Assembly: GCA_016285145.1 (NCBI GenBank)
Contig: JAEEQE010000014.1
Span: 1-60,905, forward strand
Reading direction: 5' to 3'
DNA length: 60,905 bases
DNA from: Bacteroidales bacterium
Lineage (GTDB): Bacteria > Bacteroidota > Bacteroidia > Bacteroidales > WCHB1-69
The notes beneath the pieces were generated by a model, which worked only from the letters and a program-made list of their open reading frames with translations, had not been told where the DNA came from and made no database searches. The translations under genes were made by a program, and so were the position numbers. Each line of letters begins with the position of its first letter. The first letter of the stretch is position 1. Positions 1 through 60,905 of the stretch are shown in pieces.

Positions 1-1
1 C

Positions 2-21
2 TTTGCGATTTAGGTCGCAAA
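2..21. other. stem-loop at window edge
   Basis: TTTGCGA (2-8) pairs perfectly with TCGCAAA (15-21) around a six-base loop. It may close a gene lying left of the window, but there is no clear T-run, so a terminator role is only a guess. The rest of 22-155 is AT-rich and I see no gene in it. Confidence 0.3.
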
Positions 22-155
22 ATTACTCCATCATTTCAAATCGAAAAATCAAAGAACGCTTACATCTTGTTATATATCAATAAATTAAATGCCTAATTTA
101 AAAATTTATCGCGACAGTAGTATAAATGCTTTATTGTTTGAAATTTCTAAACATT

Positions 156-1112
156 ATGAAAAAAACAATTACAGCCATTTTTTTCGCATTAATAACAATA
201 CTTTTATGCAGTTGTGAGAAGGAAGGTGTCTATAATCCGAAAAAGAAAATCTCCAAAATATGTTCCGTGAGATGTGAGACATGGGAATGGGATGGTGATT
301 TGTTAAAAAGCATCACCTATTCGTCCGGGAAAACCATGCTGTTCAATTACAACGGGAAACAATTATCAGGTATTGTTTCCACATATTCTGAAATCTCCCA
401 TGACTATACGTGTTACATTTTCAAATACGATAAAACAGGCAGGCACATCGTGACTATAGATGAATATATTGGAGGATGGATCCGTCGTCACAACGGTCTG
501 TCTAACATTTTTTTTGAAACCCCAAAACACACCTACCATTGGGAATTTCACTATAACAAGGATGGTAAAATTTCAGAATGTGAAGAGACACAATATTTTC
601 GTCCGTGGCTATATTATAAGGAAGAAAATGATGTCATAGATTTCATTTCCAAGTATGTGGTTCCCATTCCGCCAGCAAGAAAAAAGATGGCATTGTATGA
701 GAACAAATCAACAGATAACGAGATTGTAGATCTGATCTATACAGCTTCATTTACTTATACGGGAGATAATATCACTGAGATTCATATCACCGGTAGTGGG
801 GAAGAATACACCGCTCAATACGTTTATACGGATTATCCTAATCCATTCTACAAACTGCTGCAACCGGGAATTTCCTCGTTCTCTTTTACAGATTTTAAAA
901 ATAAACAGTTGCCTGTTTTTTGTCATACAAAAAGGGAAATTCTTTTTACTGGGGAGATCTTGTATTTAGATTATGATTATTTGTATGAACTGGAAGATGG
1001 GTATCCCGTAACGGTACAGGAAAAAAGAAAAGAATACTACTTTATTCCAGCAACGGAAACTCCCGACACGAATTATTCCACCACCTTTACATATTACGAA
1101 TATCTTCCGTAA
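156..1112 (+). CDS. hypothetical lipoprotein
   Basis: This 318-residue protein begins with a lipoprotein signal: a short basic start, a hydrophobic run, then the lipobox L-C-S-C with the acylated cysteine near residue 20. I chose the ATG at 156 because an earlier in-frame ATG at 126 would put ten unrelated residues ahead of this signal. The mature part is rich in Tyr, Thr and charged residues. It has short Y-x-Y/F-type strands that suggest a beta-rich extracytoplasmic fold, loosely like the Bacteroidetes lipoproteins that carry YD-like strands. I do not recognise a family. The gene is clearly more AT-rich than most of the window, which may point to transfer. No partner gene is adjacent. Confidence 0.75.
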   Translation: MKKTITAIFFALITILLCSCEKEGVYNPKKKISKICSVRCETWEWDGDLLKSITYSSGKTMLFNYNGKQLSGIVSTYSEISHDYTCYIFKYDKTGRHIVTIDEYIGGWIRRHNGLSNIFFETPKHTYHWEFHYNKDGKISECEETQYFRPWLYYKEENDVIDFISKYVVPIPPARKKMALYENKSTDNEIVDLIYTASFTYTGDNITEIHITGSGEEYTAQYVYTDYPNPFYKLLQPGISSFSFTDFKNKQLPVFCHTKREILFTGEILYLDYDYLYELEDGYPVTVQEKRKEYYFIPATETPDTNYSTTFTYYEYLP

Positions 1113-1124
1113 GTGTTTTTACGC

Positions 1125-1146
1125 TTACCACCCATTTTGGTGGTAA
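1125..1146 (+). terminator. stem-loop after the lipoprotein gene
   Basis: TTACCACC (1125-1132) and GGTGGTAA (1139-1146) form a perfect eight-base-pair stem with loop CATTTT, 12 bases past the stop codon. It lacks a strong T-run, so it may be a weak terminator or an mRNA-stabilising hairpin. Confidence 0.4.
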
Positions 1147-1218
1147 CTCTACCACTAACATGGGGATAAAGAATGAAATATCTACTTCACCGTAACAGGC
1201 ATTGAAATGCAAAAAGTA

Positions 1219-1226
1219 TATTTTTG
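1219..1226 (+). promoter_or_regulatory. Bacteroidetes -7 box for the M6-like peptidase gene
   Basis: The octamer TATTTTTG fits the Bacteroidetes -7 consensus TAnnTTTG. It lies 35 bases ahead of the ATG at 1262. No convincing TTG -33 element was seen at the ideal distance. Confidence 0.5.
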
Positions 1227-1261
1227 CAAATTATTTTCATATTAGGTTTTATGCATTATAA

Positions 1262-2839
1262 ATGATTATGGAAAAACTACTTACATTACTGCTTGTCTCG
1301 ATTGCATTGATCGGTTTTTCGGCTCCGACGGATACGGTTCCGCGTTTGAGACCGCCGCGCCCGCCCCAAAACACCCATTTGGCACCCCATGTCCGTTTGA
1401 ATCGTAGCGAGCCGATGACGCTCACCAATCTGGTGATTTTCATCCGTTTTGCCGATGAGGAGGAGTTTCACGAATCATTTGAAGCCATTGACCTGATGTT
1501 CAACGACACCATACCGAACTGCATTTCGGTCCATAACTATTACAACGTGATGACCTACGGGAAAATCAATTATAATACCATTTTCACGAACAACATCCAG
1601 GACACCATCATCTCCTACCAAGACCCTCACCCCCGCGCCTATTACCAACCCCGCAGATCGAGCAACCCGGAAGGATATTCGACTATGGATATCGCCATAC
1701 AACGGAGAGATGTGATGCTCGCAAACGCGATGCACTATGTGGATTCCCTGCACTTAGTGGACGTTACCACCAACTTGGACGGGAACAACGATGGGATAAT
1801 TGACAACATAAGCTTTATCATAAAAGGCGATGTTGACAACTGGGATGACCTTCTGTGGCCTCAAATGGACTTTTTCGACACGACATCTTTCCAAGTCAGC
1901 ATTAACGGGAAAACACCCCGCGCCTTCAACCTTGAGTTCGCCCATTCCGACTATTACTTCAATGCCAACACTTTTTGCCACGAGATGGGGCACTCCTTAG
2001 GCATCCCCGACCTCTACCATTATTACAATTATTTCTATATCGAACCCGTTTACCTTTGGGATATTATGGCACAGAATGACTTGCAACAACTTTCCGCCAT
2101 CCTCAAATACAAGTTTTTAGGGATTATTGACGAGCCCTTTGAAATCACAGAGGACGGACACTATGTGCTGAACAGCCTCACCTCTTCTGACCAAAACAAC
2201 TGTTACTTCATTCGATCGTATATCCATCCGGAACAATGGTTTACCATTGAGTATCGGAATAATGATGATTTCATGGAGAATGTCCCCCACAGCGGCGTGG
2301 TTATCGGCAGATGGTATGACAACGTCGATGTTACCGACATTCTAACTTCCGGCAATGAGTCATTCAACAACACCACCATACCACATACCTATTGGGTCTT
2401 CAGGCCAAACAGTTCCTCGGATATCGTCAATGGAGATATCAACTCGGCGGCATTCGGCTATGACAACCGCACCTCCTTCGGTCCCAACACCAACCCGCAT
2501 CCCTATCTCACCGACGGGACCCCGGAAACCAGCTTTGAAATCACCAATATTCAATATAGCGGCGACCAAGCTTCCTTTGACGTGCACTTCCTGAACACCG
2601 GAATGCCTGCATACGAAAGCAAGAACGCCTACATCTACCCGAATCCGGTCTATAACGAATTGAACATTTCCTTACATGAGGTTAATCGCGTGGAAATTTA
2701 CGACATATTGGGCAAAACGATGCTTTCGGAAACACATCCTGATTCCAAAATCAACGTTTTTTCGCTTCCGCAAGGGGTTTATATCGCGAAAATCTTCACG
2801 GATAATGGTTGTTATATGGAAAAGTTTATCAAAAAATAA
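1262..2839 (+). CDS. secreted M6-like metallopeptidase with T9SS type A sorting domain
   Basis: Probable zinc metallopeptidase exported by the type IX secretion system. A signal peptide covers about residues 1-20; the ATG at 1268 is an alternative start. The zinc motif H-E-M-G-H lies at residues 240-244 and is followed by S-L-G-I-P-D-L-Y, the extension typical of M6 (immune inhibitor A-like) peptidases. About 30 residues on comes W-D-I-M-A, also usual in that family. Residues 457-525 form a type A sorting domain: Y-P-N-P at the start, a G-V-Y-x-x-K-I segment, and a basic end K-F-I-K-K. The likely role is extracellular protein degradation. The family call rests on motifs; the substrate is unknown. 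It runs convergent with the DUF4230 operon, whose last stop codon lies 20 bases away. Confidence 0.85.
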   Translation: MIMEKLLTLLLVSIALIGFSAPTDTVPRLRPPRPPQNTHLAPHVRLNRSEPMTLTNLVIFIRFADEEEFHESFEAIDLMFNDTIPNCISVHNYYNVMTYGKINYNTIFTNNIQDTIISYQDPHPRAYYQPRRSSNPEGYSTMDIAIQRRDVMLANAMHYVDSLHLVDVTTNLDGNNDGIIDNISFIIKGDVDNWDDLLWPQMDFFDTTSFQVSINGKTPRAFNLEFAHSDYYFNANTFCHEMGHSLGIPDLYHYYNYFYIEPVYLWDIMAQNDLQQLSAILKYKFLGIIDEPFEITEDGHYVLNSLTSSDQNNCYFIRSYIHPEQWFTIEYRNNDDFMENVPHSGVVIGRWYDNVDVTDILTSGNESFNNTTIPHTYWVFRPNSSSDIVNGDINSAAFGYDNRTSFGPNTNPHPYLTDGTPETSFEITNIQYSGDQASFDVHFLNTGMPAYESKNAYIYPNPVYNELNISLHEVNRVEIYDILGKTMLSETHPDSKINVFSLPQGVYIAKIFTDNGCYMEKFIKK

Positions 2840-2859
2840 GGCAACAGATTTTAACATCT

Positions 2860-3486
2860 CTACTTCACCGTGACGACCACATCCCGGAAACCGAAGGTCT
2901 TGAACAGGTCTGTCAGTTTGGCCACACCCAAGTCGGTGGCCTTATCCAGCAGGCCGTCGCGGACAGCATCCTCACGAAGGCGCTTCATGGCCTTGTTCTC
3001 CACGTTCGTCACCTGATCGTGGCTCCACGAGCCCTCTTCAATGTAAATATCGAAGCCGGAGGGGTTCACAATCACTTCGAAGATTTCCGCTTTCGGAATC
3101 CGTACGGTCAGGACGGAGTCCTGAATCTGCACGTCCTGGTCCGTGAGCTTGGACAAGTCAAAGCCGGCACGCACGTTGCCGCTGGCCACAATCACGATTT
3201 GGTCCTCTAAAAGCGGTTTGTCTTTTTTGCTGAAAGTGTTCAGCACCTTGCCACTGAGCGTCTCGCTGGCTTTGGAATCCTTCAGAATCAAATCCTCGTA
3301 AAAGCACGCACTGGTGAACTGCGCAATCTTTTTGATTTCGGTGACCACATTGGCGGTCTCATCTATTTTGAGGCCGTCATCTTTGGGCTTGTTTTTAAAA
3401 TAGAAATAGCCGGCAATGGCTGCAATCAAAACAACAAGCGCCAAAATTGGCAGAAACGATGCGAATGATGTTCTATTTCTTTCCAT
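2860..3486 (-). CDS. DUF4230 family membrane-anchored protein
   Basis: 208 residues with an N-terminal membrane anchor (about residues 11-29), followed by a short linker rich in Lys and Asp and then a DUF4230-type domain. The pattern V-T-E-I-K-K-I-A-Q-F-T-S-A, later I-V-I-V-A-S-G-N-V-R-A-G-F-D-L and V-R-I-P-K-A-E-I, matches my recollection of that family. The function of DUF4230 is unknown. The gene starts two bases after the stop of a second DUF4230 gene (3489-4064), so the two are surely co-transcribed and probably duplicates. The partner is a candidate lipoprotein, so the two may work at the same membrane face. It is the last gene of the S9-peptidase/thpR operon. Confidence 0.75.
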   Translation of the reverse strand: MERNRTSFASFLPILALVVLIAAIAGYFYFKNKPKDDGLKIDETANVVTEIKKIAQFTSACFYEDLILKDSKASETLSGKVLNTFSKKDKPLLEDQIVIVASGNVRAGFDLSKLTDQDVQIQDSVLTVRIPKAEIFEVIVNPSGFDIYIEEGSWSHDQVTNVENKAMKRLREDAVRDGLLDKATDLGVAKLTDLFKTFGFRDVVVTVK

Positions 3487-3488
3487 GA

Positions 3489-4064
3489 TTATGCGAATTT
3501 GATGATAATACTCTCAAAACCCATTTGCGAAAGCAGGGATTTGAAGAAGGCAGCGGCATTTTTCTCGGCATCCTGCAAAATGCCCATCGTGGGCACGTTG
3601 TCGCGGATTTCTTTTTCCCCCTGCTGTAAAAGAAGGTTACGCTCTTGGGCGGAGAAGTCAAAGCGCGTGATAGATACCTTTTCATAGACCATCCGGGCAG
3701 ATTCCGGCGGCATGTTGAAGGAGAGCAGTTCCGCCTTGGGTAGCACCACCACCACGGATTTCTCCTTCTCGTTGACCTTCACCTTCGAGGGGTCGAATTT
3801 GTTCAAATTCACACCCGCCTTTAGGTAAGCGGTGCATTGGAAAAGAATTTTACGGTCGCCGAACTGATACCACTTGGCATCGTCAGAGGCTTTAACAACT
3901 TTGGTTACCTTGTATTCCACCGTGCCCAGCTCGTTCATTTCTGTGAGTTCGGACACCTTGGCATTCATTTTCTCCTGTAAAGAGAGGATTTTGACCTCGT
4001 TCTGCCGACAAGACGTGCAGGCGAACAACAGGACGATGGCGAAGATTATGGATTTTTTCATCAT
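3489..4064 (-). CDS. DUF4230 family lipoprotein
   Basis: 191 residues. The N-terminus has two Met codons, a hydrophobic run and L-F-A-C-T-S-C, which offers two possible lipobox cysteines (about residues 16 and 19). The body shows the DUF4230 pattern: V-E-Y-K-V-T-K-V-V-K early, F-Q-C-T-A-Y-L-K-A-G-V-N-L in the middle, and V-V-V-V-L-P-K-A-E-L. These parallel the neighbouring protein at 2860-3486 segment for segment. The gene is 63 bases downstream of thpR and two bases upstream of its paralogue. No biochemical role is known for the family. Confidence 0.75.
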   Translation of the reverse strand: MMKKSIIFAIVLLFACTSCRQNEVKILSLQEKMNAKVSELTEMNELGTVEYKVTKVVKASDDAKWYQFGDRKILFQCTAYLKAGVNLNKFDPSKVKVNEKEKSVVVVLPKAELLSFNMPPESARMVYEKVSITRFDFSAQERNLLLQQGEKEIRDNVPTMGILQDAEKNAAAFFKSLLSQMGFESIIIKFA

Positions 4065-4127
4065 AATATAATGGGCAAAAAAACAGTATGCAGATGCAAA
4101 AACAACAAGACAGTTTAATACAATGGT

Positions 4128-4700
4128 TTATTGAGTGGGTGGTTTTAACGAATACGATGCCAATGCTTTGTACTCAGGACCCTCCTTGTGCAGAAAACTT
4201 TGATACAATGTGAACTCGCACACAGGAATCATCTGCGTGAAGTCCGGCTGACTCTGCACAAAGCGTTCCCAGAATTTTTTCTTGTTGACAACGGATTTCA
4301 CCCGTCCCAGAGTGATATGTGGCACAAAATTTCCATAATATTGTTCAAAACCAAGGGTTTGCAGACGAGGCTCCAAATCCAGATGAACCTCTTTGAAAAG
4401 GTCAAACTCGCTGAATCCCAGCCATAGCACTTCGGGATGATAATGACTGCCAAACACTCCTAACTTATTTATTTCCAATCGAAAAGAAGTATGGTTTCCG
4501 CACACTTCCGCCAAAGTCGATTTAAGCGCATCAATCTTGGAATCCGGCGTGGCCCCGAGAAAACGCAAGGTGAGGTGGCGCACATCCTCTTTCACCCACA
4601 CGATATCATCATGCCGGAGGGCGTATTGCAGCTGGCGGTCGAGCTCGCGGAATTTGGGGGCGAGTTCCACGCGGGTGGCGATGAAGAGCCGTTTCATCAC
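4128..4700 (-). CDS. thpR: RNA 2',3'-cyclic phosphodiesterase (ThpR / 2'-5' RNA ligase family)
   Basis: 190 residues, the usual length for the family. Both halves of the 2H phosphoesterase active site are present: H-L-T-L at residues 42-45 and H-I-T-L at residues 128-131, followed by G-R-V. Enzymes of this type open 2',3'-cyclic phosphate ends of RNA in the cytoplasm. The start codon overlaps the stop codon of the upstream S9 peptidase gene by four bases (ATGA arrangement), which implies translational coupling. A second ATG at codon 2 could also serve as the start. Why an RNA-end enzyme is coupled to a secreted peptidase is not clear from sequence. Confidence 0.88.
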   Translation of the reverse strand: MMKRLFIATRVELAPKFRELDRQLQYALRHDDIVWVKEDVRHLTLRFLGATPDSKIDALKSTLAEVCGNHTSFRLEINKLGVFGSHYHPEVLWLGFSEFDLFKEVHLDLEPRLQTLGFEQYYGNFVPHITLGRVKSVVNKKKFWERFVQSQPDFTQMIPVCEFTLYQSFLHKEGPEYKALASYSLKPPTQ

Positions 4701-6838
4701 TCGCCTTTCAGGTTCTGGTTATGGAAGCGGAGCAGTTTGTTCCAAAGATGCACTCTTTCCGGGCCAATGACGTTATGGTCGTAGGCGGTGTAGGGGAAAT
4801 ATTCGATTTCAATGCCGTCGGTCACGGCCTGGCGCATCAGTTCGAGGGTGTGCTGCCACACCACGGTATGGTCCTGACAGCCGTGCATGACGAGCAGCGG
4901 GCACTTCACATTTTTGATCTTGGGGATGATGTTGGCATTGGCATAGCCGTCGGGGTTCTCCTGCGGGGTGTCCATATAGCGTTCGCCGTACATTACCTCG
5001 TACCACTCCCAGTTGACCACCGGACCGCCGCAGCTGGCTGCGCGGAAAGTCTCCGGATGGGCTGTGATGAGCGACAACGTCATGAAGCCGCCGTAGCTCC
5101 AGCCGTCCAAACCTATGCGGTCGGCATCCACGTAGGGCAGTGTTTTCAGGTACTCCACCCCGCACATCTGGTCTTCCACTTCCTTCACGCCGAGGTTGCG
5201 ATGGATGCACTTCTCAAACTCGGCTCCTCGGTTTTGCGTGCCGCGGTTGTCGAGGGTGAACACCACATAGCCCTGCTGGGCCATGAACTCCAGAAACACG
5301 CCACCCGAAATGAAACTGTTCGTCACCAATTGGGAATGAGGCCCACCATACACGTAAATCAGGCATGGATATTTCTTCTTTGCATCCATGTTGGGCGGGG
5401 TGATGAGGCGGCACCAGAGCGAATCACCATCCTTGTTGAGGATGGGGAAAATCCGGGTTTTGCCCATGGCACAGTTGGCGTATGGATTCTTGCAACTTTT
5501 GATTTCCTTGACCGTTTTGCCTTGGTTGTTCACCACGCTGATGATGCGCGGTGTGGTCACATTGGTGTAATAGTCTATGAAATAGTTCTTACTTTCGCTG
5601 AAGATGGGCGTGTGCGTGCCATCGGCATCGGCGATACGCATGAGTTTCCCGTCTTTCAATCCGGCCTTGCATACAATCTGGTTTACAGGTTTCTCCGTGG
5701 GGGCAATGGTAAAGAAAGCGTACTGCTCCTTGGCATCGAGGCCGTAGAAGTCCACAATGTCGAAACGTCCGTCCACCAGTTTCTTCACGAGGGTGCCGTC
5801 GGGATTGTAAAGGTAAAGGTGACGCCAGCCGTCGCGCTCGCTGAACCACAGAAAGCGTCCATCCTTGAGGAAGATCATCCGGTCGGTGGGTTCCACGTAG
5901 CGGTTGTCGCGTTCTTCAATCAGCACATTCAGCTTGTTGCCGGTGGCGAGGTCGTAGCGGATGAGTTTGGAGTGGTTCTGTCCGCGGTTGAGGTGCGATA
6001 TGAAAAGATATTTCTCATCGGGTGAGAAGGTTACGTTCGTGAGGAACTCGCCGTCGTTGAGATCGGTTTTGATATAGTGATAAACGGGCTTGCCGGCTTG
6101 GGCGGATTTGGCCACATCAAAGATGCCAACCTTGACCTGATGGGAGGTGCGTCCCGCCATGGGGTATTTGATGTTCTCCACAGTAGCGATGGGGGTGCCG
6201 GTATTCACGAGAGGATAATCCTCCACCATGCTCTCGTCCATGCGGTAGAAGGCGATGAAGTTGCCCTTGGGCGAGATGTACTGGCCTTCGTCAATGCCCC
6301 ACTCGCTGCGGTGCACCGACTCGCCGAACACGATGTTCTTGCCCGTGTCGGGACACAACAATATGGGCTTGTAGTCGTTGAGGGCCGTCTGTACAAACAC
6401 GCCTTCATCATTCTTGATAACGAAAACCTTGTTTTTGACGGACTGGTCGATCACATCGTCCCAGCTGACATTTTCAAACTTGTTCACAATGACGGTTTTT
6501 CCGTCGTAGGTCAGCGTGGAATGGGTTTTGGGGCTATAGATGGTATTAGCGTCCACCCAGCCGAAGCTGCGCAGTTTCTGGAAACCGTTTTCACCAAGGT
6601 TCTTACCTGAGCAGAAGACGCTCTCTTTGCCGTTTTTGGCGTTGACAAGCATAATGTCACCGTTGTCATCGATATAGGCGTAGTTGTCGGTGCCGGGCTG
6701 CCAGCTCAGTCCATTGACGCGTTCAATCATGTATTTGCCTTGGAAATAGGCTTTGAGGTCGATGGTCTCGTTTTGGGCCGTCAGGGACAGAATGCTGATA
6801 CAAACTATCCATAAAAGGGAGAGAAAAGTCTTTTTCAT
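4697..6838 (-). CDS. secreted S9 prolyl oligopeptidase / dipeptidyl-peptidase IV family
   Basis: 713 residues from the ATG at 6838, which directly precedes a good signal peptide (about residues 1-22, ending L-T-A-Q). A 14-codon-longer reading would start upstream at the -7 box and is unlikely. The N-terminal two thirds are beta-propeller-like, as in DPP IV. The C-terminal alpha/beta hydrolase domain has the nucleophile motif G-W-S-Y-G-G (Ser581), then Asp656 in G-C-Q-D-H and His688 in Y-D-H-N-V. Enzymes of this group remove dipeptides in the periplasm or outside the cell and help peptide-using Bacteroidetes feed on protein. It is the first gene of the operon with thpR and two DUF4230 genes. 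Confidence 0.9.
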   Translation of the reverse strand: MKKTFLSLLWIVCISILSLTAQNETIDLKAYFQGKYMIERVNGLSWQPGTDNYAYIDDNGDIMLVNAKNGKESVFCSGKNLGENGFQKLRSFGWVDANTIYSPKTHSTLTYDGKTVIVNKFENVSWDDVIDQSVKNKVFVIKNDEGVFVQTALNDYKPILLCPDTGKNIVFGESVHRSEWGIDEGQYISPKGNFIAFYRMDESMVEDYPLVNTGTPIATVENIKYPMAGRTSHQVKVGIFDVAKSAQAGKPVYHYIKTDLNDGEFLTNVTFSPDEKYLFISHLNRGQNHSKLIRYDLATGNKLNVLIEERDNRYVEPTDRMIFLKDGRFLWFSERDGWRHLYLYNPDGTLVKKLVDGRFDIVDFYGLDAKEQYAFFTIAPTEKPVNQIVCKAGLKDGKLMRIADADGTHTPIFSESKNYFIDYYTNVTTPRIISVVNNQGKTVKEIKSCKNPYANCAMGKTRIFPILNKDGDSLWCRLITPPNMDAKKKYPCLIYVYGGPHSQLVTNSFISGGVFLEFMAQQGYVVFTLDNRGTQNRGAEFEKCIHRNLGVKEVEDQMCGVEYLKTLPYVDADRIGLDGWSYGGFMTLSLITAHPETFRAASCGGPVVNWEWYEVMYGERYMDTPQENPDGYANANIIPKIKNVKCPLLVMHGCQDHTVVWQHTLELMRQAVTDGIEIEYFPYTAYDHNVIGPERVHLWNKLLRFHNQNLKGE

Positions 6839-6859
6839 ACGTTTCTTGATTTTGAGCGG

Positions 6860-6867
6860 CAAAAATA
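6860..6867 (-). promoter_or_regulatory. -7 box for the S9 peptidase operon
   Basis: On the minus strand this reads TATTTTTG, matching TAnnTTTG. It lies about 22 bases ahead of the ATG at 6838 and diverges from the promoter at 6915-6922. Confidence 0.55.
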
Positions 6868-6914
6868 CAAAAAATGACATTGCCCGACGCGAACGCGGTT
6901 TAGCGCAAATTTTA

Positions 6915-6922
6915 TACCTTTG
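6915..6922 (+). promoter_or_regulatory. -7 box for the PPAD-like deiminase gene
   Basis: TACCTTTG followed by C, a good match to TAnnTTTG, 21 bases before the ATG at 6944. Confidence 0.6.
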
Positions 6923-6943
6923 CAGCCTTAATTTTCATTCAAT

Positions 6944-8635
6944 ATGAAACGACTTTTGCTCTGCCTGTTTTTAGGGTTTTTATCTTATATAACATTCTCT
7001 CAATCCGACCCTTACCAAAGACAAACATTCCCTTACCATGCCACTCCTGAGGAGCAGCGGTTGTTGCCCACATGGTACGAGCATGTGCGCTCCACCACAC
7101 CCCCGCCCGGCCCCGTGACGGCCATTTCGGAGTTCCAACCCATGAGCGGCGTGATGGTAGCCTACACTGACATGTTCGGCGTGCCGGTAAGCCTCTTGCG
7201 CGAAATCTCGCAAATAGCCCAGTTGAAGGTACTCGTTTATCCCGCCTCCGACAGCAACACCGTGAAAGGGCTGCTGACCAGTGGCGGTGTAAACATGGCC
7301 AATGTGGAATACTGGGTCATCAACCACGACAGCTACTGGACCCGCGACTACGGTCCGTGGTTCATCCTCGACGGCAACGACAAGGTCAGCGTAGTGGACT
7401 TTACTTATAACCGCCCCGCGCGCCCGAACGACGATGCCGCCTTGATACAGGTCACCAACAAGATGCAACTCGACCGCTACGAGATGCCCCTGGTGCACAC
7501 CGGCGGCAACTATATGGTGAACGGCTATGGCACTGCCGCCTCCACCAACCTGGTAGAAGAGGAAAACAGAAATCTGTCCGTTTCCGACATTAACACCTTG
7601 TTTAGCAACTATCTTGGTGTTGATGACTACAAACTTTTTCAAGATCCACAAGCGCAATACATCGCGCACATCGACTGCTGGGGCAAGTTTTTAGGCGTGG
7701 ACAAAGTACTCATTGGACAAGTACCCCCCACCTATTGGAATTACTACAGATATGAAAATGTGGCCAGCGCCTTCGCCAATTCGATTTCCCCATGGGGCAC
7801 TCCATACAAAGTGTACCGCGTTTACACGCCAAGCAACAGTGCCGAGGCCACCTCCAAGACCACGCCATACACCAACTCTTTGATTCTAAACGACCACGTG
7901 TTTGTGCCGATTACGGGCTCACAATGGGACAACGATGCCATCGCCACATACGAGCAGGCCATGCCGGGCTATACCATCGTGCCCGTCATGCAAAGCGACA
8001 TGACTCCCTGGCTGAACACCGACGCCCTGCACTGCCGCACGCACGAATTGGCCGATGTGGGAATGCTCTATATCCGCCATTACCCTGTGCTGGGCTCGCA
8101 AAGTGCCAGCAGTCCCATAGAAATCACCACCGAAATAAAAGCCTTGAGTGGACAATCCCTCGTATGCGATTCATTGCTTATCTATTACCGCATCAACAAC
8201 GGGAACTGGCAAAGCACCCGCCTTGATTTGGTCAGCGGCGACCACTTCCGAGGCCAGCTCAATGTGCAACCCGGCGACGAGGTGGACTACTATCTCTTCG
8301 CCAAGGACCAGTCGGGACGACGGGAACGCCATCCCTATATCGGGGCTGCCGACCCGCACCATTTCTCCGTAGAGCCCCTCGGCATACAATCATCCATCGA
8401 TGAAAAAGTCGCCGCCTATCCGAACCCTTGCACCAACTGGCTCGTCATCCAACACGCGCAGGGCAACCTCTCCACGATCCGCGTGACCGACATCTACGGA
8501 CGGATCATCACGGAGGAGGTCTGTCACGGCGACCGGACCTTCCTTAACACTGCTCATTGGACATCCGGCGTGTATATGGTCACCATCACCGACCAGTCAG
8601 AACGTTCTTGCACGAAAAAAATCATCAAAAAATAA
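6944..8635 (+). CDS. secreted peptidylarginine deiminase-like enzyme with T9SS type A sorting domain
   Basis: 563 residues with the layout of the Porphyromonas gingivalis peptidylarginine deiminase (PPAD): signal peptide (about 1-19), deiminase domain, Ig-like domain (about 385-485) and type A sorting domain (490-563, Y-P-N-P to K-K-I-I-K-K). Catalytic residues of the guanidine-modifying fold can be placed: Asp135 in W-T-R-D-Y-G-P-W, His242 and Asp244 in A-H-I-D-C-W, and Cys364 in L-H-C-R-T-H-E. Their spacing is close to that of PPAD. Arg157 and Arg160 in Y-N-R-P-A-R lie where PPAD has the arginines that bind the substrate's C-terminal carboxylate. It probably converts arginine (peptide-bound or agmatine-like) to citrulline with release of ammonia. 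A secreted agmatine deiminase is the alternative. It has its own promoter. Confidence 0.88.
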   Translation: MKRLLLCLFLGFLSYITFSQSDPYQRQTFPYHATPEEQRLLPTWYEHVRSTTPPPGPVTAISEFQPMSGVMVAYTDMFGVPVSLLREISQIAQLKVLVYPASDSNTVKGLLTSGGVNMANVEYWVINHDSYWTRDYGPWFILDGNDKVSVVDFTYNRPARPNDDAALIQVTNKMQLDRYEMPLVHTGGNYMVNGYGTAASTNLVEEENRNLSVSDINTLFSNYLGVDDYKLFQDPQAQYIAHIDCWGKFLGVDKVLIGQVPPTYWNYYRYENVASAFANSISPWGTPYKVYRVYTPSNSAEATSKTTPYTNSLILNDHVFVPITGSQWDNDAIATYEQAMPGYTIVPVMQSDMTPWLNTDALHCRTHELADVGMLYIRHYPVLGSQSASSPIEITTEIKALSGQSLVCDSLLIYYRINNGNWQSTRLDLVSGDHFRGQLNVQPGDEVDYYLFAKDQSGRRERHPYIGAADPHHFSVEPLGIQSSIDEKVAAYPNPCTNWLVIQHAQGNLSTIRVTDIYGRIITEEVCHGDRTFLNTAHWTSGVYMVTITDQSERSCTKKIIKK

Positions 8636-8686
8636 TATTCCGCCTCATTTTTCCTCATCATTAAACAAATTATAAAAACAACACGT

Positions 8687-9928
8687 ATGATCACTGAAAC
8701 TCCCGTATTGCTGCTCACCGGATATTTAGGCAGCGGCAAGACCACGTTAGTCAACAGAATACTCTCCAACCGGCGGGGCATCAAGTTCGCCGTCATCGTC
8801 AACGACCTCGGGGAGGTCAACATCGACGCCGACCTCATCCAAAAGGGTGGCATTGTAGATCAGAAGGACGACAGTCTGGTGGCCCTGCAGAACGGCTGTA
8901 TCTGCTGTACCCTGAAGATGAACCTTGTGGAACAGCTGCGCGACATCACGCGTCAGCAGCGCTTCGACTACATCGTCATCGAGGCGAGCGGCATCTGCGA
9001 ACCCGAGCCCATCGCACAGACCATCACCTCCATGCCCCGCATGGGCTTCGACTTCGAGAAAGAGGGCCTGCCCCGAATGGACTGCATCGTCACCGTGGTG
9101 GACGCCTTGCGGATGCAGAGCGAGTTTGCCTGCGGCGACGACCTCATGCGCAAACATATCGAAGAGGATGACATCGAGAACCTCATCATCCAACAATTGG
9201 AATTCTGCAATATTGTGCTGCTCAACAAGGCCTCCGAAGTAACACCCGACGAACTGGGCCGATTGAAAAGCATCATCCGGGCCATCCAAACCCGCGCGGA
9301 AATCATCGAGTGTGACTACGGCGATGTGGAGCTCGACAAGATTCTGAACACCCGCATGTTCGACTACGAGACGGTGGCCACCTCCGCCGCCTGGATACAA
9401 GGAGTAGAAAAATATCATGACGATGACGATGACGACGAAGATGAAGACGAAGAAGAACATCACGAACACGAGCATCATCACGAGCATGAACATGAACACG
9501 AGCATGAGGAGGGACATCATCATCATCACCATCATCATGACCATGACGAGGGCGAGGCGGAAGAGTACGGCATCAGCACCTTTGTATATTACCGGCGTCC
9601 GCCCATGAATCTAAGCAAATTTGACGAGTTTGTGTCGCGGCTGCCCAAGAGTATCATCCGTGCCAAGGGCATCTGCTACTTCAAAAGCGAGCCGGATGCC
9701 TGCTACCTCTTCGAGCAGGCCGGCAAGCAGCTGACCCTCCGCGACGTGGGCCTTTGGTTTGCCACTATGCCCGACAACGAACTCATCGAAATGATGGAAA
9801 AGGAGCCGGGCTTGCGCCGCGACTGGGACGAACGCTATGGCGACCGGATGCAGAAGATTGTCTTCATCGGGCAGAAAATGGACCAAGAGGCGATAACCGC
9901 GGCGTTGGATGCCTGTTTAACCGAATAA
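8687..9928 (+). CDS. COG0523 / CobW-family GTPase with long His-Asp-Glu tract (putative zinc metallochaperone)
   Basis: 413 residues. Walker A G-Y-L-G-S-G-K-T is at residues 12-19. The metal-binding C-x-C-C signature of G3E GTPases is at Cys71-Cys74 (C-I-C-C). The C-terminal CobW_C domain follows. Between them, at about residues 243-293, is an extreme run of Asp and Glu and then His, with eight consecutive His in one place. Such tracts are known metal stores or sensors in nickel and zinc chaperones. The likely job is GTP-driven delivery of zinc to a client enzyme in the cytoplasm. The gene lies 51 bases after the deiminase gene and 21 bases before a SulP transporter gene, so it is probably co-transcribed with the latter. 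No Zur-like operator was recognised. Confidence 0.88.
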   Translation: MITETPVLLLTGYLGSGKTTLVNRILSNRRGIKFAVIVNDLGEVNIDADLIQKGGIVDQKDDSLVALQNGCICCTLKMNLVEQLRDITRQQRFDYIVIEASGICEPEPIAQTITSMPRMGFDFEKEGLPRMDCIVTVVDALRMQSEFACGDDLMRKHIEEDDIENLIIQQLEFCNIVLLNKASEVTPDELGRLKSIIRAIQTRAEIIECDYGDVELDKILNTRMFDYETVATSAAWIQGVEKYHDDDDDDEDEDEEEHHEHEHHHEHEHEHEHEEGHHHHHHHHDHDEGEAEEYGISTFVYYRRPPMNLSKFDEFVSRLPKSIIRAKGICYFKSEPDACYLFEQAGKQLTLRDVGLWFATMPDNELIEMMEKEPGLRRDWDERYGDRMQKIVFIGQKMDQEAITAALDACLTE

Positions 9929-9949
9929 TCATCAAAAAAAAATACACGT

Positions 9950-11650
9950 ATGGCAATTTTATCCAAACAGAATCTCAAAGGCGACATTTTCGGCGGCATC
10001 ACTGCTGGCATCGTGGCCTTGCCCTTGGCTTTGGCTTTCGGCATCCAGGCCTTCGGTGGCATTGACGACCCCTCTGCCAGCTCCATGGGAGCATTGGCCG
10101 GACTTGTCGGGGCGGCCTTTCTTGGCTTCTTCGCCTCGTTGTTCGGGGGCACGCATTCGCAAATCAGCGGTCCCACAGGCCCTATGACCGTCATCACGGC
10201 AGCGCTGATCAGCGGGGTGTGGGCCTCGCAACACTCCATGAGTGCCGTCCTCATCAGCATGTCGCTGGCAGGTATTTTCTGTGGCCTCTTCCAGATTCTG
10301 TTCGGCATCCTGAAGATCGGCAAATACGTGCGCTACATCCCCTACCCCGTCCTTTCGGGATTCATGAGCGGCATCGGGGTTATCATCATCCTGCAACAAC
10401 TCTATCCGTTAGTGGGATTGAAATCCCCTGTCTTGGTGGTGGATATGATCACCCAGCTGCCTCAGCGAGTGGCCGCGGGTGTATCCGTCACCTCTCTGCT
10501 CCTCGGACTGGGCACCATCGCCATCATCACCCTTTTTCCTCTGATTACGAAAAAGATACCTGCCACCCTTGTGGCTCTGATTGTCATGACCGTGGTGTCG
10601 CTTTTCTGCAATATGGATGAGAAGCTCCTCATTGGATCTATCCCGTCGGGATTTCCCATGCCCATTTTTGCTAAAAGCGGGCTGTCGTTGGCGGGCCTCG
10701 ACTGGGGTGTGATTCTAAAAGCCTCCATCATCCCGGGCCTCACCTTAGCCGGTTTGGGCAGCATTGACACGCTGCTCACCTCGGTGGTGGCCGACAACAT
10801 CACCAAGACGCACCACAACAGCAACCGCGAGCTGGTAGGCCAGGGTATCGGCAACATCATCAGCGGTCTGTTCTGCGGTATCGCCGGCGCTGGCGCCACC
10901 ATGCGTACGGTGGTCAACGTGAAGAGCGGGGGCCGCACCCAGCTCAGCGGCATGACGCACTCGCTGATTCTCTTCGCCATCCTCCTCGGATTGGGCGGCC
11001 TGGTGCGTTACGTGCCTCTTTCCGTACTGGCCGGCATCCTGATTACCGTGGGTTGGGGCATCATCGACTTCAAGGGATTCAAAGACCTGCTCAAGATACC
11101 CAAGGCGGACGCTGTCGTGCTTATCATCGTCTTCCTGCTCACCGTCTTCGTGGATCTGCTCACCGCTGTCGGCATCGGCATGGTGATTGCCTGCGTGCTC
11201 TTCATGAAACGGGCCAGCGACCTGGTGGAAGGCGGCTACAGTTCCAGTGAGCTGACCAACTTCGACAAGGAGAGCCCCTGGAGCGACGAGGGCGGCATAC
11301 CCGACGACATGCGCCACCGCATTTATATCCAGCGTCTTAACGGCCCCATCTTCTTCGGCACCATCACCAAGTTCCAATCCGTCATGGACGATGTGCCCGC
11401 GGATGCCAAGATTGTCATCATCCGTATGCGGCTCGTCAGCTTCATGGACCAGTCGGGACTTTATGCGATGGAAACCGCCATCAAGGAGATACAATCGCGT
11501 GGCGCGATGGTGCTGATGACCATCATCCAGCCCCAGCCGATGTACATGCTCACCAAGATGAAAGTGATTCCGGAGCTGGTACCCGAAGACCACACCTTCA
11601 AAACCTTTGAGGAGTGTACAGATTTCCTGTCCGAATTAAATCACAAATAA
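9950..11650 (+). CDS. SulP family anion transporter with STAS domain
   Basis: 566 residues. The N-terminal part, about residues 8-410, is a run of hydrophobic helices with the SulP-type start G-G-I-T-A-G-I-V-A-L-P-L-A-L-A-F. The last 110 residues form a cytoplasmic STAS domain that includes a F-M-D-Q-S-G-L segment, typical of STAS loops. Family members carry sulfate, bicarbonate or other small anions with sodium or protons across the inner membrane. Which anion is moved here cannot be read from sequence. Pairing with a zinc chaperone makes bicarbonate (with carbonic anhydrase) an attractive guess. The gene follows the CobW-like gene after 21 bases. Confidence 0.88.
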   Translation: MAILSKQNLKGDIFGGITAGIVALPLALAFGIQAFGGIDDPSASSMGALAGLVGAAFLGFFASLFGGTHSQISGPTGPMTVITAALISGVWASQHSMSAVLISMSLAGIFCGLFQILFGILKIGKYVRYIPYPVLSGFMSGIGVIIILQQLYPLVGLKSPVLVVDMITQLPQRVAAGVSVTSLLLGLGTIAIITLFPLITKKIPATLVALIVMTVVSLFCNMDEKLLIGSIPSGFPMPIFAKSGLSLAGLDWGVILKASIIPGLTLAGLGSIDTLLTSVVADNITKTHHNSNRELVGQGIGNIISGLFCGIAGAGATMRTVVNVKSGGRTQLSGMTHSLILFAILLGLGGLVRYVPLSVLAGILITVGWGIIDFKGFKDLLKIPKADAVVLIIVFLLTVFVDLLTAVGIGMVIACVLFMKRASDLVEGGYSSSELTNFDKESPWSDEGGIPDDMRHRIYIQRLNGPIFFGTITKFQSVMDDVPADAKIVIIRMRLVSFMDQSGLYAMETAIKEIQSRGAMVLMTIIQPQPMYMLTKMKVIPELVPEDHTFKTFEECTDFLSELNHK

Positions 11651-11656
11651 TAAAGG

Positions 11657-12361
11657 CTAATCTTTGACGCAGCGGACAGAGCACCCGTAGCATTTGTATT
11701 CCATGCAGTTGTAGCTGTCGCTGTTATGGTTGAACACGCCACACTGCCAGGCATGGAGTTCATCGTATGCCGACGAGCTCCAGAAAAACGCCGATGCGCC
11801 CACATCCTGCATTCTGTTTTCGGTATAAAGGCCTGCCGGCAATGCCGAGAAACCGTTTTCGTCCGATTTTATCACCAATGGTGCTCTCCACATTCTCGCT
11901 CCGCCTTTCATCACCGCTCCGGCTTCCCGCGTGCCGCCCAGATGTTTGAGCAGCACATTCCACTCATGGCTGGAAGGCAGATGCCATCCGCGCGGACAAA
12001 TCCCGCGGTGATGGATGGACGATGTATGGGCAAAACACTCGTTCACACCCAAATCCATAGCTGAGGACCAGTTGTACAACAGGCCGTATCGGTTGTCTTT
12101 CGGAACCGCATAATAGGAGGCGAACATAGGCTCCGTGAACGAATAACTGGGATTCTGGGCCCAAGACTTGCCCGTGGGGGAGGTCGTGCAGCGCATATTC
12201 TCCGCCATCCAGCACTGGGTTCCGATTCTCACCGTCTGATATGCGTTGCCCTGATGGTCTCGGATGGTCATGCCGCACGCCTCCGGCAACTCCGCAGGCT
12301 GACCATTAAGTGTTTGTAAACCAAACAATAAGAGCAACAATAAAACGGTATATTTTCCCAT
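11657..12361 (-). CDS. secreted Fib_succ_major domain protein
   Basis: 234 residues with a signal peptide (about 1-22). I chose the ATG at 12361; a TTG two codons earlier is possible. The mature protein is one Fibrobacter succinogenes major paralogous domain: G-N-A-Y-Q-T-V-R-I-G-T-Q-C-W-M-A-E-N-M at its start, R-G-W-H-L-P-S-S-H-E-W in the middle, and C-S-V-R-C-V-K-D at its end. Eight or so cysteines are spread along it. These domains occur on secreted proteins of Fibrobacteres and Bacteroidetes, and their role is not established. No sorting domain is attached, so it may stay in the periplasm or be released. It is convergent with the SulP gene with only six bases between stop codons. Confidence 0.82.
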   Translation of the reverse strand: MGKYTVLLLLLLFGLQTLNGQPAELPEACGMTIRDHQGNAYQTVRIGTQCWMAENMRCTTSPTGKSWAQNPSYSFTEPMFASYYAVPKDNRYGLLYNWSSAMDLGVNECFAHTSSIHHRGICPRGWHLPSSHEWNVLLKHLGGTREAGAVMKGGARMWRAPLVIKSDENGFSALPAGLYTENRMQDVGASAFFWSSSAYDELHAWQCGVFNHNSDSYNCMEYKCYGCSVRCVKD

Positions 12362-12375
12362 ATTCAAAAGAGCGG

Positions 12376-12383
12376 CAAAGATA
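12376..12383 (-). promoter_or_regulatory. -7 box for the Fib_succ_major gene
   Basis: Minus-strand TATCTTTG, followed by CCG, 15 bases before the ATG at 12361. The leader would be very short. Confidence 0.6.
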
Positions 12384-12488
12384 CACTTTTATCCACGGGA
12401 CCACCTCCCGAAATCGGGCATGTTGAAATCTTTTGCATCCGATATCCAAAATAAAAAACATCATCTGTAATGAGTTATCGAAAAAAAC

Positions 12489-12496
12489 GTACTTTT
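12489..12496 (+). promoter_or_regulatory. -7 box for the toxin-antitoxin pair
   Basis: TACTTTTG, a good fit to TAnnTTTG, lies 20 bases before the antitoxin ATG at 12517. Confidence 0.55.
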
Positions 12497-12516
12497 GCAA
12501 ATAATTATAACTCAAT

Positions 12517-12732
12517 ATGGCAACGATAACATTAACGACCAACAATCAGACAAAATTAAACCTACTCATTGCCTTGGCTAAAGAGTTGAGGGTTAAATGT
12601 TCCTCCTTGGCAGAGCAGACATCCTATCCTGAAATTGACAAATCTTTATCCGAAATTGACAATGGACAAGTACATCATTTCGCATCTTTTGAAGACTTTA
12701 AAAACAATATGGAACAACTATGTACAAAATAG
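12517..12732 (+). CDS. putative type II antitoxin
   Basis: 71 residues, AT-rich, overlapping the start of a YafQ-like toxin gene by 13 bases. The N-terminal half is predicted to be helical; the C-terminal half has acidic residues (E-I-D repeated twice) that could wrap a basic toxin. I see no clear ribbon-helix-helix or other DNA-binding motif, so the family is unclear. The call rests on size, the overlap and the partner. If it autoregulates, the target would be the promoter at 12489-12496. Confidence 0.65.
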   Translation: MATITLTTNNQTKLNLLIALAKELRVKCSSLAEQTSYPEIDKSLSEIDNGQVHHFASFEDFKNNMEQLCTK

Positions 12733-12998
12733 AAACCACCCACAACTTTGAAAGGAATCTTAAGCAATGTGCCAAACGTGGAATGGATTTAAAATTACTT
12801 TTTGATGTCGTAGAAATTCTAAGCGAAAAAGGTACTTTACCCACACAGTATAAACAACATAAATTAAAAGGGAAATACAAAGGCTTGTTTGAGTGCCACA
12901 TACAAGACGATTGGCTACTTATTTGGAAAAAAGAAAAAAACAGGATGGTGTTGATTATGACCAACACAGGCACCCATGCCGAACTGTTCAAAAAATAG
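12720..12998 (+). CDS. YafQ-family mRNA interferase toxin
   Basis: 92 residues, the normal length for RelE/YafQ toxins. Residues matching the YafQ active site are present: His47 in Y-K-Q-H-K-L, His60 and Asp64 in E-C-H-I-Q-D-D-W, and His86 with Phe90 in T-G-T-H-A-E-L-F. YafQ cuts mRNA on the ribosome. Translation is probably coupled to the antitoxin through the 13-base overlap. The pair is AT-rich compared with the flanking genes, as expected for a mobile module. Confidence 0.85.
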   Translation: MYKIETTHNFERNLKQCAKRGMDLKLLFDVVEILSEKGTLPTQYKQHKLKGKYKGLFECHIQDDWLLIWKKEKNRMVLIMTNTGTHAELFKK

Positions 12999-13017
12999 AC
13001 AACCCTCGTCGCTCCGA

Positions 13018-13875
13018 ATGATGAAACCCCTGCGCCTTCTCCTATGCCTTCTGTTTTTGAGCATCACCACCGGTTATGCCCAGCGCGACTCGCTCACATT
13101 GGTGCAGGCTCCGTGGTCACACGACACGCTGGATGGCATCGTTTTAAAAACCATCCACTTCCAGCATCAGGAATACTTCAACAGCAACCAATTTATCGCC
13201 GTATTGGAGATTCCCGGCGACACTCCGCACCGACTGGGATTCGCCCACGATAGTGTTCGGACCAAGACCTCCGTGCTGGCCGGGCGGCACAACGCCATCG
13301 CGGCCATCAACGGGTCGTTTTTCGATATGGACAAGCACAATCCCATCTGTCATCTCCGCATCGACAGCATCGACATAGGCTGCAACGAGCCGGGGAAAGA
13401 CACCGTGAACCGCAAATACTACCAATACGGCACGCTGGTGCTGCGTGACGGTCACCCCGTCATCCTGCACACCGACAGCAACCGCCTGTGGGAACGGACA
13501 TTACCGTACCGCGACATCATGACCGCCGGTCCTCTGTTGATATGGAACGGCCAAGACCAGCCCATGCGCAACGACCTTTCCTTCGTGAACAAGCGGCACA
13601 ACCGGAGCGCCATCGGCATACGTCCCGACAGCACCGTTTTGCTGTTCGTGGTCGATGGACGCACACGCGAGTCGGCGGGCATGACGTTAGACGAACTCAT
13701 CAGCACCCTGCGCTGGCTTGGCTGCCGCGATGCCCTCAACCTCGACGGAGGAGGTTCCACCACGCTCTATGTGAAAGGCCAACCCCATGGCGGCATCGTC
13801 AACTACCCTTCCGACAACATTCGCTTCGACCACGCAGGCGAACGGGCTGTCTCGAACATCATCATCGTCCGCTAA
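13018..13875 (+). CDS. phosphodiester glycosidase (NAGPA-domain) family secreted protein
   Basis: 285 residues from the ATG at 13018, which heads a signal peptide ending G-Y-A-Q; the open frame begins earlier, inside the toxin gene. The body resembles the NAGPA / phosphodiester glycosidase domain. It contains A-A-I-N-G-S-F-F-D early, A-I-G-I-R-P-D in the middle, and the conserved N-L-D-G-G-G-S-T-T-L followed by the N-N/S-N-I-I end. Such enzymes remove sugars from phosphodiester links, and some act on bacterial exopolysaccharides. Its stop codon overlaps the stop codon of dprA on the other strand by three bases, a very tight convergent arrangement. Confidence 0.82.
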   Translation: MMKPLRLLLCLLFLSITTGYAQRDSLTLVQAPWSHDTLDGIVLKTIHFQHQEYFNSNQFIAVLEIPGDTPHRLGFAHDSVRTKTSVLAGRHNAIAAINGSFFDMDKHNPICHLRIDSIDIGCNEPGKDTVNRKYYQYGTLVLRDGHPVILHTDSNRLWERTLPYRDIMTAGPLLIWNGQDQPMRNDLSFVNKRHNRSAIGIRPDSTVLLFVVDGRTRESAGMTLDELISTLRWLGCRDALNLDGGGSTTLYVKGQPHGGIVNYPSDNIRFDHAGERAVSNIIIVR

Positions 13876-14972
13876 TTGTTCACGGCATACATCTTGCCGG
13901 GCTTGCACGTGATCACCCCTTTCAACTCCAAGCCCAACAAAATCCCCGCTATTTTTGACGGCGAACAGCCGGACATCTTCTCGGAAAGCACATCCAACGG
14001 CATCTCACCGACACGCAACGCATCCACCACAATCTGCTCCTCGGCAGAAAGATCGAGAAACAGTGAAGTCTGCACTGGGCGGGCGGGACGGGCATCCCAA
14101 TTCATCATCTCCAACAACTGCTGTCCCGACGTGACCAGGGCTGCCATGTTTTTCCGCACCAACTCATGGCATCCATCGTGCCGACCGTCGAAGATAGAAC
14201 CCGGCACCGCAAAGATGTCGCGATTATAGGAGTGGGCGATGTAGGCGGTGATCATGCTGCCGCCCTTGGCCGCCGTTTCCATGACCAGCACGGCATCGGC
14301 CATCCCGGCGATGATACGGTTGCGACGCGGGAAGTTCACCCTGTCGGGGGCCGCCCAGAAGTCGTACTCGCTGAGCACCGTCCCGCCCCGCTCCACAATC
14401 TGGCGGGCCAAGGCCGTGTTCCCCGGCGGGTAGATGCGTCCCAGCCCATTGCCCAGCACAGCGACAGTAGGCAGGTCGTTCTCTATCGAGTGCTGATGCG
14501 CCTCCGTGTCCACCCCATAGGCCAACCCGCTCACGGTGACCACATCCGAGCCACGCAGCTCGGACAGGATCCTGCGGGTAGCATCGCGCCCGTAGTCGGA
14601 CACATCGCGCGTGCCCACCACCGCCAACATGCGGGTACGGTTAAAGATGGGTTCTCCCCTGTAGAAAAACGAAAGCGGCGCATCCTGACAGTTTTTCAAC
14701 CGGTAGGGATAATCGGCATCCAAACATGAGCACAACCGTATATGGTATTTCTCCATCTGGCGCAATTCCGCCTCCACCTTGCGGGCCATGTCGGCAGTGA
14801 CCGCCGGCGGGGACAACTTGCGGGCCCGCGCACTCATCTTCGACCGCCATGTCTCGGGCTGGGTGAACAACTGGCAGGCCGAACCCGACAACCGCAACAT
14901 CTGCCGCAAAGTGGCACACCCATACCCCTCCAAATGCCGTAACGCAAGCCGATAAAACTCTTCCGAATACAT
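13872..14972 (-). CDS. dprA: DNA-processing protein DprA
   Basis: 366 residues from the ATG at 14972; the open frame extends a further 30 codons but crosses the -7 box at 15035-15042. An N-terminal helical region is followed by the Rossmann-like DprA core: V-V-G-T-R-D near residue 120, V-S-G-L-A-Y-G-V-D, V-A-V-L-G-N-G-L, and F-P-R-R-N-R-I-I-A-G-M. A short C-terminal winged-helix domain ends the protein. DprA loads RecA on incoming single-stranded DNA in natural transformation. No other competence gene is nearby. Confidence 0.92.
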   Translation of the reverse strand: MYSEEFYRLALRHLEGYGCATLRQMLRLSGSACQLFTQPETWRSKMSARARKLSPPAVTADMARKVEAELRQMEKYHIRLCSCLDADYPYRLKNCQDAPLSFFYRGEPIFNRTRMLAVVGTRDVSDYGRDATRRILSELRGSDVVTVSGLAYGVDTEAHQHSIENDLPTVAVLGNGLGRIYPPGNTALARQIVERGGTVLSEYDFWAAPDRVNFPRRNRIIAGMADAVLVMETAAKGGSMITAYIAHSYNRDIFAVPGSIFDGRHDGCHELVRKNMAALVTSGQQLLEMMNWDARPARPVQTSLFLDLSAEEQIVVDALRVGEMPLDVLSEKMSGCSPSKIAGILLGLELKGVITCKPGKMYAVNN

Positions 14973-15034
14973 ATTATTTTTTTTATATGTCCTAAATACG
15001 ATTCCGCATTTTTTCACGTTATTATTAAAGTCCG

Positions 15035-15042
15035 CAAAGATA
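15035..15042 (-). promoter_or_regulatory. dprA: -7 box for dprA
   Basis: Minus-strand TATCTTTG followed by CGG, about 63 bases before the ATG at 14972. Confidence 0.55.
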
Positions 15043-15096
15043 CAAATAAAATCGTATAGCATTCAGAAAATAATATATAATTTTTTACACAATATT

Positions 15097-16077
15097 ATGA
15101 AAAACATCGTTTACATTCTTTTAGTGGCCGTTGCGCTGGTGTTCGGGGCCTGCAAGAAGAGCTCTACACCGGCATTCAAGTCCAATAATTTCTCCAACGG
15201 GAAAGCAGGGGAGATGATTCTGGCTATCGATACCGCCTACTGGACTCCGGCGACCATCCGGTGCATCTACGAGGTCATCCAGCAGCCGCAGCCTGCCATC
15301 AACCAGATCCAACCGATGTTTGACGTGCTCCAATGCAGCAACAAGGATCTGCTCGCCTCTTTCATGCGTCATCGTAACATCGTCCAGTTCGACTATAACC
15401 CGAACTACGGGGGCAACCAATACGAGTTGAAGGAGAATCCCTACAGCAGTCCGCAAATCCAGGTGGTAATTCGTGGAAACAACCAGGATTCCTGTCTGGC
15501 CCTGTTCCTGCAGCATAAGGACGAGATCATCCAAGCCATGTACGACAACGACATCGCACGCCTGCAGAACGCGCACCGCAACCTCAACAATCCCGCTTTG
15601 GAGAAAAAAATAAAGCAGAAGTTCGGCATTTCCATGACCATCCCGGAACACTACATGGTGGGGCGGGAAGAACCCGACTTCCTCTGGTTGCTGTACCGAA
15701 CACCCAAGAACGACCGTTTCATCATGATTTACAAGTCCGAAGCCTACCCGCTCACCGTCCCGAAGGTGGTGGAAGAGCGTAACCGCATCACCAAGGCGTA
15801 CATCCAGGGAGCCGTGCAAGGTGCCTACCCCATCGTGGCCGACTTGGAAGGACTTCCGCTGTCGCAAGAGTATAAGATTCACTATCACGACGGCATCGAG
15901 CTGCGAGGCTTGTGGGCATCCGTGCGCGACAAGATGGGCGGACCATTCTACAGCTTCACCATGCTGACCCCCGACCAGGACTCCTGCATCACCATTGACG
16001 GGTTTGTATATGCTCCGCAAGAAGAGAAGCGGGATTATCTCCGCGAAGTGGAAAGCATCGTGAAATCTCTCAAATAA
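15097..16077 (+). CDS. DUF4837 family lipoprotein
   Basis: 326 residues. The lipobox V-F-G-A-C puts the lipid-bearing cysteine near residue 19. The mature protein follows the DUF4837 pattern I recall from Bacteroidales: G-E-M-I-L-A-I-D near the start, a central basic helix, and R-E-E-P-D-F-L-W-L-L-Y-R in the second half. The function is unknown. It stands 46 bases upstream of an ECF sigma factor gene, with which it may share a transcript. If so, it could be an envelope component of the same signalling unit, but that is inference from position only. Confidence 0.78.
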   Translation: MKNIVYILLVAVALVFGACKKSSTPAFKSNNFSNGKAGEMILAIDTAYWTPATIRCIYEVIQQPQPAINQIQPMFDVLQCSNKDLLASFMRHRNIVQFDYNPNYGGNQYELKENPYSSPQIQVVIRGNNQDSCLALFLQHKDEIIQAMYDNDIARLQNAHRNLNNPALEKKIKQKFGISMTIPEHYMVGREEPDFLWLLYRTPKNDRFIMIYKSEAYPLTVPKVVEERNRITKAYIQGAVQGAYPIVADLEGLPLSQEYKIHYHDGIELRGLWASVRDKMGGPFYSFTMLTPDQDSCITIDGFVYAPQEEKRDYLREVESIVKSLK

Positions 16078-16123
16078 AAACGTTCTCCTGTAACATTCTG
16101 GCCCTTTCCTACGACATACCATT

Positions 16124-16684
16124 GTGGCGAAACACATACAGGACATAGAGAAGCTGATTGACGGTTGCCTGCAACAAGACCGGAAAGCCCAATATCGATT
16201 GTATGAACTTTTTGCTCCTGCCATGTTAGGGGTGTGCTGCCGGTACGCTCCCACCAAGGAAGAAGCTGAAGACATTATGATTGAAGGGTTTGCAAGCGTA
16301 TTCAGCAGTCTGTCCTCCTTTCGTCACGAGAGTTCTTTGCCCGTCTGGATTCGAGGAATCATGGTCAAAACCGCCATCAACACCTTCCGTGCGCACAAGA
16401 AATTCCTCTTGCACGACGAAATCACCGAAGCCCAAAACATGCAGGCTGCCACCTCCACAGGGGGGGACATTCTGACAAAGTTGGAGGCGCAGCAGGTGCT
16501 CGCCCTCGTGCAGGAAATGCCGGAAGACTGGAGGATGATCTTCAACTTGCGCATCATGGAGGAATACAGTTTCAAGGAAATAGCCGATGAGTTAGGGCGC
16601 AACGAAAACACCATCCGGGTTTATTTCCAGCGGGCGAGAGCATGGTTACTCAACAAGATCAACGAACAAGAACATCCAAGGTAG
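16124..16684 (+). CDS. ECF-type sigma-70 factor (GTG start)
   Basis: 186 residues. Region 2 (about residues 10-80) contains Y-R-L-Y-E-L-F-A-P and the I-M-I-E-G-F core-binding helix. Region 4 (about 125-180) has F-N-L-R-I-M-E-E-Y-S-F-K-E-I-A-D-E-L-G and then N-T-I-R-V-Y-F-Q-R-A-R, the expected helix-turn-helix. There is no usable ATG before residue 34, so the start is GTG at 16124. The stop codon is one base away from the next gene, which encodes a membrane protein resembling an anti-sigma factor. The pair should form a signal-transduction unit. Target promoters are unknown. Confidence 0.88.
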   Translation: MAKHIQDIEKLIDGCLQQDRKAQYRLYELFAPAMLGVCCRYAPTKEEAEDIMIEGFASVFSSLSSFRHESSLPVWIRGIMVKTAINTFRAHKKFLLHDEITEAQNMQAATSTGGDILTKLEAQQVLALVQEMPEDWRMIFNLRIMEEYSFKEIADELGRNENTIRVYFQRARAWLLNKINEQEHPR

Positions 16685-16685
16685 A

Positions 16686-17609
16686 ATGAAGAACATCAAG
16701 GACATATTATCCACTTGCGAGGTCGAGCCGTCGGCCGGTTGCTGGGACAAGCTCAGCCACCGTCTGGACATGGCTGCGGCGCAGGCATCTGCCGGCACGT
16801 CGTCATCGGCGGCGGGCACGTCTGCAGGCAAGGGTACAGCCCTTCTGCACTCCGTGGGCGCGAAAGTCGCCGCCGCCATAACGGGTGCCTTCATTGTGGG
16901 CGGCGTGGTCACCTTCGTCGTGCTGCGTCCGGACTCCGCCGAAACGGCCCCAACAGACAACACCCCATCCACTACGATGACGGTCGCCAACACGCCCGAA
17001 GAGGATATCTCCACTCCGTCCACCTCCGACGGGGTAACGACGGAACCCATTGTCACTAAAGAGGAAACGGATGTTCACGGCAACATGCCAACCCCCGCTC
17101 CGGAAGCCGAACCTACAAGCATCCCCGCCGATCCATCCACAACCACGCCGACACCATCGCATCCGACTCCCACTACCATCACGGCAAAACCCGTACTCGC
17201 CCCCCAAGTGACAAAGCCTTCGCTCTCCACGAACACGACCTTAGGGCAAGTTTCATTAACCCAACCTCCTGTCCTCTCCCAGAACATGCAAGACGACCCC
17301 GTATTGCAAAACCTTTCGGAAGATGCCATCGACTGGACCCCACCGACCAAGGTGGAAATCCCCAATGTGTTCACACCCAACGGCGACGGCATCAACGACC
17401 GGTTTGTCATCAAGGGTATCGAAAACTGCGAGAAACGCCAACTTGAAGTGCGCAACCAGGCCGGCAACATCGTGTTCCAAAGCAGTCATTACGAGAACGA
17501 TTGGACCGGCGAGAATTGCCCCGACGGCACATACCGCTACCGGTTCATTTTCACCAACCGCAACATCAGCCAAACGCTGACGGGTACCATAACTATCCTT
17601 CGGAAATAG
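16686..17609 (+). CDS. membrane anti-sigma-like protein with T9SS type B (CHU_C) C-terminal domain
   Basis: 307 residues. The short cytoplasmic part (1-60) has P-S-A-G-C-W-D-K-L-S near residue 15, like the E-P-x-x-x-W-x-x-I motif at the start of many Bacteroidetes anti-sigma proteins. One membrane helix follows (about 61-80). Residues 82-215 are a low-complexity Pro/Thr/Ser linker. Residues 222-307 are a gliding-motility-associated C-terminal domain (type B sorting signal): I-P-N-V-F-T-P-N-G-D-G-I-N-D, later W-D/T-G and Y-R-Y-R-F. A sorting domain on a protein held in the inner membrane is odd. It may sense T9SS activity or surface state and release the sigma factor. Family assignments are firm for the CHU_C end and weaker for the N-terminus. 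Confidence 0.78.
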   Translation: MKNIKDILSTCEVEPSAGCWDKLSHRLDMAAAQASAGTSSSAAGTSAGKGTALLHSVGAKVAAAITGAFIVGGVVTFVVLRPDSAETAPTDNTPSTTMTVANTPEEDISTPSTSDGVTTEPIVTKEETDVHGNMPTPAPEAEPTSIPADPSTTTPTPSHPTPTTITAKPVLAPQVTKPSLSTNTTLGQVSLTQPPVLSQNMQDDPVLQNLSEDAIDWTPPTKVEIPNVFTPNGDGINDRFVIKGIENCEKRQLEVRNQAGNIVFQSSHYENDWTGENCPDGTYRYRFIFTNRNISQTLTGTITILRK

Positions 17610-17611
17610 AG

Positions 17612-18511
17612 TTACAGGGAGGAAACTTTCTCGCGCAGAAATTCCACCGCCTTTATATTGCGCGGAGAAACCACGTCAATCCACCCGCTCTCGATGGGAT
17701 AAACATGATTTTCTTTGACCGCCTTCAGCTTGTTATAGGGATTACTTGAGCAGAACGCATCCATATCCTCTTTGCGGATGAGGATGATGTCGGGATTTTT
17801 CTGGAACAAGAATTCGCGGCTCACATTCCAGTTGGTCACCGAGCCGCCCACATTCTCGCAGCCGGCCAGTTCGATGATTTCATGGATATGAGTGCCTTTA
17901 GGGGCGGTGAAGTCGCCGGCATCGCCGAAGCCCACCACATAATAGACGCTTTTGCGATCCTTGGGCGCGGGCGCATGGGCTTTCAGTTCAGCGATTTCCG
18001 AACGCCAGCGGGCTGCCTCTTCGTCCGCCTTCCGCTCGCACTGCGTGATGCGCCCGATGACCTCCATCATTTCCGACATGCCCTCCATGGACGACTCCTC
18101 CACAATACAAATCACGGGAATGCCCATCTTCTCGATAGCATCCACATCCTTTTGGGAAATCATGGACCCGATGAGAACCACATCGGGATGCAGCGAGAGC
18201 AACACTTCGAAATTGATATTGTGCATTCCACCGATTTTTATAATCTTCTCTGTTTCAGGAGGATATTCACAAAAGTCAGACACACCGACCAACTTCTCCT
18301 GCGCACCCACGAGGAACATCACCTCGGTGATGGCGGGCGAGATGGAAACGATGCGTTGCGGGGCCGTGTCCAATTGCACAGGACGCTGGTAGGAATCCTC
18401 CCACGTGAAAAACGCTCCCTGTTTTGGGGCGGTTTTCGGGGAATGGCAAGCACTGAAAAACAGTGAAAAACACAACAATAAAAAGGCGAAAAGGCGGATG
18501 GTTTTCCTCAT
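17612..18511 (-). CDS. metal-chelate ABC transporter substrate-binding lipoprotein (BtuF/FecB-like)
   Basis: 299 residues from the ATG at 18511. The lipobox L-F-F-S-A-C gives a lipoprotein. The body is a helical-backbone metal receptor: R-I-V-S-I-S-P-A-I-T-E near the start, L-V-G-V-S-D-F, H-P-D-V-V-L-I-G in the middle, and P-D-I-I-L-I-R late. Proteins of this type deliver vitamin B12, haem or siderophores to an inner-membrane ABC importer. The permease and ATPase genes are not adjacent, so the ligand cannot be narrowed down. Cobalamin is plausible because a B12-dependent mutase subunit lies 2.5 kb away. Confidence 0.85.
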   Translation of the reverse strand: MRKTIRLFAFLLLCFSLFFSACHSPKTAPKQGAFFTWEDSYQRPVQLDTAPQRIVSISPAITEVMFLVGAQEKLVGVSDFCEYPPETEKIIKIGGMHNINFEVLLSLHPDVVLIGSMISQKDVDAIEKMGIPVICIVEESSMEGMSEMMEVIGRITQCERKADEEAARWRSEIAELKAHAPAPKDRKSVYYVVGFGDAGDFTAPKGTHIHEIIELAGCENVGGSVTNWNVSREFLFQKNPDIILIRKEDMDAFCSSNPYNKLKAVKENHVYPIESGWIDVVSPRNIKAVEFLREKVSSL

Positions 18512-18537
18512 AAACAAGCGGATTTTAAAACAGGTGG

Positions 18538-18545
18538 CAAAGATA
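18538..18545 (-). promoter_or_regulatory. -7 box for the substrate-binding lipoprotein gene
   Basis: Minus-strand TATCTTTG followed by CC, 27 bases before the ATG at 18511. It diverges from the box at 18572-18579. Confidence 0.6.
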
Positions 18546-18571
18546 ACACATTTTCCAAACCGAAAATTTCC

Positions 18572-18579
18572 TATCTTTG
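18572..18579 (+). promoter_or_regulatory. -7 box for the 756-residue protein gene
   Basis: TATCTTTG followed by CC, 43 bases before the ATG at 18623. Confidence 0.6.
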
Positions 18580-18622
18580 CCCCGCCAACCCGAAGGCGTG
18601 TATTTACGAATTAAAAATCTCT

Positions 18623-20893
18623 ATGATGAAGAAATTCTACTTTATTTTGATGCTGGCGTTTGTTTTGCCAATATTTTCAAATGGGCAAAGCGTTTATTTA
18701 TATCACCCGTATAAACTCCTTGACAACGAAGAGGACTACTTAGTGTTTGAAGACACTCTTGACAACGGGATTGCATATAACACTTTTTGCGAAAATACAG
18801 GCAAATTGTATCTTCGATGCAAAAACACTATCATAGAGTATGATATTACCGCTATAAAAAGAAAATCAAATGGCAAACGCCAATTTAACCTTACATCTGA
18901 CGCGGAATCCATCATAGCAGTTTCGCCCAATGGAGACTATTTGGCCTACGTAGATAAAAACCACGAAAAGCTACATGTTGTAGATATAATTACAGGCAAC
19001 GAAGTGAAATCCGCCAAATTAGGAAAAAAATTTGACAACACTTATATAGATAAAGATGGGAAAACAGATTCTTATGGTTGCCCGTTTGCCTTCCAATCGA
19101 ATAACGAAATCCTAATCTCCGGAATGGCAACTGCCATGCTGTTCAACATAGAAACTGGAAAGAGCCAGACCATCCCATTCCCAAAACCTTATAATGAATA
19201 CACTAAAAATTACATCACCTTCGATGGTAAAATATCCGGTTCAACGGCTAATTTTAAGGATAAAAAATATGTTACATTTAAGGTGGCAGAAGGGAAAATA
19301 ACCAATACTATACCAGGAATGTGTTTACTTTATCACGATGATAATGAATATTACAAACATGTTGCGAACGCCTCTCGTGAACATATAAACAGAAGAACAG
19401 GCGAACTCATTGATTTCCGATTTCGTAGGTGTGACAACAATCATCTTTATAGATTGGATTTGGTTAAATATCATGAGGAAAATTATTGGGGAATAGCCGC
19501 TTTAAGCAGACCGGGACTCTCTTTGGCATTTCCAAATTCTAAAAAGGCCCTTTGGTTGACAGGGGATTATGGCAAAGAATATTTCTATGTTTTGGGAGAA
19601 AAAAATATACAAATCTACAATCATAGTTTGACATCCAATGAACTTGAAAAAGCCATATTGAAGGATTGCATCGATTACCATAAAGACATTTACCATTATA
19701 ATAATTTCATAGAAAATTATCCAAAATCAAAGTATATTGGAATCGCACAGGAAAAACTGGCGGAGTGTATTGCGGAAGAGTGGAAACAGAGGAAATCTAT
19801 GCCCTCCAATTTCACCGTTGAACATGCAGATGATGTGCAAGCATTCATTAACGAGTACAACTCACACAAATACAAGGATATGAAGTCCGCACAATTAGAA
19901 TTAACCCTTAATGCCGCCCAAAAAGAATTGGACAATATATATAAGGTCCGTTATGAAAGACTTAAGGACAATGACATACAAAGTATAGAGCAATATATTA
20001 AGGAGTTCCCGAAAAGCCCTTACCTAAATCAGGTGAAAGAGAAGCAGAAATTAGTGTATAAGCCCGGTTATGATGCCTTATGTTTAAATGAAACAGTACA
20101 ACCCTATTGGGACTATGTTAGTAAATATCCTAATTCACCGTATGTTGAAGAGATCAAAGACCGAATAATACCAGAAGTCTATCGACGTGAAAAGGAGGCC
20201 AAGGAAGCGGCAGCCTTAGCCGAGAAACAACGACAGGAAGCTGAAAAGAAGCGACTAGAAGAGGAACGTATTGCCGAACAGAAGCGTAAAGAGGAGGAAG
20301 CTTTGGCTGAACAAAAACGGCAGGAAGAGGAACGCAAAAAGTTGATTGCAGTCAACTCTGACGTGAAAAATTGGTATTTAGGGAACAAGATATGCAAATG
20401 CGACCAAAAACACATCATGGTTGTATTGGATTCCTGGAATGAGAACAAAACCGCATTCAAGGGACAGGTATTGGCCAGCGATGTCTTTTATTACGATGAC
20501 GCACAATTGTTGCAACGCGACAAAATGATATGGTTTGAAACAAACGGTTGGCACAAATGTTTGGAAGATGAGATTGAATATTGCAGAATTCATGATCGAA
20601 GCCATGAAATAAGTGCTGACGGTCACATTCCACCACCAGCCTCATTTACAAGGCTCAAAAAAGGGGATGTTGTTAAGTATTACCATGAATGGACAGAAAA
20701 CGTAGGAAACTGGCTTTTTGGTTATAAAGACGTGACAAAGAGCTGCTTGATTTTTGCCGATGTGGAAGATGTAAATGAAGACTGCTCTCGTATCAAAGTA
20801 AAAATAACCAGTGTAAGTAACGCATGTGGCGATAGTTATTATACGGGGAAGACCCTGTGGTGGGATGCAAACGATTGGAAAAAGGTCCGTTAA
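18623..20893 (+). CDS. secreted propeller / repeat / coiled-coil protein of unknown function
   Basis: 756 residues with a signal peptide (about 1-22). Residues 30-345 have a WD-like propeller character (for example A-V-S-P-N-G-D-Y-L-A-Y-V). Residues 350-520 contain short repeats of the type Y-I-K-E-F-P-K-S-P-Y and Y-V-S-K-Y-P-N-S-P-Y, as in TPR-like outer-membrane assembly proteins. Residues about 520-575 are a highly charged Glu/Lys/Ala coiled coil. A C-terminal Trp/Asp-rich domain ends near T-L-W-W-D-A-N-D-W. I do not recognise the full architecture. The gene is notably AT-rich, unlike its neighbours, which suggests transfer or relaxed selection. It is convergent with mutA. Confidence 0.75.
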   Translation: MMKKFYFILMLAFVLPIFSNGQSVYLYHPYKLLDNEEDYLVFEDTLDNGIAYNTFCENTGKLYLRCKNTIIEYDITAIKRKSNGKRQFNLTSDAESIIAVSPNGDYLAYVDKNHEKLHVVDIITGNEVKSAKLGKKFDNTYIDKDGKTDSYGCPFAFQSNNEILISGMATAMLFNIETGKSQTIPFPKPYNEYTKNYITFDGKISGSTANFKDKKYVTFKVAEGKITNTIPGMCLLYHDDNEYYKHVANASREHINRRTGELIDFRFRRCDNNHLYRLDLVKYHEENYWGIAALSRPGLSLAFPNSKKALWLTGDYGKEYFYVLGEKNIQIYNHSLTSNELEKAILKDCIDYHKDIYHYNNFIENYPKSKYIGIAQEKLAECIAEEWKQRKSMPSNFTVEHADDVQAFINEYNSHKYKDMKSAQLELTLNAAQKELDNIYKVRYERLKDNDIQSIEQYIKEFPKSPYLNQVKEKQKLVYKPGYDALCLNETVQPYWDYVSKYPNSPYVEEIKDRIIPEVYRREKEAKEAAALAEKQRQEAEKKRLEEERIAEQKRKEEEALAEQKRQEEERKKLIAVNSDVKNWYLGNKICKCDQKHIMVVLDSWNENKTAFKGQVLASDVFYYDDAQLLQRDKMIWFETNGWHKCLEDEIEYCRIHDRSHEISADGHIPPPASFTRLKKGDVVKYYHEWTENVGNWLFGYKDVTKSCLIFADVEDVNEDCSRIKVKITSVSNACGDSYYTGKTLWWDANDWKKVR

Positions 20894-20934
20894 CGGGTCT
20901 GTATCCTCGCAGCTGCGTAACGCCACATCTATAC

Positions 20935-20965
20935 TATCCCCGCACACCTACGGCATGCGGGGATA
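20935..20965. terminator. 10-bp stem-loop between convergent genes (terminator or REP-like element)
   Basis: TATCCCCGCA (20935-20944) and TGCGGGGATA (20956-20965) form a perfect ten-base-pair stem with an 11-base loop. It could end transcription from both sides. Its core, CCCC-GCA then GCGGGG with TAATA after it, also resembles the palindrome at 60587-60607 in the repeat nest at the right end. Confidence 0.6.
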
Positions 20966-20975
20966 ATAAAGCTAC

Positions 20976-22823
20976 TTATTTCAACAGCATTTGGTTGTAT
21001 TTCCGTAAGGATTCCAAGATATTGACTTTCACGTGGATGAAGTCATCGGTGCCGGCTTCCTTGAGGGCGTCGAGGCACTCGGTGGGATTGCCGGCCACGA
21101 GGAACGGCGTGTTCGGATACTGCGCCTTGCACTGCTTGGCAGCCTCCACACCGAGGGTGGCGTACTCCTCGTCGGAACTGCACACCACGATGAGGTCGGG
21201 CTTGGCCTCGCCGGCAGCCTTCACACCCTCTTCCACGGTGGCGAAGCCGGAAGGCTCCATAATCTCATATCCGGCACAGCCGAAGAAATTGGTGATGAAA
21301 CCGGCACGCGCCTGACGCATGGCCAGATTGCCCAACTTCAGCAGATAAACTTTCGGGCGGTGGTTGGCAGCGGCAAATTTCTCCGTGGCAAGACGGATCT
21401 CCTCAAAGGCAATGGCTCCGCGATAGGTTTTCAAACCCTCGTTCTCATCCTTCACCACGCGCTCGATCTTGTCGGCCATCTTCTCATTAATGTTAGGATA
21501 CTGGTTGGTACCTAAGAGAATATAGCGGCGGGTGGCGATGTCCATGTCGCGTTTCTGGCAGCTTTTTTCGATTTCGGCCTGAATGGTGCCGTCCTCAATG
21601 AGCTTGAGCGCACCGCCGCCGGCCTCCACCTCACGGAAGAGCTTCCAAGCCTGCTCGGCTATCGAATTGGTGAGATTCTCAACATAATAGGAGCCGGCGG
21701 CGGGATCCACCACACGGTCCATGAAGGCTTCTTCCTTCAAAATGATCTGCACATTGCGGGCAATACGGCGGGAAAACTCGTCAGATTCCTTGTAAGCCAC
21801 GTCAAATGGCTGCAACGAAACGGAATCGGAGCCGCCAATGACGGCGGACATGCCCTCCGTGGTGCTTCGCAACATGTTGACGTACGGATCGTAAAGGGTT
21901 TTGTTCCAAGTGGATGCCACCGTATTGATATGGATTTTGTAAGCACAGTTGCACTGCGGATGGTACTGCTCCACGATGGTGGACCACAGGAGACGCACCG
22001 CACGCAGTTTGGCGATTTCCATGAAATAGTTGGAGCCCACCGACATGGTCAACTGCATACGCGAGGCGGCCTTTTCCACCTTCATGCCGTGTTCGGTGCA
22101 GAACGACAGATACTCGTTGGCCAACGCCAACGTATAACCCAGTTCCTGCACAATCATGGAACCGGCGTTATGCAACACGATGCCGTTCACGTTGATCACC
22201 TTGAAATTCTTCATGCAACCGTTCATCTCCAAAAGTTCCACGGCCTGCATCATATCCTCCTCTGCCGATTTCCAGAACCTGTTGTGTTTCAAACGATAGG
22301 TCAGCGGGTCGAAATTGATACTACCCTGCACCTTCTCCTTGTCGTAGTTGTGCGCCTCCACATAGCTGACGAAGCGTTTCATCAGGTCGAGGTAGCTCTT
22401 CACGTGGTTGAACTGCACGCCAGTGGTATTGAGGTCGATGCCTTGAAGCAAGGTTTCCAGCGCCGCGTCGCTGTCGATATTGGCGGCGTTGAACGCGATG
22501 CAGGTGGCGCCGCGTTTCAGCGCATCCGCCGCAATGGCGTTGGCCTTGGCCGGATCCGCCTCCTCCACCTCCTGTACGATGTCCCACTTGTTGTTGTCGG
22601 CTTTCGTGCCGCGCGTGTAAGGGAACTCATCGGGCAGCGTGTTAAGATAATCTAAATCTTCCAGATTTTCAGCACGATAATAAGGACGCACATTGAATCC
22701 TTCATCGGTACGCCATACCAATTTGCGCTCATAATCAGCGCCTTTCAGATCTTTTTGTATGGTAGCCTCCCATTCTTCTGTGGAGATAGGAGGAAATTCG
22801 GTAAACAGTTTTTCGTCAGCCAT
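20976..22823 (-). CDS. mutA: methylmalonyl-CoA mutase small subunit
   Basis: 615 residues from the ATG at 22823 (two extra codons with a TTG start are possible). It has the TIM-barrel half (for example N-C-A-Y-K-I-H-I-N-T-V-A-S-T-W-N-K and G-G-S-D-S-V-S-L-Q-P-F-D) and a C-terminal B12-fold. The fold lacks the cobalamin-ligating D-x-H-x-x-G motif: the equivalent stretch reads K-L-G-N-L-A-M. That absence marks the small subunit, which does not bind B12. With MutB it interconverts methylmalonyl-CoA and succinyl-CoA in the propionate pathway. The large subunit, normally next to it, is absent here: the next gene downstream is convergent. Confidence 0.9.
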   Translation of the reverse strand: MADEKLFTEFPPISTEEWEATIQKDLKGADYERKLVWRTDEGFNVRPYYRAENLEDLDYLNTLPDEFPYTRGTKADNNKWDIVQEVEEADPAKANAIAADALKRGATCIAFNAANIDSDAALETLLQGIDLNTTGVQFNHVKSYLDLMKRFVSYVEAHNYDKEKVQGSINFDPLTYRLKHNRFWKSAEEDMMQAVELLEMNGCMKNFKVINVNGIVLHNAGSMIVQELGYTLALANEYLSFCTEHGMKVEKAASRMQLTMSVGSNYFMEIAKLRAVRLLWSTIVEQYHPQCNCAYKIHINTVASTWNKTLYDPYVNMLRSTTEGMSAVIGGSDSVSLQPFDVAYKESDEFSRRIARNVQIILKEEAFMDRVVDPAAGSYYVENLTNSIAEQAWKLFREVEAGGGALKLIEDGTIQAEIEKSCQKRDMDIATRRYILLGTNQYPNINEKMADKIERVVKDENEGLKTYRGAIAFEEIRLATEKFAAANHRPKVYLLKLGNLAMRQARAGFITNFFGCAGYEIMEPSGFATVEEGVKAAGEAKPDLIVVCSSDEEYATLGVEAAKQCKAQYPNTPFLVAGNPTECLDALKEAGTDDFIHVKVNILESLRKYNQMLLK

Positions 22824-22845
22824 AAACAATAATTTAATTCGGCTG

Positions 22846-22853
22846 CAAAGATA
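22846..22853 (-). promoter_or_regulatory. mutA: -7 box for mutA
   Basis: Minus-strand TATCTTTG followed by C, 23 bases before the ATG at 22823. It lies only 13 bases from the divergent box at 22867-22874. Confidence 0.6.
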
Positions 22854-22866
22854 AAAAATAGTTTGT

Positions 22867-22874
22867 TATCTTTG
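22867..22874 (+). promoter_or_regulatory. -7 box for the PAP2 phosphatase gene
   Basis: TATCTTTG followed by CC. It decides the start of the downstream gene, because a TTG at 22863 would lie upstream of this promoter. Confidence 0.6.
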
Positions 22875-22883
22875 CCGTCCAAA

Positions 22884-23507
22884 ATGACGCTTATGGTTTC
22901 ATTTATCCATATCAACCTGTATTCATTGGATTATCAGCTCATAACGCTGATCAACGGAGCGCATACACCCTGGTTGGACCGGTTTTTATGGGCCATGACG
23001 CATGCATGGCCGTGGCTGCCGATGTTTTTGCTGCTGTTCGGACTGACAGCTTTGTTCTATCGGCGCAATGCTTGGCGTGTGCTTCTTTTCATCGCGCTAT
23101 CAGTGGGTACCTCCGACATTATTTCCTCTGGCATCATCAAACCTCTGGTGCATCGTCCCCGGCCCTCGCACAATCCGGAACTGACCCTGCATCTGCACGA
23201 GCGTCCCAACGGCACCTTCTATCGCGGCGGTCCATACGGTTTCACCTCCTCGCATGCAGCCAACAGCTCCACCCTTGCCATCCTTCTCTATCTGTTCCTG
23301 CGTCCGTTCCTTTCCCGCAAATGGCCGCTGGCACTTTTCCTGACCGGATTTGTGTTGCTGTTCTGCTACACCCGCGTCTATCTCGGCGTCCACTACCCCA
23401 CCGACATCCTCGGCGGCTGGTGCGTGGGCATCATCGTGTCGCTGTCGGCCTTCACACTGTACCAGTATGTTGAAAAAAAGAGAAAAAATGTAACATTATA
23501 CGGATAA
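22884..23507 (+). CDS. PAP2-family membrane phosphatase
   Basis: 207 residues from the ATG at 22884; the ATG at 22893 is equally possible. Six hydrophobic segments alternate with the three acid-phosphatase motifs: K-P-L-V-H-R-P-R-P-S, then S-S-H-A-A-N-S-S, then R-V-Y-L-G-V-H-Y-P-T-D-I. The second motif has Ser-Ser-His instead of the common Pro-Ser-Gly-His, but the His is kept. Likely substrates are undecaprenyl pyrophosphate, phosphatidylglycerol phosphate or lipid A phosphates, at the periplasmic face. The promoter overlaps that of mutA head to head. Confidence 0.85.
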   Translation: MTLMVSFIHINLYSLDYQLITLINGAHTPWLDRFLWAMTHAWPWLPMFLLLFGLTALFYRRNAWRVLLFIALSVGTSDIISSGIIKPLVHRPRPSHNPELTLHLHERPNGTFYRGGPYGFTSSHAANSSTLAILLYLFLRPFLSRKWPLALFLTGFVLLFCYTRVYLGVHYPTDILGGWCVGIIVSLSAFTLYQYVEKKRKNVTLYG

Positions 23508-23532
23508 AAACGTTTATTTCACTTAATCTTAT

Positions 23533-23544
23533 TTGTTTAAACAA
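23533..23544. promoter_or_regulatory. 12-bp perfect palindrome upstream of ferritin gene
   Basis: TTGTTTAAACAA lies 18 bases before the ferritin ATG. It could be an operator, but no regulator for it is known to me and AT-rich palindromes arise by chance. Confidence 0.3.
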
Positions 23545-23562
23545 CCTTAAATTATTGATGCT

Positions 23563-24084
23563 ATGTTAAATAAAAAAATCGAAGCAGCCATCAACGCCCA
23601 AATCAACGCCGAAATGTGGTCGGCTTACCTCTATCTCTCCATGGCCACCAAATGCCACGACCTCGGATACGGCGGCATGGCCAACTGGTTTGAAATCCAG
23701 TTCAAAGAAGAGCAGGATCACGCCCAAATCTTCTACAAATATGTGATTTCCCGCGGAGGCCGCGTGGTGCTGAAGCCCATCGACGCCGTGCCCACAGACT
23801 GGAAAGACGCGCTCGACATGTTCGAGGAGACCCTCAAGCACGAGCAGGTGGTCACCAGCCTCATCAACGACCTGTACGCCCTGGCCACCAAGGAGAAAGA
23901 CTATGCCACCCAGAGCATGCTGAAATGGTTCATCGATGAGCAGGTGGAAGAGGAGGAGAATGCCCGCACGCTGATTGACAGCCTCAAGATGATCAACGGC
24001 AACGGCTACGGCCTTTACATGCTTGACAAAGAGCTGGCCGCCCGCGTATATAGCACGCCGTCGCCCCTCGCCGCCGAGGAATAG
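23563..24084 (+). CDS. ftnA: ferritin
   Basis: 173 residues, the normal length for bacterial ferritin. All ferroxidase ligands are in place: Glu17, Glu50, His53, Glu94, Gln127 and Glu130, with the same numbering as E. coli FtnA. It stores iron as a 24-mer in the cytoplasm and protects against iron-driven oxidation. It stands alone and ends in a strong terminator. A perfect palindrome lies just ahead of the start codon. Confidence 0.95.
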   Translation: MLNKKIEAAINAQINAEMWSAYLYLSMATKCHDLGYGGMANWFEIQFKEEQDHAQIFYKYVISRGGRVVLKPIDAVPTDWKDALDMFEETLKHEQVVTSLINDLYALATKEKDYATQSMLKWFIDEQVEEEENARTLIDSLKMINGNGYGLYMLDKELAARVYSTPSPLAAEE

Positions 24085-24108
24085 CCCACATTGCACGCCT
24101 TAAACCTT

Positions 24109-24138
24109 AAAGCCCCTGATGAAGGGGCTTTTTTTTTC
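24109..24138 (+). terminator. rho-independent terminator after ferritin
   Basis: AAAGCCCC (24109-24116) pairs with GGGGCTTT (24124-24131), loop TGATGAA, and the T-run reaches 24137. A textbook intrinsic terminator 25 bases after the stop codon. Confidence 0.9.
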
Positions 24139-24418
24139 CTGTGTGTAAAAAAGCGGCAGGGTACGGAAATCTGGGTACAGGAATCAGAACACTATAAAGC
24201 AACCTGTTAGGGATGCATGGCTTGGTAGCGTGGGGCGAATAAGGGAGAAAATGTGTACTCCATAAAATGTGTGCGAGGAAATCTTAGACTTGATTACACT
24301 GTGTAAAGAAGAGGTAGCAAAGAGCCAAGACCAGCAAAAACACACGTTTTACATTCGTAAAATTTAGAAAAAGCAAAAATTAAAAAAAATATCAAATAAT
24401 TTCCCATAGTATTTTTTG
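24139..24418. other. intergenic region, nothing recognised
   Basis: About 280 bases between the ferritin terminator and the next promoter. No open frame of note, tRNA, or strong stem-loop was seen. The right half becomes very A-rich, as is usual ahead of Bacteroidetes promoters. Confidence 0.5.
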
Positions 24419-24426
24419 TATTTTTG
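24419..24426 (+). promoter_or_regulatory. -7 box for the WG-repeat protein gene
   Basis: TATTTTTG followed by C, 44 bases before the ATG at 24471. Confidence 0.55.
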
Positions 24427-24470
24427 CAGGCAAGATTTCTATATTTCACATTAACAAAACCTTATTCATT

Positions 24471-25778
24471 ATGAAAAAATCATTATTGTTTTCCGTTTGG
24501 ATTCTTATCATATTGGGTGTCTCGGCCCAAACACCCAAGCCTTTGGCCATCACCGAGAACACGCATTTTGTCGTCCTCCCCAACGACTGCGAGAACATCT
24601 CTTGGCTTGAGGATGGTATCTGGTCGGTGGAGCGCTATAACAAGTTTGCCTTCTACAACGAACAAGGCAAGCGCATTTTCGACTTCGAATGGGAAGCGGG
24701 TTCCGGTTTCCGCACGCCCCAGATGGTCGGCGGCGCCGTACTGATGTACAAGAAAGGAGAGGTAAACAACCAGAAACCCATGTGGTTGCTCAAGAGCGAT
24801 GGCACCTCCAAGGCGCTACCGGCGGAATATGTCGGACCCGCCACCAATTTTGTGGACGGCGTGGCGCTTATCGGGAAAAAGAAAAGTTCCGGTTATGGCG
24901 TGGAATATGTCTATATCAACCTTAACGGCCAGAGGGTCTATGGCACGCTGACCTCCAGTCCCGACCGCTTTGAGCGCACCAACTGGACAGTTCCACCATT
25001 GCGCGATGGTCTGAGAGCGTTCAAGCAGCTGAACCCCAGCGGTTTTGGCGGCAAATGGGGATATATTGATGCAAACGGCAAGGTGGTGATCCCCGCCCGT
25101 TACGACGAGTGCCGTTCCTTCAGCGAAGGGTACGCTTTGGTACGGGAAGAACGCGAGCTCTATTTCATCGACAAAAACGGCAACAAGGCCATTGAGCCCA
25201 TCTGGGATGACGACACCTATTTCAACGACATCAGCGATGTTCACAACGGCTATTTCGTCGTGAGCTACAATCCTCGCAAATACTTTAACACCAAGGGCGA
25301 TTTAGTAAAAAAACTACCGGGAGGATCCGCGTTCCACAACGGTTATTGCTTTGCGGAGGATGAAACACCTTACAATGGGAAAAGCCGAGTGTTCGACAAG
25401 GATTTCAACCTGGTGAGAACCATTCCGGAAGTGGATCTTTGGTGGAATGATGAGGGCAATGCACCCATCTTCACGCCGGCGGGAGTGGCGACCGTGAAAC
25501 GCGACCGGGTGATTTCTCCAGACGGCACCACGCTGATCCAGCACTCCCCAGTGACGAAAAAATCGCCCAACCGGAATGGCATCGAATATTTCTCCCCGTC
25601 CGGATTTGCCAAGGCGTGGCTCGTGCATAACGGCGAGACATACGAAGGGTTCATCAACCTCAACGGCGAGTTCGTACTCATCTACCGATGGAATCGAGAA
25701 GTGGTCCCCATCGTGAACGACCCGAACAATCCTTTCCCTTGCGACACCTGCAAGATTTTCCCCAATCCCGTCCGGTGA
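24471..25778 (+). CDS. secreted WG-repeat protein
   Basis: 435 residues with a signal peptide (about 1-20, ending V-S-A-Q). Several WG-type beta repeats are visible, the clearest at about residues 186-245: K-W-G-Y-I-D-A-N-G-K-V-V-I-P-A-R-Y-D, then L-Y-F-I-D-K-N-G-N-K. WG repeats are beta-rich and common in secreted Bacteroidetes and Firmicutes proteins; their role is not settled. The last residues, C-K-I-F-P-N-P-V-R, look like the first strand of a type A sorting domain cut short by the stop codon. The two other frames downstream do not restore it. Confidence 0.82.
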   Translation: MKKSLLFSVWILIILGVSAQTPKPLAITENTHFVVLPNDCENISWLEDGIWSVERYNKFAFYNEQGKRIFDFEWEAGSGFRTPQMVGGAVLMYKKGEVNNQKPMWLLKSDGTSKALPAEYVGPATNFVDGVALIGKKKSSGYGVEYVYINLNGQRVYGTLTSSPDRFERTNWTVPPLRDGLRAFKQLNPSGFGGKWGYIDANGKVVIPARYDECRSFSEGYALVREERELYFIDKNGNKAIEPIWDDDTYFNDISDVHNGYFVVSYNPRKYFNTKGDLVKKLPGGSAFHNGYCFAEDETPYNGKSRVFDKDFNLVRTIPEVDLWWNDEGNAPIFTPAGVATVKRDRVISPDGTTLIQHSPVTKKSPNRNGIEYFSPSGFAKAWLVHNGETYEGFINLNGEFVLIYRWNREVVPIVNDPNNPFPCDTCKIFPNPVR

Positions 25779-25878
25779 TTGGGGGGATTGTGAATAGTGA
25801 TCAGAGAACAGGAAGCCTACTGCGACACCGCACCCCGTCAGGTGTGCGGAACTGCCGACAAAGACACGTTTTTTTTAC

Positions 25879-25971
25879 ATTATTCAAAATAAATTATTGA
25901 TTTGAATAATAGAAGATTTAATTACGCAAAATGCGTAAAATCTTTTTTCTGGTTGATTTTATTAATCAGCC
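25879..25971. terminator. three stacked stem-loops, the middle one a likely terminator
   Basis: Hairpin 1: ATTATTCAAA (25879-25888) with TTTGAATAAT (25901-25910). Hairpin 2: TTACGC (25922-25927) with GCGTAA (25933-25938), extended by AGATT (25914-25918) with AATCT (25939-25943), followed by six T: a probable terminator. Hairpin 3: GGTTGATT (25951-25958) with AATCAGCC (25964-25971), including one G-T pair. All lie between the WG-repeat gene and the hutH promoter. Confidence 0.65.
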
Positions 25972-26019
25972 AAAAACATGTTTGTTGAATTAGATTTTCA
26001 AACGCTTCCAACTTTTTTG

Positions 26020-26027
26020 TATCTTTG
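26020..26027 (+). promoter_or_regulatory. hutH: -7 box for hutH
   Basis: TATCTTTG followed by CCC, with the ATG at 26081, giving a leader of about 45 bases. Confidence 0.65.
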
Positions 26028-26080
26028 CCCGCTTTATTTACATGCATTAATTTTGTAATTATTATAATAAACATATCACT

Positions 26081-27577
26081 ATGACGAGACACAAGATTTC
26101 CTCCAAATTCCTGAGCATTGAGAAGGTTGAGAAAATCATCAACCGCAAACAGAAAATCGAATTATCGCAAGAGGCCATTGACGCCGTGCAGAAGTGCCGT
26201 GCCTATCTGGACAAGAAAACCGACACGGAGAAGGAGCCCATCTACGGGGTGACGACCGGTTTCGGCTCGCTTTGCAACCGCAGTATTTCCAAGGAGGACC
26301 TCTCCACCCTGCAGCGCAACCTGGTGATCTCGCACGCCTGCGGCGTGGGCAACGAGGTGCCCCAAGACATTGTGCAACTGATGCTGCTGATGAAAATCCA
26401 ATCGCTCTCGTACGGGCACTCCGGCGTGCAGTTAGCCACCATCCAACGTTTAGTGGATTTCTACAACAAAGGCGTATATCCCGTTGTCTATCAGCAGGGC
26501 TCGCTTGGAGCATCCGGTGACCTGGCCCCGCTGGCCCATCTGAGCCTGCCGCTCATCGGCATGGGCGAGGTTTACTACAGAGGAAAAAAATATCCCGCCT
26601 CCGTCATCAACGAGAAGTTCGGCTGGGAGCCCATCACACTGCAATCCAAGGAGGGTCTGGCCCTTCTGAACGGAACGCAGTTCATGAGCTCGTATGCCGT
26701 GTGGCTGCTCATCAAAGCAAAAAAGCTCTCCTGGCTGGCCGATATTATCGCTGCCGTGTCGTTAGATGCCTTCGACGGCCGTATCGAACCGTTCAACCTC
26801 AACGTGCATCTGGTGCGTCCGCACGCTGGCCAGATTGTCACCGCCTCCCATATCCTGCAGCTGTTAGACGGTTCCGAGATCATCCAACAGCACAAGGAGC
26901 ATGTACAGGACCCCTACTCCTTCCGTTGCGTGCCGCAAGTGCATGGCGCTTCCAAAGACTCGATCCAACATGTTCAGGATGTGGTGGAAACGGAAATCAA
27001 CTCCGTCACCGACAACCCGACCGTGTTCCCGGATGAGGACATCGTGGTGTCGGCCGGCAACTTCCACGGCCAGCCTTTAGCCCTGGTTCTCGACTTCCTC
27101 TCCATCGCCATGGCAGAGTTAGGCAACATCTCCGAGCGCCGTATTTATCAACTGATTGCCGGCAAGCGCGGGCTGCCCTCCTTCCTGGTCAAGAATCCGG
27201 GCCTCAACTCCGGCTTCATGATCCCGCAATACGCTGCCGCCTCCATCGTGAACCAGAACAAAGCTTTCACGATGCCCTGCTCCACCGACTCCATCGAGTC
27301 GTCGCAAGGGCAGGAGGACCACGTGAGCATGGGTGCCAACGCCGCCACCAAGTGCTATCTGGTGGTCAACAACGTGGAGAAGATCCTCGGCATCGAGCTC
27401 TTCAACGCCGCCCAGGCCCTCGAATTCCGCCGCCCGCTCAAATCCTCCCCGTTCATCGAGGAGTTTGTGGCCGCCTACCGCGAATTCGTGCCGTTTGTGG
27501 AAAATGACACCTATATGCACGAGCTTATCCAGAAATCCATCGACTTCGTCAACGGCGTGCATGTCCTCATGGACTAA
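26081..27577 (+). CDS. hutH: histidine ammonia-lyase
   Basis: 498 residues. The Ala144-Ser145-Gly146 triad (G-S-L-G-A-S-G-D-L-A-P-L-A-H), which cyclises to the MIO cofactor, is intact. The N-terminal Y-G-V-T-T-G-F-G loop carries the catalytic Tyr. Also present is S-S-Q-G-Q-E-D-H-V-S-M-G, which contacts the substrate. The enzyme releases ammonia from histidine to give urocanate in the cytoplasm. No hutU, hutI or formiminotransferase gene is in the window, so the rest of the pathway must be elsewhere or the product has another use. It probably leads an operon through nadC to yihY. Confidence 0.95.
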   Translation: MTRHKISSKFLSIEKVEKIINRKQKIELSQEAIDAVQKCRAYLDKKTDTEKEPIYGVTTGFGSLCNRSISKEDLSTLQRNLVISHACGVGNEVPQDIVQLMLLMKIQSLSYGHSGVQLATIQRLVDFYNKGVYPVVYQQGSLGASGDLAPLAHLSLPLIGMGEVYYRGKKYPASVINEKFGWEPITLQSKEGLALLNGTQFMSSYAVWLLIKAKKLSWLADIIAAVSLDAFDGRIEPFNLNVHLVRPHAGQIVTASHILQLLDGSEIIQQHKEHVQDPYSFRCVPQVHGASKDSIQHVQDVVETEINSVTDNPTVFPDEDIVVSAGNFHGQPLALVLDFLSIAMAELGNISERRIYQLIAGKRGLPSFLVKNPGLNSGFMIPQYAAASIVNQNKAFTMPCSTDSIESSQGQEDHVSMGANAATKCYLVVNNVEKILGIELFNAAQALEFRRPLKSSPFIEEFVAAYREFVPFVENDTYMHELIQKSIDFVNGVHVLMD

Positions 27578-27614
27578 CCACATCCGAAATAATCGCCAAG
27601 CCCAGCCGAAGAAC

Positions 27615-28106
27615 ATGAAGAGAGGTCTGCTCATCCTGCTTAGCATCCTGTTGTGCGTCGCCTGCAAGCGCCCCACGCCTTTCTCCGAAATCCCGTACAT
27701 TGAATTTGTCGGGATCGAGAAGGTTGACAACGGGACGGGCGTGGACGACCAGGCCGACCTCACGCTCTATTTCCATGACGGTGACGGCGACATCGGGCTG
27801 GAATCCTCTGACACGACCGGTCATTTCTCCAAGGATTCGGTTTACTATTACAACCTATTTATCAATTATTACGAGAAACAGCGGGGCGAATGGGTGCAAG
27901 TGGAGCTTCCCACCCCGCTGCATGCCCGCCTGCCCTACCTGAGCCACGACCTGCCCGAATCCATCGAGGGGAACATCACCATCACCACCTTCATCAACAA
28001 CTACTATTCGCCCTACGACACCATAAAGCTGTCATGTCAGTTAGTGGACAGGGCTTTGCATACCAGCAACATCATAGAAACCCCTGAAATTATTGTAAAA
28101 AAATGA
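27615..28106 (+). CDS. hypothetical lipoprotein upstream of nadC
   Basis: 163 residues from the ATG at 27615. The signal L-L-C-V-A-C makes it a lipoprotein with the lipid on about Cys17. The mature part contains Y-F-H-D-G-D-G-D-I-G, a pattern found in small Bacteroidales lipoproteins with a beta fold, and ends in two Lys. I do not recognise a named family. Its stop overlaps the nadC start as ATGA, so translation is coupled. It starts 37 bases after hutH. Confidence 0.8.
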   Translation: MKRGLLILLSILLCVACKRPTPFSEIPYIEFVGIEKVDNGTGVDDQADLTLYFHDGDGDIGLESSDTTGHFSKDSVYYYNLFINYYEKQRGEWVQVELPTPLHARLPYLSHDLPESIEGNITITTFINNYYSPYDTIKLSCQLVDRALHTSNIIETPEIIVKK

Positions 28107-28954
28107 AGATAACCGACGACATCCGACAACTGGTCCAACTGACGCTGACAGAAGACATCGGCGACGGCGACCATTCCTCCTTATCCTGTATTCCCGCCGA
28201 CGCCCCCGGCCGGATGAAACTGCTGGTCAAGCAGGACGGCATCCTCTGTGGCGTGGATGTGGCGCGCGAGGTGCTGCGCCAGGTGGATGACACCATCCAG
28301 ATGGAGCAGTTCATGCAGGACGGGACGGCCATCCGCAAGGGCGACATCGTCTTCCAGCTGCAAGGTCCGGCCCGAAGCATGCTCACCGCCGAGCGCACGC
28401 TGCTCAACTTCATGCAGCGCATGAGCGGCATCGCCACCACCACCCACGAATATGTGGAGTTAGTGAAAGACACCCCCGTGACGCTGCTTGACACACGCAA
28501 GACCACCCCCAATATGCGCATTTTTGAGAAATACGCCGTCACCGTGGGCGGCGCACAGAACCACCGCTTCGGCCTGTTTGACATGATGATGCTCAAAGAC
28601 AACCACATCGACTTCGCCGGCGGCATCGAGAAGGCCATTGACGCGGCCAATGCCTACCAGAAAGAACACGGACTGCACCTCAATATTGAGATTGAGACCC
28701 GCAGCTTGGACGACGTACGGCGTGTCATCGCCCACGGCGGCGTACAGCGCATCATGTTCGACAACTTCACCCCCGACCAGATCCGCGAGGGCGTGGCACT
28801 TGTCAACCATCGCTTCGAGACGGAGGCCTCCGGCGGCATCGTCAAGGAGACCCTGCACGATTATGCCGTCACCGGCGTGGACTTCATCTCCGTAGGCGCC
28901 TTCACACACCATATCGCCAGTCTCGACATGAGCCTCAAAACCGTAATCCAATAA
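28103..28954 (+). CDS. nadC: nicotinate-nucleotide pyrophosphorylase (quinolinate phosphoribosyltransferase)
   Basis: 283 residues, the family's usual length. Key motifs are L-L-D-T-R-K-T-T-P, the conserved quinolinate and PRPP contact, then G-G-A-Q-N-H-R and M-L-K-D-N-H-I. It converts quinolinate and PRPP to nicotinate mononucleotide in NAD synthesis. nadA and nadB are not nearby. The gene is translationally coupled to the preceding lipoprotein and is followed two bases later by the DUF748 gene. Confidence 0.95.
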   Translation: MKITDDIRQLVQLTLTEDIGDGDHSSLSCIPADAPGRMKLLVKQDGILCGVDVAREVLRQVDDTIQMEQFMQDGTAIRKGDIVFQLQGPARSMLTAERTLLNFMQRMSGIATTTHEYVELVKDTPVTLLDTRKTTPNMRIFEKYAVTVGGAQNHRFGLFDMMMLKDNHIDFAGGIEKAIDAANAYQKEHGLHLNIEIETRSLDDVRRVIAHGGVQRIMFDNFTPDQIREGVALVNHRFETEASGGIVKETLHDYAVTGVDFISVGAFTHHIASLDMSLKTVIQ

Positions 28955-28956
28955 TT

Positions 28957-30945
28957 ATGAAAAAGGGACTGAAGATCTTCCTGATTGTTATCGGCTGTAT
29001 AGTCGGACTACTGTTGCTGATCAGCATATTGGCAGGACCAATTGTCAAGTATTACGCTGAAAAGCACAGCGTTGAGCTATGCCACCGCGTGGTCACGCTC
29101 GATCATGTACGCATCAACCTCCTCACTGGCACCGTCACCATTGTGGGCCTGAACGCCAAGGAGGAGAATGCCAAGGACGACTTCATGTCCTTCCATAAAC
29201 TCAATGTGCAGCTCTCATTACCCAGACTGTTGGGTAAGACTGTGCGCATCAACCACATCCGTTTAGACCAGCTGAACGCCCAAGTTATTCAGAACGGCAT
29301 CCGCTTCAATTTCAGCGATATCATCGATTTCTACACCAAAGACCGCAAGCCCAAACCCAAGAAAGGACCATCCAAATGGTCGGTGGACATCCGCAACATC
29401 CGCGTGCGGGATGCCGCCGTCAAGTACCAGGACGTGCGCGCGGGCAGCCTCTTCGACACCAAGGACGTGAATATCCACGTGCCCAAGCTGGACCTGGACG
29501 GCGGACCCTCCCATCTTGACATGACCACGGCGTTCCGGCAGGGCGGCGACTTCGCCATCCAAGGTGACTACAACATCAAGCAGGGCGACTTTGACGCCCA
29601 TGTGCTGATGCACAAGCTTTCCTTGGACATGGGTCGGCCCTATCTGAATCTCCTTTCCAAGGTGGGCGTGGTAAAAGGCATGCTGGAAGGCGATGCCACC
29701 ATAAAAGGTTCTGTCAAGGAGATTGAAAAGATGGTCTTTTCCGGAACCATGGCGCTTCGCGATGTGGAAGCGCATCAGGCGGACCAGTCGCCGTTAGCCT
29801 CGTTCAAATCCTTCGATATGAATATCGAGAAGGCGGACCTCGGACAAAAACTCTTCAACATACGCTTGATTGAGCTGAAAGACCCTGTTTTCCATTACGA
29901 CATCTACGCCGACGGCAACACCTTCAGCCGGATGAAAAGCGACAGACTTACCGACTCATCAAAGGTGGATTCCGGAAAACATACCCGCGCAGACATGGAC
30001 ACGGCCTCTTCCCCGACGGAGATACGCTACAACGTCAAGAAGATTGCCATCACCAACGGCTCGTTCACATACGCCGACCACGCCGCCACCCCGGAGGAGC
30101 AGGTCTTCCCGGTGACAGACTTCCAGCTGACAGCGGACAATCTGACCAACGGGAAGCCATCGCCCATCAAGGTTACGGCTAACCTCGGCACCTCCGGAAC
30201 ACTGGACTGCGAGGCCAGCCTGGACGCCCTGAATCTCAAAAACGCCGACATCATCGTATCCATCTCCAACCTCGACATCCACGACTTCTCGCCATATGCG
30301 TTGCACTATCTGGCCTACCCCGCCGAAAAGGGCATCCTCTCTTTCACCAGCGATGTCTCTATCAAAGACAACTGGTTGGACAGCCAGAACGCGCTGGACA
30401 TCTACAAGCCCACGTTCGGCGACAAGGTCAAAGGGCTGAAACCGGCCGCTGCCAAGATTCCCATGAAGGCGGCCATGTACATCATCACCGACCGCAAAGG
30501 GCATGTCAACATGGAATTGCCTGTCAAGGGGGACATATCCTCTCCGGAGTTTTCCTTCCGTAAGATCATCTGGAAGACCTTCACCAATCTGCTGGTGAAG
30601 ATTGCCGCTTCGCCCGTGGACATGATTGCCAAGGCTGTGGGCGGCGACAAAACGTTCCAGAAGATGACCTTCCCCGCCGGCGGGACTCCGAGCCTGTCGA
30701 ACGAGAACACCTTCCAGTTGAATGAGATGGCTGAAGTGCTCAAGGAGAAGGAGATGATGACGCTGGCGCTGGCCACCGAGGCCGCACCTGGCGAAGAGGT
30801 CACCGCGAAACGGGCCGCCGAGGCAATCCGCAACTACCTGATCGGCAAAGGGATCCCCACCAAGCAGGTGGAAATCCTTCCGACGAAAGCCAGCGAGAAT
30901 GCCTCCGGAGTCAATGTATCGTTTGAATTAAAAATGATTGAATAA
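28957..30945 (+). CDS. DUF748 / AsmA-like envelope protein
   Basis: 662 residues. One N-terminal membrane helix (about 7-27) is followed by a long beta-rich periplasmic part of the DUF748 type, for example V-T-L-D-H-V-R-I-N-L-L-T-G-T-V and later I-S-N-L-D-I-H-D-F-S-P-Y. The last 70 residues (A-E-V-L-K-E-K-E onward, with R-A-A-E-A-I-R-N-Y-L) look like an OmpA-type C-terminal fold. AsmA-like proteins are thought to move phospholipids between membranes or shape outer-membrane make-up. That is inference here. The gene sits between nadC and yihY with gaps of two and three bases. Confidence 0.78.
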   Translation: MKKGLKIFLIVIGCIVGLLLLISILAGPIVKYYAEKHSVELCHRVVTLDHVRINLLTGTVTIVGLNAKEENAKDDFMSFHKLNVQLSLPRLLGKTVRINHIRLDQLNAQVIQNGIRFNFSDIIDFYTKDRKPKPKKGPSKWSVDIRNIRVRDAAVKYQDVRAGSLFDTKDVNIHVPKLDLDGGPSHLDMTTAFRQGGDFAIQGDYNIKQGDFDAHVLMHKLSLDMGRPYLNLLSKVGVVKGMLEGDATIKGSVKEIEKMVFSGTMALRDVEAHQADQSPLASFKSFDMNIEKADLGQKLFNIRLIELKDPVFHYDIYADGNTFSRMKSDRLTDSSKVDSGKHTRADMDTASSPTEIRYNVKKIAITNGSFTYADHAATPEEQVFPVTDFQLTADNLTNGKPSPIKVTANLGTSGTLDCEASLDALNLKNADIIVSISNLDIHDFSPYALHYLAYPAEKGILSFTSDVSIKDNWLDSQNALDIYKPTFGDKVKGLKPAAAKIPMKAAMYIITDRKGHVNMELPVKGDISSPEFSFRKIIWKTFTNLLVKIAASPVDMIAKAVGGDKTFQKMTFPAGGTPSLSNENTFQLNEMAEVLKEKEMMTLALATEAAPGEEVTAKRAAEAIRNYLIGKGIPTKQVEILPTKASENASGVNVSFELKMIE

Positions 30946-30948
30946 TTT

Positions 30949-31950
30949 ATGTTTTTGAATATCAATCGTATAAGAGAGAAGGTTACCGCATGGAGCGAAG
31001 ACTTGGAACAGGTTCCGTTTCTCGGCAAGATTGTCCGGAAATCCAAGACACTCACGCTTCCGGGGTTCCAGCATATTCCCTTATACGATGTGATGGACTA
31101 CTTTTTCCAATCCATGGGAAAGGGGGTTATCTTCCAGCGGGCCGCCGCTCTCACTTACCGCATCTTCATCGCACTGATTCCCATGATCATCGCCTTCTTC
31201 ACCTTGATTGCCTACACGAGCACGGACATGCAGAACACCATCCTTTCCATGATGCAGACGGTGGTGCCGATGTATGCCTGGTCGGCGGTGGAGGATATGA
31301 TCACCTACGTGGTGACGCAACCCCAGGAAGGATTGTCCACCCTCATGTTCTTCATCGGCATCTACTTCACACTCATCTGCACCAACGGATTGCTGGCCGC
31401 CATGAACACCTCCTACTTCAACGACAAACAGCGTAACTTCATCAAACAATTAGGATTGAGTCTGGCCATCATGGTCATTGTCTTTTTCATCATCCTCTTC
31501 GTGGCCATGCTGTTCATCATAGCCTCCATGATCATGAACCATATCAACACCTATCTTATTGATTTGCGGAGCGGTTATTATTATCTGGTACACGGTATCA
31601 AATGGATATTGGTTTTCGCAGCCGTCTATTTCATGGTCAGCATCTTATACTATCTGGCACCTGTCAACAAGGAGAATTACCGTTTCTTTTCGGCGGGTTC
31701 TTCGCTCTGTACGATTCTTTTGGTGCTGATACTCTGGATTTTGAACATCTATTTTTCCAATTTTTCCAACTACAACCTCATATACGGGTCGTTGGGGGCG
31801 TTGTTTGCCATTGTGTTGTGGCTGAACTGGAGCTCGCTCATCCTGCTCATATGTTTCGACCTGAATGTAAGCATTGCCAAAGCCAAGGAGACATCCCAAT
31901 GTGTCCCCCCGCAAACAGAGCCTTCGGATTTTGACAAAAAACAATTGTAA
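30949..31950 (+). CDS. YihY / virulence factor BrkB family inner-membrane protein
   Basis: 333 residues with about six membrane helices. The start Q-R-A-A-A-L-T-Y-R-I-F-I-A-L-I-P and the end S-L-G-A-L-F-A-I-V-L-W-L-N-W-S-S match the YihY/BrkB family. Once mis-annotated as RNase BN, its members are now regarded as membrane proteins of unclear function, possibly in lipid transport. The position right after a DUF748 protein fits a shared envelope role. Confidence 0.88.
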   Translation: MFLNINRIREKVTAWSEDLEQVPFLGKIVRKSKTLTLPGFQHIPLYDVMDYFFQSMGKGVIFQRAAALTYRIFIALIPMIIAFFTLIAYTSTDMQNTILSMMQTVVPMYAWSAVEDMITYVVTQPQEGLSTLMFFIGIYFTLICTNGLLAAMNTSYFNDKQRNFIKQLGLSLAIMVIVFFIILFVAMLFIIASMIMNHINTYLIDLRSGYYYLVHGIKWILVFAAVYFMVSILYYLAPVNKENYRFFSAGSSLCTILLVLILWILNIYFSNFSNYNLIYGSLGALFAIVLWLNWSSLILLICFDLNVSIAKAKETSQCVPPQTEPSDFDKKQL

Positions 31951-31970
31951 CCTATACAATATTATAATAT

Positions 31971-32345
31971 ATGGAAGATTTTATAAGCATATTGATTCTG
32001 ATTCTCCTCGGGTTAGCACCCACGATTATCAAACTAGTCAAAGGGGAAAAACCTACGACGCCAAAATCGATTCCCATCCTGGAAGAGGAGGATGAAGCGG
32101 AGGTGCTTTTTGAAACACCGGAAATGCAAAAAAACGAGCCGAATTTGCGAAATCAAACCGAATACTTCACATACGAAACGCTGACGGATTCGGAGGACAT
32201 TGTCGACAAAGTATCCGATTCAAAGCGGGAAGAATCATTACAACCATCTGATAATAAGACAGAAAACATTCCAGGGTTAACTCTGGATGGCGAAGAAATC
32301 TACAAAGGCATCATTTATGCTGAAATTCTAAAAAGGAAATACTAA
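31971..32345 (+). CDS. small acidic membrane-anchored protein, unknown
   Basis: 124 residues. One hydrophobic helix near the N-terminus (about 4-22) is followed by an acidic, Ser/Thr-rich tail that looks unstructured. The C-terminus (G-I-I-Y-A-E-I-L-K-R-K-Y) is a short amphipathic helix. This design recurs as the last gene in Bacteroidetes operons, but I cannot place it in a family. It lies 20 bases after yihY and is likely co-transcribed. Confidence 0.65.
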   Translation: MEDFISILILILLGLAPTIIKLVKGEKPTTPKSIPILEEEDEAEVLFETPEMQKNEPNLRNQTEYFTYETLTDSEDIVDKVSDSKREESLQPSDNKTENIPGLTLDGEEIYKGIIYAEILKRKY

Positions 32346-32382
32346 AAACTTGACTTAAAATGACTTTCAATCAAAAAAAAAC

Positions 32383-32412
32383 AATAGTGTCGAAGCTATC
32401 GTTTTTTTTTTT
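32383..32412 (+). terminator. weak stem and eleven-T run
   Basis: A short ATAG/CTAT stem is followed directly by a run of eleven T (32402-32412). It probably ends the hutH-yihY transcript before the TonB-dependent receptor gene. The stem is weak, so confidence is moderate. Confidence 0.4.
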
Positions 32413-32469
32413 AATTTAGCGCCCCAAAAATTGTATTAGGTAAAATAGAATAATGTTTAATATAAATTA

Positions 32470-35400
32470 ATGGCTATGATTAAAAAATTACTCTCTACTC
32501 TCGGAGTGATCATTCTTTTCACAAGCATGGCATTTTCACAGTCCCAAATCAAGGGTAAAGTGTTAGACCAGGCGGGAGAGCCTTTGGGGTACACCAGGGT
32601 TTTCCTGAAGATTGGCGACAAGGTTGTGAACATGGGCATGGCGGATGACAAAGGTGAATACTCCATGTTCGGTGTGGAAGTCGGCACCTACGATCTGACC
32701 GCCGACGCTCAGATGACCTGTAAGAAGTCGCAAACCAAGACGGGCATCAAGGTGGGTTCCAACCAGGTGATGTTCATTGACTTCACCATTGACTGTACGA
32801 CTGAAGTGCAGGAGGTTATCATCAAGTACGAACCGCCTGTGTTTGACCCGGATAACACCAGTTCCACGAGCCGTATCAGCGGTGACAATGTGCGTACCAC
32901 GCCTGGCCGTTCCGTAACCAGCGCTTTAGCCAACCTGGAGGGTGTGTCAAGTGTGGATGGTGCCATGACATCAGTGCGTGGTAACCGTGCCGAAGGCCAG
33001 CAGACCATCATCGACGGTGTGCGTGTGCGTGGTAACGGTAGCGTATCCATGGCATCCATCGAGGAGGCCCAGTTGATTCAGGGTGGTATCCCAGCCGAGT
33101 ATGGTGACGGTACCTCCTTCACGGTCATCACCACCAAATCCGCCCCGAAGGACTTCCACGGATCTGTGGAGTTAAGAGGATCCATCGACGGATACAACAA
33201 CTTCCTCGGTGCTGTATCCATCTCCGGTCCGCTGTTGAAGGGCAAGAATAAAAACGACCCCACCCGTATCGGATTCCTCTTCAGCGGAGAAGTTTCCTAT
33301 GACAATGACACCCGTCCGTTAAGAGGCGGCTATTGGGTGGCCAACGACGATGTGATTGAGGATATCAGCATGAATCCTCTCCGTTACAACCCGACCAGTT
33401 TCGGTGCCTGGTATCAGGAGGCCTGCTACCTTACCAGCGAATCGTTCCATAAGGAGCGTGTGAAGAAAAACGCCGGCAGCTGGGACTATCTCGGCCAGCT
33501 GAAGTTCGACTTCACCCTCGGCAAGAAGCATAACATGCGTCTCTCCCTCGGTGGATCCTACGAGTACATCAAGGGAAAATCCTGGGGGCCCTCCGCCGCC
33601 ATGTTCAAAATCGAGACCCCGACCACCATCAACAACACCTTGCGTATGAATGCCCGTTTGAACCATCGTGTGTTCACCGACACCACGGGTAAGGCCACGT
33701 TGAAGAACATCATGTACGACATCAACGTCAACTACACACTCTTCAACTCCAACTCATACGCCACTCAGCATAAAGACAGACTGTTCGAATACGGCTATAT
33801 CGGCAAATTCAGCACCCAACGGGTGAAAGGTTATTCCGAATACAAGGATGAACTGCAGGTTTCCGAAGAGGGCAACCCCAACATAATTTCGGGTGCCAGA
33901 GAGTTTGAAGGCTGGTACGACTCACTCGTGACCTTCAAAATCAATCCGGAATTCAATTGCAATCCTCTTCTCGCCCGTTACACGTTGAGCTTCCTTGAGA
34001 ACTACCCTCTGGAAGAGCTCTACACCTATCTTGGCGAGGGATACCCCATCGACCTGAACCTCTACCAGCAATTTGGTGCGCTCCGTAACGGCGACGGTCC
34101 CGACGGTATCTACGGTATGTACAGCAGCCCCGGTGCGGTTTCCGGCCAATACAGCAAGGGCCAGACCGAGCAGTTCGGCGTGAAGGCCAGCATCTCCATG
34201 AACCTGAAGAACCACGAGCTCAAATTCGGTTATGACTTTGAAAAATTGACCTATCGCGGATACGGAATCGCATCCTTCTCCCTGTGGCAGTTGATGAGAA
34301 CCGAAACGAACAAACACATCTCCGAGTTGGACAAGGAACACCCCATCTACGATGTACGTTATGACCCCGAATTGGGAAGAGACATTATCTATGTGGACTA
34401 TAACCGCTTGAACGTGTTGGAAGACCAGACCGTATTTGACCGCAACCTGCGTACATCCCTCGGTTTGGACCCCAACGGTTCCGACTGGATTGACATCGAT
34501 GATCTGGATCCCACGGCCTTCAACGTCAACATGTTCTCCGCAGAGGAACTGCTTACCGGAACATCCTCCGGTTCGGCCTCCATGGTCACCTACTATGGCT
34601 ATGACTACACAGGCAAAAAATACAACAAGAAGACCTCCATCACAGACTTCTTCGATGCAGTGGACAAGAACGGCCAACGCACCTACAACATTGGTGCATA
34701 CGAGCCCATCTACATGGCTTTCTACCTGCAGGACAAATTCTCCATCAACTCCCTGTTGTTCAACATCGGTTTGCGTGTTGACCGCTTCGATGCCAACCAG
34801 GAAGTGCTGAAAGACCCCTATTTGTTCCGCGAAGCCTATACGGTTAAAGACATCCGTAACCTCAACAACAAGATCTCATTCGCCGGTAACGCCGAGGACA
34901 ACTGGGTGGTTTACTATACCGGCACCGATGTCTATATGAGTGAGGAAGGCATTGCCGGTAGCGAATTCAAGTCCTCCAACATCATTGGTTACCGTAATGG
35001 CGACACTTGGTACAACGCCTCCGGTCAAGAAGTGGTTGACCCCGAATCCGAACTTTCCCTCTACGTGAACGGTCCGCTCCTCAAGAATCCAATCGACAAG
35101 GAAAGAAACACCAAGGTCGAATCCTCCGCTTTCGAGAAATACAAAGCACAGTGGTCTGTCATGCCGCGTATCTCCTTCTCTTTCCCGGTATCTGACAACT
35201 CCCTGTTCTATGCCCACTATAACATCATCACCTCCCGTCCTTCCAACCTGCAGATTTCCCCGGTTGACTATCTGTTCATTTCCAAGCGTAATTCCGCTGG
35301 TGACATTGTCAGCAACCCGAACATGAAACCGCAGCAGAGTATTGACTACGAAATCGGTTTCCGTCAGAAGATCGGAAACAAATCTTCCATCAGCATCAGC

Positions 35401-36270
35401 GCTTACTATTCTGAAAAACGTAACCAGATTCAGGCTTACCGTTTCTCCGGCGCATATCCGAACACCTATTATTCCTATCAGAACATTGACTTCGGTACAG
35501 TGCAAGGCTTCACCTTCGCCTATAAGATGAACAGAACCAAGAACCTCTCCCTTTCCGCCAACTACACATTGCAATACGCCAAGGGTACGGGTTCCAGCTC
35601 AACCGACCAGCTTTCCATCCTTTCCGAAGGACAGCCGAACTTGAGAACGCTCACCCTCCTTGCCTTTGACCAGAGACATAGAATCGGTATCAATTTGGAT
35701 TATCGTTTCGAGAGCGGTACCGAATACAACGGACCTAAGACCGAGAAGACGGTCGTAGTGGACGGCAAACCGACCACGAAGACCATCCAATGGCTGGCCA
35801 ACACGGGATTCTCCCTGTTGTTCTCCGCCGCTTCCGGTACTCCCTACACCCGTTCTGCCACTCCGTATTCCATCACGGGTATTGGTACTCGCCAGGTGTC
35901 CGGTTCCATCAACGGTTCCACCACCCCGTGGCAGTTCCAGTGCGACCTGCGTATCGACAAGACCTTTGTCTTCAATTTGAACAAGAATGCGAAAGACAAA
36001 GACGGCAATGCCAAATCCGCGAAACCCGGTTATCTGACCGTCTATGTTGACATTACGAACCTCTTCAACTTCAAGAACGTTCTTTCTGTTTACGACTACA
36101 CCGGCAACCCGGACGATGATGGCTTCCTCTCCTCTGCGGAATACCAGCAGGTAATCAACTCCCAGATCTATGTTCCTTCCTACATCAACTACTACTCGAT
36201 GACCGTTAAGAGTCCTTACAACTACAGCCGTCCTATCCATGCCAGTTTAGGCTTACAATTCGGTTTTTAA
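32470..36270 (+). CDS. Oar-like TonB-dependent outer-membrane receptor with carboxypeptidase-like N-terminal domain
   Basis: 1266 residues. A signal peptide (about 1-23) is followed by a carboxypeptidase regulatory-like beta domain (about 25-108). Then comes a TonB-box-like E-V-Q-E-V-I-I, and a plug domain (about 130-235) with N-L-E-G-V-S-S-V-D-G and T-I-I-D-G-V-R-V-R-G. The rest is a 22-strand-type barrel ending in Phe, as outer-membrane proteins do. It lacks SusC hallmarks and no SusD gene follows, so it is closer to Oar-type receptors. It should be energised by TonB/ExbBD. It heads a cluster with a giant secreted protein and a PorV-like protein, 27 and 28 bases apart. Confidence 0.88.
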   Translation: MAMIKKLLSTLGVIILFTSMAFSQSQIKGKVLDQAGEPLGYTRVFLKIGDKVVNMGMADDKGEYSMFGVEVGTYDLTADAQMTCKKSQTKTGIKVGSNQVMFIDFTIDCTTEVQEVIIKYEPPVFDPDNTSSTSRISGDNVRTTPGRSVTSALANLEGVSSVDGAMTSVRGNRAEGQQTIIDGVRVRGNGSVSMASIEEAQLIQGGIPAEYGDGTSFTVITTKSAPKDFHGSVELRGSIDGYNNFLGAVSISGPLLKGKNKNDPTRIGFLFSGEVSYDNDTRPLRGGYWVANDDVIEDISMNPLRYNPTSFGAWYQEACYLTSESFHKERVKKNAGSWDYLGQLKFDFTLGKKHNMRLSLGGSYEYIKGKSWGPSAAMFKIETPTTINNTLRMNARLNHRVFTDTTGKATLKNIMYDINVNYTLFNSNSYATQHKDRLFEYGYIGKFSTQRVKGYSEYKDELQVSEEGNPNIISGAREFEGWYDSLVTFKINPEFNCNPLLARYTLSFLENYPLEELYTYLGEGYPIDLNLYQQFGALRNGDGPDGIYGMYSSPGAVSGQYSKGQTEQFGVKASISMNLKNHELKFGYDFEKLTYRGYGIASFSLWQLMRTETNKHISELDKEHPIYDVRYDPELGRDIIYVDYNRLNVLEDQTVFDRNLRTSLGLDPNGSDWIDIDDLDPTAFNVNMFSAEELLTGTSSGSASMVTYYGYDYTGKKYNKKTSITDFFDAVDKNGQRTYNIGAYEPIYMAFYLQDKFSINSLLFNIGLRVDRFDANQEVLKDPYLFREAYTVKDIRNLNNKISFAGNAEDNWVVYYTGTDVYMSEEGIAGSEFKSSNIIGYRNGDTWYNASGQEVVDPESELSLYVNGPLLKNPIDKERNTKVESSAFEKYKAQWSVMPRISFSFPVSDNSLFYAHYNIITSRPSNLQISPVDYLFISKRNSAGDIVSNPNMKPQQSIDYEIGFRQKIGNKSSISISAYYSEKRNQIQAYRFSGAYPNTYYSYQNIDFGTVQGFTFAYKMNRTKNLSLSANYTLQYAKGTGSSSTDQLSILSEGQPNLRTLTLLAFDQRHRIGINLDYRFESGTEYNGPKTEKTVVVDGKPTTKTIQWLANTGFSLLFSAASGTPYTRSATPYSITGIGTRQVSGSINGSTTPWQFQCDLRIDKTFVFNLNKNAKDKDGNAKSAKPGYLTVYVDITNLFNFKNVLSVYDYTGNPDDDGFLSSAEYQQVINSQIYVPSYINYYSMTVKSPYNYSRPIHASLGLQFGF

Positions 36271-36297
36271 CAGTTTGAAATAAAAAAATAGGTATAT

Positions 36298-39200
36298 ATG
36301 AAAAACAACAACAAAATTTTCTGCTTGACACTCCTGATGGTCTGCATGGTCTTCGGCACCGTGCAAGCCGAAAAAGTCAAAGGAGTACATAGACTATCCT
36401 CTCCTAAAGCGGAATCTGCCACATGTCTTCCGGCAAGTAACTCCAACGAGCTATCGGTGAACAACGTGCGTGCGTACATTGAAACCGGCGGTACAATGTG
36501 GTTCAAGGAAGTGGCCGAATATGAAGTGCCTAAAGGTTCCGGCAAGACCTCCATGTTCTCCGCCGCCTTGTGGATTGGCGGACAAGATGCCAACGGTCAG
36601 TTGAAACTGGCTGCCGTCCGTTTCAGACAACGCGGTGACGACTATTGGACCGGTCCTCTGAAGATCGCCGGTGCCGGCACGACCCAAACCGAGTGTATCA
36701 AATTCGACAAACTTTTCAAGATTTCCCGTGCGGAAGTGGACAATCACATCTCCAGCTACAACACGAGCGGTTATGTGACCCCCTCCAGCATTTTGAACTG
36801 GCCCGCTCACGGCGATGAAGGCTATTCCTACTATCTGGCTCCCTTCAAAGACGTGAACGAAAACGGCGTGTACGACCCTGAGGCTGGCGATTACCCCTAC
36901 TACGACATCAACAACGACCTCTGTCCTTGGACAGAAGACAACATCGCCTTGGCCGCCGCCCATAAGCTGCCGAGAACCCCTGAGGATTTGTGGATGGAGT
37001 ACCGGAACTACGGAGGTTCCAGTTCTGGAGAATACCAGTACGACTGGCACAATTCCAACGGTATGATTTACGCTGACCATGTGCTGAAGGGCGATGAGAC
37101 CCTGTTCTGGATCTTCAACGACAATGGTGGTGCCCATACCGAATCACAAGGTAGCCCTATCGGTCTGGAAATCCGTGGCCAGTGCTTCGGATTCTCCACC
37201 AACGACGACCTGAACAACATGACATTCTATTCCTACGAGATCATCAACCGTTCCACCTATACGTTGACCAACACCTTTTTCTCCCAATGGGTTGACCCTG
37301 ACTTGGGTTATGAGAAAGACGACTATGTGGGTTGCGATGTGGCCCGTGGTCTGGGTTACTGCTACAACGGTTCCAACGTGGACGGCAACGGCCAAACCAA
37401 GGCATACGGCGACCAGCCTCCTGCGGTGGGTGTGGACTTCTTCCAAGGTCCCTACATGGATGCTGACAACCGCGACAACCCGAAATTCTATCCGGACAGC
37501 GCATCCGTTGCCGGGTATTGTGAAAAATTCATAGATCCCAAAGTTTACGTGTCCCCATTGGACCAGATGGCCATCAATGGTGTGAACTTCGGGGACAACA
37601 TCATTGACAATGAGCGTTTCGGTATGAGAAGATTCGTGTACCACAACAACGACAACTCCGTGGTAGGTGACCCGGATGTGGCATTCGAATACTACAACAT
37701 GCTGCAAGGTATCTGGAAAGACAACACCAAAATGCGCTACGGCGGCAACGCCCACTACACGGTAGGTGGTAACGGTCCGGAGTGTGATTTCATGTTCCCC
37801 GGCTTGACAGACGTTTGTAACTGGGGTACAAAAGGTGAAGACCCGAAGCCCAACACTTACGGTGCTGGCGGCTGGACAGAAGCCAACGTGGGCAACGCTC
37901 CTGCAGACCGTCGTTTCATGCAGTCTGCTGGTCCCTTCACACTGAAACCGGGTTCTGTGAACTATATCACCGTAGGTATTCCATGGGCACGTGCCTCCCA
38001 AGGTGGCGCACAAGCCTCTGTTGAGTTGCTGAAACTGGCCGACGACAAATGCCAGACCCTGTTCGAAAACTGCTTCAAGACCTTGGACGGCCCGGACGCT
38101 CCGGATTTGACCATCCGCGAACTTGAAAACGAGTTGGTGCTTTACATCTCCAACGAAGACAAGACCAGCAACAACTATCACGAGACCTACTACGAACTGG
38201 ATCCGCAAATCTCCAAAACATTGTCCACTTCCACATTTGAAAAGACTTACGACACCTTATATGTATATGACGCCAACAACAATCCCGACACGGTGATTGT
38301 CTCCAATATCGTCGCTGTCACGCATGAGGACACGCTCTCTACAGAACAACGCCGCTACTACTTTGAAGGATATCAGGTTTATCAGTTGGCAAACTCATCT
38401 GTCAGCGCCACCGAACTGAACGATCCCAGCAAAGCCATCATGATTGCACAATGCGACATCAAGAACAATGCCGGACAGCTTGTGAACTGGATTTACAATG
38501 AAGCCATCGGTACCTCTGTTGCCACTGAAATGGTCAATGGAGCCAACGAAGGCATCTTCCACTCTTTCACCGTCACGGAGGACAAATTCGCCACCGGTAC
38601 TAACAAGGCCCTGGTCAACCACAAAGAATATTACTTTATGGTTGTCGCTTACGGTTACAACCAATACAAGGAGTTCAAACTGGATCCCGACTATATGGAC
38701 GGACAACAGACCCCGTATCTGGCCGGCCGTCGTAACATTAAACTGTACACGGGTATTCCGCACAAATCTTCCGGCACCATCCAAAACAGCGTCTATGGCG
38801 ACCAACCCATGATCACCCGTATCGAAGGTCAGGGCAATGGTGGTTTCTTCCTGGACATGACGGATGAATCACGCCAGAAGGTGCTCGAACTCAACACCTA
38901 CAACAACATCCAATACAAGAACAACTACGGTCCGCTGAACATCAAGGTGGTCGATCCGTTACAGGTGAAACCGTATGACTACACTATCCGCTTGTTGCCC
39001 AACGATGTGGACGAGGATGTAAACGACCAGACCGAATGGCAATTAATCATCAGTGATGAGGTTTCTGACGCCGAGCTGGAGGAACTGGGCATCGAACGTG
39101 TGAACACGGCCGCCATGCCTATTAGCATGACCAATGAAGAGCTCTTCCTCGACCTTGGTATTTCCATCTCCATTATCAACGACAACTTCAAGATCTACCA

Positions 39201-41118
39201 GAAGAATCTTAATGATTATGTGGCAGACAGTTTAGGCTTCAATTACAAATCCCTCACCATGTACGGACAAGTGGACTTCCTGGGTGCTACCATCGATTAT
39301 GGTGAAGGTATGCCTTGGTTGTCGGGTGTTCACGATATAGAAGGTGATTATCCGGCCAACTGGATTCATTCCGGTAGTCAGGAATCCGGAAAATGGCATG
39401 ACTGGGGTATTGGCGAGGAGTATGCAGGCCAGGAAGGTGCAGAGAACAAGTATTTCCAATGGCGTACGGAGGATATGTGCTGCATTATGAAAACAGGAAC
39501 ATTGAACGATCAGGAAACGACCCGCGCGTTCAAAGATCCCGATCAACAGTTCGAAGGCATCCTCGGCGGCTTATGGTCACCCTACGTGCTTTCATCCCCG
39601 TATGACGGCGGTCCGCAGGCCAAGTACATCATTCCGGACAACGTTCCTTACCTTTCTGAAGGTGATGAAGGTCCTTCTCCCATGTACTTTGATTTCCGTT
39701 CACTCTCCGGATCCATGTGGAATCCTGGCTATAACCAGACCATGACCAACCTGTACTCTGTTGACATCGTGCTCACACCGGACAAGAGCCTGTGGACGCG
39801 CGCCCTGGTTCTGGAAGCCGGCTCCAGCCACGAGACGGAATCCTTCCAGGTAAAACAGGATTTCAACGGCCAGACATACACCAACTATCGTCATGAGCCT
39901 AAGACCTGTCCGTCTGTGGACAAGGATGGTAATCCGTATATGGGCAACGATGATGTGGCCAGCAACAACCCGAACGATCCGAACTACATCGGAGCTACTG
40001 GCTACGGCTGGTTCCCGGGCTATGCCATCAACGTGGAGACTGGCGAACGTCTGAATATCATGTTCGCTGAGAATTCCCAGGATCCTTATAACAATGGTAG
40101 CGACATGCTCTTCAACCCGACGAATGTGTACGCTTGGTATCGTAATGCCACCACACAAGAATATCTGTTGGATGAAGACGGTAATCCGGAGGGCATGAAT
40201 CAAAGCACATTCAACATGATTCGCGACAACTACGGTCAATATGCACTGCAATACGGCGAGCCGCAGAACGGTGGTCGTCACTATGTCTATATCTGCGGAA
40301 GCTCCGGCAACACGTGCAGTTTGGTTTACGATGAATTAGTAAACAGAAACAAACGTAATTTCAACGATTCCGACAGAAACATCACCCGTAACGGTCAGCG
40401 CCACGGCGGATACATAACGACCGATGACGGCGGATGGTATGCATGGTACGATTGCGGCGCTTATGATGGCGGCAAATGGCTCGGTCAGAAGTTCAAATCA
40501 TTTGTCAACAAGAAAAACATGGCCGACCCGGCCCGTATGCAGATGAAGATGCAATTGTTCAACAATGTGATGTACACCAGCATTCCTATGCCTTACCTTG
40601 GATTGGAAGATAACTGGCTCTCCTGCGACGCCACCATTAAGATCCGCGTGTCACGTCCCTACTTGAGATACTCCTCCCGCTGGTACAACGACGCAAGTAC
40701 AGCGCCGAACGCAGACCAGAATGACGGTTATCCGATGTACACGTTCACAACCAAGAACCTCGCTCCTGTCAAATCGGAAACGACAGAACAGGTTCAGGAG
40801 GTACTCGACGATATCAACATCGTTCCGAACCCGTACTACGGATTCTCTCAATATGAGCAGACCGCTTTGCAGAACTACGTCCGCATCGTGAACCTCCCAG
40901 AGAAGTGTACCATCTCCATCTATACGGTTAACGGCACACTTATCCGGACTCTCACGAAGGGTAATACGGATTCTTACGTACAATGGGATTTGAAGAACCA
41001 CGCCAACATTCCGATTTCCGGCGGTGTTTACATCATCCACGTGAAAGCCGACGGCTTCGGCGAACGCACATTACGGTTCTTCTGCGCAATGCGCCCAACA
41101 GACTTGAATGGTTTCTAA
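36298..41118 (+). CDS. giant secreted protein (1606 residues) with unusual T9SS-like C-terminus
   Basis: Signal peptide about 1-24. Near residues 55-120 is N-N-V-R-A-Y-I-E-T-G-G-T-M-W-F then F-S-A-A-L-W-I-G-G-Q-D, a segment I recall from large T9SS-linked surface proteins of Bacteroidetes. Asp/Asn/Gly/Tyr-rich beta segments fill the middle, including calcium-loop-like D-x-N-x-N-G-x-Y-D-P-E. The end (about 1500-1606) has I-V-P-N-P-Y-Y, a W-D-L-K-N segment and G-G-V-Y-I-I-H-V-K, like a sorting domain. It then finishes in F-F-C-A-M-R-P-T-D-L-N-G-F instead of the usual basic tail. It is probably exported through T9SS and displayed on the cell surface. The role is unknown: structural layer, adhesin or receptor partner. 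It is co-transcribed with the genes on either side. Confidence 0.8.
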   Translation: MKNNNKIFCLTLLMVCMVFGTVQAEKVKGVHRLSSPKAESATCLPASNSNELSVNNVRAYIETGGTMWFKEVAEYEVPKGSGKTSMFSAALWIGGQDANGQLKLAAVRFRQRGDDYWTGPLKIAGAGTTQTECIKFDKLFKISRAEVDNHISSYNTSGYVTPSSILNWPAHGDEGYSYYLAPFKDVNENGVYDPEAGDYPYYDINNDLCPWTEDNIALAAAHKLPRTPEDLWMEYRNYGGSSSGEYQYDWHNSNGMIYADHVLKGDETLFWIFNDNGGAHTESQGSPIGLEIRGQCFGFSTNDDLNNMTFYSYEIINRSTYTLTNTFFSQWVDPDLGYEKDDYVGCDVARGLGYCYNGSNVDGNGQTKAYGDQPPAVGVDFFQGPYMDADNRDNPKFYPDSASVAGYCEKFIDPKVYVSPLDQMAINGVNFGDNIIDNERFGMRRFVYHNNDNSVVGDPDVAFEYYNMLQGIWKDNTKMRYGGNAHYTVGGNGPECDFMFPGLTDVCNWGTKGEDPKPNTYGAGGWTEANVGNAPADRRFMQSAGPFTLKPGSVNYITVGIPWARASQGGAQASVELLKLADDKCQTLFENCFKTLDGPDAPDLTIRELENELVLYISNEDKTSNNYHETYYELDPQISKTLSTSTFEKTYDTLYVYDANNNPDTVIVSNIVAVTHEDTLSTEQRRYYFEGYQVYQLANSSVSATELNDPSKAIMIAQCDIKNNAGQLVNWIYNEAIGTSVATEMVNGANEGIFHSFTVTEDKFATGTNKALVNHKEYYFMVVAYGYNQYKEFKLDPDYMDGQQTPYLAGRRNIKLYTGIPHKSSGTIQNSVYGDQPMITRIEGQGNGGFFLDMTDESRQKVLELNTYNNIQYKNNYGPLNIKVVDPLQVKPYDYTIRLLPNDVDEDVNDQTEWQLIISDEVSDAELEELGIERVNTAAMPISMTNEELFLDLGISISIINDNFKIYQKNLNDYVADSLGFNYKSLTMYGQVDFLGATIDYGEGMPWLSGVHDIEGDYPANWIHSGSQESGKWHDWGIGEEYAGQEGAENKYFQWRTEDMCCIMKTGTLNDQETTRAFKDPDQQFEGILGGLWSPYVLSSPYDGGPQAKYIIPDNVPYLSEGDEGPSPMYFDFRSLSGSMWNPGYNQTMTNLYSVDIVLTPDKSLWTRALVLEAGSSHETESFQVKQDFNGQTYTNYRHEPKTCPSVDKDGNPYMGNDDVASNNPNDPNYIGATGYGWFPGYAINVETGERLNIMFAENSQDPYNNGSDMLFNPTNVYAWYRNATTQEYLLDEDGNPEGMNQSTFNMIRDNYGQYALQYGEPQNGGRHYVYICGSSGNTCSLVYDELVNRNKRNFNDSDRNITRNGQRHGGYITTDDGGWYAWYDCGAYDGGKWLGQKFKSFVNKKNMADPARMQMKMQLFNNVMYTSIPMPYLGLEDNWLSCDATIKIRVSRPYLRYSSRWYNDASTAPNADQNDGYPMYTFTTKNLAPVKSETTEQVQEVLDDINIVPNPYYGFSQYEQTALQNYVRIVNLPEKCTISIYTVNGTLIRTLTKGNTDSYVQWDLKNHANIPISGGVYIIHVKADGFGERTLRFFCAMRPTDLNGF

Positions 41119-41146
41119 AATTATTAATCTGTAAAAACTCAAGAAT

Positions 41147-42328
41147 ATGAAAAATATATATAAGTCATTAATAATTTGCACATTGATTGCTCTATTATCT
41201 GTCGGTACGTCCTATAACGTACTGGCAGGTAACAGAGACCGTTCCGGTCAGGCTGGTGCATCGCACCTGTTGATAGACCCCTGGGCACGCACCAATGGTA
41301 TGGCGAATGCCGGCGTGGCTGAAATCCGCGGATTGGAGTCTGTCTATTCCAACGTGGCCGGTTTGACGAACGTGAAAAAGACGGATTTCGCGTTCAACCG
41401 CACCCAGTATCTGGTAGGTTCCAACTGCGGCATCAATATCAACGCACTGGCCTTTGCCCAACATCTTGGCAAAGCCCGCGATTTTGGTACGCTCGCCATC
41501 TCCTTCTCATCCATGGGCTTCGGTAACGTACAAATCACTACAGTCAACCAACCGGAAGGCGGCTTGGGAACCTTCTCCCCCTCCCTCTCCGTCATTGGCA
41601 TCCATTATGCCAAATCGTTCAACAACTTCATCAAGGGCGGTGTCTCCCTGAAGATTGTGAACGAACGCATCGCCGACTTGCATGCCACTGGCTTCGCCAT
41701 CGACGCAGGTGTACAGTACATTGCCGGTAAATTTGAGAACTTCAAGATCGGCGTGACCTTGAAGAATATCGGTCTGCCCATGTCCTACAAGGGTGACGGT
41801 ATGTCCTACAGAGGCCGCATCAACAATACAACGGTTGAACAGACCTTGGCCGTCCGTTCCGCCGAATATGAGATGCCCTCTCTGTTGGCTATCGGTATTT
41901 CCTACGACTTCCTGTTCTTTGGCGGCGAATATGCCAACATGACCAAAGCCGAGTTGGAAGAGGAAGGCCTTACCCGCGATGACGCTGCACACCGCATCAC
42001 GCTGGCCGGTACCTTCACCGCCAACTCCTACTCACGCGACATTTTCGCGCTGGGTCTTGAATACGGCTTCATGAACTATTTCATGGTTCGTGCCGGCTAC
42101 GCACTGGAGAATGTCACAAAACGCACGGAAACCGACGAGGAAGGCCAAGAACTCAACACGATTTTGTTCAACAACGACTCATTCTTTGCAGGTCCGTCCG
42201 TTGGTGCCACGGCTGTTATCCCCTTGAAAAAAGGCAACACTGGCGCCCGTATCTACATTGACTATGCCTACAGATTCACCAACAAGTGGAGAGGCAATCA
42301 CGTCATGGGTATCAAAATCAGCTTATAG
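41147..42328 (+). CDS. PorV/PorQ family outer-membrane protein
   Basis: 393 residues. A signal peptide (about 1-27) precedes a FadL-like beta-barrel of the PorV/PorQ (UPF0164) family. The start R-T-N-G-M-A-N-A-G-V-A-E and E-S-V-Y-S-N-V-A-G-L-T are diagnostic: they form the first strands with an N-P/N-V-A-G turn. It ends in hydrophobic-Ser-Leu with aromatic residues nearby. PorV shuttles sorting-domain cargo from the T9SS translocon to the attachment machinery. The immediate link to a receptor and a giant secreted protein suggests a dedicated paralogue. A perfect terminator follows. Confidence 0.85.
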   Translation: MKNIYKSLIICTLIALLSVGTSYNVLAGNRDRSGQAGASHLLIDPWARTNGMANAGVAEIRGLESVYSNVAGLTNVKKTDFAFNRTQYLVGSNCGININALAFAQHLGKARDFGTLAISFSSMGFGNVQITTVNQPEGGLGTFSPSLSVIGIHYAKSFNNFIKGGVSLKIVNERIADLHATGFAIDAGVQYIAGKFENFKIGVTLKNIGLPMSYKGDGMSYRGRINNTTVEQTLAVRSAEYEMPSLLAIGISYDFLFFGGEYANMTKAELEEEGLTRDDAAHRITLAGTFTANSYSRDIFALGLEYGFMNYFMVRAGYALENVTKRTETDEEGQELNTILFNNDSFFAGPSVGATAVIPLKKGNTGARIYIDYAYRFTNKWRGNHVMGIKISL

Positions 42329-42352
42329 AATTATAAATCCTTTTATAACCCG

Positions 42353-42387
42353 AAAATAGAAGAGACTATTACGGTCTCTTCTATTTT
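42353..42387. terminator. strong 14-bp terminator hairpin
   Basis: AAAATAGAAGAGAC (42353-42366) pairs perfectly with GTCTCTTCTATTTT (42374-42387), loop of seven. With A and T at the outer ends it can work on both strands. It separates the receptor cluster from greA. Confidence 0.9.
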
Positions 42388-42410
42388 ATATTTTAACAAG
42401 AAGAAGAAAA

Positions 42411-42884
42411 ATGGAAGACGTAAAGTATTACACTCAAGAAGGCTTGGATGCATTGAAGCGCGAGCTCAATGAACTGGAAGCAGTGGAACGGCCGAAAATC
42501 TCACAAGCGATAGCCGAAGCCCGCGACAAGGGCGACCTCTCGGAGAACGCCGAATATGATGCCGCAAAGGAAGCCCAGGGACTGCTGGAACTCAAGATTG
42601 CCAACTTGCGCAACCTCATCGCCAAAGCCCGCATTCTGGACGAATCCAAAATCGATATTTCCAAAGTGCTCATCTACTCTATCGTGAAGGTTCGCAATGT
42701 CAAGAACAACGCCACAATGACGTACACCATCGTCCCGGAATCCGAATCCGACCTCAAAGCCGGCAAGATTTCCGTATCAAGCCCGCTGGCCAAAGCACTG
42801 ATCGGCAACACCAAAGGCGACACAGTGACGGTACAGGCCCCTGCCGGCAGCATGGACTTTGAAATTCTGGATGTTTCACGCTAA
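42411..42884 (+). CDS. greA: transcription elongation factor GreA
   Basis: 157 residues. The N-terminal coiled coil carries the acidic tip (A-R-D-K-G-D-L-S-E-N-A-E-Y-D-A-A-K-E), and the C-terminal FKBP-like domain ends with S-P-L-A-K-A-L-I-G and V-T-V-Q-A-P-A-G. It rescues backtracked RNA polymerase. It leads a plus-strand operon with HIT, transketolase N-half, LptF/G, glycosyltransferase and dxs, with all gaps at 20 bases or less. Confidence 0.95.
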   Translation: MEDVKYYTQEGLDALKRELNELEAVERPKISQAIAEARDKGDLSENAEYDAAKEAQGLLELKIANLRNLIAKARILDESKIDISKVLIYSIVKVRNVKNNATMTYTIVPESESDLKAGKISVSSPLAKALIGNTKGDTVTVQAPAGSMDFEILDVSR

Positions 42885-42900
42885 TCCCAAGAACAACATT

Positions 42901-43302
42901 ATGGAAGATACCATTTTCACCAAAATCGTAAAAGGCGAAATCCCCTGCTATAAGATAGCGGAAAACGACAAATTCTTCGCCTTTTTAGACATCTCCCCCA
43001 TTGCCAAAGGACACACATTGGTCATCACAAAACTGCAAAACGACTACATCTTCGACCTGCCGGACGACCTGCTCGGAGAGATGATGGTCTTTGCCAAGAA
43101 GGTGGCTGTCGGCATCCGGGAAGCCATCCCGTGCAACCGCATCGGCGTGGCCGTCATCGGCATTGACGTGCCGCACAACCATATCCATCTGGTTCCCATC
43201 AATGGGGTCGGTGATCTCAACTTCAAGGCCGAACGCGTCAAACTGACACCGGAGGAGTTCAAACAGATTGCCGAAAATATCGCCAAAAAAATCAAATTAT
43301 AA
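42901..43302 (+). CDS. HIT-family nucleotide-binding hydrolase
   Basis: 133 residues from the ATG at 42901; the open frame begins inside greA. The histidine triad H-N-H-I-H-L-V-P near residue 98 is intact, and the N-terminal I-F-T-K-I-V-K-G-E-I-P-C-Y-K is typical of the HINT branch. Such enzymes split purine nucleoside phosphoramidates or dinucleotides. It lies 16 bases after greA. Confidence 0.92.
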   Translation: MEDTIFTKIVKGEIPCYKIAENDKFFAFLDISPIAKGHTLVITKLQNDYIFDLPDDLLGEMMVFAKKVAVGIREAIPCNRIGVAVIGIDVPHNHIHLVPINGVGDLNFKAERVKLTPEEFKQIAENIAKKIKL

Positions 43303-43322
43303 ACCGAAAAAAGACTTTTAAT

Positions 43323-44165
43323 ATGGATACAAAAGGATTGCAGGACATAGCTGCTCAAGTACGGAGAGACATCATCCGCATGGTTCACGGTGCCAAGTCG
43401 GGACACCCCGGCGGTTCACTCGGATGCGCCGATTTCCTGACGGCGCTCTTTTTCCAGATCATGGAGATAGATCCTGAGAAGTTCACCAAAGAAGGTACTG
43501 GTGAGGACATGTTCTTTTTATCCAACGGACACATCACGCCGGTGTTGTACAGTGTGATGGCCCGCAGGGGCTTTTTCCCCGTCTCCGAGTTGGCGACCTT
43601 CCGCAAGCTGCACACACGCCTGCAAGGACATCCCACACCCGTGGAGGGACTGCCCGGCATCCGCATCGCATCCGGCTCATTAGGACAAGGTGTCTCGGTG
43701 GCCATCGGTGCTGCGTTAGCGAAGAAAGCCAATCAGGATCCGCATCTGGTCTATGCCCTGACCGGCGACGGCGAGTTGCAGGAAGGACAGATCTGGGAAG
43801 CGCTCATGTTTGCCGGTGCCAAACATGTGGACAACCTCATCGTGACAGTGGACTACAACGGCAAACAGATTGACGGCCCGACGGATCAGGTATGCAACCT
43901 TGGCAAAATCCGCTCCAAATTCGAGGCTTTCAACTGGATGGTGCTGGAGATGGACGGCAACGACATGAAGAAATGCGTGCAGACACTCACATTGGCGAAG
44001 ACCTTGGCCCGCAACCAGAAACCCGTCGCCATCATTATGAAGACGGAAATGGGCAAGGGTGTGGACTTCATGATGGGCACGCACAAATGGCATGGCTCGG
44101 CCCCCAATGACGAGCAGGCTGCCGCCGCACTGGCCCAGCTGCCGGAAACCCTTGGTGATTACTAA
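43323..44165 (+). CDS. transketolase, N-terminal half
   Basis: 280 residues, covering only the thiamine-diphosphate pyrophosphate-binding half: H-G-A-K-S-G-H-P-G-G-S-L-G at the start, G-S-L-G-Q-G-V-S-V-A-I-G-A-A, and the G-D-G-E-L-Q-E-G-Q-I-W-E-A cofactor motif. Split transketolases need a C-terminal partner carrying the PYR domain with the catalytic Glu. No such gene is adjacent: an LptF/G permease gene starts 20 bases later. It belongs to the pentose phosphate pathway if the partner is elsewhere. Confidence 0.9.
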   Translation: MDTKGLQDIAAQVRRDIIRMVHGAKSGHPGGSLGCADFLTALFFQIMEIDPEKFTKEGTGEDMFFLSNGHITPVLYSVMARRGFFPVSELATFRKLHTRLQGHPTPVEGLPGIRIASGSLGQGVSVAIGAALAKKANQDPHLVYALTGDGELQEGQIWEALMFAGAKHVDNLIVTVDYNGKQIDGPTDQVCNLGKIRSKFEAFNWMVLEMDGNDMKKCVQTLTLAKTLARNQKPVAIIMKTEMGKGVDFMMGTHKWHGSAPNDEQAAAALAQLPETLGDY

Positions 44166-44185
44166 CAGACCATATCCGCTGTAGC

Positions 44186-45655
44186 GTGAAAATCATCAAC
44201 CGATATCTCATAAAAAACTTTCTCGGGCCCTTTGCCCTCACCTTTTTTGTGGCTCTTTTTGTGCTACTGATGCAGTTTTTATGGAAATGGGTTGATGAAC
44301 TGGTCGGCAAGGGACTGGAAATCAGCATACTGCTTAAGCTACTCTTCTACGCATCCATCACCCTAACCTCCATGGCATTCCCCTTAGCGGTGCTTTTGGC
44401 ATCGTTGATGACATTCGGGAACATGGGGGAACGCTATGAAATTGTGGCTTTGAAATCCGCCGGCATCCCCATCAGCCGGATGATGAGGCCTTTGGCCATA
44501 TTATCCATTGTCATTTCCGCGATAGCCTTCCTGTTTTCCAATGTAGCCATACCCAAGGCCAGCGTGAAACTCAGGATGATGCTGTTCGACATCCAGGAGC
44601 AGAAACCGGCCTTGAATATTGAAGAGGGCGTGTTTTACACCGGATTGGACAACTACTCCATCCGTGTGGGCAAGAAGATGCCGGACGGGGAAAAAATCAA
44701 AGATGTTCTGATTTATGACCATTCCAACCATCAGGGCAACACCACCGTCACCTACGCCAAGGAGGGCCTGATGACAGTCACGCCAGACAAACATTATCTG
44801 CTGTTCACCCTATACGACGGCTCTTTCTGGGACGAAAGTTCCAAATCCGGCATTCGGAATGACGGCCGGATGCATTATCCGCTCACCCGCGCCTCCTTTT
44901 CCAAACAGTACAAGCGCTTCGACATGTCCAACTTCGAAATGGGTGAAGTAGATGAGAGTCTGTATCAGGGCCACTCCACCGCCATGACCACCAAACAGCT
45001 CAATCATAAAATCGACACCCTGAAAAAGGAAATTACAGGCTTGGCCCATGGCGCCTCCAGGGTCTTCTTCAGCAGCCTGTATTTCTTCAACTGGTTAGTG
45101 AAAGAAGACAGCTGTTTCGACACCATGTCAAGGCAGCAGGCGCTGGATTTGACATCCCTTGCGCCCGCTGTGCGCGAACGGATGTTCCGCAATGCGGAGA
45201 ATCAGGCACACTCGTACGTATTCAACGTGAAATTCGCCTATCAGGATATAGCGTTCCGCACTTCATACCTGTGGGGCTTCCAGATTGAATTCTTACGAAA
45301 ATTCACCCTATCGGTCGCCTGCCTGCTATTCTTCTTTATTGGTGCCCCGTTAGGATCCATCATCCGAAAGGGCGGCATCGGCATCCCACTGGTCATTACA
45401 GTCGTCTTTTTCACGCTCTACTTCGCCATTTCCATCATGGGTGAGAAAATCGCCAAGACCAGCGCGATGCCCGTATGGTTCGGTATGTGGCTCTCCTCCT
45501 TTGTACTCATCCCCATCTGCGTTTTCCTGACATACCATGCGACCACGGATTCGGCTATCTTCTCGCCGGAAACCTATTCTAAAATGGTAGAAAAACTGAA
45601 AAAATTAAAAACATCCTTTATAAAACGTCATGAAGATTCTCCAACTGTGTCATAA
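44186..45655 (+). CDS. LptF/LptG family lipopolysaccharide export permease (GTG start)
   Basis: 489 residues. The GTG at 44186 gives the expected start K-I-I-N-R-Y-L-I-K-N-F-L-G-P-F before the first helix; no ATG lies in the same place. Three helices at each end flank a periplasmic beta domain, as in the YjgP/YjgQ family. The end helices include F-F-F-I-G-A-P-L-G-S-I-I-R-K-G-G-I-G, a highly conserved segment. It pulls lipopolysaccharide from the inner membrane into the Lpt bridge. Its 3' end overlaps the glycosyltransferase gene by 26 bases. Confidence 0.9.
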   Translation: MKIINRYLIKNFLGPFALTFFVALFVLLMQFLWKWVDELVGKGLEISILLKLLFYASITLTSMAFPLAVLLASLMTFGNMGERYEIVALKSAGIPISRMMRPLAILSIVISAIAFLFSNVAIPKASVKLRMMLFDIQEQKPALNIEEGVFYTGLDNYSIRVGKKMPDGEKIKDVLIYDHSNHQGNTTVTYAKEGLMTVTPDKHYLLFTLYDGSFWDESSKSGIRNDGRMHYPLTRASFSKQYKRFDMSNFEMGEVDESLYQGHSTAMTTKQLNHKIDTLKKEITGLAHGASRVFFSSLYFFNWLVKEDSCFDTMSRQQALDLTSLAPAVRERMFRNAENQAHSYVFNVKFAYQDIAFRTSYLWGFQIEFLRKFTLSVACLLFFFIGAPLGSIIRKGGIGIPLVITVVFFTLYFAISIMGEKIAKTSAMPVWFGMWLSSFVLIPICVFLTYHATTDSAIFSPETYSKMVEKLKKLKTSFIKRHEDSPTVS

Positions 45656-46835
45656 ACCGCCTTTACCCCTAATAGACGGCGGATGCATCGCCATACACAA
45701 CATCACGGACGGCCTCCTCAACAACGGACAGGAGGTCAAAGTGGTTGCAATTGAAACCCCAAAACACCCCGTGAAGCTGAATGCCATGCCCAAAGAGTAC
45801 CTCCAGAAGACCTGCTTCGAATCGGTATTCATTGACACAACTCCCCGTTTCCGGGATGCATTCCGGGCGCTTCTGCACCGGCAACCCTACCAAATCAATC
45901 GTTTTTACTCCAAATCAATGGCTTCCAAACTGATTTGGATATTGGAACACGAAACATTCGACATCATCCATCTGGAATCCATCTATGTTACCCCCTATAT
46001 TGAAACGATTCGGAAGTATTCCAACGCAAAAATAGTCCTCCGACTGCACAATATCGAGCACCAGATCTGGCAACGTCTCGCCGACAACGAAACGTGGCCG
46101 TTGCGCAAGCTGATATACAAGACCAACGCCCGCCAGTTAGAGCGCGTGGAGAACAGCATCCTGCAACGGGTGGACGGCTACATGACCATCTCGGAACCCG
46201 ACCATCGCTTTTTTGAGCAGACAGCTCCTGATGTGCCGGGCACAATTATCACCTTTGGATTGGATATGGAGAAATACGACAACGAAGATGACTATATTCC
46301 CTCCGATGAGCCTTCCCTGTGCCATATCGGCAGCATGAACTGGTCCCCGAATATCGAGGGTGTGGAATGGTTTTTAGATGAGGTGTGGCCGGAAATCCAC
46401 AAGGCTCATCCCACTCTCACATTCACCCTCGCCGGACATAATATTCCCGACAAAATCTATCATCGTCACGATGAAAATGTCGTCATCGCTGGAGAGGTGC
46501 CCGATGCCAACGAGTTCATCCAGTCGCACGATCTGATGATTGTACCCCTGCTTTCCGGCAGCGGCATCCGCATCAAGATTGTAGAGGCAATGGCCCTCGG
46601 ACGTGTTGTCATCACCACTTCCGTTGGTGCGGAAGGCTTGGATATTGAAGATGGGAAACATCTATTCATTGCCAACACGCCAGAAGAGTTCCTCAACATC
46701 ATCAACAAGTGCATCACTACGCCCGACCTTTGCACCATCATCGGGGAAAACGCCCGCGACTTCATCGCCATGAACCACAACAACGACCTTATCACGGACC
46801 AAATCTTGGATTTTTACCATAAAGTCACTGCATAA
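45630..46835 (+). CDS. GT4-like glycosyltransferase
   Basis: 401 residues. A GT-B fold is indicated by an N-terminal K-P-P-L-P-L-I-D-G-G loop, a middle I-G-S-M-N-W-S-P-N-I-E-G-V, and the nucleotide-sugar motif G-S-G-I-R-I-K-I-V-E-A-M-A-L-G with the conserved Glu. It most likely adds a sugar to lipopolysaccharide or another surface glycan, in keeping with the LptF/G permease gene it overlaps. Donor and acceptor are unknown. Confidence 0.85.
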   Translation: MKILQLCHKPPLPLIDGGCIAIHNITDGLLNNGQEVKVVAIETPKHPVKLNAMPKEYLQKTCFESVFIDTTPRFRDAFRALLHRQPYQINRFYSKSMASKLIWILEHETFDIIHLESIYVTPYIETIRKYSNAKIVLRLHNIEHQIWQRLADNETWPLRKLIYKTNARQLERVENSILQRVDGYMTISEPDHRFFEQTAPDVPGTIITFGLDMEKYDNEDDYIPSDEPSLCHIGSMNWSPNIEGVEWFLDEVWPEIHKAHPTLTFTLAGHNIPDKIYHRHDENVVIAGEVPDANEFIQSHDLMIVPLLSGSGIRIKIVEAMALGRVVITTSVGAEGLDIEDGKHLFIANTPEEFLNIINKCITTPDLCTIIGENARDFIAMNHNNDLITDQILDFYHKVTA

Positions 46836-46837
46836 TA

Positions 46838-48736
46838 ATGGCTTACCTCGACCAAATCAACACACCAGAAGACCTACGCAAGCTGCCAGTGTCTGCACTG
46901 CCTCAGCTTTGCGATGAGTTGCGTTCCTTCATCATTGAACAGACAGCCAAGCACCCCGGCCATTTGGGGTCGAGCTTGGGTGTGGTGGAGTTGACGGTGG
47001 CCATACACTACGTGTTCGACACCCCAAATGACAAACTGGTATGGGACGTGGGCCATCAGGCTTATTGCCACAAGATTCTGACAGGGCGCAAAAATCTTTT
47101 CCACACCAACCGATGCTATCAGGGTATCAGTGGTTTCCCGCGTCGCGAGGAGAGCGAATACGACGCTTTCGGCACCGGACACTCCTCCACGTCCATTTCT
47201 GCTGCTTTGGGCATGGCAATGGCCGCTAAAATGGAGGGGAACATGGAACGCAACCATATCGCCGTCATCGGCGACGGCGCCATGACCGGCGGTATGGCAT
47301 TTGAGGCCATGAACCAGGCCGCCTATCGAGACGTGAATATGATGGTCATCCTCAACGACAACAAGATTTCCATTGACCAGAGCACCGGGGCCATGAGCCG
47401 CTATCTGCTTTCCATCACCGCTTCGCCCCAATACAACCGTTTCAAAAACCGTATTTGGAACATCTTCACTTTCAAGACCAAACAATCCAACCGCATCACT
47501 CGCTTCTTTAGCGGGATGGGTAATGGCATAAAAGGCTATCTGCTTGGCGGCAGCAACTGGTTTCAAAGCCTGGGTTACCGCTATTTCGGTCCCGCCGACG
47601 GGCACGATGTCATCCATTTGGTGAAAACCCTGCAGGCGTTGAAAGCCCTGCCGGGATTGAAACTCTTTCACGTTTTGACCGTGAAAGGCAAGGGCCTGGA
47701 TATGGCAGAGCAGAACCAGACGGCCTATCATGCACCCGGCAAATTCGACCCGACTACCGGACAGATTATCCGACAGCCGCAGGATCAGAACCTGCCACCC
47801 AAATTCCAAGATGTGTTCGGACATACTATTTTGGAATTGGCACAACAGGACGAGAAGGTGGTGGGTATCACGCCGGCGATGGGTACAGGCTGTTCCCTGA
47901 CCATCATGAACGACGTGTTCCCCAACCGGGTTTTCGATGTGGGTATTGCCGAACAGCACGCCGTGACATTCTCCGCCGGATTAGCCGCCGAAGGCCTTAT
48001 CCCCTTCTGCAATATTTACTCTTCTTTCTTCCAACGCAGTTACGACCAAGTCATTCACGATGTGGCCTTGCAAAAATTGCCGGTGATATTCTGTCTTGAC
48101 AGGGCCGGCTTGGTAGGCGAAGACGGCGCCACCCATCAGGGTGTCTTCGATCTGGCCTACCTGCGGGCTGTCCCCGATCTTATCATCTCATCACCCTTGA
48201 ATGAACATGAACTCCGTAACCTGATGGTGACAGCCTACCACAATGCAAAACAGGGCGGACTGCCGTTCGTTATCCGTTACCCGCGCGGACGAGGCGTGCT
48301 CCCCGACTGGCACAACGAGCCGGGTGACATCCCCATCGGGAAAGGACAACTGCTGCGACAAGGAGAACAAATCGCCTTGATCACCATCGGCCCCATCGGC
48401 AATAATGTGGCCCAAGCACTTGACCAACTGAAGGAGATGAACATCCATCCGACCCATGTGGACATGCGTTTTCTCAAACCGATAGATGAAACCCTGCTGC
48501 TCTCGCTGGCAGATACGCACAAGACCTGGATTACCGTGGAAGACGGCACCGAAAAAGGCGGCCTGTTCTCTGCAGTTGCGGAATTTTTAGAGAGCCATCA
48601 ACTAAGCAATAACCTGCATCATCTTGCTATCCCCGACCGTTTCATCTCCCATGGCGACATTCCGCACCTCTATCATGAAGTCGGTCTTGATATAGAAAAT
48701 ATAAAGCAGACTGTTGAGGGATTGTGGATTCGTTGA
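46838..48736 (+). CDS. dxs: 1-deoxy-D-xylulose-5-phosphate synthase
   Basis: 632 residues. Thiamine-diphosphate motif G-D-G-A-M-T-G-G-M-A-F-E-A-M-N is followed by I-L-N-D-N-K-I-S-I. H-P-G-H-L-G-S-S-L-G near residue 42 and the transketolase-like C-terminal half (F-D-V-G-I-A-E-Q-H-A-V-T) complete the enzyme. It makes DXP from pyruvate and glyceraldehyde phosphate for isoprenoid synthesis. It starts two bases after the glycosyltransferase gene and closes the operon. Confidence 0.96.
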   Translation: MAYLDQINTPEDLRKLPVSALPQLCDELRSFIIEQTAKHPGHLGSSLGVVELTVAIHYVFDTPNDKLVWDVGHQAYCHKILTGRKNLFHTNRCYQGISGFPRREESEYDAFGTGHSSTSISAALGMAMAAKMEGNMERNHIAVIGDGAMTGGMAFEAMNQAAYRDVNMMVILNDNKISIDQSTGAMSRYLLSITASPQYNRFKNRIWNIFTFKTKQSNRITRFFSGMGNGIKGYLLGGSNWFQSLGYRYFGPADGHDVIHLVKTLQALKALPGLKLFHVLTVKGKGLDMAEQNQTAYHAPGKFDPTTGQIIRQPQDQNLPPKFQDVFGHTILELAQQDEKVVGITPAMGTGCSLTIMNDVFPNRVFDVGIAEQHAVTFSAGLAAEGLIPFCNIYSSFFQRSYDQVIHDVALQKLPVIFCLDRAGLVGEDGATHQGVFDLAYLRAVPDLIISSPLNEHELRNLMVTAYHNAKQGGLPFVIRYPRGRGVLPDWHNEPGDIPIGKGQLLRQGEQIALITIGPIGNNVAQALDQLKEMNIHPTHVDMRFLKPIDETLLLSLADTHKTWITVEDGTEKGGLFSAVAEFLESHQLSNNLHHLAIPDRFISHGDIPHLYHEVGLDIENIKQTVEGLWIR

Positions 48737-48776
48737 TATTCGGGAACTTTAAAAGCAGCTGTCCGCTAAAGCAAAA

Positions 48777-48812
48777 AAAAGGCTGAATTTCCAGTGGGAG
48801 ATTCAGCCTTTT
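48777..48812. terminator. bidirectional terminator between dxs and tonB
   Basis: AAAAGGCTGAAT (48777-48788) pairs perfectly over 12 bases with ATTCAGCCTTTT (48801-48812). A run of A on the left and T on the right lets it serve both convergent genes. Confidence 0.88.
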
Positions 48813-48832
48813 AAATTATGAAGTGATAAAGC

Positions 48833-49522
48833 TTACATTCTGAAAGTGACAGGAACCTGATAGAAGCAACGTACGGGCTTGCCCATGTTCTTGCCGGGTT
48901 TCCATTTCGGCATGGCCATCACACCGCGAACAGCTTCCTTGTCGCAATCCGGGAACAACGGCACTTTCACCTTGGCGTTGCTGACACGACCGTCCTTTTC
49001 AACCACGAATTCCACCAGCACCGTACCCATAATGCCGTTGTTACGGGCCACTTCAGGGTATTGGATTTCCTTGGTGAGGAAAGCATTCAGCGCTTCCGGA
49101 CCACCGGGGAATTCCGGCATCTCTTCCGTGAAATGAACGGGAGGAGCATCATCAGCTTCTTCTTCAATGACATCCACATCCGAGTTGTCCACTTCCTCAA
49201 TAACCTCATCTTCGATGAAGTCCTGACTGAAATCCAAATCAGTGTTGACCTTGATGTTGTCCTCCACAATGTTCAGCACCACCTCTTGTTGTTGCTGAGG
49301 TTGCTCTTGTGGTGGCGGCGGGGTTTGGTCAGTGGCAATGACATCCTCGTCCTTCACCTCAATGAAGTCGTCATCTGCCATTGTAAATGCGGGGGCTTTG
49401 TCTTCGCTGGCAAACAGTTCGAAACCGGCATATACCAGGCCCAAAACAATCACAAGCCCGAAGAGAATGAAGAGACCTCTCTTATTCTCCAAATTTCCTT
49501 TGTCAGTTTTCTTTGTAAGCAT
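48833..49522 (-). CDS. energy transducer TonB
   Basis: 229 residues. One membrane helix (about 17-36) is followed by a Pro/Gln-rich stretch (P-P-P-P-Q-E-Q-P), an acidic linker, and a TonB C-terminal domain: F-P-G-G-P-E-A-L-N-A-F, I-Q-Y-P-E-V-A-R, and G-T-V-L-V-E-F-V-V. It couples the proton motive force to outer-membrane receptors such as the one at 32470. ExbB and ExbD genes are not in the window. Confidence 0.92.
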   Translation of the reverse strand: MLTKKTDKGNLENKRGLFILFGLVIVLGLVYAGFELFASEDKAPAFTMADDDFIEVKDEDVIATDQTPPPPQEQPQQQQEVVLNIVEDNIKVNTDLDFSQDFIEDEVIEEVDNSDVDVIEEEADDAPPVHFTEEMPEFPGGPEALNAFLTKEIQYPEVARNNGIMGTVLVEFVVEKDGRVSNAKVKVPLFPDCDKEAVRGVMAMPKWKPGKNMGKPVRCFYQVPVTFRM

Positions 49523-49567
49523 AACGGTTATATTTTTCTAATGTAATACATCTATATTAGTGAACGG

Positions 49568-49575
49568 CAAAAGTA
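49568..49575 (-). promoter_or_regulatory. -7 box for tonB
   Basis: Minus-strand TACTTTTG followed by CC, 45 bases before the ATG at 49522. Confidence 0.55.
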
Positions 49576-49618
49576 ACATTTTTATTATTATCATCCGACA
49601 TTTTTTCTGAAAAAACTT

Positions 49619-50701
49619 TTATTTCTGAAAAGTCTTGGCAGGAAGATAGACAGCTCCGCCACAATTATCAGACATTGAACCAGTTACACTCTTCAAACAA
49701 TTGTTATTTCCCTGCAGGCGCAACAAACCCAAAAAGGCAAAAACCAGTGCTTCCTTGTAATCGATGGTGAGACAGTCAGGGATTATCACCTGCAGAGGGG
49801 ATTTTTCGGAAAGTCGGTGGATAAGGAAACGGTTGTGTGCGCCGCCGCCCGTGACCAGCATCTGGCCGGCACGCATGGGCACCGCCGCCGATACCTGCAT
49901 GGCGATGTGCTCCACGACGGTCCTCAGACAGTTCGGAAGATCGTCAGCCGCCAAGAACGGTTGCAACAGAGGAAGGAACATCTCATCAAACCACTCTTTG
50001 CCCAACGATTTGGGGGCAGGAAGTTTATAATAGTCCAGTTGGTTGAGTTGCTCTAACAGATGTGGAATCAGTTGTCCGGATTGCGCTATTTTCCCGTCAG
50101 GGTCGTAGGACATACCTTGTCGGTTGGCCAGGAAATTCAAAGCCATATTGCAGGGCGAGACGTCAAAGGCAACACGCTGTTCATCACAACGATAGGATAT
50201 ATTGGAAAAACCACCCAGATTCAGGCATGCATCGTATTGGCCGAACAGCAGCTCGTCGCCGATGGGTACCAGAGGCGCTCCCTGTCCGCCAAGGGCCACA
50301 TCTGTGGTACGGAAATCACAAACCGTACGGATGCCGGTCTGGGCGGCAATCACAGCCCCGCTGCCTATCTGTGTAGTCAAGCCATGCTGGGGTTGGTGAA
50401 AGACCGTATGCCCATGCGAGGCGATAAAATCAGGCCTCGGACGCTGCCCGATCCATTGGTTTATATGCCGGGCGAAGAGTTTACCCAAGTCCACATTCAA
50501 TTGCACGTAGGCAAGAGCAGAAAGTTCGGTAGCCTCTGCCAAACGTTGTCGGAATTCCGGCGAATAGGGGAATGTGGTGGCATCGAGGATACGATACGTC
50601 CATTTGTCGCCGGACTGTTCAAACCGGCACCACGCCAAATCAATGCCGTCGAGCGAAGTGCCCGACATGACGCCGATGCCGTTCCATACTACCGGATTCA
50701 T
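49619..50701 (-). CDS. anmK: anhydro-N-acetylmuramic acid kinase
   Basis: 360 residues. The start G-V-M-S-G-T-S-L-D-G-I-D is diagnostic, with S-H-G-H-T-V-F-H-Q-P in the middle and the ATP-site V-T-G-G-G-A-H-N near the end. It phosphorylates anhydro-MurNAc recovered from the cell wall. Its start codon overlaps the murF stop by four bases, joining wall recycling to wall synthesis. It is the last gene of the minus-strand operon that begins at 56713. Confidence 0.95.
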   Translation of the reverse strand: MNPVVWNGIGVMSGTSLDGIDLAWCRFEQSGDKWTYRILDATTFPYSPEFRQRLAEATELSALAYVQLNVDLGKLFARHINQWIGQRPRPDFIASHGHTVFHQPQHGLTTQIGSGAVIAAQTGIRTVCDFRTTDVALGGQGAPLVPIGDELLFGQYDACLNLGGFSNISYRCDEQRVAFDVSPCNMALNFLANRQGMSYDPDGKIAQSGQLIPHLLEQLNQLDYYKLPAPKSLGKEWFDEMFLPLLQPFLAADDLPNCLRTVVEHIAMQVSAAVPMRAGQMLVTGGGAHNRFLIHRLSEKSPLQVIIPDCLTIDYKEALVFAFLGLLRLQGNNNCLKSVTGSMSDNCGGAVYLPAKTFQK

Positions 50702-51948
50702 GAGAGCAGAGCGGATAGATGGTCAAGGTGGATGCCGTTGGAACCTTTCACCAGCACCATCGTGTCGTGCAAAGGATTCTGCCGAAGATATTCGTTCAAA
50801 GCCTCTACGTTGGCGAAAACGTGCTGCGGATGGAGCTGGCCGAATTCGGAGCCCACAAACCAGGCCTCAATGCCGAGCTGGTTGCACAAGTCAATCATGC
50901 GTTGGTGCTCCTCGCTGCTGCACGCGCCCAACTCAAGCATGTCGCCAAGGATGGCTAACTTTTTAGGATGTTGCAGTTTCGACAGGTTGCGTACGGCAGC
51001 TTCCATACTGGTTGGATTGGCATTGTAATAGTCGGAGATGATGACGTTGCTGCCGATGTTATTCACCTGCGAGCGATGGTTGGAAGGGGTGTAGTCAGCG
51101 ATGGCCTCAGCAATCAACTCATCGGGCACGTTAAAATAATGCCCCACACACGCCGCTGCCAACATATTAAAAATATTGTAGCTGCCTGTCAGATGCGTGT
51201 CCACCTCCCGGCCGGCAACGCGTATGCGCAAGTATGGCGACATGGATAGGATATTGGCCTCCCCGCCTTCGGCGTAATATTGCACCTTGTCATAATCCAG
51301 TTGCTGGCGGAGAACCGTGTCATTGGCGTTGACAAACAGCGTTCCCGCACGACTGACAACCGATCGATACAGTGCTGTTTTCGTCCGTACAATCTCCTCC
51401 ACAGAGCCGAAGCCTTCGATATGGGCTTTGCCAATGTTGGTGATAAGACCGCAGGTGGGTTGTGCAATGTTGCACAGAAATTCGATTTCGCCGGGGTGGT
51501 TGGCGCCCATCTCCACAATGGCGATCTCATCCGTCGGGTGGATGGAGAGCAGAGTAAGGGGCACACCGATGTGGTTGTTGAAGTTCCCCTTGGTGTATGC
51601 TGTTTGGAATTTTTTGGACAATACGGCAGCCATCAGCTCTTTGGTGGTGGTTTTGCCGTTGGTGCCCGTCACTCCTATGATGGGGATGGCCAGCTGCTGC
51701 CGATGGTAGGAAGCCAGCGCCTGGAGCGTTTTCAGCGCGTCATCCACCACAATGCAGCGTTCATTTGCACGAAGTTCCGCATTCTCGGTGATGACATACG
51801 CAGCCCCTTGTTCCAACGCATTTAGCGCAAACTGGTTGCCGTCGAAACGCTCCCCTTTGAGGCAGACGAACAAACATCCTGGCTCAATCTTGCGTGTGTC
51901 GGTGCAGATGCTGGGATGCTCCAGATATTTAGCATACAATTTTTCCAT
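50698..51948 (-). CDS. murF: UDP-N-acetylmuramoyl-tripeptide--D-alanyl-D-alanine ligase
   Basis: 416 residues from the ATG at 51948; the longer open frame upstream lacks any resemblance to MurF. Motifs: S-I-C-T-D-T-R-K near the start, the P-loop G-V-T-G-T-N-G-K-T-T-T-K-E, E-M-G-A-N-H-P-G-E-I, and N-H-R-S-Q in the C-terminal part. It adds D-Ala-D-Ala to the peptidoglycan precursor in the cytoplasm. It is coupled to anmK and 53 bases downstream of the reductase-like gene. Confidence 0.95.
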   Translation of the reverse strand: MEKLYAKYLEHPSICTDTRKIEPGCLFVCLKGERFDGNQFALNALEQGAAYVITENAELRANERCIVVDDALKTLQALASYHRQQLAIPIIGVTGTNGKTTTKELMAAVLSKKFQTAYTKGNFNNHIGVPLTLLSIHPTDEIAIVEMGANHPGEIEFLCNIAQPTCGLITNIGKAHIEGFGSVEEIVRTKTALYRSVVSRAGTLFVNANDTVLRQQLDYDKVQYYAEGGEANILSMSPYLRIRVAGREVDTHLTGSYNIFNMLAAACVGHYFNVPDELIAEAIADYTPSNHRSQVNNIGSNVIISDYYNANPTSMEAAVRNLSKLQHPKKLAILGDMLELGACSSEEHQRMIDLCNQLGIEAWFVGSEFGQLHPQHVFANVEALNEYLRQNPLHDTMVLVKGSNGIHLDHLSALLS

Positions 51949-52001
51949 TTTTATAATAAAAGGATAAAACGGGATTATTTCAACAACAGATATAGCTGAT
52001 A

Positions 52002-52811
52002 TTAGTAGATAAAGGGGAAAACCCGTTTGAGGTGGCGTTGTTTCATCTCCTCGGGAAACTCCTGCTGGTAGCGTTTGTAGAGAGAGTTGGCACGCGGAAC
52101 CAGATTGGCGAACGTCCAGATGAAGAACACCAGTCCCGACAGAGACCATGTGAGGATGGCAAAACCGAGCCATTCCATCAACTCGCCCAGATAGTTGGCA
52201 CTGGTCACATAGTTGAACAGGAAGCCGGACGGGAGGTAATGTTTGTTGTCGTCATCGTTCTTGCGGAGATGCCGGATGATGTAGTCGGAACGCAGGTTGA
52301 CGATAAAGCCGAGGATGAAAATGCAGAGTCCGATAATGAACTGCGGCGACCACAGCCATTCTATATCCGAGTACGAGAGGCCGAGCACGGTGTAGTGGCA
52401 GTTGAAAGACTCGAAGAAAATCCAATAGCCCTGCATCATGGCGTTCAGGATGTTGAAGGCGATACCGGTGAACATGATGACGAGCGACATCTGGCTCTTC
52501 TTTCCTTTCATCAACCAGGGAAAAATTAACGACCGCTGGAAATAGTGGATTTCAAAAATCAAAAGGAAGACCATCGGCACCGTTTCAAAACGGTGGGGTG
52601 AGGCCAGCCAGATGATGAGCATGGCCAGGAAAATGGGGAACTCCATTAGGAACCAAGCCAGCTTGTTGTTGATGGTTTTTCCCCACTTGTTAGAAGTGAA
52701 GGCTCCGTAGCTGGCTGTGACAAAATAGAGGGATACAAATACCACTGCGGCCAAGCCAATCATTACATAGAGGTAAATGTAAAATGCTGAAGTGAAAATT
52801 TCGGGATTCAT
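52002..52811 (-). CDS. 3-oxo-5-alpha-steroid 4-dehydrogenase (SRD5A-like) family membrane protein
   Basis: 269 residues with six or seven membrane helices. The C-terminal domain shows the steroid 5-alpha-reductase pattern: F-N-Y-V-T-S-A-N-Y-L-G-E-L-M-E-W, F-A-N-L-V-P-R-A, and an end in K-R-V-F-P-F-I-Y. The family reduces the delta-4 double bond of steroids with NADPH. Relatives in gut Bacteroidetes act on bile-acid or steroid intermediates, while others act on fatty or polyprenyl chains. Neighbours are sppA (16 bases upstream) and murF, not steroid genes, so a lipid substrate of the envelope is as likely. Confidence 0.8.
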   Translation of the reverse strand: MNPEIFTSAFYIYLYVMIGLAAVVFVSLYFVTASYGAFTSNKWGKTINNKLAWFLMEFPIFLAMLIIWLASPHRFETVPMVFLLIFEIHYFQRSLIFPWLMKGKKSQMSLVIMFTGIAFNILNAMMQGYWIFFESFNCHYTVLGLSYSDIEWLWSPQFIIGLCIFILGFIVNLRSDYIIRHLRKNDDDNKHYLPSGFLFNYVTSANYLGELMEWLGFAILTWSLSGLVFFIWTFANLVPRANSLYKRYQQEFPEEMKQRHLKRVFPFIY

Positions 52812-52827
52812 AATATTGGGTAAAATG

Positions 52828-54660
52828 TTATTGGATTACAATATTCATGGGCATACGTGCCTGAACACCCTCCTGGGAGAGTATCTGGTCAACACCTTGG
52901 AACATAAAATAAAACTTTCCTAATTTGGCACGCATGGCGGCGTCAACCTCGTCGTCGGTGCGGAAAAGCATGGTAAACCAGTCGGTTTGCTTGGGATAAT
53001 AGACAAGCGTATAGTCGGAAACCTTGACCAACTCGGCGGCCTTCTTGACGGCGTCGTCCAAGGAGCCGATCTTGTCCACAAGTCCTATGCCGATGGCATC
53101 CTGGCCGGCCCAAACACGTCCTTGGCCGATGCTGTCCACCGCAGCCACCGACATCTTCCGCCCGTCGGCAACGCGTTGAGTGAACAGCCCATAAATCTGT
53201 TCGATAGAATTCTGCAGTGTGGCGATTTCCACCTCGTCCATCGGACGGAAACCGTTGCCAAAGTCGGCGTGCGGATTGGTGGCCACCTTGTCGATGGTGA
53301 TGCCAACTTTGTTTTTCAAGAAGTTCTGGAAGGAGGGGATCATGCCGAACACGCCGATGGACCCGGTCAATGTGTTGGGCTGGGCGATGATGTAGTCGGA
53401 ATTGCAGGCGATGTAGTAGCCTCCGGAGGCGGCATAATCGCCCATGGAGGTCACCACCTTCTTGCCGGCTTTCTTGGCTTTCTCAATCTCTTGCCAGATG
53501 TTTTCAGAGGCAATGGCGCTGCCACCCGGCGAATTGATACGCAGCACGATGGCTTTCACGTCCTTGTCCTTGTACGCCTTCCTGAATTCCTTGATAAAAC
53601 TTTCGGAGTAGATTCCCTGCACTTCCGAGCCTTTTCCATCGTGAATTTCGCCAACAGCATAAACCACCGCAATCTTATTGCCGGATTTGATGTTGTTGCT
53701 GAAGGATTTGCGGTATTTGCCGAGACTCACGAAATTGATGTCGTCATCCTCACCCAAATTGAGCTTCGACTTGATCATCTTCTCCGCATCGGCCGCGTAA
53801 CAGAGCTTGTCCACCATCTTGGACGCCAATGCGTTCTGGGCATCGTATGCAATCATATTGTCGGCAATATAGTTGAGTGTATCCACGCTGATATGGCGCG
53901 AGGCGGCTATATCTTTCGTGATACATTTCCATAAGGTGCTGGCTAACAACTCCATCTGCTCGCGGTTGGCCTCGCTCATCTTGTCCATGATATAAGGCTC
54001 GATGGCGCTTTTGAATTTTCCATGACGGATGACCTGTACGTCCACATCCAGTTTGTCGATGAGGTTTTTGTAGAACATGATTTGGAAGGCATAGCCTCTG
54101 AAGTCCACACTGCCAGTGGGATTGAGCAGAATCTTGTCGGCAGTGGAGGCTATGTAGTACCCGTTCTGAGAATAGCTGTCGCTGTAGGCATAAATGAATT
54201 TGCCCGATTTCCGGAAAATCTGAAGCGCATCGTGGATTTCCTTCATAGTGGCAGGGGATGCCGCCGCCGATGGGGAGCTGAGGTAGATACCCTTGATTTT
54301 GGAGTCCGAGGCGGCATTTTTGATGGAGGCCAGAATATCGTCCAGACCCAGATTATCGTTGTAACTATTGAACTGTGCGAACGGCATGTCAATGGCTCGT
54401 TCGCGAACACCTTGCGAAAGGTCTATTTTCAACACACTGTTGTCCTTCACGGTTCCCGTGCCGGAACCACTTTTTGCTCCGGAGGCCATCATGCCAATCA
54501 TAGCAAAGAACATGATTGTGTATAGGAAGGACACAATCAGGTTGCAAAACAGAAAACCTAACATGGAACCCCATACTACACGCCAGAATTTTCTGGACGT
54601 TGTTTCGGGCTTTTCCTGAAATGCAGGCTTGCGGGAGGGTAAATTGTTTGTTTCACTCAT
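52828..54660 (-). CDS. sppA: signal peptide peptidase SppA, long (67-kDa) type
   Basis: 610 residues. One N-terminal membrane helix (about 30-60) and two ClpP-like halves are seen. The catalytic Lys217 lies in H-G-K-F-K-S-A-I-E-P-Y and the nucleophile Ser412 in D-Y-A-A-S-G-G-Y-Y, close to the E. coli Lys209/Ser409 pair. It degrades cleaved signal peptides in the membrane. It lies 21 bases after the molybdopterin-like gene and 16 bases before the SRD5A-like gene. Confidence 0.94.
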   Translation of the reverse strand: MSETNNLPSRKPAFQEKPETTSRKFWRVVWGSMLGFLFCNLIVSFLYTIMFFAMIGMMASGAKSGSGTGTVKDNSVLKIDLSQGVRERAIDMPFAQFNSYNDNLGLDDILASIKNAASDSKIKGIYLSSPSAAASPATMKEIHDALQIFRKSGKFIYAYSDSYSQNGYYIASTADKILLNPTGSVDFRGYAFQIMFYKNLIDKLDVDVQVIRHGKFKSAIEPYIMDKMSEANREQMELLASTLWKCITKDIAASRHISVDTLNYIADNMIAYDAQNALASKMVDKLCYAADAEKMIKSKLNLGEDDDINFVSLGKYRKSFSNNIKSGNKIAVVYAVGEIHDGKGSEVQGIYSESFIKEFRKAYKDKDVKAIVLRINSPGGSAIASENIWQEIEKAKKAGKKVVTSMGDYAASGGYYIACNSDYIIAQPNTLTGSIGVFGMIPSFQNFLKNKVGITIDKVATNPHADFGNGFRPMDEVEIATLQNSIEQIYGLFTQRVADGRKMSVAAVDSIGQGRVWAGQDAIGIGLVDKIGSLDDAVKKAAELVKVSDYTLVYYPKQTDWFTMLFRTDDEVDAAMRAKLGKFYFMFQGVDQILSQEGVQARMPMNIVIQ

Positions 54661-54681
54661 AATTTATTGTTTTTTAATTAA

Positions 54682-55962
54682 TTATCTAAAAAAATGCCGC
54701 CGTTGGCTATGGCATCCACCCTTCATGAAGGAGATGTATTCCATGAATACTTCTGTGGGATCTTCCATGGGGGGAAGTCCGAGCTGCTGCCCGATGGCAG
54801 ACAACTGGTGTAGGGTATCATATTCTATCGGGCAGGGCAAGGCTGCCTTGCTCTGATGGGGCGTTCTGGCGGAATCCGTGTAGGTGCCGAAAGTCTCTTC
54901 TGGCAGGGAGGCCGGCAGGATGAGGTCCGCCCGGTAATCGTATTCCGCATCCCAATCGGCCTTTTGCAGAATGGTGAAACAGGCGTCGGGCAGATGTTGC
55001 AGAATGTCATCGGGTATGGACACGCCGGTGGCATTCATCAACAGGATGGTGTCAAACCCGCTGGCCCGCAGGGTGGCACTGATATCAATGGGCGTAGTGC
55101 ATACCGGCTGACCATAAAATTCCTGCATCAGATTAACAGATTCTGTATCAAAAGGTTCTCCGCTGACGCAAAGGTCAGGGAAAATGCCCATGTCGTAAAG
55201 TCCTTGCGAGTTGAGGTCGGCTTTGATGCTGAGGAATCCGGACGATGGCTTCGCCTGAATGTCCAACAGCATGCAGAGGTTCTCCAGCTCAATGATGGCG
55301 CGTGCGTCCATCCAGCGTTCCCATACGATGAAGGCGGGTGCCTCGGCATGAAGCAGTTTTCCAACGAAGCTCCGTACATCTTCCTCCGTGAGGGCGTTAT
55401 GGCTCAAAAGCGTGTCGAAATCCTCTTGCAGGATTTTTGTTTTATATTCGTCATAATGTTTCCCGAGTCCATCCACGTATATACCTTTGGCCAGATTGTG
55501 ACGGATAAGGTAATAGTTGAGACAGCGGAAGAACATCGCATGATGGCGTATGTTCAGGGTGTCCGGCTGGTTGAAACGATAGATTTCGGCTTGGGTGCAG
55601 GAATCGATCACACTGCGGACGGCCTGCATGGAATGGTTTTCAGCCTTCTCATCCAAAAGGCAGAGCAGTAGGTCGGAGCCGAACAGCTCGGCGTAAGGCA
55701 GGATGTCGTTTTTGTCATGGAAGAAATCCGTTCCCCTGTCATAATAATCGAAAGAGCCGATGGCATTGGTGCGGAAACCGGCACGGGCCAGCCGCTGGAG
55801 CAGATACAGTTCCTCGTTGGAGTAATCACCGGAGGTAAGCACCAGCGTTGCATTTTCCCGCATGCTTTTCCCCTGTTCCACGACCATCCGGAAGGCCTCT
55901 TCAAAAGAGATCTCCCGATATTGGCTTTGGGTTTTGAGCAAAGGGAGGGTGAGACGTGGCAT
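54682..55962 (-). CDS. molybdopterin oxidoreductase-like protein lacking the Fe-S domain
   Basis: 426 residues from the ATG at 55962, one base after the GldA-like gene stops. It resembles the middle of molybdopterin oxidoreductases or the NuoG C-terminal region: I-S-F-E-E-A-F near the start, alternating alpha/beta segments, and Y-R-A-D-L-I-L-P-A-S-L-P-E-E-T-F-G-T-Y-T near the end. The N-terminal Cys cluster for a 4Fe-4S centre is missing, and so is the C-terminal beta-barrel of true enzymes. It is probably not a working oxidoreductase. It may be a binding or scaffold protein derived from one. The family call is moderate; its role next to an ABC ATPase gene is unknown. Confidence 0.65.
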   Translation of the reverse strand: MPRLTLPLLKTQSQYREISFEEAFRMVVEQGKSMRENATLVLTSGDYSNEELYLLQRLARAGFRTNAIGSFDYYDRGTDFFHDKNDILPYAELFGSDLLLCLLDEKAENHSMQAVRSVIDSCTQAEIYRFNQPDTLNIRHHAMFFRCLNYYLIRHNLAKGIYVDGLGKHYDEYKTKILQEDFDTLLSHNALTEEDVRSFVGKLLHAEAPAFIVWERWMDARAIIELENLCMLLDIQAKPSSGFLSIKADLNSQGLYDMGIFPDLCVSGEPFDTESVNLMQEFYGQPVCTTPIDISATLRASGFDTILLMNATGVSIPDDILQHLPDACFTILQKADWDAEYDYRADLILPASLPEETFGTYTDSARTPHQSKAALPCPIEYDTLHQLSAIGQQLGLPPMEDPTEVFMEYISFMKGGCHSQRRHFFR

Positions 55963-55963
55963 A

Positions 55964-56713
55964 TTATTCGGTTTTGTGAGTGAGGGCGTGGAAGAGTTCC
56001 TCCATGCCAAGGGCATTCAACTCGGACGCATGGGTGAGGCCCAGTTTTTCGGCCATGTTGGGAAGTTCGGAGACGGATGCGTCCGCAACCAGTTTCCCTT
56101 TGTTAATGATGATGACATGGTCGCACATGGCCTGCACCTCCTGCATGATGTGCGTGGAGAGCAGCACGGTCCGGCCTTGGCCGTAGGAACGGATCAACGC
56201 ACGTATCTCGATGAGCTGGTTGGGGTCCAGGCCCGTGGTCGGCTCGTCAAGGATCAGCACTTCCGGCTCGTGGATGAGCGCCTGGGCGATGCCCACACGC
56301 TGTTTGTACCCCCGCGACAAGGCCCCGATCTTCTTATGCTGCTCGACGGAAAGCCCCGTCTGCTCGATGATATGGTCCACACGTTGGGGAACCTTGTCCA
56401 AATGGTGGATGCCGGCGATGAATTCCAGAAACTCCCGTACGTACATGTCGTAATACAGAGGGTTGGCTTCCGAAAGGTAGCCGATTTTCTTGCGCAGGGC
56501 CAACGAATCGTTCCAGATGTCGAGGCCGCACACGGAAACACTGCCCTCGGTGGGCGGGATCAGACAGGTGATGATTTTCATCATCGTGGTCTTTCCAGCA
56601 CCGTTTGGCCCGAGGAAACCGACAATTTCACCCTTTTTGGCTTCAAAACTGATGTCGTTCAGCGCGTATTGCTTGCCAAAGACTTTGGTGATATGATTGA
56701 CAATAATGGACAT
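55964..56713 (-). CDS. gldA: GldA-like ABC transporter ATP-binding protein
   Basis: 249 residues from the ATG at 56713, chosen because an earlier reading would start next to the promoter. Walker A G-P-N-G-A-G-K-T-T at 35-43, signature L-S-R-G-Y-K-Q-R, and Walker B V-L-I-L-D-E-P-T-T-G-L-D-P are intact. The segment S-E-A-N-P-L-Y-Y-D-M-Y-V-R-E-F-L matches the GldA branch (gliding-associated ABC ATPase). The usual permease partners GldF and GldG are not nearby. It is the first gene of a six-gene minus-strand operon. The gldA symbol is by resemblance. Confidence 0.82.
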   Translation of the reverse strand: MSIIVNHITKVFGKQYALNDISFEAKKGEIVGFLGPNGAGKTTMMKIITCLIPPTEGSVSVCGLDIWNDSLALRKKIGYLSEANPLYYDMYVREFLEFIAGIHHLDKVPQRVDHIIEQTGLSVEQHKKIGALSRGYKQRVGIAQALIHEPEVLILDEPTTGLDPNQLIEIRALIRSYGQGRTVLLSTHIMQEVQAMCDHVIIINKGKLVADASVSELPNMAEKLGLTHASELNALGMEELFHALTHKTE

Positions 56714-56737
56714 ATTACCGCTGTTTAAATAAGGCGG

Positions 56738-56745
56738 CAAAGATA
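56738..56745 (-). promoter_or_regulatory. -7 box for the gldA-anmK operon
   Basis: Minus-strand TATCTTTG followed by CC, 25 bases before the ATG at 56713. With the box at 56758-56765 it forms a near-perfect inverted repeat (56733-56746 against 56757-56771). Confidence 0.65.
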
Positions 56746-56757
56746 CGGCTTTTTTTG

Positions 56758-56765
56758 TATCTTTG
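56758..56765 (+). promoter_or_regulatory. -7 box for the flippase-like gene
   Basis: TATCTTTG followed by CCC, 19 bases before the ATG at 56784. It diverges from 56738-56745 with 12 bases between the two octamers. Confidence 0.65.
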
Positions 56766-56783
56766 CCCGCCTAAAACTCAGAG

Positions 56784-57881
56784 ATGAAGAATAGTGAGGT
56801 AAAATCAAAGAAAAATGCACTGAAGACAACAATCCAGTTTGTGATTTTTGTCGGATTGGGCATTTTTTTCATCTGGCTTTCGTTGCGTTCGTTAGACAAA
56901 GAGGATGTACGGATGATTTTCGATTCCATGTCGATGATCAACAATCCGTTCAGCTGGTTCATGTTAGTGATGGCGGCGTTGTTAGCCCTGTTTGCCGATT
57001 TCGCACGCTCCGTGCGCGGCAAGCTGCTGTTAGAACCGCTCGGGTATAAAGTCCGCTATTCCATGTCGTTCTATTCCGTCATGGTCTGCTATATGGCCAA
57101 CCTCGCGCTGCCCCGGCTGGGCGAGATTCTGCGTTGCTCGTTTCTGCAGCGTTTTGAGAATGTGCCCTTCCAGAAATCCCTCGGCACCGTGGTCACCGAA
57201 CGAGCCGTGGATATCATCTGCTGGATTGTGTTGTTGGTGGTGGCAGTGGCAATGAACACCAGTATGCTTTCCGAGGTGGTGGTGGACCAGGACACCCAGA
57301 TGACCGTCCGGATGTGGATGGAGCAGAAAGGTCTTTCCATACTTAGCAACTATTTCATTTTCATATTGATAGCTTTTTTTGTCGCCCTCTATTTCCTCTT
57401 CCGTCTCACGCGCAAGTGGTGGAGTCATATTGCCTGGATGATGAAAGTGAGAAGTTTTCTGGTGGGCATCTGGCAAGGCGTGGTTTCGATTAAGGACCTG
57501 CCACATCCGATACGTTACGTGGTGTGGACAATCATTATGTGGGTTGCCTATTTCCTCGGCACATACAGCTGCATCCTCGCCCTGCCCTTCCTGAGCCATG
57601 CAGGTTCCGGAGCTGCCTTCTCCGTGCTGATTTTCGGCACCATCGCCTTCATGGTTTCCCAAGGCGGACTGGGTTCTTATCCGCTGATCACGGCCGGCAT
57701 CCTGGTGCTCTATGGCGTTTCTTATACCCAAGGCCTTGCCGGAGGATGGATCGGCTGGTTCCTACAAACAACCGTCTCCATCGGCTTCGGCCTGCTCTCT
57801 TTAGTGGCCGCCTCGTTTTATAAAAAGAAAGATTCTGCGAATCCAATACCTGCTGACGAAAACCTGTCTTCTTCCAAATGA
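56784..57881 (+). CDS. lysylphosphatidylglycerol synthase TM-region / UPF0104 flippase-like protein
   Basis: 365 residues with about eight membrane helices. The segment [11 protein letters not shown] and then [10 protein letters not shown] matches the UPF0104 / AglD family, and [10 protein letters not shown] near the end is the conserved late loop. Related proteins flip or move lipid-linked groups; the C-terminal aminoacyl-transferase domain of MprF is absent. The stop overlaps the next start as ATGA. Confidence 0.82.
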
Positions 57882-58363
57882 AGGATTTTATAAGTCATAT
57901 TGCCTCCAAGATTGTTCCCCCCTCTTTTTTCTTGGATAATGAAAAAGAGCTTCATACGGGAACGCTTGTGTTCACCAACGGATGCTTCGATGTGCTCCAT
58001 GTGGGACATGTCACCTATCTGGCCAAAGCCCGTCAACTGGGTGATTTGCTGGTGGTGGGCCTTAATACGGATGCATCGGTGAGACGTCTGAAAGGCCCGT
58101 CCCGTCCTGTGAACGACCAACAAGCCCGCGCCCAAGTGCTCGCTGCGTTGGAAATGGTGGATTATGTGGTCTTTTTTGAAGAGGACACCCCGTATAATCT
58201 TATCACCCAAGTAAAACCAGACATTCTGGTCAAAGGCGGCGATTATGCGATTGAACAAATTGCCGGGGGCGACTTCGTGCGCGAGCGCGGCGGACAGGTA
58301 CTTACCATTCCGCTGGTGCCCGGATATTCCACAACCTCGATTCTTGAACACGATAACCAATAA
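57878..58363 (+). CDS. rfaE2: D-glycero-beta-D-manno-heptose 1-phosphate adenylyltransferase
   Basis: 161 residues. The nucleotidyltransferase motif [13 protein letters not shown] is at 32-44, K-G-P-S-R-P-V-N and V-K-G-G-D-Y follow, and the end P-G-Y-S-T-T-S-I is typical. It makes ADP-heptose for the lipopolysaccharide core. The kinase half (RfaE1) is not fused and not in the window. It is translationally coupled to the flippase-like gene. Confidence 0.92.
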
Positions 58364-58366
58364 GCG

Positions 58367-59491
58367 ATGAGAACGTTTCTAACTCTTTTGTGCTGCTGTT
58401 TGTCCTCCCTGTTGTTAGCCCAGGGATTGGATGTGACGGAGTTCAGCCAGATGCAGGCGTTGCAGGACACCACTGCCTATCCGACGGAGCAGGGTCAGTT
58501 CCAGATTGCCCCCTATCCGGAGATTTCCGAAGTGTATCAGATTCCGGCGTATGACCTGTATGACCGGTATTGGGATGTGGCCCATTTGCGCAGCCGTACG
58601 TTAGAGATTCCGTTTTCGAATGACAGGATCATGCTGATCCTGGTGCAGGCAGCCAACAACCCGTTCTCGTTCCCGTGCTCCTATGACGAGGTGACGCAAC
58701 GTTATGGACAGGTTGGGAAAGCGGGCTTCCACCCGGGCGTGGACCTCAAAGTGGTTCATCAGACGCTGGTGCGCAACTGCTTCGACGGCGTGGTGCGGAT
58801 GGCCAAATATTACAATGTTTACGGCTGGATGGTCGTGGTGCGCCATTACAACGGTCTGGAAACTCTTTATGCCCATCTCGACAAACTGTGCGTGAAACCC
58901 GGCCAACTTTTGCACGCGGGCGATGTGATCGGCCAGGCGGGCAATAGTGGCAACACGAAGGATTGCATCCTCCATTTCGAAACCCGTTTCATGAACGAGT
59001 TCTTCGATCCTAACTTGCTGATTGACTTTGAGAATGAGACCTTGCATAAAAACACCCTCGTGCTGACTCCGGACGATTTCCGCCCGATGAAAGAGGTGGA
59101 AAATTCGTCCGTCACACAAGCACCCTCGCCCGTATCGGAGAAACCCCTCCAAGCCCCAACTCCCAAATCTCAGCCAACGACCAAAACAGAGCCCCAGTCA
59201 ACAGTCAACAGCCAACAGTCAACGGCTAAAACGGAAATTCTCTCCAAGCCAATAGCTAACGGCCAACAGCCAACAGCTAAAACGGAAACTCTCTCTAAGC
59301 CAATAGCCAACAGCCAACAGCCAACGGCCAAAACGGAATCTTCCAATGCAGAATATTATGTGGTGCAAAAGGGCGACAATTTGTACCGCATCTCGGTCAA
59401 GTTCCACACAACAGTAGATAATCTGTTGAAAATAAACAACCTGCCAAACGCTGACAAGATTACGGAAGGTCAGCGGTTACGGGTAAAATAG
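58367..59491 (+). CDS. M23-like peptidase with LysM domain, one catalytic His replaced
   Basis: 374 residues with a signal peptide (about 1-19). The LytM/M23 domain spans about 95-225. Zinc ligands His122 and Asp126 (H-P-G-V-D) and His203 (L-H-F-E) are present, and the Y-A-H-L His170 is kept. The first His of the usual H-x-H is Ile201 (C-I-L-H-F), so hydrolysis may be lost or weakened. Residues about 283-325 are a repeated Gln/Pro/Thr/Lys linker, and a LysM domain (about 328-374) binds glycan. It may activate another wall enzyme, as degenerate LytM proteins do. It starts three bases after rfaE2. Confidence 0.85.
   Translation: MRTFLTLLCCCLSSLLLAQGLDVTEFSQMQALQDTTAYPTEQGQFQIAPYPEISEVYQIPAYDLYDRYWDVAHLRSRTLEIPFSNDRIMLILVQAANNPFSFPCSYDEVTQRYGQVGKAGFHPGVDLKVVHQTLVRNCFDGVVRMAKYYNVYGWMVVVRHYNGLETLYAHLDKLCVKPGQLLHAGDVIGQAGNSGNTKDCILHFETRFMNEFFDPNLLIDFENETLHKNTLVLTPDDFRPMKEVENSSVTQAPSPVSEKPLQAPTPKSQPTTKTEPQSTVNSQQSTAKTEILSKPIANGQQPTAKTETLSKPIANSQQPTAKTESSNAEYYVVQKGDNLYRISVKFHTTVDNLLKINNLPNADKITEGQRLRVK
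59213..59339 (+). repeat. 51-bp in-frame tandem repeat in the LysM linker
   Basis: Units start at 59213, 59264 and 59315, a 51-base period (17 codons) with two full copies and about half of a third. Each encodes Q-Q-x-T-A-K-T-E-x-L-S-K-P-I-A-N-x. Such repeats change copy number easily and would alter the distance between the M23 and LysM domains. Confidence 0.9.
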
Positions 59492-59506
59492 CAAAATCGA
59501 ACCATT

Positions 59507-59725
59507 ATGATGATACCGTACATCTGTGAGGGGCAGGAGTGCGGCGAAGAGAAACATTTTGTTCATGCTGCTGTAACAGCTCCATTCTTTTCCCTCCTGT
59601 TGTTTTGCCATTTTATGATAATCATTTTATGGCAACAAATAAAAAACGACAAAGGAGAATATTATGTCTATGACAGGTTCTTCGGGATGTGGATTGAGTG
59701 GGATGTCTTGAATGTGGCACGATAA
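59507..59725 (+). CDS. possible small membrane protein
   Basis: 72 residues with one hydrophobic helix in the middle and two close Cys near the start. It has no recognised relative and poor coding character, and it may be chance. If real, it lies 15 bases after the M23 gene. Confidence 0.25.
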   Translation: MMIPYICEGQECGEEKHFVHAAVTAPFFSLLLFCHFMIIILWQQIKNDKGEYYVYDRFFGMWIEWDVLNVAR

Positions 59726-59869
59726 TATGCCGCCACGCGCATACCGGCTTCGGGCATAGAAAGGAACAACAATCGATGATTTTTTGGGCGTATTCAAAAT
59801 CTTCTCCACCAACTTTCTTGCTCTTTATGCTATTTTGTTGGGGGTTCCGCGTGCACGTGGCCTACAAAG
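59726..59869. other. intergenic, nothing recognised
   Basis: No gene or strong hairpin was seen here before the repeat nest begins. Part of it (GTGCACG near 59851) may be decayed repeat. Confidence 0.4.
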
Positions 59870-60038
59870 GTGCTGAAAGCACGAAATCCCATTAACCCCA
59901 CATTTCAGTGTGAGGTCGTGGAGTGCGATGATGGGAGCTGGAAATACGCACACATTGTACTCTGCGCATCACACCCCCTCGTGCTGAAAGCACGAAATCC
60001 CATTAACCCCACATTTCAGTGTGGGGTCGTGGAGTGCA
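59870..60038. repeat. direct repeats, 111-bp period, with internal palindromes
   Basis: Units begin at 59870 and 59981 with GTGCTGAAAGCAC (a five-pair hairpin). They continue through CCCCACA-TTTCAG-TGTGGGG (perfect at 60007-60026, one mismatch in the first unit). A third unit at 60804 is identical to the first over its 102 visible bases. Confidence 0.9.
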
Positions 60039-60049
60039 ATGAGGAGAGT

Positions 60050-60066
60050 GCGTGCCGAAGGCACGC
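60050..60066. repeat. REP-like palindrome at the 3' end of the transposase gene
   Basis: GCGTGCC (60050-60056), loop GAA, GGCACGC (60060-60066). It ends three bases from the stop codon of the transposase gene. The same stem with other loops recurs at 60548-60564 and 60618-60634. Confidence 0.85.
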
Positions 60067-60068
60067 TA

Positions 60069-60521
60069 CTATTCATCACGCAAGAAGTATCGCTCATCAA
60101 TGGTAATTCCATTCTCCTGCAAGAATGCCCGATACTCTTCCGCAAACGATCTCCTCCTATGGTGCTCTTTCTGCCTCATGATATAACCGACAACCTTGTC
60201 CTTGTCTTCTAAATTGTAACTGAAGCCCGCATACTCACGCCCCCAACCACGAAAATCCGGAAAGTGAGAATTCCCTTTCATCCATTTGCTGGTATCTGTT
60301 TTCACACGTTGCATAAAAGAGGCCAAGGATAGCGACGATGGCAACGACACGAATATATGTATATGGTCAGGCATGCCGCCTATGCGGTAGGTTTGGCAGT
60401 GCAGATTCTTCGCGATACCGTAGATGTATGCGTATAATTCCCGCTCATGCTCAACAGGTATGCTTGGCTCACTGCGATAGGTGCGAAAGACGATGTGATA
60501 AAACGATGTTGTATAGCTCAT
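60069..60521 (-). CDS. REP-associated tyrosine transposase (IS200/IS605 Y1 family)
   Basis: 150 residues, the length of IS200-type TnpA. The metal-binding H-x-H (His53 and His55 in D-H-I-H-I-F-V) and the catalytic Tyr113 in V-V-G-Y-I-M-R-Q-K-E-H-H are intact, so it may be active. Y1 transposases nick single-stranded hairpins. Flanking palindromes with a GCGTGCC stem stand on both sides, the arrangement of RAYT genes, domesticated transposases that are thought to spread REP sequences. No tnpB-like gene is present. Confidence 0.88.
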   Translation of the reverse strand: MSYTTSFYHIVFRTYRSEPSIPVEHERELYAYIYGIAKNLHCQTYRIGGMPDHIHIFVSLPSSLSLASFMQRVKTDTSKWMKGNSHFPDFRGWGREYAGFSYNLEDKDKVVGYIMRQKEHHRRRSFAEEYRAFLQENGITIDERYFLRDE

Positions 60522-60547
60522 GATATAGTATATTGATTGTGATTGTA

Positions 60548-60564
60548 GCGTGCCTCCGGCACGC
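60548..60564. repeat. REP-like palindrome upstream of the transposase gene
   Basis: GCGTGCC (60548-60554), loop TCC, GGCACGC (60558-60564), 27 bases outside the start codon. Confidence 0.85.
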
Positions 60565-60586
60565 AGATGATCTGGTCCAGCGCATT

Positions 60587-60634
60587 ACCCCACACTGCGT
60601 GCGGGGTTAATAGGATGGCGTGCCGTCGGCACGC
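60587..60634. repeat. two adjacent REP-like palindromes
   Basis: ACCCCACAC (60587-60595) pairs with GTGCGGGGT (60599-60607) with one mismatch, followed by TAATAGGAT. Then comes GCGTGCC (60618-60624), loop GTC, GGCACGC (60628-60634). The pair looks like one composite REP unit. Confidence 0.8.
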
Positions 60635-60766
60635 AGTTGTTGGGGCATCCTTGATTCTCAGCATTATGTTTGCTTTTGAGGATGTCGTTTATCCGGCAAC
60701 TGGGTCGAGCGTTGTGGACAGCGCATTGTCTCCCTATGATGCTTGTTAATAAGCCCGCAATCGGAG

Positions 60767-60905
60767 ATACGCACACATTGTACTCTGCGCATCACACCCC
60801 CTCGTGCTGAAAGCACGAAATCCCATTAACCCCACATTTCAGTGTGAGGTCGTGGAGTGCGATGATGGGAGCTGGAAATACGCACACATTGTACTCTGCG
60901 CATCA
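60767..60905. repeat. third copy of the long direct repeat, cut by the window end
   Basis: Bases 60767-60803 repeat 59944-59980, and 60804-60905 repeat 59870-59971 exactly (102 bases). The repeat runs off the window, so more copies may follow. Between 60635 and 60766 nothing was recognised. Confidence 0.92.

Follow-up and report, generated by a model that had tools for sequence, protein, structure and literature searches.

Three adjacent genes of a Bacteroidales genome probably encode an outer-membrane uptake module, in which a giant protein exported by the type IX secretion system (T9SS) and tethered by a barrel of the PorV/PorQ family (here "PorVL") would capture a glycan-like ligand for a TonB-dependent receptor (TBDR); we put the probability of this reading at a little under 60%. 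Its direct basis is the order of the genes, their co-inheritance, the co-occurrence of the giant with SprA, the kind of domain at its C-terminus, the family to which the barrel belongs and the modelled fold of the window's giant, together with the position of some paralogous trios, in other classes, among glycan genes. From these we infer the tethering, the three-way complex and the capture of a ligand by the trio.

Within the window (the whole stretch of 60,905 nucleotides analysed), all three open reading frames lie on the forward strand, with intergenic gaps of 27 and 28 bases. The receptor (32470–36270, 1266 aa) has an N-terminal carboxypeptidase-regulatory-like domain, a plug and a barrel; the giant (36298–41118, 1606 aa) belongs to a family whose profile has matches in the order and the phylum; and PorVL (41147–42328) has 393 aa. 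Coordinates and profile matches agree with the preliminary description, which had presented a tightly packed receptor, 1606-residue secreted protein and PorV/PorQ-like barrel. Behind them it had placed a "perfect terminator". The terminator-like hairpin 3' of the trio (42353–42387, forward strand) is a 14-bp perfect inverted repeat with the loop TATTACG, and its folding energy of −19 kcal/mol (z −7.1) was equalled by 0 of 200 shuffles, but the T-run is short (ATATTTT) and a general terminator scan of the region returned 9 terminator-like sites against 9.2 in shuffles, no excess. Beyond it, at 42411–43302 on the same strand, are the trio's conserved neighbours in the order, which we take from their sequences to encode GreA and a HIT-family protein. 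A small protein (31971–32345, forward strand), with a charged tail and a single membrane segment near its N-terminus, has counterparts 5' of the receptor in 50 of 75 named loci and 13 of 17 order loci, by a crude screen that admits unrelated small proteins; its membership is uncertain, and we did not accept it as a fixed member of the trio on that screen. Elsewhere in the window are a 51-base tandem repeat (59199–59338; 2.7 copies, inner period 7 bases) and, judged by eye, a putative lone N-terminal half of a transketolase (43323–44165) ahead of an LptG-like gene.

Recurrence of this gene order across T9SS-bearing genomes was one of the tests on which the preliminary description staked its proposal, and the order is conserved. 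The arrangement TBDR–giant–PorVL–GreA–HIT recurs in every one of 19 further trio loci from the order (a twentieth stretch of that set was taken as a short paralogue and stands outside the 19). Among the named loci, wherever the contig reaches, the TBDR is directly 5' of the giant (78/78) and PorVL directly 3' (78/78); greA is present in 77 of 80 and HIT in 74 of 80, the sole miss without a contig end being HIT in L143, and it should be noted that these 80 are the best of at least 575 relatives and so biased to near ones. Matches to PorVL at E ≤ 0.001 occur in 35/35 genomes of the same genus and 51/60 genomes searched, the weakest being distant PorV-family matches. The giant is matched in 85 of the 198 genomes of the order, from 66 of 150 genera, and its profile, at E ≤ 1e-10, in 183 of 395 phylum genomes (113 of 171 genera). 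The count of trios covered 39 of these 183. Among 20 stronger-match loci, hand-picked from the list, 18 carry it (one visible by tblastn alone, as two overlapping frames) and L251 and L256 do not; among 20 weak-match loci from 19 genomes, 16 carry it, three are cut by the contig (L272, L274 and L285) and L289 is without it. The profile match in the weak-match loci is mostly to the C-terminal domain, so that the giant is known there largely by its place. Of 24 genomes searched again, all but five (G236, G240, G258, G292 and G593) were opened, and six more were opened later. The same order throughout the order's loci and in distant genomes of the phylum rejects local coincidence.

The three genes also appear to be inherited together. 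Across 60 trio loci, the distance correlations of the three protein trees are 0.957, 0.923 and 0.933, with 0.187 as the highest of 500 permutations each, and 17 loci from paralogue-rich genomes give 0.947, 0.921 and 0.947 (highest of 1000 permutations, 0.726). When trios are typed from their neighbouring genes, each of the three trees recovers the type II loci and the type III loci (three each, from different genomes) as clades at support 1.0; the groups that contain the six type I loci have 11, 7 and 15 members. The receptor exceeds the Pfam cut-offs for the CarboxypepD_reg, Plug and TonB-barrel models, and its identity is based here on these domains; the label "Oar-like" of the preliminary description, which implies similarity to Myxococcus Oar, is putative. 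With the receptor profile, the trio receptor is the top-scoring piece in all 12 genomes searched: 1618 bits against 57 for the runner-up in the window's genome, and by small margins in G318 (94 against 83) and G289 (159 against 147; several trios there). These results bear on the possibility that PorVL holds a giant that serves as an adhesin or coat on the surface, and that the receptor is an unrelated importer sharing the operon for expression only. A protein so large, with a sorting domain, would suit that role, and the genome has many other large sorting-domain proteins. Agreement of the three trees, with the duplicated type II and III copies staying together, argues against it, as do the top rank of the trio receptor in all 12 genomes, by a small margin in two, and a gene order that holds in distant genomes, and we consider it distinctly unlikely.

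PorVL scores 123.1 bits with the PorV/PorQ family model NF033709 (cut-off 90), which 20/20 PorVL members of the order match at E ≤ 0.001, and it falls under the equivalog cut-offs for PorV (NF033710, 56.1 of 250 bits), PorQ (NF033711, 59.2 of 220) and PorV2 (NF052325, 47 of 325). Other genes of the genome score 456, 317 and 474 with these three models; PorVL was thus rejected as the genome's PorV, PorQ or PorV2 and constitutes a fourth PorV-family barrel above the family cut-off. A tree separates 68 trio barrels and 6 type IV barrels from 18 other PorV-family proteins with support 0.999, the 18 coming from eight order genomes and including eight true PorV; a nineteenth, L205, yielded no protein and was dropped. 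By its sequence, PorVL is a PorV/PorQ subfamily of its own. The host assembly (2.73 Mb in 71 contigs, 94.8% complete), whose closest named relatives are for the most part MAGs from rumen and gut labelled Bacteroidales, encodes SprA, PorV beside PorU, PorQ, PorV2 and PorZ; the presence of SprA with PorV, PorU, PorQ and PorZ indicates a T9SS channel with an attachment complex in the host.

The first residues of the giant resemble a signal peptide by eye, and a Pfam scan of the window's protein returned no domain above cut-off. Among 20 giants of the order, at E ≤ 0.1, Por_Secre_tail matches 10 (best 1.5e-4) and FlgD_ig matches 8 (best 3e-3). A sequence search for solved structures found none for any of the three trio proteins, and rows at E 0.5–0.9 look like chance. 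In a predicted model of the window's giant, made with folding alignments that took in 70 of the 81 sequences prepared, the nearest solved folds to the N-terminal part are carbohydrate-active enzymes; residues about 39–595 (36412–38082, forward strand) are modelled as the super-beta-sandwich of GH15/GH94/GH116-type enzymes. A profile of 20 deep giants and the order profile share 810 aligned columns (E 2.1e-87), which start near residue 244 and reach the C-terminus; the first 240 residues stand outside that alignment. The core domain of the giant also occurs in short paralogues away from the trio, mostly of 600–800 aa, in at least 12 order genomes (for example, L070 6039–8126), and, with a terminal T9SS sorting domain, in part of a 5577-aa frame of the window's own genome (L264 11880–19997, reverse strand).

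At the C-terminus of the giant, the sorting domain (residues about 1496–1598; 40783–41091, forward strand) is a borderline match to the T9SS type A model TIGR04183 (cut-off 23 bits), with 17.9 bits for the whole protein and, in the genome scan, 22.8 bits or 23.6 with neighbours, which places it 91st among the 94 sorting-domain matches listed in its genome; 17 of 20 order giants match at E ≤ 0.1. The window encodes two other proteins that carry T9SS sorting domains (1262–2839 and 6944–8635). The nearest solved fold to the modelled domain is a domain of PorZ, clear of the next rows, so that the domain appears closest to the type A/PorZ kind. The label "PorU-like" was discarded, as PorU tied with unrelated domains and its profile was non-discriminating; ten control sorting domains were drawn from the 30 best-scoring of the 94 listed. 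The giant was likewise rejected as PorZ itself: it reaches 34.0 bits with NF052228 (cut-off 260), in the C-terminal domain only, and the true PorZ of the genome is at G000:C38 (536 bits). Behind the sorting domain, the giant carries a tail, PTDLNG of the motif RPxDLNxF (41095–41112, forward strand), modelled as a low-confidence helix; other sorting-domain proteins of the genome end 0–2 residues past the profile in 29 of the 30 best-scoring loci, the thirtieth having no frame. As deep members are without the tail, it was rejected as a mark of the whole family and is a trait of the order's branch.

In the phylum sample, SprA occurs in 303 of 395 genomes, including 183/183 with the giant, and the giant in none of the 92 genomes lacking SprA (Fisher value 2e-30, inflated by related genomes). 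SprA-bearing genomes outside the class have the giant in 175 of 211 cases, and the order and class part of the sample in 8 of 92. In the order sample, 84 of the 85 genomes with the giant have SprA, compared with 103 of the 113 without it (p 0.026). The giant thus goes with the T9SS, and the T9SS is independent of the giant. The preliminary description had seen in a PorV paralogue next to one giant cargo a dedicated export or display route; of this, a dedicated partnership of the PorVL barrel and the giant is supported by gene order, the trees, SprA and a C-terminal domain closest to that of PorZ, a protein held by a PorV-family barrel.

Two further readings turn on these observations. The trio may be an attachment accessory of the T9SS, a further pair of barrel and uncleaved C-terminal domain, next to PorV–PorU and PorQ–PorZ, that modifies or anchors other cargo, with a receptor that brings a cofactor or is incidental. 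A PorZ-like domain on the giant, its restriction to SprA-bearing genomes in the phylum sample and the housekeeping genes that adjoin the trio in the order all fit such a role. Absence from 103 of 187 SprA-bearing order genomes excludes a core T9SS role for the trio and also counts against the accessory, as do the several trios that one genome may carry in other classes, some of them under sugar regulators, and the N-terminal part of the giant with its nearest folds among carbohydrate-active enzymes; we hold it as a tentative and rather unlikely alternative. It had also been proposed that the receptor anchors the giant or, as an energy-driven gate, exports it, forming a private route with PorVL. 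The tight operon with a PorV paralogue invites that idea, but in the phylum sample SprA accompanies the giant in every genome, which implies that a general export channel exists, and no feature that we found points to export driven by the receptor, a role that we regard as highly improbable. Nutrient uptake is favoured over an export gate because relatives of the trio occur in glycan loci and because the giant is modelled with a carbohydrate-enzyme fold.

In other classes, several genomes have more than one copy of the trio, with some copies inside glycan loci. Type I loci (L276, L290, L291, L292, L299 and L309; L302 is contig-cut) run, with variations, PPIC isomerase–TBDR–giant–PorVL–C-terminal domain (CTD) protein–LacI–secreted amylase with sorting domain. 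Type II loci (L271, L295 and L300) run CTD protein–TBDR–giant–PorVL–GntR/LacI–GHL10–GHL10 with sorting domain–sodium symporter, and L307 runs LacI–CTD protein–TBDR–giant–PorVL–solute-binding protein–ABC permease–GH130. Genes were named by Pfam for 20 proteins and for the remainder by similarity to those or by eye. A LacI gene lies within 10.5 kb of 8 of the 19 trio loci in 10 genomes against 0.51 expected, with an optimistic P of 7e-8 (the genomes were chosen after the first glycan loci, and the distance was fixed after positions were known). A LacI gene that lies 11.3 kb away from the barrel of L306 was left out, LacI genes near L301 are on the other strand, and weaker barrel matches were not opened. 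Three more of the 19 loci have GntR/LacI-type regulators and eight have neither. Among the genes that flank the trio in the window and in the 19 other order loci, inspection by eye revealed no carbohydrate enzyme or sugar regulator.

Two arrangements in these classes deserve mention in their own right. Type IV loci (L294, L296, L297, L303, L305 and L308) combine a receptor and a PorV-family barrel with a 500-aa protein, for which the two tested gave no Pfam match; an NHL-repeat protein of about 430 aa was identified in L305, the one tested, and a distant 700-aa relative of the giant occurs in five of the six. PPIC-type peptidyl-prolyl isomerases are frequent beside the trio in some classes (L276, L272, L291, L292, L301, L302, L304, L306 and L309), assigned by Pfam for L276 and L272 and by similarity for the others, and are possibly dedicated folding helpers.

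Under the uptake reading, the giant would cross the outer membrane through the T9SS and be collected by PorVL instead of PorV. PorVL would retain the uncleaved C-terminal domain of the giant as a surface tether, as PorQ does for PorZ; the carbohydrate-enzyme-like domain would capture a glycan or similar ligand and hand it to the adjoining TonB-dependent receptor for import with TonB energy, so that PorVL and the giant would take the role of the SusD lipoprotein in SusCD. Outside the class, the trio may have multiplied for different glycans, and in the order it may be a survivor, found in 84 of 187 SprA-bearing genomes. We infer that the window copy, which has no carbohydrate neighbours, does the same as the trios of glycan loci, though its role may be surface maintenance in place of feeding. 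T9SS and TonB-dependent glycan uptake are usually treated separately. If the reading is correct, the T9SS builds part of a nutrient importer, joining these two hallmarks of the Bacteroidota; a role is provided for a PorV-family paralogue and for a giant family of 183 in 395 phylum genomes; and the idea of a PorV-family barrel as the permanent anchor of one cognate cargo becomes directly testable.

Several known systems share parts of this design. In PorQ–PorZ and PorV–PorU, a PorV-family barrel is paired with a partner that keeps its C-terminal sorting domain (PMC10202324). The trio resembles them in its PorV-family barrel and in the C-terminal domain of the giant, for which PorZ offers the closest counterpart, but its barrel and giant are none of these four proteins, the trio cannot be filed under either pair since other genes of the genome encode all four, and its unit includes a TonB-dependent receptor. 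With SusCD it shares a TonB-dependent receptor with a large partner and, in some paralogous trios, neighbouring sugar regulators, secreted glycosidases and sugar transporters. Conversely, the partner in the trio is a predicted T9SS cargo of about 1000–1750 aa, the third gene is a PorV-family barrel, and the copies examined in the order stand outside glycan loci. The neighbour of the window's receptor is the giant and not a SusD-type lipoprotein, SusD had no match among 20 deep-locus proteins (one of them a giant) scanned with Pfam, and SusC/RagA is absent from the NCBIfam matches of the receptor at E ≤ 1, in a library that presumably holds the model; with no SusD and no SusC model listed, the trio was not filed as SusCD.

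A dedicated barrel for a secreted protein is also found in PorP/SprF, which anchors secreted type B CTD proteins such as SprB and PG1035 (PMC9143113). PorVL differs in belonging to the PorV/PorQ family (PorP/SprF matches 4 of 20 PorVL members, best E 5e-6), and the domain of the giant appears to be of the type A/PorZ kind and not type B. BamG of the Bacteroidota BAM complex is described as a FadL-like barrel that holds a surface partner and binds BamA (PMC12578637); one of the scanned trio and type IV barrels matches BamG (E 7e-5). In the xylan locus of Rhodothermus marinus (Rmar_1067–1073), a published table lists, in order, LacI, two CTD glycosidases, a TonB-dependent receptor, a CTD hypothetical protein and a hypothetical protein, with Rmar_1072 outside the predicted transcript of 1070–1071 and a SusC/SusD pair further on, and PorV is absent from the text of that paper (PMC6987092). 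Judged from this gene order, the locus looks like a candidate for the same trio, unrecognised. Our literature searches, within open-licence papers, found no description of the trio. Its nearest label is a composite of two known kinds of system: a TonB-dependent importer that works with a surface partner, and a barrel of the PorV family that holds a single cargo.
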